DNA of 40,213 nt. Origin: Elusimicrobia bacterium RIFOXYA2_FULL_39_19 (GTDB lineage: Bacteria; Elusimicrobiota; Endomicrobiia; CG1-02-37-114; XYA2-FULL-39-19). Under the pieces are notes generated by a model. The model ran no database searches, was not told where the DNA came from, and saw only the letters and a list, made by a program, of their open reading frames with translations. The translations under genes and the position numbers were made by a program. The DNA is taken from the NCBI GenBank assembly GCA_001800285.1, contig MGVC01000049.1:11966-52178 (forward strand). Reading direction: 5' to 3'. Below, one piece after another: positions 1-40,213 of this stretch (the first letter of the stretch is position 1; each line of letters starts with the position of its first letter).

Positions 1-3000
1 CCCAGACTAAATTAGGGCCGGTTTTATCACAAATAAAGCTGTTGGTGCTCCAGGAAATCTGGGTATTGCCCGCTAAATCCCTGCCTATTGATGTGATGTA
101 ATAAGTGACATTATTTGTAAGAGTAGGAGCGGTGGCAAAAGTATAAGTCCAGGTAGTTGTGTGAATATCGTCCGGCATGGATTTTATAAGATAATTCCCG
201 GACTGTGTAACCCAGGAAGACCCAGCCCAATAATAATTGCCGCTGTCATTGTACCAAACAGAAATATAAATTTTATCCGCACCGGATCTGTAAGCATTTG
301 CTGTACCGGTAATGGAAGCAAGAGAGCTGGCCCAAGCACCGGAAACAGGATAATTTATTTTGCTTGTAGGCGGTGTGGTATCTATAATAACCTCATCAAC
401 AAAACTTGCATTTGCCGATGTCGGGAACTGAGACTGGTTTGTTTCTGCCGGAATAGCATCATCCCAGGCGCGGATTTTAATAAAGTATTTCTGGTCAGAA
501 TAAAGCTTGCCATAATCAGTAAATGCATAACTCCACGTTGTATCATCCGGACTGAATTCAAGATTTGAGTCAGTATCCCAGCTGGAAAGAGATTTATCCC
601 AATAATAGGTAGTAGCTCCCAGTACACGGCCAATCTGTAATTTAATCTGGTTTTTACTTGAAATACCTGCAGGAGTATCACTTATAGTTCCTGAAAGAGA
701 CCAATTGCCGTTTGGATTTATTTTCTTATTGGTGTAAGTATCCTCATAACCGGTAATTGCTGTTACAGGCGCCTGATTATCGTAAGTGAAGGTAAGAGAA
801 GATTCGGTTACTGCGAAAACATACTGTGTATTTCCGCAGGGAAGAGCAGTATCTTTGGCTCTGGTTCTTATTGTATAGTAGAAACCATGAGTTAAAGAAC
901 TTTCAAATGTAGCTCTGGTATAAACCCAGGAAGACTGGCTTACATTTCCAGGCATACTTATCGTTGCAGTAGTCCAATAGAATGAAGAATCATCTTCATA
1001 TGTATTATCAAATGAAGTACCGTTCCACCACATTAACGGCTGGCCGCTTTGTCCCGGCCTTTTAATATGAACTTGAATTTCACTGAGGTATCCTGCGGCG
1101 CCATATTCTCTTACGGGATCAACGGCAGTTCCTGTAATTGACGCCAGAGAAGCCCTGGTATCATCGTCTGCAGGTATTGCTATGTAAGCAGTAGGAGTGG
1201 AGATATCATATTCAAAACTTATTTGGGTTAAAGAACCGACAGCATCTTCGGAATTAAGCGCTTTATCCTGTGCTTTTGGTGTAATGCTGTATGAATAACC
1301 GTCATTCCACGGATTTGAAGAACCAACCACAAACGTCCATTTATATTGAGTACCTGAAATTAATGTAAGAGTGGTGGTGCTGTATATAGCCGAAGCGCTT
1401 ACTGCCCAGCTTGAAACCGCTGCATTCCAGTACTTACCATCAGAACGGCCTATTGCAACATCTACTTTTTTAATTGCATTGCTTGTATTATCATCCTGTG
1501 CTGTACCAGAAATAGTAAACATTTTATTGTAATATTTCGCAGTGTCAGGAACAACTGTTTTTGAATCAGGCTCTTCACCGCCGCCGTCTGTATCAAGCAG
1601 GAAAGTATTCCCGGTTTTTGGAGAAGCTTCATTCTCACTGCCAAAACCCCAGGAGCGTACTGTAAATGAAGATGTTTGAGGAATCCAGGAAGCTCCGGGA
1701 AAATCATAAGTAAACGAACCCGGTGTTGAAGGAGGTGTTGGAGGCGTAAAATTAGTTGCGTTAATCCAGACCCAGTTTGGATTACCCGGGGTACTAAACG
1801 AAGACCCGTACCAGTTGTAACCATCAACATTTCTTTGTATAGCTATATTTGCCCCAACGTTTGTATAGATATTGCACGTTCCGGAGATTGTGGCCAGAGT
1901 TGTTTTTGTATACCAGAACGGCTCGCCTGCTTCTTTAGGTGAAGGCAGTGTTACCCAGGTTTCTGCAGGTGGTGATTTATAAAATATATCCGTTCCGTCA
2001 GAACTTATTGCCTCGGCATTTTCTGCTACGTCAACAGCATATACTTTCAATTTAAACCAAACATTATTTCCATCAGCTTTGGCAGAACTTGTGGAAGACC
2101 AAATCAGGTCGCAGCCGTTTCCGTTATTATTAAATGTCCAGGTTGAACCGCTCCAGGCAATCTGCGCCGTAGGTATCCAGGACTCTGTTACTGTCCAGGA
2201 AGATCCGTTCCAATAAGCTCCTGCACCACCAGTATATTTTATTTGCAGATAAACTTTACTTACCTGCCCAGGAGAAGTATCTAACGCAGTTCCGGAAATT
2301 GTAGCCAAGGTTTCATACCAGCCGGATAACTCATCTCCTGGTGATTCATTAATAGGATAAGTAATTGTAGAGCTCGGAGCTGTGAAATCAGCTTTTATAT
2401 CTGTAACCGTACTATAAGTAAGCTGATAGTTTCCTGCCCTGTCAAGAACACGGATATTAAATTCATAGGTTTCACCTGTCTGCCAGGGAGTAGTGCCAAA
2501 CTGCCACCAGGTGGCATTAGCGCTAAGAAAACCTGAAGAAACAACTGTATTCCATACATCAGGAGCATTTTCTGTGGTCCAGGAAGAACCTGATATTTTC
2601 CAGTAATGCCCGGCTTTTGTACCGGTTATTTGCTTAATGCGCGCTTCTGCATTAACAACTGTTCCCGGACTGTCCCAGGAAAGGCCTGTTATTTTTCCAG
2701 TTCTGCTTATGTAACCTTCATCTATAGGATAAGTAACCGTACCGGTTGGTTTTTTTGTGTCATAAAGGAAATCAACATCTCTTGCGGTGCCCATATTACC
2801 TGCACCAGCACCTTCTTCATTTGTTGCATTATCTTTTGCTATCGTAACAATTCTGTACTGATGGCTGTCCTGAAAAGTTGGGGTGGCTGTATAAACAGAC
2901 CAATCCCAGACCCAGTTGCTTCCGCTACGGCTGGCAAGCAGCCACTTTTGGCCGTCGTCTGCCATCCAGGTAGCACCGTTCCACCAGGTAGCGCCGACGG

Positions 3001-6000
3001 TTAAATCCTGAACATATATTTTAACTTCCGTTATATCAGAAACTGACAAGGCAGAAGGTTCATCAATAGCAGTACCCGCTATCAACTGCGGTGAATTATA
3101 GTGTTCTGTATCATCAGGATTTGTTATGTATGTCAATGGTTCTGAATTATCAAAAAGGAAAACATCAACGCCTGTACCTGAGCTGACTGCAATATTTCCC
3201 ACATAATCCTTTGTTTTCAATTCAACCCTGTAATTATAACCGCTTGTAAAAGTAACATTTGTACTTACATAAATCCAGGCGCAGGTAGAATGATCCGCTG
3301 AATAAGATAAACTTGAAATATCCAGCCAGTATAACTCAATATCAGCTGGTGAACTGTCCCACTCTTTATTAGGAGCATCCCAGTAAGCATTTCCGACAGG
3401 CCTTACTATTCTAACCTGCTGGACCTGTGTATTAGCAAGTTTCCTGTTATCCACAGCGGTACCGGAAATTGTATCTACTGATTTATAATAGCTGATTGAA
3501 GGCAGTGTCGTTTTTGAAGCAGGATAACCTTTATCTATGTATATTTTTATTTCGCTTGATTCGGCTCCCTGGTTTTCGCCTGATTGAGTAGTATCTTTTG
3601 CCCTGACTTTTATGAAATATGTGTAATTATTATCCCATACGCTGTCGGCATATGTTTTACTAAATGTTCTTGTGGTTCCTACTAATATATAATCAGACTC
3701 ATTGAGCCAGTTGGAATCAGATTCATCATGTACGCCCCAGGAACCATTCCAGGTGCCGTCATGAACACCATCATTGTTTGTATCCCGGCACAATAAAACT
3801 TCACCATCTGTAGGATTGGAATACATGTCATAAGAAGTACCGGAAATTGTAGCAATAGTTGAATATACTTCATTATTAATTGGATACGGGGTTACTGCTG
3901 ATACAGGTCCTGTTACATCATATCTGAATGTTTTACTGTTTAAAGCTGAAGATGCAGAATAACTGACTATATTGGGATTTGTTTGAACATTTCCTGCATA
4001 ATCTGTTGCTTTTGTACGTACATTGTATACTTTTTCATCTTCAAAACAGGAACCGCCGCCACCAACATTTAAACTTGAAAAATTCCAGTACCAGGTAGTT
4101 CCTCCTAAGCTTGCAGTATTATAATATTCCGTAGTTTCCCAGGTACCGGACGTAGTCCAATATCTCCAGTAATAGGTTGTTGACTGATTAAGATCAGCTA
4201 TTGAAACACCGATAGACGCTACGTTGCTAAGATTATCTGAAACAGTTCCGCTTAAAGTCGGCAGGCTGTTATAGGTTTGCTGATGTAAAGGCAATTTTAC
4301 ATAAGAACCCGGAGATGACTGGTCATTGATAATCATTATACCGTCATTATCCCCAAAAGCATCTACTGCTGACGGCAGTTTTTCAATTATTGCTCCTGAA
4401 TTAAATGATGCCTGGGTTCTAAGCCTGTAAACTTTATCCGGCGTCCAGGAAATACCGCCTCCGGGCTGATAAGTGGCCCGCCAGACTACATATTGGCCTG
4501 TAGGGCCGTTATAATAATCACCAGCCGTAATATCACAGGCAGTCCAGTCAACCGATATAGAAGTATCGGTAACGTTTTCTATTTTAATTTTTACCCAGTC
4601 AATATTTCCAAAAGTGGTATTGCTGTCAAAAACAAATCTAACTGGAATTTCATCCACATCCGTGAAATAATTACCGTGCGTAAAAGCCGCGGTGGAAACC
4701 CAGGAATGATATTTTGCTTTATCAAGATAAAAGGTCCTGCCGGCACCGGGAATTTCCCAGGTTCCGGAAGTATTCCTTGCTTTAGATTTTATGGTATACA
4801 ACCCGCTTAATGTACCGTCTACAAAACCAATAGGAAATGTTATAGTCCTGAAATATTCTTTTCCAGAGCAGGTAATCCAGTTTTGTGCCGTATCAAAATT
4901 ATTTGCCGTACCGGTCCAGTACTGGCCGGCAGAATTTAGAATTGCAATCTGAACGTAATCCAGTGAAATAGTAGACCAGGCTTCACCTACAATTTCTGGC
5001 ACACAAGAAACTTTAGATACATCAGTCCCGTCATATTCAGGCAAGTCAAGAATTTTTGACTGCGGTTTTGTAATATCGTACAGAAAAGTGGATGTTGAAA
5101 AAATACCGTCGTAATTGTTTGCATTATCTTTAGACCTTGAAATTATACGGTAATACTTGCCGCTGCTTAGGTTTCCGGATGTGGGAGGCGTATAATTCCA
5201 ATAACAAGTGTTTGTTGTAGGGGTAATAGTCCAGCTGGGGGTTACCCAATTTACGCTGGCTGTCCAGGAAGAACCTGTCCAGTACAGATAATCATTGTCA
5301 TTGCTTGTACCGCGGTCAATTATTTTAAGTTGTATTGTATTAAGCTGGCTGCCGGGATATTTGTCTTTTGCTTCACCGCGCAGTTCAGACCATCTGTTAA
5401 TTTCTATGCCGTTTGCAGGTACTTTAACAGCTGATGTAGGCAGAGTGGTGTCATACCAGAAAGTCTGCTCTGAAGTCCAGCCGCTCCAATTGCCCGCATC
5501 ATCCTCGCCTTTGGCCGACATCTTAAATTGCACACCATCGGTAAATGTTAATGCCGGTACATTTTTTGTCCAGGTAGTACTGTTTTCATTAGGCTGAGTA
5601 ACATCTGCAGAAACTTCCGTATAGCTGTCTACCCAGTTGGAACCGGTCCAGTAAGTGGCAGAATAGCGTAAATCCTGCAGCCAGAATTTTACACTATTTA
5701 TTGTAGAACCAAAAGTGGCGCTTTCCAAATCATTTGCTGTTCCCTGAATCTGTGTAATATCGTTATAATCGTCCGTTGAACTGGGCAGAGTAATGCCTAT
5801 GCCCGGAGCAGCCTGGTCAACAGTAAAATTGATACCAGTGCCTGTTGATTGTTCCCAGCCTACGTAATCAAAAGCTTTTGAACGGATATTATATTGGCCG
5901 CTGGGCCAGGTAGGGCTTAGTTTGGCCCAGGTAGTTGTAGTATCTGTAAGGCCTGTTGCAACATCTACCCAGGTTTCGTTTGATATAAAGCTTCCTGGAT

Positions 6001-8025
6001 AGGCGCCGTCCCAGTAAGTGTCAGGTTCAACATCCGTTCTTTTTATGCAAATCTGAACACTGCTGAGCTTTTTATTATCAGATGCAGTTCCGGAAATAGT
6101 AGGCAGTGAAGTATATAATAACGCCTGCGGGGTTGTTAAGTCAGATAATGGCTTTTCTAGGTCCATAGTGAATTTAACATAAGGAGCCGCAGGGTTTGTA
6201 AGTGAATTTCCCTCAGAATTATTGGCTTTATCAAGTGCATAATACCTTATCTGATAATCATAGTTATTTATCCAGCCGGTAGAAGGAGCAATAGTCCAGC
6301 CATGTTTCCATATGTTTGATTCATTGACTCCACCGTCAAGAGTTGCGTCAAGAGGAGTTTCTGCACCCCACCCGCTGCCAGTAAAATATTCACCGGTCTG
6401 CTCGCAGTAAAGTGATATTTTCTCAGTTGAAAGAGACGTTCCTACCGGATCATAATGAGAATTATCCCAGGCGGTACCCGTGATTGTCGCAAGAGATCCG
6501 ATCAACGAATTATTGACCGGTGAAATAACTGTAGAGGAAGGTTTTGAGATATCAAACCAGAACCTTCTTGCACCGCTGGTTGCTTCATTAGCTGTAGGCA
6601 AAGAACCATCTCTGCCGCGCACAAAAGTTTCATATTTCCTGCCGTTTACAAAAGCAGTTGAAGAAATAAGCATTCTCCAGTAACCCGGAGTATAAATTGT
6701 TGCAGTGGTCCACACAACTGCAGGGGACCATGTTTTTGTAACCTGGCTCCAATAAGTGGCCCCGGTATAAAGATCCTGAAGTGTTACTTCCACCGTAGAT
6801 AAATCCACATCACAGGTACCATAAAATGTCACATGGCGCTGCAATAAAGCGTTTATATAACCGAGGGAAGCAGGCGCAGTTATTACCGGCGCATTACATT
6901 CTGTATCATAAGTAAAAGTTGTTGTTGTAAAATCTATTTCATATTGTGCCGCCGGCAGGGATACCCGGTCCCTGGATCTGCTGTTAATGTCATAACTTAT
7001 TCCGCTGCCGCCGTCAGACCAGGGGTCTAAGGGAGGAACATACATCCAGGTAGTTGTCTGATTGCCTGCACAATCTCCGGACAGAGCAGTAATCCAGGTG
7101 TTGCTGGCATAAGCCACATCAAAAGCTGCCCCGCTCCAGTATTTACCGTCGGTGTTTCTTTTTATCCGGATTTCCACCTGATTTACACCGGCAGTTTTAT
7201 CCCAGGCAGTACCGGAGATAGTAAGCAGAGAAGACCTTCTGGCAGCATCTTTAGGCAATACTACTCTGCTGTTAGGCGGGGTGCGGTCACAATAAATAAT
7301 TGTTGTTGTATAAGATACCTGATAATTAGGATTGCTTGGGGCATTGACAACGTCTCTGGCTTTTGTATAAATGGCATAACTGCAGTCATCCGTCCATTTT
7401 TGGTCTATAAAAGTGAAATACCAGATCCATTCAGGATAGGTTCCGCTGCAATCATCTGCATCTATGAAAGCTTCAGTGTTAGAATTAAATGTGGTACCGC
7501 CCCACCATTTACCGCCTGCCGTTGTTACCTTTATTGTATAAGCAGTCCAGTCAACTCCTCCGCGCTGATTGTCTGAAGCTGTACCTGTAATTGTCAGAAG
7601 AGAAGAGAAATAGGTCCCGCTTGACGGAAATACCGGCCTTGAAACAGGAAGCTCAGTATCAAAAACGAAAGTTTTTGTAGAAAATGTTGTTGATTGAAAA
7701 CCTACAGAATCATAACCTCTGGCAACTAACTGGAACTGTTTATCGCTGTTAATCCAGGCAGAAGTAGCGTATCTCCAGGGAAAATCTGTTAATACCGTAT
7801 TGGTATTTATACCTATCCAATATTTTGCAGCCTGCCATCCAGTGCCGGGTAAGTAATATTTGTTGTAATCCGGAGTTCCAACGGTTATATCCCTGATATA
7901 CAGTTCTGTGCCGGAGGCATACCTGACGGCATAATTGTCCACTATATTTCCTGAAACAGTAGCTAAAGAAGAGTAGTACATACCGTCTATCGGGAGAGTA
8001 ATGTCTGCCGTGGGTCCGTCCTGGT
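1..8025 (-). repeat. Array of about 21 protein-level tandem repeats within the giant gene
   Basis: The repeat unit is about 380 bp. Units have diverged strongly in DNA and are clear only after translation, where the SGTA.D, YWNG and D.AGN motifs recur at regular spacing. Some units are variant: one near 6,900 has 'FYGTCDVD' in place of SGTA, and one near 4,700 lacks the motif. The array continues past position 1, so the true copy number is unknown. Confidence 0.8.
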
Positions 8026-9280
8026 CTGTAGTCAGCAATAACGCCATATCTCCATATGAATTGGCACGAGGCAGAGTAAAAGCAGTGGTAACATGATTAG
8101 CTGAATAATCAGAATAAACATTGGTTCCTTCATAGGTTAAATCATTTGCTCCCGCAGCTACATCTATTTCAACTCCGCCGGCAGAAGGTTCCATTAAACC
8201 TATTCTATAGTAATTTCCGCTTGCTAAAGTTGTTGCGGGCGAAAAGAAAGACACTCTAAACCGAGTACCTACCGGCAAAGAAGGAAGCGTTACCAAGGTA
8301 CCTCCGTAAAATGATTTGCCTGCAGCCGGCTGCCAGTCAAAGGTTGTGGTAACGGCAGTTTTTGCAACATATACCGTAGTGCTGACCACGGTAGTAACCT
8401 TATCTGCAGTGGTAATTTTGAAATAAAGATCATCTAAAGGAGTGCCTGAACCTACTTTTTGTAAAAACAATTTTAATTTAACTATATTTTTACGGGCTGA
8501 AGTTGAAGCGAAGTTAAACCCGACAGCACGGGTTCCGTACACATTTGCCTCATCCGTTGTGTTATAAAGAGACGCTGGAGAAGAAACGCCATCCAACCCT
8601 CCGTCAGCTACAGCAACGTTTTCATCAAATTGGGTTGGAAACCTTACGTAGGGTTGGCCCTGATAGTTGGCACCTGCATCATACCTTACAATAAATGAAG
8701 GCAGATTATTGGCAATACTAGCAAATGCACCGGCACCGGTTTGCGCAAAAGATACACCTAATGTTCCGTCCGAGCTTAAATCATAGGGATAGGTGGCAGG
8801 GCTTGGGTAAGAAAAAAGAACGCCGGCGCTCATACCGCTTGCTGCGGTAATGCTGTTGCGTGTGACTATTATGTACAGTGTTTCACCCGCGCCAGCTGCA
8901 TAACTTACTGCACCGGATGCCCAGTAAGGGAACCCTGAATAATTACCTGAAACACCTACTGCGGTCGCCTGGCTAAGATAGACCTGCCCGGCCTCTGTTG
9001 CCGCTAAATTATCTGCAATTCCTATATCTATACTATCACCAGTAGCCTTTCCTCTTCCTATAGCAATGCTCAACTGGTCTATAGTTCCTGCATATTTTGT
9101 CTGAAAGCTGAAAGCAACCCTTCTTCTGACGCTCGTTCCAAGCTGCCTGCTGTGGAGTTCATATACGCCATAATTACAACCCCAGTCATAGTCATCAGAA
9201 TATAATGCTCCCGTCATGCCGGTAAACAGCATTAGGAATGTAATAAAACCTAAAAAGTAGAACCAGGTTTTTTTGTTCAT
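1..9280 (-). CDS. Giant secreted protein with about 21 Ig-like repeats (C-terminus beyond the window)
   Basis: This is one uninterrupted minus-strand frame of at least 3,093 codons. It starts at the ATG at 9280-9278 and runs off the left edge; I read it through and saw no stop, and the frame agrees at both ends and in the middle. Residues 1 to about 26 are a signal peptide (MNKKTWFYFLGFITFLMLF, then a small-residue cleavage region). Residues about 27-420 are a non-repetitive beta-rich region. From about residue 420 onward some 21 diverged repeats of about 127 residues follow. Each has a start like 'P.S.I..P', a core 'SLATISGTA.D', a Trp-rich 'YWNGS.W', then 'RA.D.AGN' and a closing 'F.YD...P'. 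This is the pattern of bacterial Ig-like or cadherin-like beta-sandwich domains. It is probably a surface or adhesive protein, rich in Ser, Thr and Trp. It lies 53 bp after a TMTC-like gene in the same operon. The anchoring signal is not in view. No strong ribosome binding site precedes the ATG; in-frame Met codons at residues 17 and 22 are alternatives. Confidence 0.9.
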   Translation of the reverse strand, partial: MNKKTWFYFLGFITFLMLFTGMTGALYSDDYDWGCNYGVYELHSRQLGTSVRRRVAFSFQTKYAGTIDQLSIAIGRGKATGDSIDIGIADNLAATEAGQVYLSQATAVGVSGNYSGFPYWASGAVSYAAGAGETLYIIVTRNSITAASGMSAGVLFSYPSPATYPYDLSSDGTLGVSFAQTGAGAFASIANNLPSFIVRYDAGANYQGQPYVRFPTQFDENVAVADGGLDGVSSPASLYNTTDEANVYGTRAVGFNFASTSARKNIVKLKLFLQKVGSGTPLDDLYFKITTADKVTTVVSTTVYVAKTAVTTTFDWQPAAGKSFYGGTLVTLPSLPVGTRFRVSFFSPATTLASGNYYRIGLMEPSAGGVEIDVAAGANDLTYEGTNVYSDYSANHVTTAFTLPRANSYGDMALLLTTDQDGPTADITLPIDGMYYSSLATVSGNIVDNYAVRYASGTELYIRDITVGTPDYNKYYLPGTGWQAAKYWIGINTNTVLTDFPWRYATSAWINSDKQFQLVARGYDSVGFQSTTFSTKTFVFDTELPVSRPVFPSSGTYFSSLLTITGTASDNQRGGVDWTAYTIKVTTAGGKWWGGTTFNSNTEAFIDADDCSGTYPEWIWYFTFIDQKWTDDCSYAIYTKARDVVNAPSNPNYQVSYTTTIIYCDRTPPNSRVVLPKDAARRSSLLTISGTAWDKTAGVNQVEIRIKRNTDGKYWSGAAFDVAYASNTWITALSGDCAGNQTTTWMYVPPLDPWSDGGSGISYDINSRSRDRVSLPAAQYEIDFTTTTFTYDTECNAPVITAPASLGYINALLQRHVTFYGTCDVDLSTVEVTLQDLYTGATYWSQVTKTWSPAVVWTTATIYTPGYWRMLISSTAFVNGRKYETFVRGRDGSLPTANEATSGARRFWFDISKPSSTVISPVNNSLIGSLATITGTAWDNSHYDPVGTSLSTEKISLYCEQTGEYFTGSGWGAETPLDATLDGGVNESNIWKHGWTIAPSTGWINNYDYQIRYYALDKANNSEGNSLTNPAAPYVKFTMDLEKPLSDLTTPQALLYTSLPTISGTASDNKKLSSVQICIKRTDVEPDTYWDGAYPGSFISNETWVDVATGLTDTTTTWAKLSPTWPSGQYNIRSKAFDYVGWEQSTGTGINFTVDQAAPGIGITLPSSTDDYNDITQIQGTANDLESATFGSTINSVKFWLQDLRYSATYWTGSNWVDSYTEVSADVTQPNENSTTWTKNVPALTFTDGVQFKMSAKGEDDAGNWSGWTSEQTFWYDTTLPTSAVKVPANGIEINRWSELRGEAKDKYPGSQLNTIQLKIIDRGTSNDNDYLYWTGSSWTASVNWVTPSWTITPTTNTCYWNYTPPTSGNLSSGKYYRIISRSKDNANNYDGIFSTSTFLYDITKPQSKILDLPEYDGTDVSKVSCVPEIVGEAWSTISLDYVQIAILNSAGQYWTGTANNFDTAQNWITCSGKEYFRTITFPIGFVDGTLSGLYTIKSKARNTSGTWEIPGAGRTFYLDKAKYHSWVSTAAFTHGNYFTDVDEIPVRFVFDSNTTFGNIDWVKIKIENVTDTSISVDWTACDITAGDYYNGPTGQYVVWRATYQPGGGISWTPDKVYRLRTQASFNSGAIIEKLPSAVDAFGDNDGIMIINDQSSPGSYVKLPLHQQTYNSLPTLSGTVSDNLSNVASIGVSIADLNQSTTYYWRYWTTSGTWETTEYYNTASLGGTTWYWNFSSLNVGGGGSCFEDEKVYNVRTKATDYAGNVQTNPNIVSYSASSALNSKTFRYDVTGPVSAVTPYPINNEVYSTIATISGTSYDMYSNPTDGEVLLCRDTNNDGVHDGTWNGSWGVHDESDSNWLNESDYILVGTTRTFSKTYADSVWDNNYTYFIKVRAKDTTQSGENQGAESSEIKIYIDKGYPASKTTLPSISYYKSVDTISGTAVDNRKLANTQVQQVRIVRPVGNAYWDAPNKEWDSSPADIELYWLDISSLSYSADHSTCAWIYVSTNVTFTSGYNYRVELKTKDYVGNIAVSSGTGVDVFLFDNSEPLTYITNPDDTEHYNSPQLIAGTAIDEPSALSVSDITEVKIYVQDLTVGATWWNGATWMADDGQKWLLASRSGSNWVWDWSVYTATPTFQDSHQYRIVTIAKDNATNEEGAGAGNMGTARDVDFLYDTKKPTGTVTYPIDEGYISRTGKITGLSWDSPGTVVNAEARIKQITGTKAGHYWKISGSSWTTENAPDVWNTVVSSGFLSANATWWQFGTTPWQTGETYEFNIRVLDRAGNYQLTYSTVTDIKADFTAPSSTITYPINESPGDELSGWYETLATISGTALDTSPGQVSKVYLQIKYTGGAGAYWNGSSWTVTESWIPTAQIAWSGSTWTFNNNGNGCDLIWSSTSSAKADGNNVWFKLKVYAVDVAENAEAISSDGTDIFYKSPPAETWVTLPSPKEAGEPFWYTKTTLATISGTCNIYTNVGANIAIQRNVDGYNWYGSSFSTPGNPNWVWINATNFTPPTPPSTPGSFTYDFPGASWIPQTSSFTVRSWGFGSENEASPKTGNTFLLDTDGGGEEPDSKTVVPDTAKYYNKMFTISGTAQDDNTSNAIKKVDVAIGRSDGKYWNAAVSSWAVSASAIYSTTTLTLISGTQYKWTFVVGSSNPWNDGYSYSITPKAQDKALNSEDAVGSLTQISFEYDISTPTAYIAIPADDDTRASLASITGTAVDPVREYGAAGYLSEIQVHIKRPGQSGQPLMWWNGTSFDNTYEDDSSFYWTTATISMPGNVSQSSWVYTRATFESSLTHGFYYTIRTRAKDTALPCGNTQYVFAVTESSLTFTYDNQAPVTAITGYEDTYTNKKINPNGNWSLSGTISDTPAGISSKNQIKLQIGRVLGATTYYWDKSLSSWDTDSNLEFSPDDTTWSYAFTDYGKLYSDQKYFIKIRAWDDAIPAETNQSQFPTSANASFVDEVIIDTTPPTSKINYPVSGAWASSLASITGTANAYRSGADKIYISVWYNDSGNYYWAGSSWVTQSGNYLIKSMPDDIHTTTWTYTFATAPTLTNNVTYYITSIGRDLAGNTQISWSTNSFICDKTGPNLVW

Positions 9281-9333
9281 AAGTTTTACGGTTATTGCAA
9301 ATCCTTGTCCGAGGGATGAAGCAATACCGTTTT

Positions 9334-11094
9334 TTATATATTTACTTTAAACTTTTCTGCCGTTTGTTTGAGCCTTTCCATTTCAACGGTGTTATTTTCT
9401 TTTGTATATATTTCATAAAGTTTGCCATATGCTTCCTTATAATAAGGGTTTAGCTCAATGGTTTTATAAAAATAATTTATGGCTTCCTGTTTTCTGTTGG
9501 TTACCATATAAGAAACAGCCAGATTATAATAGCTTCTGTACATCCAGGGATACTGCCTGATTATTTCTTTATACAACCTTTCTGCTTTGGCATACTCACC
9601 TGTGATATTATATAATCCGCCCAGGTTAGCTGCCATTTCATAATTAGCAGGAGCTATTTCCAGGCCTTTCTCAAAGGTTTTAATGCTTTCTTTATACAAT
9701 TTCATTTTAAAATAAACCCAGCCCAATGTATTATAAGAATCAAAAAATTTATTGTCTAATTGCAGGGATTTATTTAACTGTTCAATAGCTTCCCCATAAC
9801 GGCCTTTTTTTCCATAAACAACAGCAAGGTTATGATGCGCCCTGGCAGAGACAGGGTTTGTTTTAACGGTTTTTTCCCATAAAACCTCTTCATTTTTCCA
9901 GTCAAAATTACGAGCTATTGTGGCAGAAGAATAGGCTGTTAAAATAATAACAGACAGCACTGTTCCTAAGACAGCTTTATAATTTTTTATTTTTGCCAAT
10001 AAAATCCCAAGAAAAACCGAAAACCCTATTGACGGCAGGTAAAGCCGCTGTTCTGCAAACGGCCTGCCTGCAAGAAAAACAAGGTTTGATGCCGGGATCA
10101 ATGTGAATAACAGGAAAAACAACCAAAAATTAAGCTCATTTCTCTTTATGATAATGAAAGGAATTAGTATAAATAATGTCAAAATTGCCAGTATAACTTC
10201 AAGACTGAATAGATTACGTGTAATTACCAAGGTTCTGTCTGCGCATAGGTTCAGCGGCAGTATTAAAAGTTTAGTATATCCGCCTACTGTATGTAAAACA
10301 ACAAATATTCTGTCATTAATAGAACTGATATCAGCAGAAGCATAAGTGCTTTTCATAATAAATTTTCTGAAACCAAAATATACTGCCAATACTGCAAAGT
10401 AAGGAATTGTAAGAATAAAATTCATTTTTATATTATCTCTTTTCAGAAATATTATGTACCCAGCCAATATAAACGGTAATGTAATTGCCATTTCTTTTGA
10501 AACTAGTGCAAGAATAAACACGAATATGCTTGCAGCATAATATATTACATCTTTTCTCAACCCGGGGTTGCCCACTTTTTCCGGGCGGCCTTCCTTAGAT
10601 ATATATTTCACATAAAACATAAAACTTAAAATAAAAAATATAGCGCATAGTATATCTGAACGGTTTTTTATATACACCACTGACTCTGTATGAACAGGAT
10701 GTAAGACAAACACTAACCCTGAAAGAAATGCAGCCAGGTTATTTTTAGTCATAGTTTTTACCATGAAAAACAAAATAAGAGCAACTATAATATGCATTGT
10801 AATATTTGTTATGTGGTATCCTGCAGCATTTTCTTTCCAGAACATATAATCAAATACAAAAGTAACTGTTCTTAAAGGACGGTATCTTTCACCGCCTGCC
10901 TGTTCATAAACATTTGCATAACCAGGATTAAAGAAATAGGGTATATTGCTAAAACTTCTTATATGTACATTATTGGCAATTAATACTTCATCATCCCAGA
11001 AGAATGATTTATTTACAGTATTTATATATACCAGGACTCCTGCAATAACAATTACAATAACATAGAAAATATTGGTATAGCGTTTGTTATCCAT
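9334..11094 (-). CDS. TMTC-like GT-C glycosyltransferase with C-terminal TPR repeats (586 aa)
   Basis: This is a polytopic membrane protein with a soluble tail. The first membrane segment is followed by the acidic loop FFWDDEVL (about residues 31-38), the position of the catalytic acidic residues in GT-C enzymes. Further marks of the TMTC/DUF1736 family are YRPLRTVTF, HPVHTESVVYIKNRSD, SKEMAITLP and RPFAEQRLYLPS. Residues about 415-580 form about five TPR units (for example ARAHHNLAVVYGKKGRYGEA). Animal TMTC proteins are lipid-linked-sugar-dependent O-mannosyltransferases acting on cadherins; sugar and target here are inferred only. The gene shares one base with its upstream paralogue (TAATG junction, stop TAA at 11096-11094, ATG at 11094-11092) and is followed after 53 bp by the giant repeat protein, an attractive substrate. 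The family call is confident; the substrate is not known. Confidence 0.85.
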   Translation of the reverse strand: MDNKRYTNIFYVIVIVIAGVLVYINTVNKSFFWDDEVLIANNVHIRSFSNIPYFFNPGYANVYEQAGGERYRPLRTVTFVFDYMFWKENAAGYHITNITMHIIVALILFFMVKTMTKNNLAAFLSGLVFVLHPVHTESVVYIKNRSDILCAIFFILSFMFYVKYISKEGRPEKVGNPGLRKDVIYYAASIFVFILALVSKEMAITLPFILAGYIIFLKRDNIKMNFILTIPYFAVLAVYFGFRKFIMKSTYASADISSINDRIFVVLHTVGGYTKLLILPLNLCADRTLVITRNLFSLEVILAILTLFILIPFIIIKRNELNFWLFFLLFTLIPASNLVFLAGRPFAEQRLYLPSIGFSVFLGILLAKIKNYKAVLGTVLSVIILTAYSSATIARNFDWKNEEVLWEKTVKTNPVSARAHHNLAVVYGKKGRYGEAIEQLNKSLQLDNKFFDSYNTLGWVYFKMKLYKESIKTFEKGLEIAPANYEMAANLGGLYNITGEYAKAERLYKEIIRQYPWMYRSYYNLAVSYMVTNRKQEAINYFYKTIELNPYYKEAYGKLYEIYTKENNTVEMERLKQTAEKFKVNI

Positions 11095-13040
11095 TAGTTT
11101 AACACCTTTTTGATTATTTCTATTTTCTTTTTTGCTGCTTCATGTTTTGTGTTTAATTCTGTTACCCGGGAAAATTCCCCCAGGGCTTCAGGATACATTT
11201 TTTTATCTAAATAATAATTCCCAAGATTATAATGAGCCTGGTAATAGTTTGGGTTTAGATTAATTGTTTTCTTGAAATACTCAACTGAATTTTCTGGTTT
11301 CCCAAGCATTCCATATATTATGCCGAGATTATTCATTGCATCCGTATTATTGTTATCATACTTAAGCACATTGTTAAACATCTCTACAGATTCATTTGTT
11401 AAATTCATTTTTAAATATAACATACCAATGTTATAATAAATTCTGCTTGCTTCCTTATTATATTCAAGGCCTTTTTGAAAATATTCCAGAGCCTTATCAT
11501 TATCACCCAATTTTAAATTTACTACTCCTATTGAATTATATGCTTCGTAATTATAAGGTTGTATTTTTATTATTTGTGAATACCCTTCAATAGCTTTTTC
11601 ATATTCGCCTTCCTTTTCGTTTATTTTTGCAATCCCATTTAGTGAAGTAATGTTCTCTGACTCTTCTTTTAAAACATCCGCAAAAATGCTTTTTGCCTTA
11701 TCAATATCATTATTTTTATAATATACAACACCTATATTGCTTTTAATATCTGAAGATTCAGGATAAAGTTCAAGAGCTTTACTATATTCGTTCATGGCAT
11801 AGTCCAGCTTGTTCATTCTTTCAAATGCTATAGCTAAATTATTGTGTGCCCTAAAACTTTCCGGCGACTGAAGAACAGTTAAAGACCAGAATTTTAAAGG
11901 AGATTCCCACTGAAAATTTCTTGATATAGTCATATATGAAAACAAAATAGTTGTAAGCACAATGAATAATGCAAAATAATTATTTACTGTCCTTAAAGAA
12001 AAATTACCGTCAAAATTAACATATCCTGAAATTAGCATAGACAGTCCGACTGATGGAATATACAGCCTCTGCTCTGCAATAGGCCTTGAAATAAGAGGTT
12101 CAATATATAAGACAGGAAGCATAGCAATAAATATCCAGCCCAACGCAAACACTGCAAACATTTTTTTCTTAATAATAAAATAAATCAACGCCCCGGCAAA
12201 CAAAGCCAGGAATAAATAATCAACAAAATATATATACAAACGCTCCGTGAATAACTGCAGGGGCACATATAGCAACCCTACATACTGGCCGGCAACTCCT
12301 AAAATGTACAGAAAATTAAAATCAGTAACCGGTTCTACCCCGCCTCTCTTTATGAATGTAAATATAAATAGCAGATGCAAGATGCTTATAAACCAATAAA
12401 CCGAAGTCTTTTTTAATGATGACATTAAATTATTATTCTTTAAAGTTATTAAATACATCATTAAAATTGCAGGAAGAATAACAGCCATTTCTTTGGATAA
12501 TAATGCCATAATGAAAAAAAACAATTGTAAAACGCCTGAATAAACAAACTTTTTTTCTTCATTCCTGATAAACACCCAAAAAGATAACAACATAAATATA
12601 CAGCACAAAATATCTGTCCTATTTTTTACCCAGGCAACCGTTTCCGTATGAACCGGATGGACGGCAAAAATTACTGCCCCTAAAAAGGCCCCGATATTAT
12701 TTTTTGTCATTTGCATTAATATTGCATAAACAAGCAGGACAACTGCGGTATTCATAACCGTATTTGTCAGATGATAGCCCATTACATTATCTCTCCAAAG
12801 CATTCTGTCAAACATAAAGGTCACCATTCTTAACGGCCTGTACCTTTTTTCCGGACCCGGAAAATCATTTATCCAATATTTCGGAGTAAAAATATAACCT
12901 ATACTTGTGAAACTATGCGCATATCTGTCTTCCTGAATCAATTGTTCATCATCCCACATGAAAGTGTTTTTATAAGTGTTTATATATACACTTACTGAAA
13001 TTAAACCAAGCAGAATTAATAATAAGGTATTTAATTTCAT
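11094..13040 (-). CDS. TMTC-like GT-C glycosyltransferase with seven TPR units (648 aa)
   Basis: This is a paralogue of the next gene downstream with the same plan: an N-terminal membrane segment, the acidic loop TFMWDDEQL (about residues 25-33), YRPLRMVTFMFDR, HPVHTETVAWVKNRTD, SKEMAVILP and RPIAEQRLYIPS. The tail from about residue 405 has about seven TPR units (for example FRAHNNLAIAFERMNKLDYA, YYQAHYNLGNYYLDKKMY). The two paralogues are clearly diverged, so this is an old duplication and the proteins may differ in acceptor or act as a pair. It overlaps by one base with both neighbours (TAATG), which implies translational coupling. Function is inferred from the GT-C/TMTC family: transfer of a sugar from a lipid carrier to protein on the outer face of the cytoplasmic membrane. 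Confidence 0.85.
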   Translation of the reverse strand: MKLNTLLLILLGLISVSVYINTYKNTFMWDDEQLIQEDRYAHSFTSIGYIFTPKYWINDFPGPEKRYRPLRMVTFMFDRMLWRDNVMGYHLTNTVMNTAVVLLVYAILMQMTKNNIGAFLGAVIFAVHPVHTETVAWVKNRTDILCCIFMLLSFWVFIRNEEKKFVYSGVLQLFFFIMALLSKEMAVILPAILMMYLITLKNNNLMSSLKKTSVYWFISILHLLFIFTFIKRGGVEPVTDFNFLYILGVAGQYVGLLYVPLQLFTERLYIYFVDYLFLALFAGALIYFIIKKKMFAVFALGWIFIAMLPVLYIEPLISRPIAEQRLYIPSVGLSMLISGYVNFDGNFSLRTVNNYFALFIVLTTILFSYMTISRNFQWESPLKFWSLTVLQSPESFRAHNNLAIAFERMNKLDYAMNEYSKALELYPESSDIKSNIGVVYYKNNDIDKAKSIFADVLKEESENITSLNGIAKINEKEGEYEKAIEGYSQIIKIQPYNYEAYNSIGVVNLKLGDNDKALEYFQKGLEYNKEASRIYYNIGMLYLKMNLTNESVEMFNNVLKYDNNNTDAMNNLGIIYGMLGKPENSVEYFKKTINLNPNYYQAHYNLGNYYLDKKMYPEALGEFSRVTELNTKHEAAKKKIEIIKKVLN

Positions 13041-13663
13041 TATTTTATCCCTAAAAGTCCCAATTTATTAACAGCAATACCTGCTATTTTTTTATCTTTA
13101 TCGTTTTTATGGGCTTTTAGAACATTTATTACTCGTTCATCCTGTAAATATCTGATTAAAACATTCATTGCTTCTAACCTAAGGGTGTCTTCCAGGCTGC
13201 TATTTTCAAGGAATTCTATCATTACGGTGACTGGCTGAGCTTGTTTTCCCAAGGTTTTCAAAGCCATTCTTCTTACACCTATTTGCTGTTGCTTATCAAG
13301 CACTGTTTCTATTAAAAATGAAGCGGTGGTAGTGCTTTGCTCTAGTTTTCCCACTGATTCAACAGCTGACAGTTTCACCCAGCCGATCTCGTCTGAACTT
13401 TTTATAACGTTAAAATACGTGTCGCGGTATTCATCATCTTTTGTTTCTCCCAGAGTTGCAATAAGCTCTTTCCTTTTTAAACTATCTTTTTCTGTTTTTA
13501 TACTGTCTTTGTATTTTTTTAATTCAGCTTTGTTTTCTACTTTGTTTTCTTTTACCTTTCCTTTCATGTTTTGTATTTCATCCATTTCCAGGCTGTACCC
13601 CAACCCTGAAGTAAACATGAAACAGAATAAAAGTAATATTTTAATTCTTATCTTAATAACCAT
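13040..13663 (-). CDS. Secreted HEAT-repeat protein (207 aa)
   Basis: The first about 23 residues are a signal peptide (MVIKIRIKILLLFCFMFTSG). A charged Lys/Glu-rich segment follows (about residues 25-65, probably helical or coiled coil). The rest contains helical HEAT-like repeats, visible as 'DEIGWVKLSAVESVGKLE', 'QQIGVRRMALKTLGKQAQP', 'LRLEAMNVLIRYLQDE' and 'KKIAGIAVNKLGLLGIK'. HEAT repeats bind proteins; no catalytic motif is seen. It sits between the SPASM-type radical SAM gene (14 bp upstream) and the first TMTC-like gene (one-base overlap). A scaffold or chaperone role for the exported glycosylation machinery or for the giant protein is possible, but this is inferred from position only. 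Confidence 0.75.
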   Translation of the reverse strand: MVIKIRIKILLLFCFMFTSGLGYSLEMDEIQNMKGKVKENKVENKAELKKYKDSIKTEKDSLKRKELIATLGETKDDEYRDTYFNVIKSSDEIGWVKLSAVESVGKLEQSTTTASFLIETVLDKQQQIGVRRMALKTLGKQAQPVTVMIEFLENSSLEDTLRLEAMNVLIRYLQDERVINVLKAHKNDKDKKIAGIAVNKLGLLGIK

Positions 13664-13677
13664 AATTTTTACCTTAT

Positions 13678-14727
13678 TTACCCGGCTTTTATTTCACCGT
13701 TTTTAATACCATAATCACAATATTTGTCCGGTTCTGTTGTAAAGGTACTTTTAAATCCGCTTAAAAAATTAAATTTCCCATATGACCACTGCATATTCAA
13801 TTCCACTCTTGTTGAACACCAGCAATTTTCGCAAACTTTGTCATGCAAATTTGAAAAGGCTTTACCTACACTTTCTATCGTGCAATTCGTTGAATTTTCT
13901 GGTTTTCTGCTGCAATGAACCATGCTGCCGTCAGGTTCAATCCGACAGCTTAACCAGCCGCTGGCACATTTTATTGCTTTACCTTTTGGATAAAGACTAA
14001 GATAATTAAGCCCAGGCAATGTGTTTGAGATCAATCCGCTATTTAATTTTTTTATGTTTTGCAGCATATTTATTGCCCTTTGATACTGTTCTTTGTCTGG
14101 AATAACGGTATTTTCTACCTGTGTCCCAAGAATTTCTCTGGTTACCGGTTGAAAATTAACTTTTACTCCATATTGTTTGGCTTTCAGTAATACAAAATCC
14201 AAAGAATTTATATTTATCCGGGATAAAACCGTAATAAAAGCGACTTTTATTCCATTCTTTTGGGCTGTTTCTACAGCTGTTATAGCTTGTTTAAATGACC
14301 CTTTTCCTGAAATAGAATCATGTATTTCTTCAGGACCGTTTAAACTGATATTTAATTTGTCTATCCCTTTTAAACTATCTATTTTTTCATTTACCAAACT
14401 TCCGTTAGAATTTACTCTTACCTTAATATTTTTACTTAAAGCATAATTAATTATAGATCCAATATCTTCTCTAACAAGAGGTTCTCCGCCGGTAAAACTG
14501 ATATATTGTGTTCCTGATAAATTTAATTCATCTATTATTCCAAATACCTGCTGCGTAGTTAACTCTTTTTCTTCCTTTTTCCATAAATTGCAGTAAACAC
14601 ACTTATGATTACATCTATAAGTCAGCGCCCAGCTTACAATAAGAGGAACCCTCTTACCAAAAAGCTTGGCATTTATATACCTTGATCCTAATTTAATGGT
14701 ATCAAAAAGGTTTAAATCTTTATTCAT
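13678..14727 (-). CDS. Radical SAM protein with a C-terminal Cys-rich (SPASM-like) region (349 aa)
   Basis: The radical SAM cluster motif CNHKCVYC (CxxxCxxC) lies at about residues 39-46, followed by the SAM-binding 'SFTGGEPL'. The C-terminal part has further cysteines (CASGWLSCRIEPDGSMVHCS and VCENCWCS) that fit an auxiliary Fe-S (SPASM-like) domain. Such enzymes modify peptides or act in cofactor and sugar pathways; the substrate here cannot be told. The start overlaps the stop of the flippase-like gene by four bases (ATGA at 14727-14724), so the two are probably co-translated. It is the third radical SAM gene in this operon. Confidence 0.8.
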   Translation of the reverse strand: MNKDLNLFDTIKLGSRYINAKLFGKRVPLIVSWALTYRCNHKCVYCNLWKKEEKELTTQQVFGIIDELNLSGTQYISFTGGEPLVREDIGSIINYALSKNIKVRVNSNGSLVNEKIDSLKGIDKLNISLNGPEEIHDSISGKGSFKQAITAVETAQKNGIKVAFITVLSRININSLDFVLLKAKQYGVKVNFQPVTREILGTQVENTVIPDKEQYQRAINMLQNIKKLNSGLISNTLPGLNYLSLYPKGKAIKCASGWLSCRIEPDGSMVHCSRKPENSTNCTIESVGKAFSNLHDKVCENCWCSTRVELNMQWSYGKFNFLSGFKSTFTTEPDKYCDYGIKNGEIKAG

Positions 14728-15668
14728 ACCTTTTCTCCAAAATTACCGACTGTTTCCGCTATAACTGTATTTGTAAAGAATCTTTCGCTTGAACTTATCA
14801 GCCAAATAATGCCGCCGATTATTGCCGGTATTAAATGATGTATAAGGGTTATCAGAATACCTCCGGAAAAACATACTGACGCTTCTGCAAACTTTGATAA
14901 ACTCATAACAGCCGTTGTTTCTCTAATACCTATTCCCTGTATTGATATAGGAATACTGCTTACCAGCATTATTATGGAAATATAATAAACTGTATTAACA
15001 AGGCTTAAATTCAGTCCTATTGCCTTAAAAATCAAAAATGAACTTAATATTTCGCCTGACTGCATAAAAACTGAAAAAACAATAAGTTTAATCCTATTGG
15101 TACTTTTAATCCTTTCAAAACAATATATTAAGGAATTGATTATATTATTTGCAATAGGTATATTCTTTAACTTCTGTATATTATTCATTAATAATACCAT
15201 ACCCAACAACCCTATAAGCACCCAGGGTAAATAATTAAAATTGTTTGTCAGGAACATACCTGTGACAAGCAAAATAACTGTTCCAAGGGTAATAATTAAC
15301 CGTACAAATACCGATGAACTTAATGCCGTGCAGAAATCCATGGAAGCAAATATTCTTAAACCTGCCGCACGGACTATCTCGCTGACTTTAAATGGCAAAA
15401 CATATTTCATTGAGAGTGATACTGCGTTTATTTTAAATAATTCCGCATAATTTACATCAAGTTTGCTGAAATCAAGCACTTTTTTCCATAATATCGGGTA
15501 AAGGAAAAGCCTGAACATAACTGAAACCACCACAGCCAGCGCCAAGTATCCTAAATTCGCTGATTTAAGGGTCAGCATAAAATCTTTAACCTCAATGTTT
15601 TTGAATAAAAATACAAACATTGCTATTGCAATGGCATAATTCATTAAAATAAAGATTTTTTTCTTCAT
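14724..15668 (-). CDS. Lysylphosphatidylglycerol synthase TM-domain / UPF0104-type membrane protein (314 aa)
   Basis: This is a hydrophobic protein with about eight membrane segments. The central 'KYVLPFKVSEIVRAAGL' and the later 'SSIPISIQGIGIRETTAV' match the conserved motifs of the LPG_synthase_TM (UPF0104, AglD-like) family. Members act in translocation or handling of lipid-linked molecules and often sit in surface-glycan clusters. It lies 4 bp after a radical SAM gene and overlaps the next one by 4 bp. A role in moving a lipid-linked sugar for the TMTC-like enzymes is a reasonable inference, not something the sequence proves. Confidence 0.8.
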   Translation of the reverse strand: MKKKIFILMNYAIAIAMFVFLFKNIEVKDFMLTLKSANLGYLALAVVVSVMFRLFLYPILWKKVLDFSKLDVNYAELFKINAVSLSMKYVLPFKVSEIVRAAGLRIFASMDFCTALSSSVFVRLIITLGTVILLVTGMFLTNNFNYLPWVLIGLLGMVLLMNNIQKLKNIPIANNIINSLIYCFERIKSTNRIKLIVFSVFMQSGEILSSFLIFKAIGLNLSLVNTVYYISIIMLVSSIPISIQGIGIRETTAVMSLSKFAEASVCFSGGILITLIHHLIPAIIGGIIWLISSSERFFTNTVIAETVGNFGEKV

Positions 15669-15672
15669 TTTT

Positions 15673-17100
15673 TTATCCCTGAGTTACAAAACTCAACATC
15701 TTTTTAGGATACTGTTTGAAATATATTTTAAATCTCAGGTCATTTCTTCTTAAAGCAAGTATCAGCTGCAAAAACACTATAAATATATTAGGAATATATG
15801 AAAACAGCTTCCAAAAACCTTTAACTATTATAAAGCTGTTTGTTTCACGGGTCATTAAAGGCATTATTTTAAACAATTTCCTAAAACAAGCATTTTCCTT
15901 CATCATCGCTTGTTTTTGGGGTTTTGCAAAGAAATCCGATATTTCACCTCTACTTATTTTTTCTATCAGTTTTTCATCAATATCACCGCTTTGGGCTGCA
16001 AACCTAAGAATTTCTGCTTTTGGGTAATAAGTAAGGTTGTGGCATTTTATACGGTTAAGAGACTTAAGATTGCTATAAAATTCTGCTGCTTTTATGTGGT
16101 CTTCAAGTTTTTCATAAGGTAAACCAAACATATGGTCAACATCATACTTAAGTTCGTGTTGGCCGCATATTTCCAGGATTGACTTTATCTGCTCTGTTTT
16201 TTCTTTTCTGAATAAAACATTTTTTCTTATTTCTTCATTAAGCGTCTGAACACCGAATTCTATGCAATAACAACCGCTGTTTTTTAAATCTTTTATAATA
16301 TTTTCGTCAACAGCATCTGCCTTGCCAAAACATTTGAAAGGAACAGCTATTTCTTCTCTATAACTTTTTAAAAATTTTTTCAGCCAAAGAGCATCTATGG
16401 TAAATACGGAATCTTTAAAAATAACTTCCTTAAAATTGAATTTCTTTTTAGCCCAAACCAATTCACTGATTACGTTTTCAGGGCTTCGTCTCCTGCAATA
16501 CCTGCTGCTGTATTCATTTTTGTAGGCTGTTTCTTCGCAATAGGAACAACTTCCGGCACAACCTTTGCCTGTATATGTCATATAGCTGTCTGAAAAATTT
16601 ATATATTGTGAAAAAATATCCTTATCTGGCAGCGGCAAGGTATTTAAATCAGCCAGCTTTTCAGAATCAATATTCCGGAGACCTTTATCTCTCAGAAAAT
16701 CAGCAAAAACATTTTCCGGTTCACCTGTCAAAAGATAATCATATTTAACCGCTGTTTCTTTTCTTTCTAACGGCCGGATAATTATTATCTTTGCTTTGTC
16801 ATTTATTGCTTTTAGATTTCTGCTGATATTTTCAATCCATTTCAAATTACCGAAATTTTCAATAAAAACCACATATTCCGGTTTTACTTTAGCAATCTTC
16901 TTTGCAACATTGTTTTCTGACGAGAACATTTTATTTATTATCGGCATATAGAATACATTATCAGTAACGCCGAATATATCCTGATCATACACCAATCCGG
17001 TGCTATAACCATATCCTTTTGCAATAGCAGACAGGTATTCTATTGTGTTTGTGTCGCGCACAAAGTACCTTCCTTTATAAGCAAAAGTTATTTTATCCAT
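15673..17100 (-). CDS. B12-type (class B) radical SAM protein (475 aa)
   Basis: The N-terminal 150 residues have the alternating helix/strand pattern of a cobalamin-binding-like domain and end in 'YLLTGEPENVFADFL', a common feature just before the catalytic domain. The DxHxxG cobalamin-ligand motif is not visible, so B12 binding is uncertain. The cluster motif CAGSCSYC is at about residues 180-187, followed by an Elp3/MiaB-like fold (CYCIEFGVQTLNEEIRK, DHMFGLPYEKLEDH). The C-terminus has a hydrophobic segment (about residues 425-450) that may tether it to the membrane. It overlaps the upstream radical SAM gene by eight bases. Substrate unknown; family members methylate or rearrange lipids, antibiotics and cofactors. 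Confidence 0.8.
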   Translation of the reverse strand: MDKITFAYKGRYFVRDTNTIEYLSAIAKGYGYSTGLVYDQDIFGVTDNVFYMPIINKMFSSENNVAKKIAKVKPEYVVFIENFGNLKWIENISRNLKAINDKAKIIIIRPLERKETAVKYDYLLTGEPENVFADFLRDKGLRNIDSEKLADLNTLPLPDKDIFSQYINFSDSYMTYTGKGCAGSCSYCEETAYKNEYSSRYCRRRSPENVISELVWAKKKFNFKEVIFKDSVFTIDALWLKKFLKSYREEIAVPFKCFGKADAVDENIIKDLKNSGCYCIEFGVQTLNEEIRKNVLFRKEKTEQIKSILEICGQHELKYDVDHMFGLPYEKLEDHIKAAEFYSNLKSLNRIKCHNLTYYPKAEILRFAAQSGDIDEKLIEKISRGEISDFFAKPQKQAMMKENACFRKLFKIMPLMTRETNSFIIVKGFWKLFSYIPNIFIVFLQLILALRRNDLRFKIYFKQYPKKMLSFVTQG

Positions 17101-18607
17101 TTCTTTTTACCCACTCTAATCTTTTTAACATAACCTTAAAAATATTTTCCGAATAAGCAATAAACTTTTTTGCCGGTTTTGAAACATTTTCCTGAAGAAT
17201 TATCATTTCAAAATAGGCTAAAGATTTTCTTAATAACTCACTTATCGATTTACAATTAAAAGCATGCCTTAAAAGAAAACCCAGCCTTGAATGGTACTTT
17301 ATATAAGCCCACCGGGCTAACTTATCAACTTCTTCGTTGGTGATAGTTTTAAGCCAGGGGCGCGGCAATTCACGGTCTTTTTCGTTGCCTAATACCCAGT
17401 CACGCCAATAATCCTTTCCTGTTTCCTGAACCATCTGTTTCCACATAGGGGTTAACGGTTTTGCCAAAAGCTTTGAAAACTGTACGTAATCCAGGTCAAG
17501 TTTTTTTGCAAAGTCCAGTGTTTTTCTGACTGTTTTCTTTGTTTCTCCTGGAACACCGACAAGAAAGAACCCCAGATTTTGTATGCCTGTCTGTTTTGAA
17601 ATTTCAATTGTACTTACAACCTGGTCCAGCTTAATTCCTTTTCCAAAATAGTCCAGAACTTCCTGTGACCCATGTTCAATACCCCAGTAAATTCTCCTGC
17701 AGCCGGAATCATACATGGTTTTTAATAAGTCCTGATCTACGGTATCAATTCTTGAACGGCAAACCCAGGTTATAGCCAGATTATTATCTTTAATTAACCT
17801 GCAGATTTCTTTCACACGGCTTCTAATAGCCGTAAATTCATAATCAAAAATATCAATTTCATGAATATCATATTTTTCAACGCATTCTTTCATTTCATTT
17901 ACTACTTTTCCAGGGCTTCTGGGGTTATATGTACAGCCGCCGGCTTCACAGAATTTACATTCATACGGGCACCCCAGAGAAGTTACCATGGCCGTAAAGT
18001 TCTTTCTTTGCGTGGGAAACTCAGCATAAAGATCATTAGGCAGTAAATCCCTGGCCGGATTTGGATAATTATTAAAAACTATCTTTTCCGGGTGAGGATT
18101 AACTATGACTTGCCCGTCTTTTTTCCAAACCAGCCCGGGTACACTTTCATAATTATTTCTGCCGCTTTCAAGTTCTTCCAACAGTTTAGGAACTGTAAAA
18201 TATGCCTGCTCAAGACATCCAAAATCTATCTCAGGATGAGAAACTGATTCTTGCGGATAAACTCTTAGATTATAACCGCCAATTAAAACTTTTGCTTTAA
18301 TTCCGGAACTCTGCAGTTCGCTTTTCAAATACTTGATCCACTTTAACGTTTCCGGAAACATATAGGTGGTCATCATTGTTCCCAAAACATCCGGTTTATA
18401 TTTTTTCAGCTGGGAAGCAACCTGTTCCATACTAAGCCTTAATGTACGTGCATCTATTATGATAACTTCGTGGCCGGCTTCACGGATAATGCCGGCAACC
18501 CAGGCCATAGATAACGGCGGGAACAGCCCGAAATATTTTTGGACTATTCTCAGGTTTTCTTCATGGACCTTGTAGGAAAATGGGTTAAATACTAAAGCTA
18601 CTTTCAT
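17093..18607 (-). CDS. B12-type radical SAM protein (504 aa)
   Basis: The layout is typical of the family: an N-terminal cobalamin-binding-like domain (residues 1 to about 170: VALVFNPFS, GIIREAGHEVIIIDAR, KVLIGGYNL), a linker, then the radical SAM domain with CPYECKFC (CxxxCxxC, about residues 212-219), 'CRRIYWGIEHGSQEVLDYF' and 'FLVGVPGETKKTV'. The DxHxxG ligand motif is not evident. The C-terminal 120 residues are helical and basic. The start overlaps the upstream glycosyltransferase by four bases (ATGA at 18607-18604). Like its neighbour it probably modifies a lipid, sugar or peptide for the envelope; the exact reaction cannot be deduced. Confidence 0.82.
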   Translation of the reverse strand: MKVALVFNPFSYKVHEENLRIVQKYFGLFPPLSMAWVAGIIREAGHEVIIIDARTLRLSMEQVASQLKKYKPDVLGTMMTTYMFPETLKWIKYLKSELQSSGIKAKVLIGGYNLRVYPQESVSHPEIDFGCLEQAYFTVPKLLEELESGRNNYESVPGLVWKKDGQVIVNPHPEKIVFNNYPNPARDLLPNDLYAEFPTQRKNFTAMVTSLGCPYECKFCEAGGCTYNPRSPGKVVNEMKECVEKYDIHEIDIFDYEFTAIRSRVKEICRLIKDNNLAITWVCRSRIDTVDQDLLKTMYDSGCRRIYWGIEHGSQEVLDYFGKGIKLDQVVSTIEISKQTGIQNLGFFLVGVPGETKKTVRKTLDFAKKLDLDYVQFSKLLAKPLTPMWKQMVQETGKDYWRDWVLGNEKDRELPRPWLKTITNEEVDKLARWAYIKYHSRLGFLLRHAFNCKSISELLRKSLAYFEMIILQENVSKPAKKFIAYSENIFKVMLKRLEWVKRNG

Positions 18608-19755
18608 GACGCCAAATACCTGCCTTGTATGCCTGTGATAACTTCATTTACCGTTATCCCCTGCATACATTTATTTGTCGAATGTTTACATTTTACCTGC
18701 TTATTTTTAAATACATCTACACAGGGACTGCATTCTAAAGCTTTATAAAACACTAAGTGATTTTCACCCTTAGGCCCGTAAGCGGCCGGTGTTTCAGGGC
18801 CAAAAAGTGAAACAGTCGGGGTACCTAAAGCAGCAGCCAGGTGCATAGGCCCGCTGTCATGGGTGATGAAAAAACTTGCATTTCTAAGCAATTCTGCTAA
18901 TTGCATAAAGCTAAGTTTTCCCATGAAATTTACAAACCTTGGGCCAAAATTAGAGTTTATTTCTTCAAACCCATAACTGCTGATTCCGGCTATTTTATAA
19001 TCCGTATTGTCTATTAAATATTTTATGACTGCTTCACAATTTTCAACCGGCCAACATCTTTGGTTTATAAAACCTTTTCTGTCCAAGTTAATAACTATAT
19101 ATTTGCCCTCAATAATTTTACCAGCTTTCAAATCTTCCTTATCGACGGATAGCTGTTGTTGTTCTTCATCTTCGTTTATGTTAACGCCTGCTGAAAGAAA
19201 GGCGTTTTTAAAATTTTCCATAACATGAATTTTGTCATCAAATAAAACCGACGAATCATGAATTCTGCCTCTCCACCTGAAAGGAGAATAAAAACCTACG
19301 CTGGTTTTTGGTGCAATGATATAACTTAACATGGCTGAAGACCTGCTTAAAAACTCTAAATCTATCAGTAAATTTTGTTTTTCCCTGCGAAATCTAATGA
19401 CCTGTTTTAGCATCTGAATGACAAAGTTAAATACACCTGTTTTATAATCAACAGCTACTACTTCATCAGCAACATTAAGCAGGTAACAAATTTCTTTATT
19501 ATCCGACAAAGTAAATAACGTGATTTTCGCTTTTGAATATTTTCTTTTCAATTCTTTCAAATAGGGGTAAAGCAAAATTATGCATCCGCCTTCCCAGAAT
19601 TTCATAACCAGTATTCTTTCAGGATAACCGGACTGTTTTTTAGACGGTAATAAACCTTTGATACCTGTAAATAAAGCGCAAAATATCAGGCCTAAATAGT
19701 CATCTATCAGCCTTAAAACATCAATAGTTATGGTTTTTCCAATATTTTTTTTCAT
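18604..19755 (-). CDS. Glycosyltransferase family 9 (heptosyltransferase-like, 383 aa)
   Basis: This protein has the two-Rossmann GT-B plan of the ADP-heptose:LPS heptosyltransferase family. The N-terminal part has 'ERILVMKFWEGGCIILLYP' (about residues 46-64), where most family members have a 'IGD' type loop. The C-terminal part has the diagnostic 'FFITHDSGPMHLAAALGTP', then 'VSLFGPETPAAYGPKGENH' with a late Cys-rich tail (CSPCVDVF, CKHS, KCMQGI) typical of GT9. It is likely to add a sugar to a lipid-linked or lipopolysaccharide acceptor at the inner face of the membrane. It lies 4 bp after the HicB-like gene. Confidence 0.85.
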   Translation of the reverse strand: MKKNIGKTITIDVLRLIDDYLGLIFCALFTGIKGLLPSKKQSGYPERILVMKFWEGGCIILLYPYLKELKRKYSKAKITLFTLSDNKEICYLLNVADEVVAVDYKTGVFNFVIQMLKQVIRFRREKQNLLIDLEFLSRSSAMLSYIIAPKTSVGFYSPFRWRGRIHDSSVLFDDKIHVMENFKNAFLSAGVNINEDEEQQQLSVDKEDLKAGKIIEGKYIVINLDRKGFINQRCWPVENCEAVIKYLIDNTDYKIAGISSYGFEEINSNFGPRFVNFMGKLSFMQLAELLRNASFFITHDSGPMHLAAALGTPTVSLFGPETPAAYGPKGENHLVFYKALECSPCVDVFKNKQVKCKHSTNKCMQGITVNEVITGIQGRYLAS

Positions 19756-19759
19756 ATCT

Positions 19760-19975
19760 TTACCTGTCTGAAATTACCGCCCAATCTTTAAAACTGTCTA
19801 AAGACATTATTTCCAGTTGTATATCCTGGTCATGCAGATAGCAGAGAAATTTTTCCCTCAGGGTCTTCAACGCGCTATCCACGTCTTTGCCTTCTGCCAT
19901 AATCCTGTACATTGTGGGGCAAAATGCTATAACTGTGTTATTATTTGTTTTTTGTAAAATTATGGGATATTTCAT
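19760..19975 (-). CDS. HicB-like small protein heading the operon (71 aa)
   Basis: The sequence 'MKYPIILQKTNNNTVIAFCP' followed by 'AEGKDVDSALKTLREKF' matches the HicB-type fold (a partial RNase H-like antitoxin domain). I chose the ATG at 19975 because GAGAGAG lies just before it; an in-frame ATG at 19990 would add five residues but has no ribosome binding site. No HicA toxin gene and no DNA-binding tail are present, so it is an orphan. It is 4 bp upstream of the glycosyltransferase and could be a regulator of this operon or a domesticated antitoxin. Confidence 0.65.
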   Translation of the reverse strand: MKYPIILQKTNNNTVIAFCPTMYRIMAEGKDVDSALKTLREKFLCYLHDQDIQLEIMSLDSFKDWAVISDR

Positions 19976-20137
19976 GTATATCTCTCTCATTTAAACATAA
20001 TATATGTCTTATGTGCGTATAACTATAAGACTCTATCAATGAGAAGTACCGCAAATACATACCTGTCGCGATAATTTCTCAATCTCGAAATTTTTACTTT
20101 TGACTTTTAGTTGTTGGTGTTTTTGTTTTAATAAACC
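19976..20137 (-). promoter_or_regulatory. Upstream region of the glycosylation/radical SAM operon with weak promoter candidates
   Basis: No gene is seen here. On the minus strand a TTGAGA (20082-20077), 17 bp and TGTATT (20059-20054) could form a weak promoter. A TATATTATG lies closer to the first gene, at about 20000. A short inverted repeat AATTTC/GAAATT lies around 20073-20092. None of these is strong. Confidence 0.3.
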
Positions 20138-20267
20138 CTCCACAAAAATACCCAGGAGTTAATCCCGCCTGCCAGCCTCGAAGGTCAGGTGGCGAGACTA
20201 TGTTTCTGGGTACTTCCGTGGAGAATCAACACCTCAAGACCAAGGGGGCTACCTTGGCTTTAGGTGT
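20138..20267 (-). ncRNA. Nested stem-loop element at and after the end of the small membrane-protein gene
   Basis: Two neighbouring structures are visible. The first pairs CTCCAC (20138-20143) with GTGGAG (20218-20223), inside that TACCCAG (20149-20155) with CTGGGTA (20206-20212), and at the tip CCTG (20168-20171) with CAGG (20186-20189). The second pairs ACACCT (20229-20234) with AGGTGT (20262-20267) and inside it CCAAGG (20240-20245) with CCTTGG (20252-20257), with equal 5-nt internal loops. The strand is uncertain because pairing is symmetric. It does not match riboswitch consensus sequences I know. It could be a processed 3' RNA, a mobile palindromic repeat or a decay-blocking structure. 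Confidence 0.45.
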
Positions 20268-20753
20268 GTAAAACAAGAAGGGGAGTGAAACAAGGGATGT
20301 AGCAATTATGAGAGCGGATAAAAATGCCTGTGACAGGCAAACGATAAGCTTCTTTAGAAGCATTGTTATTTGAATGCCCAAAATTTGCTGGACAAAATAA
20401 TTGTGTGCCGTGGTAAAATAACTGTTTAACAGGTTAAATTTTGCTTTGAGAATTTGGAGAGATTTTACCGTAGTATAGGCTTCTGCGCTGGAAAGCAGGG
20501 CATATATGCTGTCAATAAATAATTGTTTCAGGTTTTTATTTGCTTGTGCTGTTTGAATAGGCTGGTTGTACTGATCTCTGGCATCATAAGTTTCTTCTGA
20601 GTCGAAAAGCGCCAAACCTATGAAGCTGTTTGGAAATAAAAAAAGCCCACCTTTTTGGGTGAAGCTCTCACTGTAAGTCATTTCGCTTTTATATATGAAA
20701 AGCGTTAAAATTAATAAAACAGAAAATAGGCAGATGATTAATTTTTTGCTCAT
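20226..20753 (-). CDS. Small orphan membrane or secreted protein (175 aa)
   Basis: I do not recognise this protein. It starts with a basic N-terminus and a hydrophobic stretch (about residues 5-21, IICLFSVLLILTLFIY), a signal peptide or anchor. The middle is polar and helical (about 60-125). A second hydrophobic segment (about 128-162) precedes a short basic tail. A GAAGG four bases before the ATG supports the start, and a strong promoter lies upstream, so it is probably expressed. Its last 14 codons lie inside a strong stem-loop, which is unusual for coding DNA. It is the only gene of its transcript. Confidence 0.6.
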   Translation of the reverse strand: MSKKLIICLFSVLLILTLFIYKSEMTYSESFTQKGGLFLFPNSFIGLALFDSEETYDARDQYNQPIQTAQANKNLKQLFIDSIYALLSSAEAYTTVKSLQILKAKFNLLNSYFTTAHNYFVQQILGIQITMLLKKLIVCLSQAFLSALIIATSLVSLPFLFYTPKAKVAPLVLRC

Positions 20754-20908
20754 AAAACCTTCGGCAGCCCTGGTTTATATTTGGTCAATTTTGATATGAG
20801 TCAACGTTTCAGGACATTGCTCGCTTGGCCTTCCAAACGGGCCTTTATCGGGTTTTTTAATTTTTCAAAATATCTGCTTTTTTAACGGCTTTACATCTCT
20901 GTTACTTC
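20754..20908 (-). other. Long 5' leader of the small membrane-protein gene, possibly structured
   Basis: The predicted transcript starts near 20909, giving an about 155-nt leader. On the minus strand it contains GGCC CGTTTGGAA GGCC (a small hairpin near 20850-20834) and, just before the ribosome binding site, CAGGGCTGCCGAAGG. The purine-rich single-stranded patches and length suggest a regulatory leader, but I cannot match it to a known riboswitch; in particular the conserved core of c-di-GMP-I riboswitches is absent. Confidence 0.3.
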
Positions 20909-20915
20909 CGCTATA

Positions 20916-20944
20916 TTTATATACTATTTTAAGTGATTTGTCAA
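20916..20944 (-). promoter_or_regulatory. Strong sigma70-type promoter for the small membrane-protein gene
   Basis: On the minus strand a perfect -35 TTGACA (20944-20939) is followed after 17 bp by TATAAA (20921-20916). This is the best promoter match I found in the window. Confidence 0.65.
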
Positions 20945-21094
20945 TGGTTTTTTGAAATACACTATTAAAACATATTATATGTAGGTTTGTGTTATTTCTT
21001 TCTCGGAAGGTTTTGTAATAGGATTGTAATATTGAATTCGGTGACTTTAATCACAGAACCAGCTTTTTATATATGCAAAAAATAGGCCCAAAAG

Positions 21095-21103
21095 TTATCC
21101 ACA
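21095..21103 (+). promoter_or_regulatory. Single perfect DnaA-box sequence
   Basis: TTATCCACA occurs once in the intergenic region before rtcB. It equals the DnaA-box consensus. No cluster of boxes, no dnaA/dnaN and no AT-rich unwinding repeat accompany it, so an origin is unlikely; it may be a DnaA-responsive site or chance. Confidence 0.3.
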
Positions 21104-21191
21104 GGCATATTGTTAACCACCTTTCTGGAAGTTGTGCTTTTATTTGATTTTCTTAAAAATAGTACAGTTTTATTTTCTTCCTTTTAATTGA

Positions 21192-21197
21192 TATAAT
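21192..21197 (+). promoter_or_regulatory. -10 box of rtcB, giving a leaderless or nearly leaderless mRNA
   Basis: A perfect TATAAT ends nine bases before the rtcB ATG, and no ribosome binding site lies between. Transcription would start at or next to the start codon. No clear -35 is seen. Confidence 0.5.
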
Positions 21198-21206
21198 TGC
21201 AAAACT

Positions 21207-22661
21207 ATGGAAAATTTTAACGCACCTTGTCCCTTAAAAAAGCTGGATGACTGGCGCTGGGAACTGCCCCGGCAAACCGGAATGAATACAGAAGGGCTGG
21301 TTTTTGCGTCGGAAAAAATGATTTCTGCTATTTGCGGTGACAAGGCACATCAGCAGGTGGCAAATGTGGCGCACCTGCCGGGAATTGTTGGCAAGTCACT
21401 TGCTATGCCTGACATTCATTGGGGTTACGGCTTTCCCATTGGCGGGGTAGCTGCGTTTGATTTGACTAGCGGGGTTATCTCTCCCGGGGGTATTGGTTAT
21501 GATATTTGTTGTGGAATCCGATTGCTTAGGACAAACCTAAAAAAAGCGAACATTGAAAATAAAATACAGAAATTAATTGATAACATGTTTTACAATATTC
21601 CGTCGGGTGTGGGCTCTACCGGAAAAATAGCGCTTAAAAAAGAAGAAGTAAAACAGGTTTTAAACGAAGGCGCAAAATGGGCTGTAAAAAAAGGATACGG
21701 CACACCTGAAGATTTGAAACATACAGAAGAGGAAGGCTGTCTTAGCGGGGCAAATGCTGATAAGGTAAGCTCCCGCGCTTTGGAACGCGGGCATGAGCAG
21801 TTAGGCACCCTGGGTGCCGGCAATCATTTCCTTGAAATTCAGGAAGTAGAACAAATATTTGATGAAACGGCAGCAAATGCTTTTGGCCTATTTTTAGGAC
21901 AAATTACAGTAATGATTCATACCGGGTCGCGCGGGTTAGGCTACCAGGTTTGCGACGACAGCATAAGAAACCTGCAGACTGCGACGCAAAAATATGCCAT
22001 CCGTTTGCCGGACCGCCAGCTGGTTTGCGCGCCTGTTGAGTCAACTGAAGGAAAAGATTATTTTTCTGCCATGGCCGCGGCAGCAAATTATGCCTGGGCT
22101 AACAGACAGATAATAACCCACTGGGTCAGGCAGACATTTACAGAAGTGCTTGGCAAAAAACAAACCGAAATTGGGCTTGAACTGGTTTATGATGTAGCGC
22201 ATAATATTGGAAAATTTGAACAGCATTTGCATAACGGCAAACCGCAGAAACTTTTTGTTCACAGAAAAGGTGCAACCCGCGCATTTCCTGCGGGGCAGGC
22301 GTCAATTCCGGAGGATTATAAAACCGTTGGCCAGCCGGTTATTGTGCCTGGCACAATGGGTACGGCATCATACATTTTAGCTGGCACGCAGAAAGCCATG
22401 TATGAAACCTGGGGCAGTACCTGCCACGGAGCGGGCAGAGTGATGAGCAGAACCGAATCCCTTAGAAATGTAAGAGGCCGGCAGTTAGTAGAAGAACTTG
22501 GAAAAAAAGGTATAATATTGAAAGCGGAAAGTTATAAAACGCTGGCTGAAGAGGCCCCTCAGGCATATAAAGATGTTAACCTGGTAGTTGAGGTGTGCCA
22601 TCAGGCAGGCATTTCAAAAAAGGTAGCTAAAATGCGCCCATTGGGAGTCATTAAAGGATAG
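21207..22661 (+). CDS. rtcB: RNA-splicing ligase RtcB (484 aa)
   Basis: RtcB joins RNA 2',3'-cyclic phosphate or 3'-phosphate ends to 5'-OH ends using GTP and Mn2+. All hallmark blocks are present: 'MPDIHWGYGFPIGGVAAFD', 'GGIGYDICCGIRLLR' with the metal-binding Cys, 'LGTLGAGNHFLEIQ', 'IHTGSRGLGYQVCDD', 'DVAHNIGKFEQH', 'HRKGATRAFPAG', 'VIVPGTMGTASYIL' and 'CHGAGRVMSR', the last carrying the His that is guanylylated. Length and order fit a full, active enzyme. No archease or RtcA gene is beside it. The stop codon TAG (22659-22661) shares its last base with the first unit of the following tandem repeat. The mRNA may be leaderless. Confidence 0.95.
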   Translation: MENFNAPCPLKKLDDWRWELPRQTGMNTEGLVFASEKMISAICGDKAHQQVANVAHLPGIVGKSLAMPDIHWGYGFPIGGVAAFDLTSGVISPGGIGYDICCGIRLLRTNLKKANIENKIQKLIDNMFYNIPSGVGSTGKIALKKEEVKQVLNEGAKWAVKKGYGTPEDLKHTEEEGCLSGANADKVSSRALERGHEQLGTLGAGNHFLEIQEVEQIFDETAANAFGLFLGQITVMIHTGSRGLGYQVCDDSIRNLQTATQKYAIRLPDRQLVCAPVESTEGKDYFSAMAAAANYAWANRQIITHWVRQTFTEVLGKKQTEIGLELVYDVAHNIGKFEQHLHNGKPQKLFVHRKGATRAFPAGQASIPEDYKTVGQPVIVPGTMGTASYILAGTQKAMYETWGSTCHGAGRVMSRTESLRNVRGRQLVEELGKKGIILKAESYKTLAEEAPQAYKDVNLVVEVCHQAGISKKVAKMRPLGVIKG

Positions 22662-22939
22662 TGACTAAGTGATTACGTGATTAAGTGGTTAGTAAAAGCA
22701 TGCAAAACTAAAAACAAAACCAGTGACTAAGTGATTATGTGATTAAGTGGTTAGTAAAAGCATGCAAAACTAAAAACAAAACCAGTGACTAAGTGATTAC
22801 GTGATTAAATGGTTAGTAAAAGCATGCAAAACTAAAAACAAAACCAGTGACTAAGTGATTACGTGATTAAGTGGTTAGTAAAAGCATGCAAAACTAAAAA
22901 CAAAACCAGTGACTAAGTGATTACGTGGTTAGTAAAGAC
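22661..22939 (+). repeat. Tandem 62-bp repeat, four full units plus a partial one, built of octamers
   Basis: Units start at 22661, 22723, 22785, 22847 and 22909 (partial), exactly 62 bp apart, with only single-base differences (for example T at 22737, A at 22809). The first half of each unit is four octamers of the form GTGRYTAN (GTGACTAA, GTGATTAC, GTGATTAA, GTGGTTAG); the second half is an A-rich spacer with GCATGC. The near identity shows recent expansion. The partial last unit runs into the promoter of the four-helix-bundle gene. Confidence 0.9.
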
Positions 22940-22954
22940 TTCATCAAAAAGTGT

Positions 22955-22960
22955 TATAAT
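22955..22960 (+). promoter_or_regulatory. -10 box of the four-helix-bundle gene
   Basis: TATAAT ends seven bases before the chosen ATG at 22968, with no ribosome binding site between. This again predicts a leaderless transcript and supports the ATG at 22968 over the in-frame start at 22917 inside the repeat. Confidence 0.45.
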
Positions 22961-22967
22961 TAATAAA

Positions 22968-23339
22968 ATGGAAAAACCAAATTTTATAAAAAGTTATACT
23001 GACTTAATCGTTTGGCAAAAAGGCATAGAGCTGGTGAAAACAATATATGCGATTACTAATTGTTTTCCAAGAAGCGAAATGTTCGGCATTACCTCTCAAA
23101 TGAGAAGAGCTTCGATATCAATTCCATCAAATATCGCCGAAGGTTTTCTAAGAAATCACAGACCAGAAACAATACAGTTTCTTTTTATTGCACTTGGTTC
23201 TTGTGGCGAATTACATACTCAATTGATAGTAGCTAAGGAACTAAATTATCTTGAGAAACACAAAGCCTTAAGCATTATTGATGAATTAACCTTTATTAGC
23301 AAAATGCTAAGAAATTTAATAAAAAGTTTAAAAAAATGA
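22968..23339 (+). CDS. Four-helix-bundle protein, 23S rRNA intervening-sequence (S23) type (123 aa)
   Basis: The protein starts MEKPNFIKSYTDLIVWQKG and continues with 'FPRSEMFGITSQMRRASISI' and 'PSNIAEGFLRN', the signature of the S23/four-helix-bundle family (TIGR02436 type). These proteins are encoded in intervening sequences of 23S rRNA genes and also, as here, free-standing between genes; their function is not established. Length matches the family. A frame extends upstream to 22917, but that part is repeat DNA, so I use the ATG just after TATAAT. The gene is flanked by octamer repeats in opposite orientation, which suggests that it moves or moved as a small unit between rtcB and serS. Confidence 0.85.
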   Translation: MEKPNFIKSYTDLIVWQKGIELVKTIYAITNCFPRSEMFGITSQMRRASISIPSNIAEGFLRNHRPETIQFLFIALGSCGELHTQLIVAKELNYLEKHKALSIIDELTFISKMLRNLIKSLKK

Positions 23340-23351
23340 TTTGGTTAGCCT

Positions 23352-23375
23352 GCTAATCACTTAACCACTAACCAC
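23352..23375 (-). repeat. Inverted counterpart of the octamer repeat, after the four-helix-bundle gene
   Basis: Read on the minus strand this is GTGGTTAGT then GGTTAA, GTGATTAG: the same octamer family as in 22661-22939 but inverted. It lies 13 bp after the stop codon and 24 bp before serS, so the gene sits between inverted repeat ends. Confidence 0.7.
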
Positions 23376-23398
23376 AAACCACTATTTTCGAGGTGCTT

Positions 23399-24667
23399 AT
23401 GCTGGATTTAAAATTTATCAGAGACAATACGGACAAAGTAAAAGACGCGTTGAAAAAAAGAAATTCAAAAATTACGCTAGATGATTTTTTGGTTTGGGAT
23501 AAATCCCGCAGAGATTTGATTGCCGAAACCGACACTCTGCGCGCAGAGCGCAAAAAATTATCCGAAGAATTCGGTAAACTGAAAAAAAGCGGACAGGATG
23601 CCGGCCACTTAAGCGCTAAAAGTGATGAAGTTGCCAAAAACTTGCAGGAAAAACAGACAAAACTTGAAGAAACTGAGAAACTTATAAATGACTTTGTACT
23701 TCAGATGCCCAATATTCCCGACGATACAGTCCCCGTCGGCGCCACCGCGGAAGAAAACAAAGTAGTCCGCCAGACAGATAAACATAACACTCTGGGAACA
23801 GATAAACCTAAAGGCCACTGGGAACTTGGCGAGAAACTGGGCATCCTTGATTTTGAAAGAGCGGCCAAAATATCCAGCTCCCGCTTTGCTTTATATAAAG
23901 GAAAGGGCGCGGCGCTTGAAAGAGCCCTGTTTACATTCATGCTTGACACCCACACCAAAGAACACGGGTATACAGAAATTTTCGGCCCCTACCTGGTAAA
24001 CAGCAAATCTGCCACCGGCACCGGCCAGCTGCCGAAGTTTGCCGAAGAAATTTACAAATGTGCGGAGGATGATTTGTATTTGATTCCTACGGCAGAAGTA
24101 TCTGTAACCAATATGCACCGCGATGAAATATTAAACGAAAATGAATTGACTATAAAATACGTTTCTTATTCGGCCTGTTTCCGCAGAGAAGCCGGTTCAT
24201 ACGGCAAAGATACTAAAGGGCTTATTAGAAACCACCAGTTTAACAAAGTAGAACTGGTAAAATTTTCCAAACCTGAAAATTCTATGGATGAACTGGAAAA
24301 ACTTACACTTAATGCGGAAGAAATACTAAAAAAACTGAAACTCCAATACAGGACCGTTGCGCTTTCTACTGGAGATTTAGGCTTTTCTTCCAGCAAGACT
24401 TATGACCTTGAGGTTTGGATGCCAGGTGAAAACCTGTGGCGTGAAGTTTCTTCCTGCAGTAATTTTAAGGATTTTCAGGCACGCAGAATGAACATCAAGT
24501 TTAAAAGAGAAAACGGCACCAAAGAATATGTACATACTTTAAACGGGTCCGGCACCGCCGTAGGCAGGATTTTTGCCGCCATTTTGGAAAATTACCAGCA
24601 ATCTGACGGGTCAATAGTGATCCCTGAAATATTGAAAAAATATCTGGATTTTGAAAAAATAAACTAA
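23399..24667 (+). CDS. serS: Seryl-tRNA synthetase (422 aa)
   Basis: This class II aminoacyl-tRNA synthetase charges tRNA-Ser. The N-terminal about 110 residues form the long antiparallel coiled coil that grips the tRNA-Ser variable arm (LDLKFIRDNTDKVKDALKKR to KLEETEKLINDFV). Catalytic motif 2 is 'CFRREAGSYGKDTKGLIR' and motif 3 is 'LNGSGTAVGRIFAAILENYQ'. I start at the ATG at 23399 because GAGG lies at 23390-23393; the in-frame GTG at 23393 overlaps that ribosome binding site. Length is usual. It is followed after 26 bp by the FkbM-like gene. A tRNA-Ser(UGA) gene lies about 6 kb downstream. Confidence 0.96.
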   Translation: MLDLKFIRDNTDKVKDALKKRNSKITLDDFLVWDKSRRDLIAETDTLRAERKKLSEEFGKLKKSGQDAGHLSAKSDEVAKNLQEKQTKLEETEKLINDFVLQMPNIPDDTVPVGATAEENKVVRQTDKHNTLGTDKPKGHWELGEKLGILDFERAAKISSSRFALYKGKGAALERALFTFMLDTHTKEHGYTEIFGPYLVNSKSATGTGQLPKFAEEIYKCAEDDLYLIPTAEVSVTNMHRDEILNENELTIKYVSYSACFRREAGSYGKDTKGLIRNHQFNKVELVKFSKPENSMDELEKLTLNAEEILKKLKLQYRTVALSTGDLGFSSSKTYDLEVWMPGENLWREVSSCSNFKDFQARRMNIKFKRENGTKEYVHTLNGSGTAVGRIFAAILENYQQSDGSIVIPEILKKYLDFEKIN

Positions 24668-24693
24668 CAAAAAACTGAACCGATCGGCTATCT

Positions 24694-25395
24694 ATGAAAT
24701 ATTTGAACCGCCTGCCAAGGCATATTTTGATACAATTACTTGCGCTGATTTTTGTATTTTTTTTATGCAGCTGCATAAGCCTGCGGTTATTACACAATAA
24801 AAAAAGATATATCTTTATTGACGGCGGCGCTCATTACGGTGAATCTATCATAAAATTTGAAAACACAAAACTCTTTTCTAAATACCCATGGGAAATAATT
24901 GCTATTGAAGCCAATCCGGAAGTGATAAATAGAATACCAAAACAAAAAAATATAAAAATTATTAACAAAGCTATTTGGATAAACAAAGGAAAAATAGAAT
25001 TTTTTATAACAGACAATGACAGTTTAAGCAGTCTTTTTAAAGACAACAAACCCTCCAAAGCAGTCCAAATACCTTGTTTTGATTTTAGCAAATGGCTGAA
25101 AAATAATTTTACTGAAAACGATCATGTCATTTTGAGCTTTGATATTCAAGGCGCAGAATATGAAGTATTCAGAAAAATGTTAAAAGAAGACACTTTTAAG
25201 CTTATTGACCGTTTATGTGTTGAAATGCATACTGATCACACCAGAGAACAAAAAGAAGAAAATCGTAATATTGACGAAGATGAGATTTTATTAGACAGAA
25301 TCCGCTCTACCGGCTGCATAGTTTCCGAAAATTCTGCAGAACATATAATAGAAACCCATTGGAAAGATTATTTTGAAGGGTTAATTGAATTATAA
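24694..25395 (+). CDS. FkbM-like SAM-dependent methyltransferase with an N-terminal membrane anchor (233 aa)
   Basis: The Rossmann core starts with 'YIFIDGGAHYGESIIKF' (SAM-binding motif I) and continues with 'EIIAIEANPEVINRI', 'KIINKAIW', 'SLSSLF' and 'SFDIQGAEYEVFRKM', the FkbM family pattern. FkbM enzymes methylate hydroxyl groups, often on sugars. Residues about 10-30 are hydrophobic (LIQLLALIFVFFLCSCISL), so the enzyme is probably membrane-tethered. It overlaps the next gene, a GT-C glycosyltransferase, by 11 bp. The pair may build and cap a surface glycan. Confidence 0.85.
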   Translation: MKYLNRLPRHILIQLLALIFVFFLCSCISLRLLHNKKRYIFIDGGAHYGESIIKFENTKLFSKYPWEIIAIEANPEVINRIPKQKNIKIINKAIWINKGKIEFFITDNDSLSSLFKDNKPSKAVQIPCFDFSKWLKNNFTENDHVILSFDIQGAEYEVFRKMLKEDTFKLIDRLCVEMHTDHTREQKEENRNIDEDEILLDRIRSTGCIVSENSAEHIIETHWKDYFEGLIEL

Positions 25396-27034
25396 CAAGA
25401 ACATAAAAACATTCACTACAAACATCTTTTCGAAGAAATTTAAAATCAGCCATATAATTATAACTGGATTTTTTATTCTTTCCGCACTTTTAAGTTTATA
25501 CAACCTAAATCAAACTTATTTCTGGGATGATGAATCACAAGTCGGCATAATAGCAAATAATTTTCTTTCTACCGGCAATTTTACCGGATGGGACGGCAGA
25601 AATCTTTACGGCTACAATAATGGTTCACTCTTAGATAAAAATCTGCGTATTATTAACCCTCCCTTAGATTATTTAGTTACAGCAGTGTCTTTTAGCATAT
25701 TTGGTTCAGGAACCTTTCCCGGAAGACTTCCATTTGTTTTAGCCGGCCTGGCAGCTCTTTTATTATTCATATTCCTAAGTTACAGAGTATTTAATGGAAA
25801 TTTAATTCCCTGGATATTTTCTGTAGGCTTTTTAGCATTATCCGTAGATTTTCTTCTCTACATCAGGCAATGCCGATATTATGCATTAACATTGCTTTTT
25901 TCTCTCCTTGTTGTTGGTTTATACATAAAGCTTGTAAGTACCAATAAATGCTTTTACTCTATCTTATTATCAATAAGCGCTATTCTCCTTTTTTATTCAA
26001 ATTATTTTATTGCTTTAGTGTTTCTATCTTCATTATTTATAAATCATTTTATTTTTCATTGGATCAAATTACAAAAAATATCATGGAGCAATTTAATACT
26101 GGCTCTAACAATCTTTCTTGCAGCTACTGTACCTTATTCTTTATATTTCCATATTTGGAACCGGCCTGATTTAATAAGAAACGCAAGTTTCTTAGAACTA
26201 TTATTTGAACATTTGAAATATATAAATCAAACAGGTCTTATGCCGTGGTTATACGCAATTGCTATATTCTTAGTACTTTTATCTAAGAAAAATGACAATG
26301 AAACAATAAATTACCTTTTGAAATGGACGCTATTTGTTTGTATGTATGTAATTATACTTTCCTTGTTATCGCCATATCCTGATTGTAAAATACGTAATCT
26401 GATTGTCCTTTTGCCTGTTTTTGCCATTATCCACGGCTATTTGCTTCAGTTTGTCTATAAATATAACAAAACAGGCGCTTTGTTGATTTTTGCACTTCTG
26501 ATTACCACTAATATTTTTACGTTGTCCCCCATAAACAAACAGTTTTCATTTTCTCTGCCTTCATATATAAAGGAAATCACCAACCCTTATCCTGAATCCT
26601 GTTCTCAAACAGTTAAGTATCTTGAAGACAATATTCAAAAAGATGAAAAAATATTTAGTTATCCTTTTTATATGAACTATCCCATAATGTTTTATCTTGG
26701 TGATAAAATAAAAATATGCTGTAATTTAAATAAAACAACCAATATTCCAATTGAAAAATTAAACGATTTAAATGCCCCTGTTTTTATTGAAGACAATTTC
26801 CCGGACTGGTTGATTTCCTATAGTTTTGATAAGGATATATTAAATGTTATTAAATATTTTGAACGTACTCATACTGAAAATAAAAAAACAATAAAATACA
26901 AATATGTTTTAAACAGAACATTAGACGTTTTTTGGTACCCCACCCAAAGGCCCGGGACAAAACATCACTTCGGGCCAATAACAGCTTTCGATAAAAAATC
27001 TCAGGCAGTTTATATATTCAAACGCTCCAAGTAA
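25385..27034 (+). CDS. ArnT/PMT-like (GT-C) glycosyltransferase, integral membrane (549 aa)
   Basis: About ten or more membrane segments are visible. The first outer loop has 'YFWDDESQVG', the acidic GT-C loop, then 'NPPLDYLVTAVSFSIFGSG' and 'FPGRLPFVLAGLAALLL', the PMT_2/ArnT pattern. Such enzymes transfer a sugar from a polyprenyl-phosphate donor to lipid or protein outside the cytoplasmic membrane. The start is TTG at 25385, which has GAAGGG at 25375-25380 at good spacing; no nearby ATG in frame is better placed. The frame overlaps the methyltransferase end by 11 bp. The C-terminal about 170 residues are soluble. Acceptor unknown. Confidence 0.82.
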   Translation: MNYNKNIKTFTTNIFSKKFKISHIIITGFFILSALLSLYNLNQTYFWDDESQVGIIANNFLSTGNFTGWDGRNLYGYNNGSLLDKNLRIINPPLDYLVTAVSFSIFGSGTFPGRLPFVLAGLAALLLFIFLSYRVFNGNLIPWIFSVGFLALSVDFLLYIRQCRYYALTLLFSLLVVGLYIKLVSTNKCFYSILLSISAILLFYSNYFIALVFLSSLFINHFIFHWIKLQKISWSNLILALTIFLAATVPYSLYFHIWNRPDLIRNASFLELLFEHLKYINQTGLMPWLYAIAIFLVLLSKKNDNETINYLLKWTLFVCMYVIILSLLSPYPDCKIRNLIVLLPVFAIIHGYLLQFVYKYNKTGALLIFALLITTNIFTLSPINKQFSFSLPSYIKEITNPYPESCSQTVKYLEDNIQKDEKIFSYPFYMNYPIMFYLGDKIKICCNLNKTTNIPIEKLNDLNAPVFIEDNFPDWLISYSFDKDILNVIKYFERTHTENKKTIKYKYVLNRTLDVFWYPTQRPGTKHHFGPITAFDKKSQAVYIFKRSK

Positions 27035-27282
27035 CCCTTATTAATTCACTAAAAATATTTTAAAACATAATAAATATATTATTTACTACCATACTTTAGA
27101 TTATGAGCAATATTACAAATCAATTGCAATATTTAATGAACTGAAATAATACCTGGATTTCAATGTTGTTAAGTAATCAAACGATTGATAAATCAAACCG
27201 CTACATAAATTTAAAAAATATTAAAACAATATTGCAGAAACCTGATTACTCCCTCCTTTCAATAACACTTGAGTCGGGAGTT
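27035..27282. other. AT-rich intergenic stretch without a recognised gene
   Basis: After the glycosyltransferase stop there is about 250 bp of AT-rich sequence. A CTCC/GGAG pairing around 27249-27280 is weak. I see no gene or promoter worth calling. Confidence 0.5.
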
Positions 27283-27313
27283 GTTTTTCTGCTAGAAAAC
27301 ATAGCAGAAAAAC
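27283..27313. terminator. Perfect 12-bp hairpin, first of two facing convergent genes
   Basis: GTTTTTCTGCTA (27283-27294) pairs perfectly with TAGCAGAAAAAC (27302-27313) around a 7-nt loop. T- and A-tracts on both sides allow use on either strand. Confidence 0.6.
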
Positions 27314-27352
27314 AAAAAAAGAAGCGGACCATTATGGCACGCTTCTTTTTTT
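27314..27352. terminator. Bidirectional Rho-independent terminator between the plus-strand operon and glgP
   Basis: AAAAAAAGAAGCG (27314-27326) pairs with CGCTTCTTTTTTT (27340-27352), 13-nt loop. It ends 29 bp from the glgP stop and serves both converging transcripts. It directly abuts the previous hairpin. Confidence 0.8.
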
Positions 27353-27381
27353 ATTTTCGTATACTTTATTTCTTTCTTTTC

Positions 27382-29910
27382 CTAGCGTATAACAACAGGT
27401 TTAATGTTCCAAATTTCCTGCATATATTCTCTTATAGCCCTGTCGCTTGAAAAATATCCCATATTTGCAATATTTTTGAGTATTTTTTTCTGCCATTTTA
27501 CTTTGTCTTTGTAATCCTCATAAACTGTTTCGTTAATCTTTATATAAGCTGGCAAATCCGCTAAAACAAAATACTGGTCTGGAGAGTTATTATCTACCCC
27601 ATTAATAAGCGAATCGTAAAGCGGTTTAAAAAGGGTTTCGTCACCATCAGCAATTTCGCCTGTTTTTAACATATCTACAACTCTTTTTATTTCCGGATAT
27701 TTATTGTAGTAATCTGACGGATTATATTTCCCGTTTTTAATAAGTTCTTCAACTTCTTCTGCTTTCAAACCAAAAATATAAATATTGTCTTCACCTACTT
27801 CGTTCATTATTTCTATGTTTGCACCGTCAAGAGTGCCTACTGTTAACGCTCCGTTTAAAGAAAACTTCATATTACTGGTTCCTGAAGCTTCTTTGCCTGC
27901 CGTAGAGATATGCTTACTTACATCTGCGGCCGGCATTATTTTTTCTGCTATGGAAACACTGTAATTTGGAATAAACAATACTTTTATTTTACTGTTTACC
28001 GCAGGATCATTATTTACCAGGTCAGCAACGCTGTTTATGAGCTTAATTATCAATTTAGCTATATAATACCCAGGCGCTGATTTTCCGCCGTAAAAAAACG
28101 TAACCGGCACCATATCTATATTTGGATTTTTTTTGATTCTGTTATAAAGCACAAGCACATGCAGTATGCTTAAAAATTGTCTTTTATACTCATGAATTCT
28201 CTTTATCTGCACATCAAATAACGAGTTGATATTAATATCAACATTCATTGTTTCTTTTATATACTTGGTAAACCGTTTTTTATTAATTTTCTTTGTTTCA
28301 TAAAGCCGTACCAAAAATTCTTCGTCGTCCACAGAGTCCTCTAACTTCTTTAATTCAAAAGGTTCTGTCACCCAGCTTTCCCCTATCTTTCCTGATATCA
28401 GGTGCGATAAATCCGGATTGGCCACCAGTAACCACCGCCTGAAAGATATACCGTTTGTTTTGTTATTAAATTTTCCCGGCATCATTTCATAAAAATCCTT
28501 AAAAACACTGGTCTTAAGAATTTCCGAATGAAGTTTTGCAACCCCGTTAACCGAATGAGAACCTACAATAGCAAGATTTGCCATACGCGCCTGTTTTTCA
28601 CCGTTTTCTTCTACAAGCGACATGTTGCGAACTTTATCCATGTCATTAGGATAAGTAGTTTTTATTACTTCAATGAAATCTGCATTGATCTTATAAAGAA
28701 TCTGCAAATTTCTTGGAATAAGTTTTTCAAGCAGTTTTACAGGCCATTTTTCCAAAGCTTCTGCCATAACCGTGTGATTTGTAAAGGCAAACACTTTCGT
28801 AGTAATACCCCATGCTTTGGTCCACTCTATGTTGTGTTCATCTACCAGAAGACGCATAAGCTCCAAAATACCAAGAGCAGGGTGAGTATCATTAAGCTGT
28901 ACCGCCACCTGTTCAGGAAGTTTGTCAAAATAATCAAATGTTTTATTATATCTTCTTAAAATATCCTGTAATGTAGCGGAAACAAAGAAATATTCCTGTT
29001 TGAGCCTCAACTCTTTTCCTTCAAGAATATTGTCGTTCGGATAAAGCACACGGGAAATGTTTTCCGAATAGTTTTTATCTTCAATAGCTTTTATGTAATC
29101 ACCATGATTAAAAATGTGCAGGTCAAACTGGTTTGATGCGCGCGCTGCCCAAAGCCTGAGCGTATTAACTATGTTATTGCCATAACCGATAATAGGAACA
29201 TCGTGAGGTACTGCTAAAACATCATTAGTATTCTGCCAGATATACTTTGTTTTCCCGAACTCATCTACTTTTTGCACTACGTCGCCGTTAAAACGGACCG
29301 TTTTTGAATATTCAGGCCTTTCAATTTCCCAGGGATAAGTATACTTCAGCCATTCTTCAGGTTCTTCAACCTGAAAACCATTCTCTATTTTCTGGTTAAA
29401 AATACCGAATTCATATCTAAGTCCATATCCATAACCCGGAATACCAATGGTTGCCATAGAATCAAGGAAACATGCCGCCAGCCTGCCTAAGCCGCCGTTT
29501 CCAAGCCCTGCATCCGGCTCCAGTTGGGTAAGCTTATCAAAATCATAGCCCAACCTTTTTACAATATATTTCATTTCATCCATTACTTTCAGGTTTACTA
29601 TATTATTTAGAACCAGCCGGCCCATTAAAAACTCAAGCGATAAGTAATAGACTCTTTTTGAATTGATATTGTAATAAGTTTGCTGGGTGTCACTCCATTT
29701 TTCAACAATTCTGTCACGTACCGTGTAAGCAAGGCTTAAATATTTGTCAAAATCAGTGGCAGAATATTCATCTTTAGCTCTAGTATAATGCAAATGGTTT
29801 TGAAAAGATAAGCGCAGAGCGTCAACATCCATTCTTTTGCGATATTCACGCCAAAGCTCATTTGCATTGTTCTCATTTGGTTGATTATTTTCGTTATTCT
29901 TTTTTTTCAT
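27382..29910 (-). CDS. glgP: Glycogen/starch (alpha-glucan) phosphorylase (842 aa)
   Basis: GlgP removes glucose-1-phosphate from alpha-1,4-glucans with pyridoxal phosphate. The protein has the full length of the family. Landmarks are 'YYLSLEFLMGRLVLNN' near the start, 'EPDAGLGNGGLGRLAACF', 'QLNDTHPALGILELMR', 'FTNHTVMAEALEKWP', 'FFYGGKSAPGYYIAK' and the PLP-lysine region 'GTSNMKFSLNGALTVGTLDG'. The start has a good TAGGAG site 5 bp upstream. It is a single gene between a bidirectional terminator and its own promoter; other glycogen genes are not in the window. Confidence 0.96.
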   Translation of the reverse strand: MKKKNNENNQPNENNANELWREYRKRMDVDALRLSFQNHLHYTRAKDEYSATDFDKYLSLAYTVRDRIVEKWSDTQQTYYNINSKRVYYLSLEFLMGRLVLNNIVNLKVMDEMKYIVKRLGYDFDKLTQLEPDAGLGNGGLGRLAACFLDSMATIGIPGYGYGLRYEFGIFNQKIENGFQVEEPEEWLKYTYPWEIERPEYSKTVRFNGDVVQKVDEFGKTKYIWQNTNDVLAVPHDVPIIGYGNNIVNTLRLWAARASNQFDLHIFNHGDYIKAIEDKNYSENISRVLYPNDNILEGKELRLKQEYFFVSATLQDILRRYNKTFDYFDKLPEQVAVQLNDTHPALGILELMRLLVDEHNIEWTKAWGITTKVFAFTNHTVMAEALEKWPVKLLEKLIPRNLQILYKINADFIEVIKTTYPNDMDKVRNMSLVEENGEKQARMANLAIVGSHSVNGVAKLHSEILKTSVFKDFYEMMPGKFNNKTNGISFRRWLLVANPDLSHLISGKIGESWVTEPFELKKLEDSVDDEEFLVRLYETKKINKKRFTKYIKETMNVDININSLFDVQIKRIHEYKRQFLSILHVLVLYNRIKKNPNIDMVPVTFFYGGKSAPGYYIAKLIIKLINSVADLVNNDPAVNSKIKVLFIPNYSVSIAEKIMPAADVSKHISTAGKEASGTSNMKFSLNGALTVGTLDGANIEIMNEVGEDNIYIFGLKAEEVEELIKNGKYNPSDYYNKYPEIKRVVDMLKTGEIADGDETLFKPLYDSLINGVDNNSPDQYFVLADLPAYIKINETVYEDYKDKVKWQKKILKNIANMGYFSSDRAIREYMQEIWNIKPVVIR

Positions 29911-29950
29911 TATAACTCCTAATGTTGAATCATGATTTTATCGGTGCATT

Positions 29951-29979
29951 ATTTTACTATATGTGCAGCTGTTTTTCAA
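29951..29979 (-). promoter_or_regulatory. Probable glgP promoter
   Basis: On the minus strand TTGAAA (29979-29974), 17 bp, TAAAAT (29956-29951). A second TTGACA at 29997-29992 is not properly spaced. The leader would be about 35 nt. Confidence 0.4.
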
Positions 29980-30145
29980 ATATCCTTGAATTGTCAATCA
30001 AAAAAAAGTAGAATGAAGGACATTACATTAGTTATTTGTATTTATAAATGTTGAAATATTTCTGAGATTTGAAATTTGAGATTTGACCGCAATCGATTTT
30101 CTAATATCTATTATCAATTGCTCTAATTTTACAAAGCAAAATTAC

Positions 30146-30256
30146 GGAGAGATGACCGAGCGGTTGATGGGTTGTCGTGCGACGAATAAGGAGCACATGC
30201 CTGGCAACGAGCGCGAGTTGGTGAGCGCTCAGGCAGCAGAAACCTGCTCTTGCCGA
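30146..30256 (+). ncRNA. Structured element E0: tRNA-Ser 5' half fused to three hairpins
   Basis: The first 25 bases (30146-30170) are identical to the first 25 of the tRNA-Ser at 30299 (acceptor 5' strand and D arm). Then the sequence leaves the tRNA and folds into hairpin I (GTTGTC 30171-30176 with GGCAAC 30203-30208; inside it GTGC 30177-30180 with GCAC 30193-30196, loop containing GAATAA), hairpin II (GAGCGC 30209-30214 with GCGCTC 30225-30230, loop GAGTTGGTGA) and hairpin III (GGCA/GCAG with CTGC/TGCC, about 30232-30255). Hairpins I and II recur in E2 with different stems. A possible promoter (TTGACC 30083-30088, 16 bp, TATCTA) lies upstream and a T-rich tract follows. No coding frame is credible here. 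Confidence 0.6.
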
Positions 30257-30298
30257 GGTCTTTCAAATAATTCGTTCTTTTTTTATTTTATTGCTAAC

Positions 30299-30385
30299 GG
30301 AGAGATGACCGAGCGGTTGATGGTGCTGGTCTTGAAAACCAGTGTGCCCTTCCGGGTACCGGGGGTTCAAATCCCTCTCTCTCCG
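30299..30385 (+). tRNA. tRNA-Ser (anticodon UGA)
   Basis: Acceptor stem GGAGAGA (30299-30305) pairs with TCTCTCC (30378-30384), discriminator G at 30385, no encoded CCA. The anticodon arm is CTGGT-CTTGAAA-ACCAG with anticodon TGA. A long variable arm (class II tRNA) and a T arm with TTCAAAT loop follow. This is a complete, well-formed tRNA-Ser reading UCA/UCN codons. It sits inside an array of tRNA-Ser-derived structured elements. Confidence 0.95.
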
Positions 30386-30408
30386 TTTCGTTATCATATT
30401 TTTTATAG

Positions 30409-30459
30409 ACACGGCTATCCGCCGTATCAAAAATATAACTCAACGGAACACAGCCGTTT
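30409..30459. repeat. REP-like palindromic element (copy 1)
   Basis: Two small hairpins: ACGGC-TATCC-GCCGT (30411-30425) and AACGG-AACACAG-CCGTT (30442-30458). The second half, from ATATAACTC at 30433, recurs at 30910-30936, so this is a dispersed repeat. Confidence 0.6.
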
Positions 30460-30502
30460 AAAACAAAAAAACAACCTTTATTACAGGTTGTTTTTTTGTT
30501 TT
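30460..30502. terminator. Perfect 18-bp hairpin terminator after tRNA-Ser
   Basis: The 18 bases at 30460-30477 (A-rich, ending ACAACCT) pair perfectly with 30485-30502 (AGGTTG then T7), 7-nt loop. It has T-tracts on both strands and can end transcription in both directions. Confidence 0.8.
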
Positions 30503-30511
30503 ATATTGATA

Positions 30512-30647
30512 GGGATTTGAAGCCAAGTCGAACGCTGCCTGGAATGGCAGAAGAGCGAATTTTGTAGTTTAAATGAGCGTAAGTGAGACTGGCAGGGCTC
30601 TGGAGGAGGAACGAAGTGACGGGGGAAGAGAAATCCCTCTCTCTCCG
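30512..30647 (+). ncRNA. Structured element E1 ending in the tRNA-Ser 3' end
   Basis: The closing stem pairs GGGATTT (30512-30518) with AAATCCC (30631-30637). Inside, after 'GAA', GCC-A-AGTC pairs with GACT-GGC, with CTGCC-TGGAAT-GGCAG at the tip side and a purine-rich strand CGTAAGTGA opposite GAACG. The last 17 bases (30631-30647, AAATCCCTCTCTCTCCG) are identical to the tRNA-Ser 3' end at 30369-30385. E2 has the same outer plan with different stem bases. No protein is likely to be coded here on either strand. Confidence 0.6.
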
Positions 30648-30688
30648 CATAAAAAAAGGAACAGATAAATCTGTTCCTTTTTTTATGC
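30647..30688. terminator. Perfect 20-bp hairpin between E1 and E2
   Basis: GCATAAAAAAAGGAACAGAT (30647-30666) is the exact inverse complement of 30669-30688. It has A/T-tracts on both arms like a bidirectional terminator. Its first base is the discriminator-equivalent G at the end of E1. Confidence 0.75.
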
Positions 30689-30693
30689 GTAAC

Positions 30694-30890
30694 GGGATTT
30701 GAAGGCGACCCGAGCGCATCCAGTGGATGAAAAGTCCGTCGTTTTGTTTCATGACGGACGTAAGCGAGGGCGCCGGGGTGTACGCTGTGACGAATAAGTC
30801 ACAGCTAGGTAGTACACGCCAGCGAGTTGGTGAGCTGGCAGGCCCGCAGGGGCGAAGGAAGAGCGATAGCGATGGGTGAGCAGAAATCCC
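30694..30890 (+). ncRNA. Structured element E2, the most complete unit of the tRNA-Ser-associated family
   Basis: The closing stem pairs GGGATTT (30694-30700) with AAATCCC (30884-30890). Next come 'GAA' and GGCG-A-CCC pairing with GGG-CGCC, enclosing CATCC-AGT-GGATG and GTCCGTC/GACGGAC hairpins and the CGTAAGCGA strand. Then the domain shared with E0 follows: GTGTAC (30778-30783)/GTACAC (30812-30817) around GCTGTGAC-GAATAA-GTCACAGC, and directly after it GCCAGC-GAGTTGGTGA-GCTGGC (30818-30839). A small GCCC-GCAG-GGGC hairpin follows. The high GC of this unit contrasts with its AT-rich surroundings. Confidence 0.65.
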
Positions 30891-30909
30891 GATACCTATT
30901 TCATTTATA

Positions 30910-30936
30910 ATATAACTCTGGCGGAACACAGCCGTT
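30910..30936. repeat. REP-like palindromic element (copy 2)
   Basis: ATATAACTC, a 3-base spacer and CGGAACACAGCCGTTT: the same sequence as at 30433-30459 with one extra base. It flanks the E1/E2 pair on the right as copy 1 does on the left. Confidence 0.6.
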
Positions 30937-30946
30937 TTTTACTGCA

Positions 30947-30987
30947 TAAAAAAAGAATCAATATTTGAAATTAGAAAATATTGATTC
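30947..30987 (-). terminator. Rho-independent terminator of the Ehr/kinase-like operon
   Basis: On the minus strand GAATCAATATTT (30987-30976) pairs with AAATATTGATTC (30966-30955), followed by a run of seven T. It lies 19 bp after the stop of the last minus-strand gene. Confidence 0.8.
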
Positions 30988-31005
30988 ATTTACAAAATTT
31001 TAAGT

Positions 31006-32697
31006 TTATTCTGTTCTTTTAAGAAACTCAAAATTACATATACGCATTTCAGGAATGCCTGATTTGTCTTTTATTAAAGTCCCGGTACAATCCAGCGAAA
31101 GCAAAATATGATTGCCCCGCAGATTAAGGTCTTCTATATTTTCCTTCGACAGTTTTTCCTTTAATGTCTGCAGTAAAGACAGATATTCTTCCTGTGAAAT
31201 TATCCCTTCTCTGCAGGCCCGCAGGGCACTTATCCCTTCATAATAGTCACCATCTTTTGCAGCCAATTTTTCATCAGGTCCGTTCCAATAGCCCCAGATA
31301 GTTATATAATCACGGTCCTTTTCCAATACCAGCTGCTTATCCGGAGTAAAATAATTTTTATGGCTTTCATACCTGCTGTCATCATAAAGCTTTGCAGTGA
31401 TAACTGATTTATTACCCGTCATATAAACAGCCCTTGGATAACTGGTGGCTATACCTTTTTTATTTAATTCTATGGCTATGGATATTTCTTCAAAAGGACT
31501 ATTATAACCATGTTCCAGAATTTTTCTTTCATCTTCCTTAAAAAGGTCCATGTCAGGCATAAGACCCACATTTGAAACCTTCCAAACCACGTGTATGCCA
31601 TCTTTTGTAACCACATAATACATTTCATTATAAGTTGAAATTCTTGTTTTAGGCACATTTTCCCAGCATTCCGGAAGAAAATAATCAAAAAGGTACGGGT
31701 CTTTTCCCACAACCCAAAGCCGGCCTTTAGTGCTTTCCACGTGCCCGTAAACATAATCAACACCCAATATTTTTGTATGTTTTAAATGGGGGTGCAGTTT
31801 ATCAGGGGCTTCTATTAAAAATCGGTCTCTCTGCCTTTTTAGATAGTCAGCGCGCTTACCTTCTTTTACTTCTTTTAACCGCTCAGGCGTTCTTTCTAGC
31901 AATTCAAAATCTATAAGCGCGTGTAAAATATCGCCCTCTTTATATTTTGTAAGGGTTTTATCTTCTTTGGGCCTTACGATAATGTGGCTGGGTTTTCTGT
32001 CCTTAACTATAAAACCGTTTTTCTTAATTTTTTCTGCTGTTTTTACGGTAATATCTTCTACATAATCCTTATCCAGAATCTCCAGGGTACAGGCCTGGTC
32101 CACATCTATGCCTTCTATCCACTCATAAATCACGGCATAGGACCGGTGAATGTCCAGCTTTATTTCCTTATGCAGGTCAATTTTTGTCTGCATAAGATAT
32201 TCTTTTCTGCCGGTTTGCCAGAGCTCTGCATGTTCAAAAGGCACGTAAATTGCCAGCGGTTTCTGGATTATTATTCTTTCGGAAGATTTATAAGTTTCAT
32301 TTCTCAACTCCATGACCAGGGAAAATTCTTCAAACGGGCTGTTAAACCGCGCGTTTATTAACTCGCTTGATTCTCTTTCTCCCGGCACGTCCTGGCCCAT
32401 ACGGTTCCATTTTATTACAAAGTCTTTGGTTTTACCGTTAAGCTTTTTTGTTCTTACCTTGTAGATAGAGCTGGACCCGGGCAGCCGTTTAGAGTTTTTT
32501 CTGAACCATTCCTTATCGGTATAAAAATTATCCGGCTGGAGGTGTTTTATAAAAGGCAGGCCGTGTTTTGTAATATAAAGGTCATCCTTGTTTTCCAGTA
32601 TCTGATGAATGTATTCCACATCAAATATCTTGGAAATTTCGTTGTTCTGGCCTTTATTTTTGTAAAACCATTCTCTGATCTGTATGTTTTCTATCAT
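31006..32697 (-). CDS. Protein with two tandem kinase-like domains, the second degenerate (563 aa)
   Basis: The N-terminal half looks like a protein-kinase/Kdo-kinase fold: Lys in 'DFVIKWNR' (about residue 96), 'VKDRKPSHIIV' (Asp about 233, where kinases have HRD..KP.N) and 'ALIDFELLERT' (Asp about 263, DFG-like). The C-terminal half repeats this order: Lys in 'HVVWKVSNVG' (about 373), 'LRGNHILL' (about 526-533) and 'RICNFEFLKRT' (Asn about 555 in place of the Asp). Both halves share 'NSPFEE.S...EL' (about 119 and 399). The second copy therefore looks catalytically dead. I chose the ATG at 32697; a TTG at 32709 touches the GGGGAG site with no spacing. It is the last gene after the Ehr cluster, 56 bp downstream and ahead of a terminator. 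Target unknown; not a known Ehr subunit. Confidence 0.6.
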   Translation of the reverse strand: MIENIQIREWFYKNKGQNNEISKIFDVEYIHQILENKDDLYITKHGLPFIKHLQPDNFYTDKEWFRKNSKRLPGSSSIYKVRTKKLNGKTKDFVIKWNRMGQDVPGERESSELINARFNSPFEEFSLVMELRNETYKSSERIIIQKPLAIYVPFEHAELWQTGRKEYLMQTKIDLHKEIKLDIHRSYAVIYEWIEGIDVDQACTLEILDKDYVEDITVKTAEKIKKNGFIVKDRKPSHIIVRPKEDKTLTKYKEGDILHALIDFELLERTPERLKEVKEGKRADYLKRQRDRFLIEAPDKLHPHLKHTKILGVDYVYGHVESTKGRLWVVGKDPYLFDYFLPECWENVPKTRISTYNEMYYVVTKDGIHVVWKVSNVGLMPDMDLFKEDERKILEHGYNSPFEEISIAIELNKKGIATSYPRAVYMTGNKSVITAKLYDDSRYESHKNYFTPDKQLVLEKDRDYITIWGYWNGPDEKLAAKDGDYYEGISALRACREGIISQEEYLSLLQTLKEKLSKENIEDLNLRGNHILLSLDCTGTLIKDKSGIPEMRICNFEFLKRTE

Positions 32698-32722
32698 AAC
32701 ATTGGACAACTCCCCTTTAATT

Positions 32723-32743
32723 CCCCTCTTTATTAAAGAGGGG
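32723..32743. repeat. Palindromic hairpin between the small-subunit gene and the kinase-like gene
   Basis: CCCCTCTTT and AAAGAGGGG pair as a 9-bp stem (32723-32743), with further C- and G-runs on both sides (TCCCC at 32711-32715, AGGGG at 32746-32750) that could extend it. It resembles widespread intergenic palindromes in environmental genomes. It may tune expression of the last gene or be an inserted repeat. Confidence 0.6.
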
Positions 32744-32753
32744 TTAGGGGCGT

Positions 32754-33284
32754 TTATAGGTTGTCGCCTTTAAAGAATTTAATCATATAGCGCATAATAT
32801 CTAAAGGTTTTGGCGGACAGCCCGGTATGTGAAAATTTATAGGTATGACGTTTTTTACACCGTTTAAAGTGTAATACGAATCCTTAAAAATACCGCCGTT
32901 TAAGGCACAATCCCCAAGAGTAATTACCAGGTTAGGTTTTGGCATGGCTTCATACGTTCTTTTTAAAGCAAGTTCCATGTTTTTTGATACCGGTCCCGTA
33001 ACCAGCAGTGCATCTGCATGGCGCGGTGAGGCTACAAAATCAACACCGAACCGTTGAATATCATAAACCGGGTTAGAGATTGCTATTATCTCGGATTCAC
33101 AGCCGCCACAGGAGCCTGTATCAACTTCCCTTATATGGAAAGACCTGTTAAAGTGTTTATTTATCATATTCCTGAGCTCTTTACCAATACTTTCAAGCTC
33201 ACTGCTGTTTAAGAGCGCGCTTTCAGGTTTAATTTGCCTTGTTACACAGCCTTTAATGATACTGTTTTTTATTATTTCTATCAT
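32754..33284 (-). CDS. Ehr-type complex small subunit (NuoB/HycG-like, 176 aa)
   Basis: This is the Fe-S subunit that pairs with the large subunit. Ligands for the proximal [4Fe-4S] cluster are all present: 'GSCGGCESEI' (two Cys), 'LGDCALNGG' and 'IPGCPPKPLDIMRY'. The rest matches the NuoB/HycG fold (DFVASPRHADALLVTGPVS). It overlaps the large-subunit gene by four bases (ATGA at 33284-33281). The intact cluster site contrasts with the lost NiFe site of its partner, so electron transfer may still occur through it. Confidence 0.88.
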   Translation of the reverse strand: MIEIIKNSIIKGCVTRQIKPESALLNSSELESIGKELRNMINKHFNRSFHIREVDTGSCGGCESEIIAISNPVYDIQRFGVDFVASPRHADALLVTGPVSKNMELALKRTYEAMPKPNLVITLGDCALNGGIFKDSYYTLNGVKNVIPINFHIPGCPPKPLDIMRYMIKFFKGDNL

Positions 33285-34864
33285 AAATCATTCCCGGAAT
33301 AGGATAAATCAAAACTTTTATTGCAGACAGGAAAATCGGGCACTATGTTGCCCGGAGCGCAATAAGAAAGGCCCTGCCAGTTATGAAATGAAGCATCAAC
33401 TATTTTGCATCTGTCTATTAATCCTGCTTCGTTTATTTTCAGCCAGTACAGCACAGGCCCGCGCCAGCCTTCTACATAGCCTAAGCCAAATTTATTTCCC
33501 AGTAATAATTCATAATTAAAACTGCTGTCAGCCGAATTCAGCAAAAGTACACACTGCTGTATTATTAAAATTGACTGCTCTATTTCGCTAATCCTTACAT
33601 TTAGCCTTGCCAGCACATCTCCTTTTGTCTGTTCCGGTAAATTGAATTCAATTTTATTATAGCAAGCGCCAAAATCTTTTCTCAAATCCCTGTTTATACC
33701 GGAAGCCCGGGCAGCCATTCCTGTTATTCCCACATCCTGCGCAATAACTTTATTTAATATACCCGTAGTTTCTACCCGGTCCATAAATGTGAAGTTTGCA
33801 TAAAGCATTTTCTTTAAGCTTTCAAAATCTTTTTTCAAACTTTTCAGGGTTTCCAACAGCAGGGCCGTATCATTCCCGGATAATTCTTTTGAAATACCGC
33901 CTATTATATTTATTCCTTTTAGATACCTGCTTCCTGTCAGTTTATCGTTTAGTGAAAGCACGGTTTCTTTCATTATTGACGCATAAGCATGCGGAAAACT
34001 AAACCCTACATCTACCGCAATCCCGCCTATGCCGGTTAAATGATTATAGATTCTTTCCAATTCAAGAAATATAGCGCGCTGATAGTTTGTTTTCGGCGCC
34101 ACTTTTATTACTTTTATTTTTTCTACAGCACTGCAGAAAGCCCAGCTGTGCGCAAAAACCGAATCTCCGCTTACGCATTCAGATAGCTTCAGGCATTCTT
34201 CCGGGAGCTTGTTTTCAAACAGTTTTTCTACGCCCCTATGCGTAAAAACCAGCCTTATTTCCAGGTTTATAATAGGCTCACCGGCAACACTGAACCTGAA
34301 ATGCCCCGGGCCGATGATGCCCGCATGCACAGGCCCTACGGGAACCTCAAACACGCCTTCACCCTCAGTTTTTCTGAACACATATTCTTTTTTCAGGCTT
34401 TCCTTTATATCTTTTATATCAAAACTCTTTCTTAGCGGGTAACTGCCTTCCGGCCAAACTTCATCATGCAGATTCAGCCTTCTGGAATCCGGGCTTAAGT
34501 TTGGCTCAAGGCCGAACATTTCCTTTATTTCCCGTTCAAACAAGCTGGCAGAATACATTTCAGAAGATAATGATTCATATTCCGGATTATTTTCGGGTAT
34601 TTCCGTAACAATAAAAAACCATTTTTTAAACTGCACGCTTTCAAAAACACAATACAGCTTAAACATGCCTTTGTTTTGTGTTTCATCAACGGCAAACAAC
34701 ATCATTACCGGCGCCTTAAGTTTTTTATGAAACAAGAGGCAGGTATTTTTAAAATCTTCCCTGCGCACTTTAACATAAACCTCATCGTTAAAGGCAGGCT
34801 CTGAAGATAAGAAGTTTATCTTCATTTCTTTTTCTATGTCTTTTATTATCTGATTGTACGCCAT
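33281..34864 (-). CDS. Ehr-type complex large subunit (fused NuoC-NuoD/HycE-like) lacking NiFe ligands (527 aa)
   Basis: Residues 1 to about 160 are a NuoC (30 kDa)-like domain; the rest is the NuoD/HycE-like catalytic-type domain (VPVGPVHAGIIGPGHFRFSV, THRGVEKLFE). In hydrogenases of this group the N-terminal motif is VCGICGFAHS; here it is VSGDSVFAHS, both Cys replaced by Ser. The C-terminal DPCxxC motif is replaced by 'FDLSYSGND'. All four Ni-binding cysteines are therefore missing and the protein cannot be a NiFe hydrogenase. This is the defining feature of Ehr (energy-converting hydrogenase related) complexes. One base separates it from the upstream membrane subunit gene. Confidence 0.88.
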   Translation of the reverse strand: MAYNQIIKDIEKEMKINFLSSEPAFNDEVYVKVRREDFKNTCLLFHKKLKAPVMMLFAVDETQNKGMFKLYCVFESVQFKKWFFIVTEIPENNPEYESLSSEMYSASLFEREIKEMFGLEPNLSPDSRRLNLHDEVWPEGSYPLRKSFDIKDIKESLKKEYVFRKTEGEGVFEVPVGPVHAGIIGPGHFRFSVAGEPIINLEIRLVFTHRGVEKLFENKLPEECLKLSECVSGDSVFAHSWAFCSAVEKIKVIKVAPKTNYQRAIFLELERIYNHLTGIGGIAVDVGFSFPHAYASIMKETVLSLNDKLTGSRYLKGINIIGGISKELSGNDTALLLETLKSLKKDFESLKKMLYANFTFMDRVETTGILNKVIAQDVGITGMAARASGINRDLRKDFGACYNKIEFNLPEQTKGDVLARLNVRISEIEQSILIIQQCVLLLNSADSSFNYELLLGNKFGLGYVEGWRGPVLYWLKINEAGLIDRCKIVDASFHNWQGLSYCAPGNIVPDFPVCNKSFDLSYSGNDL

Positions 34865-34865
34865 T

Positions 34866-36320
34866 TTACATTCCCTGCAGTATATTTATTGATGCTTTCA
34901 AAATATTATTAAAATATTCCGGTATAGCTAACCCGAAATAAACCATAATTATGCCAAGAAAAATAAATAGTATTTTGTTTGACATTGGCTCAACGAACAC
35001 TTGCATTGCTGCTGGTTTTTTGCCAAACAACAATCCTGAAAAATGAAATATCAACCCCGCAAAAATAACCGCTATGCAGGCAAGAAAAATAAAACAGGCC
35101 GCAAAACTCTTCCCGGTAAACCCGGCTATGAGCACCATAATTTCGCTTAAAAATATTGAAAAAGGCGGCGAACCGGATAAAGCAAACACCCCTATTAACA
35201 GCATAAATCCTGTCAGGGGCATTGACTGCAGGACTCCCGTAATTTGCCTAATATTATGACTCCTGTATTTTTTTATAATGTTTCCTGCGCCGAAAAACAT
35301 CAAAGATTTAGTGACCGCATGGTTAAACATGTGCAGTAACGCGCCATAATAACCCAGCCAAGTGCCAAATCCTATACCCACTGCAATAATTCCTATATGT
35401 TCTATACTGCTATACGCCAGCAGCCTTTTAATATCTTTCTGCACAATAATAAATACGGCAGCCACCACTAGCGATATGAGCCCAAGAAACACCAGCAGAT
35501 TGCCCGTAAACTCCGGCCCTATACATTTATTTACAATAATCATGTACCTTAATATAGCGTATAAGGCGGTTTTTAAAAGCACGCCGGATAATAACGCGCT
35601 TACCGGTGTAACCGCCTGGCTGTGCGCATCCGGCAGCCAGGTATGCATAGGCGCAAGCCCTGCTTTTGTGCCAAATCCTACCAAAATAAATAAAAACGCT
35701 ATTTTTAATACATTCGGGTTGAGTTTAGCTGAAACCGCGGAAATCTCAGTCCAATTCAGGCTGTGCACGCCTGCGTTTAACGATGCAGTATAATAAAAAA
35801 GTATGGTTCCAAAAAGCGCCAGCGCAATTCCTACGGAACAAATAATAATATATTTCCAGGCGGCTTCCACTGATTCCTTTTTATTGTAAAAACCTACCAG
35901 AAAAGCAGAGGTAAGGGTGGTCATTTCTATGGAAACCCAGATAATCCCCAGATTATCCACTACCGTAGAAAAAAACATAGTAAACACAAACATATCAAAC
36001 AGCAGATAGTACAATCTGGCTTTTCTGTTTGAAATTATATTGTCCCGGACATCTTCCCCTATATAATTCACTGAATATAATGAAGCAATAAAACTAACCA
36101 GTGAAATCAGCAGTACAAAAAAACCGCTTAAAGCATCTGCATAAAAAAAATCCCTGTATGAAATACTTCTCCCCGTTAGCCTGCCTGCCAAAACCAGAGA
36201 AAATATCATTAAAACGAAATAGCCCGCTGTGTGATAAACGGCTATTTTCCGTATTTCCTTAATGACTAACGGTATCAAAGCCAGCGCAACAGGCAGGCCT
36301 AATACTACCAACAATTCCAT
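34866..36320 (-). CDS. Ehr-type membrane subunit, HyfF/NuoN-like antiporter-type (484 aa)
   Basis: About 14 membrane helices of the Mrp-antiporter/NuoLMN family. The conserved ion-channel residues are visible: Glu in 'WVSIEMTTLTSAFLVGFY', Lys in 'GFGTKAGLAPMHTWLPDAH' and Lys in 'DIKRLLAYSSIEHIGII'. The pattern 'YNKKESVEAAWKYIIICSVG' is typical of HyfF. It probably pumps H+ or Na+ when driven by the soluble arm. Two bases separate it from the HyfE-like gene. Confidence 0.88.
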   Translation of the reverse strand: MELLVVLGLPVALALIPLVIKEIRKIAVYHTAGYFVLMIFSLVLAGRLTGRSISYRDFFYADALSGFFVLLISLVSFIASLYSVNYIGEDVRDNIISNRKARLYYLLFDMFVFTMFFSTVVDNLGIIWVSIEMTTLTSAFLVGFYNKKESVEAAWKYIIICSVGIALALFGTILFYYTASLNAGVHSLNWTEISAVSAKLNPNVLKIAFLFILVGFGTKAGLAPMHTWLPDAHSQAVTPVSALLSGVLLKTALYAILRYMIIVNKCIGPEFTGNLLVFLGLISLVVAAVFIIVQKDIKRLLAYSSIEHIGIIAVGIGFGTWLGYYGALLHMFNHAVTKSLMFFGAGNIIKKYRSHNIRQITGVLQSMPLTGFMLLIGVFALSGSPPFSIFLSEIMVLIAGFTGKSFAACFIFLACIAVIFAGLIFHFSGLLFGKKPAAMQVFVEPMSNKILFIFLGIIMVYFGLAIPEYFNNILKASINILQGM

Positions 36321-36322
36321 TG

Positions 36323-36955
36323 CTATCCCCGCAAAGTTTTTAGTTTATCTATATCAATATGGGTAAAAAGTTTATTAATCCTGAAAATAAATATTCCCAG
36401 TATTATGGCAAAAACAAAAATATCAAAGAAAATTGCTATTTCAACAAAAAACGGGATACTGCCGCACAAAGCAACCGCCGTAAGAAAAGACCCGTTTTCA
36501 ATAACCAGCAGGCCTATCACCTGCGCTACGGCTTTCATTCTAAACACCATGATAAAAATACCTATCAAAATAACTGAAAGTGAAACTGAAAAGGCCGCCA
36601 CATCCGGTTTATTCTGAAGGCCCATTATTCTTTCGGCAAAAAGGTATGAAAAAAATGACAATAAAACCGCAATAACCAGAGACAGCATAGGATTTATGGA
36701 TAGCCCCAGGTTATCATCTATTTTAATTTTTTTAACCATCCAGCGCAGAAAATACGGTATCAGCCCTACTTTTAATAAAAGTATAAGCGCCGCAACAACA
36801 TACAGTTCTGAATCCTTGGCCCAAACGGCGCGGGTAAGGGCCAGCACAAACAAACAAAAAGACTGGAGCATAAAACCGTTTATCAAAGCAACCGTTCTTT
36901 TGGATAAAACCAACATAAGCGTTAAAACAAAAATAATTATTACTAAAAGATTCAT
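36323..36955 (-). CDS. Ehr-type membrane subunit, HyfE-like (210 aa)
   Basis: This is a small polytopic protein with about six to seven helices. The C-terminal part (VIGLLVIENGSFLTAVALC) has the Glu-containing helix of NuoK/HyfE-type subunits; the N-terminal part is the HyfE extension. It lies one base after the HyfC-like gene and two before the HyfF-like gene, in the order known from hyf and ehr clusters. Confidence 0.82.
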   Translation of the reverse strand: MNLLVIIIFVLTLMLVLSKRTVALINGFMLQSFCLFVLALTRAVWAKDSELYVVAALILLLKVGLIPYFLRWMVKKIKIDDNLGLSINPMLSLVIAVLLSFFSYLFAERIMGLQNKPDVAAFSVSLSVILIGIFIMVFRMKAVAQVIGLLVIENGSFLTAVALCGSIPFFVEIAIFFDIFVFAIILGIFIFRINKLFTHIDIDKLKTLRG

Positions 36956-36956
36956 C

Positions 36957-37877
36957 TCAATACCCCAACAATGCTATTATTACCGCTATAGTTGCTAACA
37001 CTAAACCAAAAGCAAGAAAATCCACCACTCTGAACAACCGGACTTTTGCTGACATAACTTCAATAAAACCAATCAATGCACATAAGGTTAAAAGTTTTAA
37101 AAAATATACTGCAATATTCAAAGATACTGCAAAAATATCACCGGCAGGAAATAAATTGAAAGGAATAATAATATTAACTGTTAAAGTAAAAAATATTATC
37201 TGTTTAATGTAACCCGCCAGCTCTATTAAAGCCAGGGACCTGCCGGAATATTCCAGCACCATAGCTTCATGAATCATGGTTAATTCCAGATGGGTTTTCT
37301 GATTGTCTACCGGCAGGCGGGAGGTCTCTGCAATAGCCACAAACAGCAGAGCCATGCCGGCTATAACAGCAGAAACCTGCATATTGTTTTGCATAAATAC
37401 CGCATACAGGCTGGTTGACTGTGCATTTATTGATACCGCAAACACAGTTAAAAGAGCTATTGGCTCCACCAGGCTTGAAATAAACATTTCCCTTGAAGAC
37501 CCCATGCCGCCAAACGCACTGCCTGCTTCCAGGGCAGACAAGGCCATAAAAAAACGCCCGGCAGAAAGCAGAAAAATAATTACAATAAAATCACCCGTTA
37601 TATTTAAGGGCGCTTCGCTTAAAATAACCGGGACCATAAACAATGCAAGAATTACTGTGCTTAACACAATGTACGGCGTAATCCTGAAAATCCAGGATAC
37701 GTTTTCAGATATTACTTCTTCTTTTGCCATAAGTTTAAAAAAGTTATAATACGGCTGAACTACAACTGCGCCTTTTCTCATGCGCAGATTGTTTTTTATT
37801 TTGCGGATAAGGCCGCTTAAAAGAGGCGCCAGCGCTATAAGCATTAATGTTTGAAGTAAAATAATCATTGTTTTCAT
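36957..37877 (-). CDS. Ehr-type membrane subunit, HyfC/NuoH-like (306 aa)
   Basis: About eight membrane helices. The anchor subunit motifs are present: 'GLIRKIKNNLRMRKGAVVVQ', 'EAGSAFGGMGSSREMFIS', 'LPVDNQKTHLELTMIHEAM' and 'VLEYSGRSLALIE', which correspond to the NuoH loops that face the NuoB/NuoD pair. It links the soluble arm to the pumping subunits. A 148-bp spacer with strong hairpins separates it from the upstream HyfB-like gene. The ribosome binding site is weak; a second ATG three codons later is possible. Confidence 0.88.
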   Translation of the reverse strand: MKTMIILLQTLMLIALAPLLSGLIRKIKNNLRMRKGAVVVQPYYNFFKLMAKEEVISENVSWIFRITPYIVLSTVILALFMVPVILSEAPLNITGDFIVIIFLLSAGRFFMALSALEAGSAFGGMGSSREMFISSLVEPIALLTVFAVSINAQSTSLYAVFMQNNMQVSAVIAGMALLFVAIAETSRLPVDNQKTHLELTMIHEAMVLEYSGRSLALIELAGYIKQIIFFTLTVNIIIPFNLFPAGDIFAVSLNIAVYFLKLLTLCALIGFIEVMSAKVRLFRVVDFLAFGLVLATIAVIIALLGY

Positions 37878-38028
37878 TTTGGTAGATCCCCACGGGCAAA
37901 GCCCGTGGCTCTAACTAATTACCCCATACAGTTTTCAAACAGAACAAGTTTGAAAACTACCGTAGGGATAAACAGCAAACATGCATTCACCATACCGCTT
38001 TAGCGGTATGGAACTCTGCTGCTGTTTA
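37878..38028. repeat. Spacer with three strong hairpins inside the Ehr operon
   Basis: Three separate perfect palindromes: CCACGGGC-AAA-GCCCGTGG (37890-37908), AGTTTTCAAAC-7 nt-GTTTGAAAACT (37930-37958) and CCATACCGCT-TT-AGCGGTATGG (37990-38011). The last is enclosed by TAAACAGCA (37969-37977)/TGCTGTTTA (38020-38028), which reaches into the stop of the upstream gene. None has a T-tract typical of a terminator. They may be REP-like insertions or mRNA-stability elements that set subunit ratios. Confidence 0.65.
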
Positions 38029-39867
38029 GAACCTGTTCATAAATAAGATAAGAAATACTATGGCCATAAAAATGCACGCTATATAAAAATGAATACTGCC
38101 GGACTGGAATTTACTTAAATATTTTGCAGCATAGAAAGTTCTTTTGTAAATTAAATCATAAATATACTTTTTAAAAACAGGCGTAATTGAGGTTTTATAT
38201 TTTATTGATTTTACGTGATAATAGGATGACTTTATTTCTTCTGTTTTCCTGGAAGTCCGGTAAAAAAAACTGAACGCTATGCGAAACGGTTTTGAAAATG
38301 CTGTGCCTGTATAAGCGTTTCGGGAATCAATTTTATAATAGCCGCAGCTCCAGGTTCTGTCTCTGGTTACTTTTCCCGGGCCGGCAAATATTCTGACAGC
38401 CAGATAAACCATAACCATTATCGCTATAAGCATAACCGCAATAAAAGGTATTGATAAGCCTGCGCACGACAGCGTATTTACCGGTGTTATTACAAAACTG
38501 CCGGAGCTGAAATTATACGTGCTTTCATTTACACCATACAGGCTCTGGGAAATTCTGTTTAAACTCTTAAATATTTGCGCTGAAAACAACCCGAAAATAA
38601 CAATTAAAGCCGACAGGAAAAACATGGGATAATACATAAGCGGCGGCACTTCCCGGGCCTGCCGGGCAGGCTCTGACCTGGGCAAACCAAGAAATGTTAC
38701 GCCGAAAGCTTTAACAAAACAGGCTGCGGCAAGCCCGCCGGTAATTGCTAGTACCGCCGCATAAAAGCACATGGCTATAGCCTGCGCGCCGGAACAATTC
38801 AGCGCACCGTTAAACAGTACCTGCAAAGTAAGCCATTCGCTGGCAAACCCGTTTAAAGGCGGCAAAGCGGAAATTGCCATAGACCCTATAAGAAATGAAA
38901 CAGCGGTAAACGGCATTGGCTTAATCAGTCCGCCAAGTTTTTCTATGTTGCGCAAGCCGGTGGCTTTATATACACTGCCGGCACCCAAAAACAAAAGGCT
39001 TTTAAAAATTCCGTGGTTTATTAAATGATACAACCCTGCAGACAGCGCCAATACCGCTAAAACCGGCAAACCCTTTGAAATAAAAACCATTGACGCCCCT
39101 ACACCGAAAAGAATAATACCCATATTTTCAACGCTTGAATATGCCAGCAATTTCTTAATGTCATTTTCTATAAGTGCGTACATAATTCCTATAAGGCAGG
39201 AAATGGATGCCAATATTAAAATCAAATTACCCCACCATAAAGTATCAGCTCCTAAAATATAAATAATAAATCTGATAATCCCGTAAACGGCTGTTTTTAT
39301 CATCACACCGGACATAATGCCTGAAATATGGCTTGGCGCCTGCGGATGGGCATAAGGCAGCCAGATATGCACCGGTACAATACCCGCCTTGGTACCAAAA
39401 CCGATAAGTAAAAATAAAAAGACAACATTTTTTGTATGGGCAGGCATAAGCAGGCAGGCTTGCTTTATTGCATAATAATCAAAAGAATTTGCATACTTAA
39501 ACATCAGTAGAAATGAAAATACTATAAAAGCTGTACCTAAATGCGTCATTATAATATACAGTATGCCGGCTTTTATAGACTTTTTATCTTCCGTATCAAA
39601 AACCACAAAAAAGAAAGACACTAAGGACATAATTTCCCAGAAAATCAGAAATAAAAGCGCATTGCTTACAGTAACCACCATAAGCATTGAACCCACAAAA
39701 AGTACAAGTAAAAACCAGGCAAGCAATATTTTTTTTGAAGAATAATGGTGTTTCAGGTACCCTATAGAATAAACTGCACAGGGTATTGAAACCAGCAAAA
39801 TAAGAAACACAAAGAATTGGGATAAGGGGTCAAAAATTAAAGAAAAGTTTAGATTAAGTAAATTCAT
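38026..39867 (-). CDS. Ehr-type membrane subunit, HyfB/NuoL-like antiporter-type (613 aa)
   Basis: About 14-15 helices of the NuoL/HyfB family: 'FDPLSQFFVFLILLVSIP' at the N-terminus, channel Glu in 'FLIFWEIMSLVSFFFVVF', Lys in 'GFGTKAGIVPVHIWLPYAH', His/Lys helices and 'LLAYSSVENMGIILFGVG'. The tail 'RTWSCGYYK', 'NAYTGTAFSKPFRIAF' is typical of HyfB-type proteins. It is the first gene of the cluster seen here. Upstream is a hairpin terminator and no clear promoter; a purine-rich AGGA lies about 15 bases before the ATG. Confidence 0.88.
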   Translation of the reverse strand: MNLLNLNFSLIFDPLSQFFVFLILLVSIPCAVYSIGYLKHHYSSKKILLAWFLLVLFVGSMLMVVTVSNALLFLIFWEIMSLVSFFFVVFDTEDKKSIKAGILYIIMTHLGTAFIVFSFLLMFKYANSFDYYAIKQACLLMPAHTKNVVFLFLLIGFGTKAGIVPVHIWLPYAHPQAPSHISGIMSGVMIKTAVYGIIRFIIYILGADTLWWGNLILILASISCLIGIMYALIENDIKKLLAYSSVENMGIILFGVGASMVFISKGLPVLAVLALSAGLYHLINHGIFKSLLFLGAGSVYKATGLRNIEKLGGLIKPMPFTAVSFLIGSMAISALPPLNGFASEWLTLQVLFNGALNCSGAQAIAMCFYAAVLAITGGLAAACFVKAFGVTFLGLPRSEPARQAREVPPLMYYPMFFLSALIVIFGLFSAQIFKSLNRISQSLYGVNESTYNFSSGSFVITPVNTLSCAGLSIPFIAVMLIAIMVMVYLAVRIFAGPGKVTRDRTWSCGYYKIDSRNAYTGTAFSKPFRIAFSFFYRTSRKTEEIKSSYYHVKSIKYKTSITPVFKKYIYDLIYKRTFYAAKYLSKFQSGSIHFYIACIFMAIVFLILFMNRF

Positions 39868-39899
39868 TTGCCGATTAATTCCTGACTAAAAAAAATACA

Positions 39900-39936
39900 C
39901 TGTCCACAATTTAAATATATTTGGACAGGTTTTTTA
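39900..39936 (+). terminator. Hairpin terminator upstream of the Ehr cluster
   Basis: CTGTCCA (39900-39906) pairs with TGGACAG (39922-39928), followed by GTTTTTT on the plus strand; an A-run on the left side would give a T-run on the minus strand as well. It could end transcripts entering from the right before the Ehr genes. Confidence 0.55.
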
Positions 39937-40213
39937 GTAGGAACCATCAGCTTTTAGGGCGGTTTAACCTGAGAGAATGGTTAGGTGGAGATCCATCACC
40001 AGTGAAACAAGAACAAGTTACTTTGATTATTTAAAATATATAAATTCCTAACTATAAAGTCAATAAATCCACATTAATGCGAAAAGGCAGCAGACTTACA
40101 AACCACAGAACCGTAATTCATTTGTAGGGCGGGATCTCCTGATCACGTCGCAGCTTCTATATTCCGGATTGTTCGGTCTGATAGATTATCCTGTAATCTG
40201 TCATCAGACACCC
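39937..40213. other. Right-end intergenic region, possibly with decayed gene or repeat remnants
   Basis: No intact gene is visible. A short plus-strand frame without a start codon ends at 40034 and reads '...RFNLREWLGGDPSPVKQEQ', which looks protein-like but is only about 35 codons. Near 40130 a GGCGGGATC-TCCT-GATC sequence resembles a decayed palindromic repeat. Promoters for the Ehr operon, if here, are not obvious. Confidence 0.35.

Follow-up and report, generated by a model that had tools for sequence, protein, structure and literature searches.

A twin-hairpin module flanking a tRNA-Ser gene in an Elusimicrobiota genome is probably the core of a dispersed, mobile palindromic DNA repeat

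A two-hairpin domain that occurs twice around a tRNA-Ser gene of Elusimicrobia bacterium RIFOXYA2_FULL_39_19 is, in our judgment, probably the ~60-bp conserved core of a palindromic DNA element that is dispersed, mobile, and non-autonomous. The domain had been noticed in a sequence-only reading of the 40,213-nucleotide stretch analyzed here (the window), in which it was ascribed to selection on RNA structure. Its copies are dispersed over unrelated sites, begin at a fixed boundary after GG, are associated with duplication of the target, and are missing from a sister species; we therefore regard the module as a mobile repeat rather than as a single conserved RNA gene or leader, its probable mobility being read from its distribution. 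The module is best read as representing a new family of palindromic repeats that are mobile and non-autonomous, similar in kind to REPs and to Rickettsia palindromic elements (RPEs), and falling outside the definition of a REP.

The features of the locus lie on the plus strand and center on an intact tRNA-Ser(TGA) gene at 30298–30386 (ARAGORN; Rfam RF00005), which represents the restored target. Upstream of it, positions 30144–30170 hold a left copy of the target, consisting of one or two leader bases and the 5′ part of tRNA-Ser as far as the D-loop (..TTGATGG); repeat comparison within the window showed this stretch to be identical to 30297–30323 (27/27 nt). The core module of element E0 follows at 30171–30230, with a hairpin I composed of a GTTGTC/GGCAAC stem, a GAATAA loop, and a 3′ bulge, and a hairpin II composed of a GAGCGC/GCGCTC stem and the loop GAGTTGGTGA. 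Downstream of the tRNA gene lie E1 (30512–30647), a palindromic element of a second kind recognized from repeats and from sister copies at other tRNAs, and E2 (30694–30890), an E1-like outer element delineated from related places and its fold, which surrounds one twin-hairpin module (30778–30839). In this module, hairpin I has a GTGTAC/GTACAC stem, the GAATAA loop, and a 6-nt bulge, and hairpin II has a GCCAGC/GCTGGC stem and, again, the loop GAGTTGGTGA. The coordinates, stems, loops, and 3′ bulge given for both modules in the sequence-only reading were correct to the base. Two insertions of the module around one tRNA-Ser gene account for its presence in both E0 and E2. Because the left tRNA copy precedes E0 and the intact gene follows it, E0 is probably co-transcribed with tRNA-Ser.

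The 5′ boundary of the module is sharp: the module begins directly after GG, most often GG18-19 of a tRNA D-loop. Among 164 distinct copies, the 5′ neighbor is GG in 106, CA in 27, and AG in 18, and 51 copies have a tRNA gene within 160 bp (for Elusimicrobiota, 45 of 123). Thirty insertion events have the same tRNA intact downstream, 24 in sense and 6 in antisense orientation, and 16 of the 24 sense insertions fall exactly after nucleotide 18 or 19, in the D-loop GG. In tRNA genes, the part between the insertion point and the end of the tRNA is duplicated, a length of 9 to more than 60 nt; in 26 of the 30 events the duplication extends as far as that end, and it continues a median of 5 nt past it. 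Since the target stretch is duplicated, an intact tRNA remains; duplications of variable length, coupled with selection for an intact tRNA, would leave the pattern that we observe.

Further insertion sites include T-arms, one anticodon loop, Shine-Dalgarno sequences, and the loops of other palindromic repeats. The Shine-Dalgarno insertions (AAAGGAGG) are at unrelated genes (L150, L153, L155, and L160, from bacterium CSMAG_1143 and others, and L223–L227 in G003), and several of them repeat AAAGGAGG 3′ of the element. The module is also found between the arms of other palindromes (GTCATTCCTGCA...CGCAGGAATCC in G024 and CCCTCGCCCCTTGCGGG...GAGGGTGAGGGG in G138) and within GTCATTCC..GGAATCC repeats. 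At non-tRNA sites, duplication is at chance level and the flanks pair with each other (8.5 vs 6.9, p = 5e-8). The outer flanks are complementary to each other and differ in sequence at every kind of site.

E1 contains no twin-hairpin; elements of its type show at T-arms the kind of complementarity to the target that the tails of tRNA-borne modules show (described below). At the start of both E1 and the outer part of E2 stands the T-loop region in reverse complement (GGGATTTGAA); the tRNA-Ser 3′ end is copied directly at the end of E1 (AAATCCCTCTCTCTCCG), and E2 closes with the first part of it, AAATCCC. In the source genome, this second element type, GAAGCCGACCCGAGCGC..GCGAGGGCGGC..GAAGYGACGGGGGAAG, follows genes for tRNA-Ser, Leu, Gln, Met, and Gly. 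Every copy opens with an antisense T-loop segment matched to its own tRNA (Ser GGGATTTGAA, Gln AGGAGTCGAA, Leu GGGAATTGAA, Gly GGGAATCGAA), and several copies end with the 3′ end of that tRNA. The E2 outer element has seven related places in the source genome, the best of which adjoin tRNAs; the one at tRNA-Met is 83% identical across 127 nt. A similar arrangement is present at L162 in a Clostridia MAG.

A covariance-model search of the source genome (3.09 Mb) yielded seven copies of the module at E <1e-4, three of them, including E0, from outside the seed, and all seven adjoin tRNA genes. Related elements lie beside tRNA-Met, Leu, Gln, Gly, Glu, and Asn genes in this genome. The module is present in 17 of 60 genomes of near relatives and in 33 of 295 genomes of Elusimicrobiota, reaching at least 29 copies in the richest (copy numbers of element-rich genomes are lower bounds); many genomes of the same class are without it. 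The sister species G020, which belongs to the same genus as the element-rich G138, lacks the element, and an ordinary leader stands before its tRNA-Ser(TGA) gene. In G024, copies that are nearly identical occur in differing surroundings. Exact pattern matches were additionally obtained in Nitrospira, Clostridia, and Deltaproteobacteria MAGs, whose copies conform to the covariance model. One copy, L007, was discarded as a chance 16-base match within a coding region. Phage and plasmid collections returned tRNA similarity only and no match to the module, and viral contigs gave no exact match with two patterns; a phage or plasmid origin was rejected on these grounds.

Some copies occur in compound arrangements. 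At five Nitrospira loci (L138, L156, L157, L161, and L170), the module lies within a larger repeat whose ends are inverted, CAGGATGCTCAAAAAGGCCG...CTTTTTCAGCATCCTG, and some of these copies hold two different modules in a row. L102 of G024 holds a tandem array (495–770) of about 4–5 twin-hairpin units of 60–61 bp at the end of an ABC-transporter-like gene.

We propose a mechanism in which an enzyme would recognize the folded single strand through the bulged hairpin I, with its GAATAA loop, and hairpin II, with its GAGNYGGTGA loop. In an exposed loop, this enzyme would join the 5′ end of the module to the 3′ end of a GG; the substrate would probably be single-stranded DNA at the replication fork. 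An insertion into a tRNA gene would survive only if repair or template switching recopied the target from the tRNA end, which would place, in this order, the left half, the element, a short stretch antisense to the target, and the intact tRNA. Under such a scheme, tRNA genes would serve as tolerated landing sites, and no function of the element for its host need be invoked. We found no transposase or recombinase tied to the element and saw no autonomous form that carries a gene. The window does contain a gene for a 23S rRNA intervening-sequence protein (PF05635; 22917–23339), which is located between rtcB and serS, inside an array of GTGACTAAGTGATTACGTGATTAAGTGGTTAGTAAA-like repeats (22660–23400). 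We rejected this protein as the mover: its neighborhood in relatives is inconsistent, and it is absent from the element-bearing genomes G001, G002, G044, and G048.

One possible, if tentative, alternative is that the module is a REP-like element moved by a host Y1 transposase (RAYT or IS200-IS605 type) acting on the lagging-strand template. Such a mover would fit strand-specific insertion after a short motif, the bulged hairpin, the Watson-Crick stems, and the nesting of palindromes, which has been reported for some REPs (PMC3733652). Y1 genes are present in 22 of the 33 element-bearing genomes of the phylum and are commoner in those near relatives that bear the element (12/17 vs 12/43, p = 0.004). 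However, the module has no GTAG or CGTC tag, its target duplications are atypical of Y1 transposition, and no copy was found within 1.5 kb of the sampled Y1 genes; the 18 loci sampled, among them 12 around Y1 genes of relatives and two around tRNAs in the source genome, gave no match. Y1 genes are also absent from G019, a complete genome in one contig, and none was found in G026, which has at least 18 copies of the module. With a weak phylogenetic association and no physical one, the Y1 transposase was not retained as the mover.

We consider it rather unlikely that the copies accreted through replication template switching at hairpins, a process in which palindromes provoke the polymerase to switch between repeats and no dedicated enzyme takes part. 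The variable length of the duplications, the antisense copy of the target, insertion into the loops of palindromes, and the tandem module arrays at L102 are consistent with this route; against it, the constant 5′ boundary and the recurrence in distant phyla of a constant 60-bp unit with invariant loops suggest recognition by a protein.

The fold and its covariation bear on whether the hairpins are kept as RNA or as DNA. Thermodynamic folding reproduced hairpin I, with its outer stem, inner stem, GAATAA loop, and 4–6 nt 3′ bulge; hairpin II, with 6 bp and a loop of 10 nt, was likewise reproduced in E0 and in four of five other copies. In the fold of E2, the register of hairpin II was shifted. 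The module is 58–62 bp long, and its two unlike hairpins keep a fixed order. Two pairs in the inner stem of hairpin I are often non-standard (GAC/GGA in the GACGAATAAGGA type), which makes the inner stem two-state: either it is fully paired or a GA-rich internal loop closes it. The whole E2 element folds far better than its shuffles (z = −6.2; 0/200). Because E0 alone is not exceptional in folding energy (z about −1.2 vs shuffles), E0 and E2 were by themselves suggestive only.

The sequence-only reading had proposed a covariance-model search and a statistical covariation test, and both bore out its observation. We built the model from four copies, namely E2, one at tRNA-Met, and one at each of two tRNA-Gly genes, with E0 left out and with a MAFFT alignment that took no account of structure; the covariation pattern was visible already in this seed. 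Decisively, the model recovered E0 (E = 4.2e-7), L054, and L056, each from outside the seed; it matched E2, a seed member, with E = 8e-15. In an alignment of 41 copies, 18 of 19 pairs changed on both sides, and the covariation score was 0.604, compared with 0.164 for shuffled alignments and at most 0.113 when the partners were slid; none of 500 shuffles scored as high. In these copies 88.5% of cells pair, against 22–42% with the 3′ partners slid by 1–3 columns, a percentage that is inflated, as is that for the second set, by the fitting of both alignments to the covariance model. The second set, of 84 further copies, had changes on both sides in all 19 pairs and a score of 0.486 (0.140 shuffled; slid, at most 0.103). 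Loops are nearly invariant across copies and stem changes are compensatory. The observation is far beyond chance.

The pairs that make up these stems are almost purely Watson-Crick. G-U accounts for 0.9% of standard pairs in the first set of copies and 1.8% in the second, versus 9.0% in the source genome's 44 tRNAs (acceptor and T stems), a 5- to 10-fold depletion (Fisher 2e-11 and 1e-10). With G-U scarce and the intermediates that an RNA would tolerate missing, we read the covariation as upkeep of a DNA palindrome; it points to hairpins kept as DNA rather than as an RNA fold, although palindrome-perfecting repair could be an alternative cause of the depletion. What the sequence-only reading had called selection on RNA structure is thus partly supported. 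It stands with regard to adjacent hairpins, strong covariation, identical loops, and compensatory stems; RNA is less likely as the selected molecule, since near-pure Watson-Crick pairing is unusual in a selected RNA and to be expected in a palindrome kept as DNA, and the distribution is that of a mobile repeat.

For these reasons it is unlikely that the module is a functional structured RNA, transcribed with tRNA or downstream genes, binding a protein or tRNA, and conserved for that role. The covarying stems and nearly invariant loops would be expected of such an RNA, E0 lies within a probable tRNA transcription unit, and several copies in CSMAG and G003 genomes occupy 5′ UTRs immediately before start codons. 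Yet against it stand, in addition to the near absence of G-U pairs, the unrelated positions and neighbors of the copies (proC, metF, exbB-like, tRNAs, and intergenic repeats), the GG boundary and target duplications, and the absence of the module from many genomes of the same class. Rfam, in keeping with the earlier statement that no named RNA family has this pattern, returned no family at its gathering threshold for E0, E2, or eight further copies; across the window, it recognized only tRNA and a fluoride riboswitch (RF01734; 39931–40009, minus strand).

It is highly improbable that the copies are remnants of tyrosine-integrase integrative elements with tRNA genes as attachment sites: duplicated tRNA 3′ ends or 5′ halves do flank elements in the manner of attL and attR, but the identity blocks come from many different tRNAs while the module is unchanged, most copies are away from tRNAs, the sense side of the D-loop is favored instead of the 3′ end, and cargo and integrase are absent, with no integrase or other gene between the duplicated tRNA parts of the ~100–250-bp tRNA-borne units.

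Returning to the mobile palindromic repeat, its tRNA-borne copies have a further feature in the segment between hairpin II and the duplicate: this segment often matches, in reverse complement, the sequence that spans the insertion point in the intact target. The mean complementarity of these tails is 6.8, as compared with 5.4 for shuffled sequences (p = 1.5e-4) and 5.5 at other sites (p = 8e-4). The E0 tail (30231–30254) is a partial complement of the intact target, GAGCGGTTGATGG and TGC on the two sides of the insertion point (local alignment score 8; shuffled, 5.3). Other examples are L054 (tail GCTCAATGTTGGAG; target GCTCAATG and GTGGAG), L060 (tail GACGGAGATTTGAA; target GAC and GGAGATTTGAA, identical), L104 (tail TTCTTACC..GGAAGT), and several tRNA-Ser tails (GATGCCC..GCGGTT). 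Complementarity is strong in about 10 events and weak or absent in the rest. The tails of Asn-type insertions are alike across genera (L054, L064, and L078), so some tails are old. That the tail acts as a guide, carried by the element or gained on insertion and complementary to both sides of the target loop, is a distinctly doubtful proposal; if true, such nucleic-acid-guided insertion would give DNA elements a means of homing into tRNA genes that has not been described before.

Among known repeats, REPs and REPINs resemble the module in being short and palindromic, with bulged hairpins and many intergenic copies. They differ in that REPs of the GTAG and CGTC superfamilies carry those terminal tags, in whose place the module has a GG or CA boundary; REP units are single hairpins of 20–40 bp, often in inverted dimers, whereas the module measures ~60 bp and its two hairpins adjoin each other and share an orientation. 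GTAG REPs and REPINs associate with a Y1 (RAYT) gene and the module, in 18 sampled loci, does not; unlike REPs, the module lands inside tRNA genes with duplication. RPEs are elements of ~100–150 bp inserted into genes, best known from reading frames, for which no mover is known. The module is like them in consisting of palindromic repeats within genes, a comparison made by description only; RPE-4 and RPE-6 have been equated with CGTC repeats (PMC3733652). The module is small, non-autonomous, and dispersed, as are MITEs, but has neither constant terminal inverted repeats nor a target duplication of fixed length, and its outer stem copies the target site. The E. coli tyrT repeats, which encode rtT RNA, are units downstream of a tRNA gene at one locus, each with a copy of the tRNA 3′ end. 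E1 likewise carries a tRNA 3′-end copy downstream of a tRNA gene, but the tyrT repeats include no twin-hairpin module and form no dispersed family, and the present locus has no Rfam match to them. Intervening sequences of 23S rRNA are extra hairpins in rRNA loops with complementary ends, which are excised from the transcript and may carry the S23 gene. They have been described in Coxiella (PMC4990558). The module similarly places hairpins in the loops of structured-RNA genes, with the difference that the tRNA gene is duplicated, not fragmented. In the literature covered, which lies outside subscription journals, we found no paper on repeats of this kind in Elusimicrobia or Endomicrobium.

The module would add to these a multi-phylum family of mobile palindromes that land in tRNA loops and leave the tRNA gene working, and it bears on how small, gene-free repeats spread and on why tRNA genes collect insertions. 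It also provides a caution that strong covariation in genomic DNA does not necessarily denote a functional RNA; G-U scarcity and the architecture of target sites can tell a DNA palindrome from one. A covariance model derived from module copies would give an annotation to many repeats of Elusimicrobiota and Nitrospira that are so far unexplained.

Two minor observations concern the tRNA genes themselves. The stretch that follows tRNA-Ser in the window (30387–30440), TTTCGTTATCATATTTTT..ACGGCTATCCGCCGTAT, is common to the tRNA-Ser genes in L004 and L040, imperfectly so in L040. At L078 in G038, a group I intron (Rfam RF00028; 1662–1894) lies near a twin-hairpin copy at a tRNA-Asn-like gene, which the intron probably interrupts.
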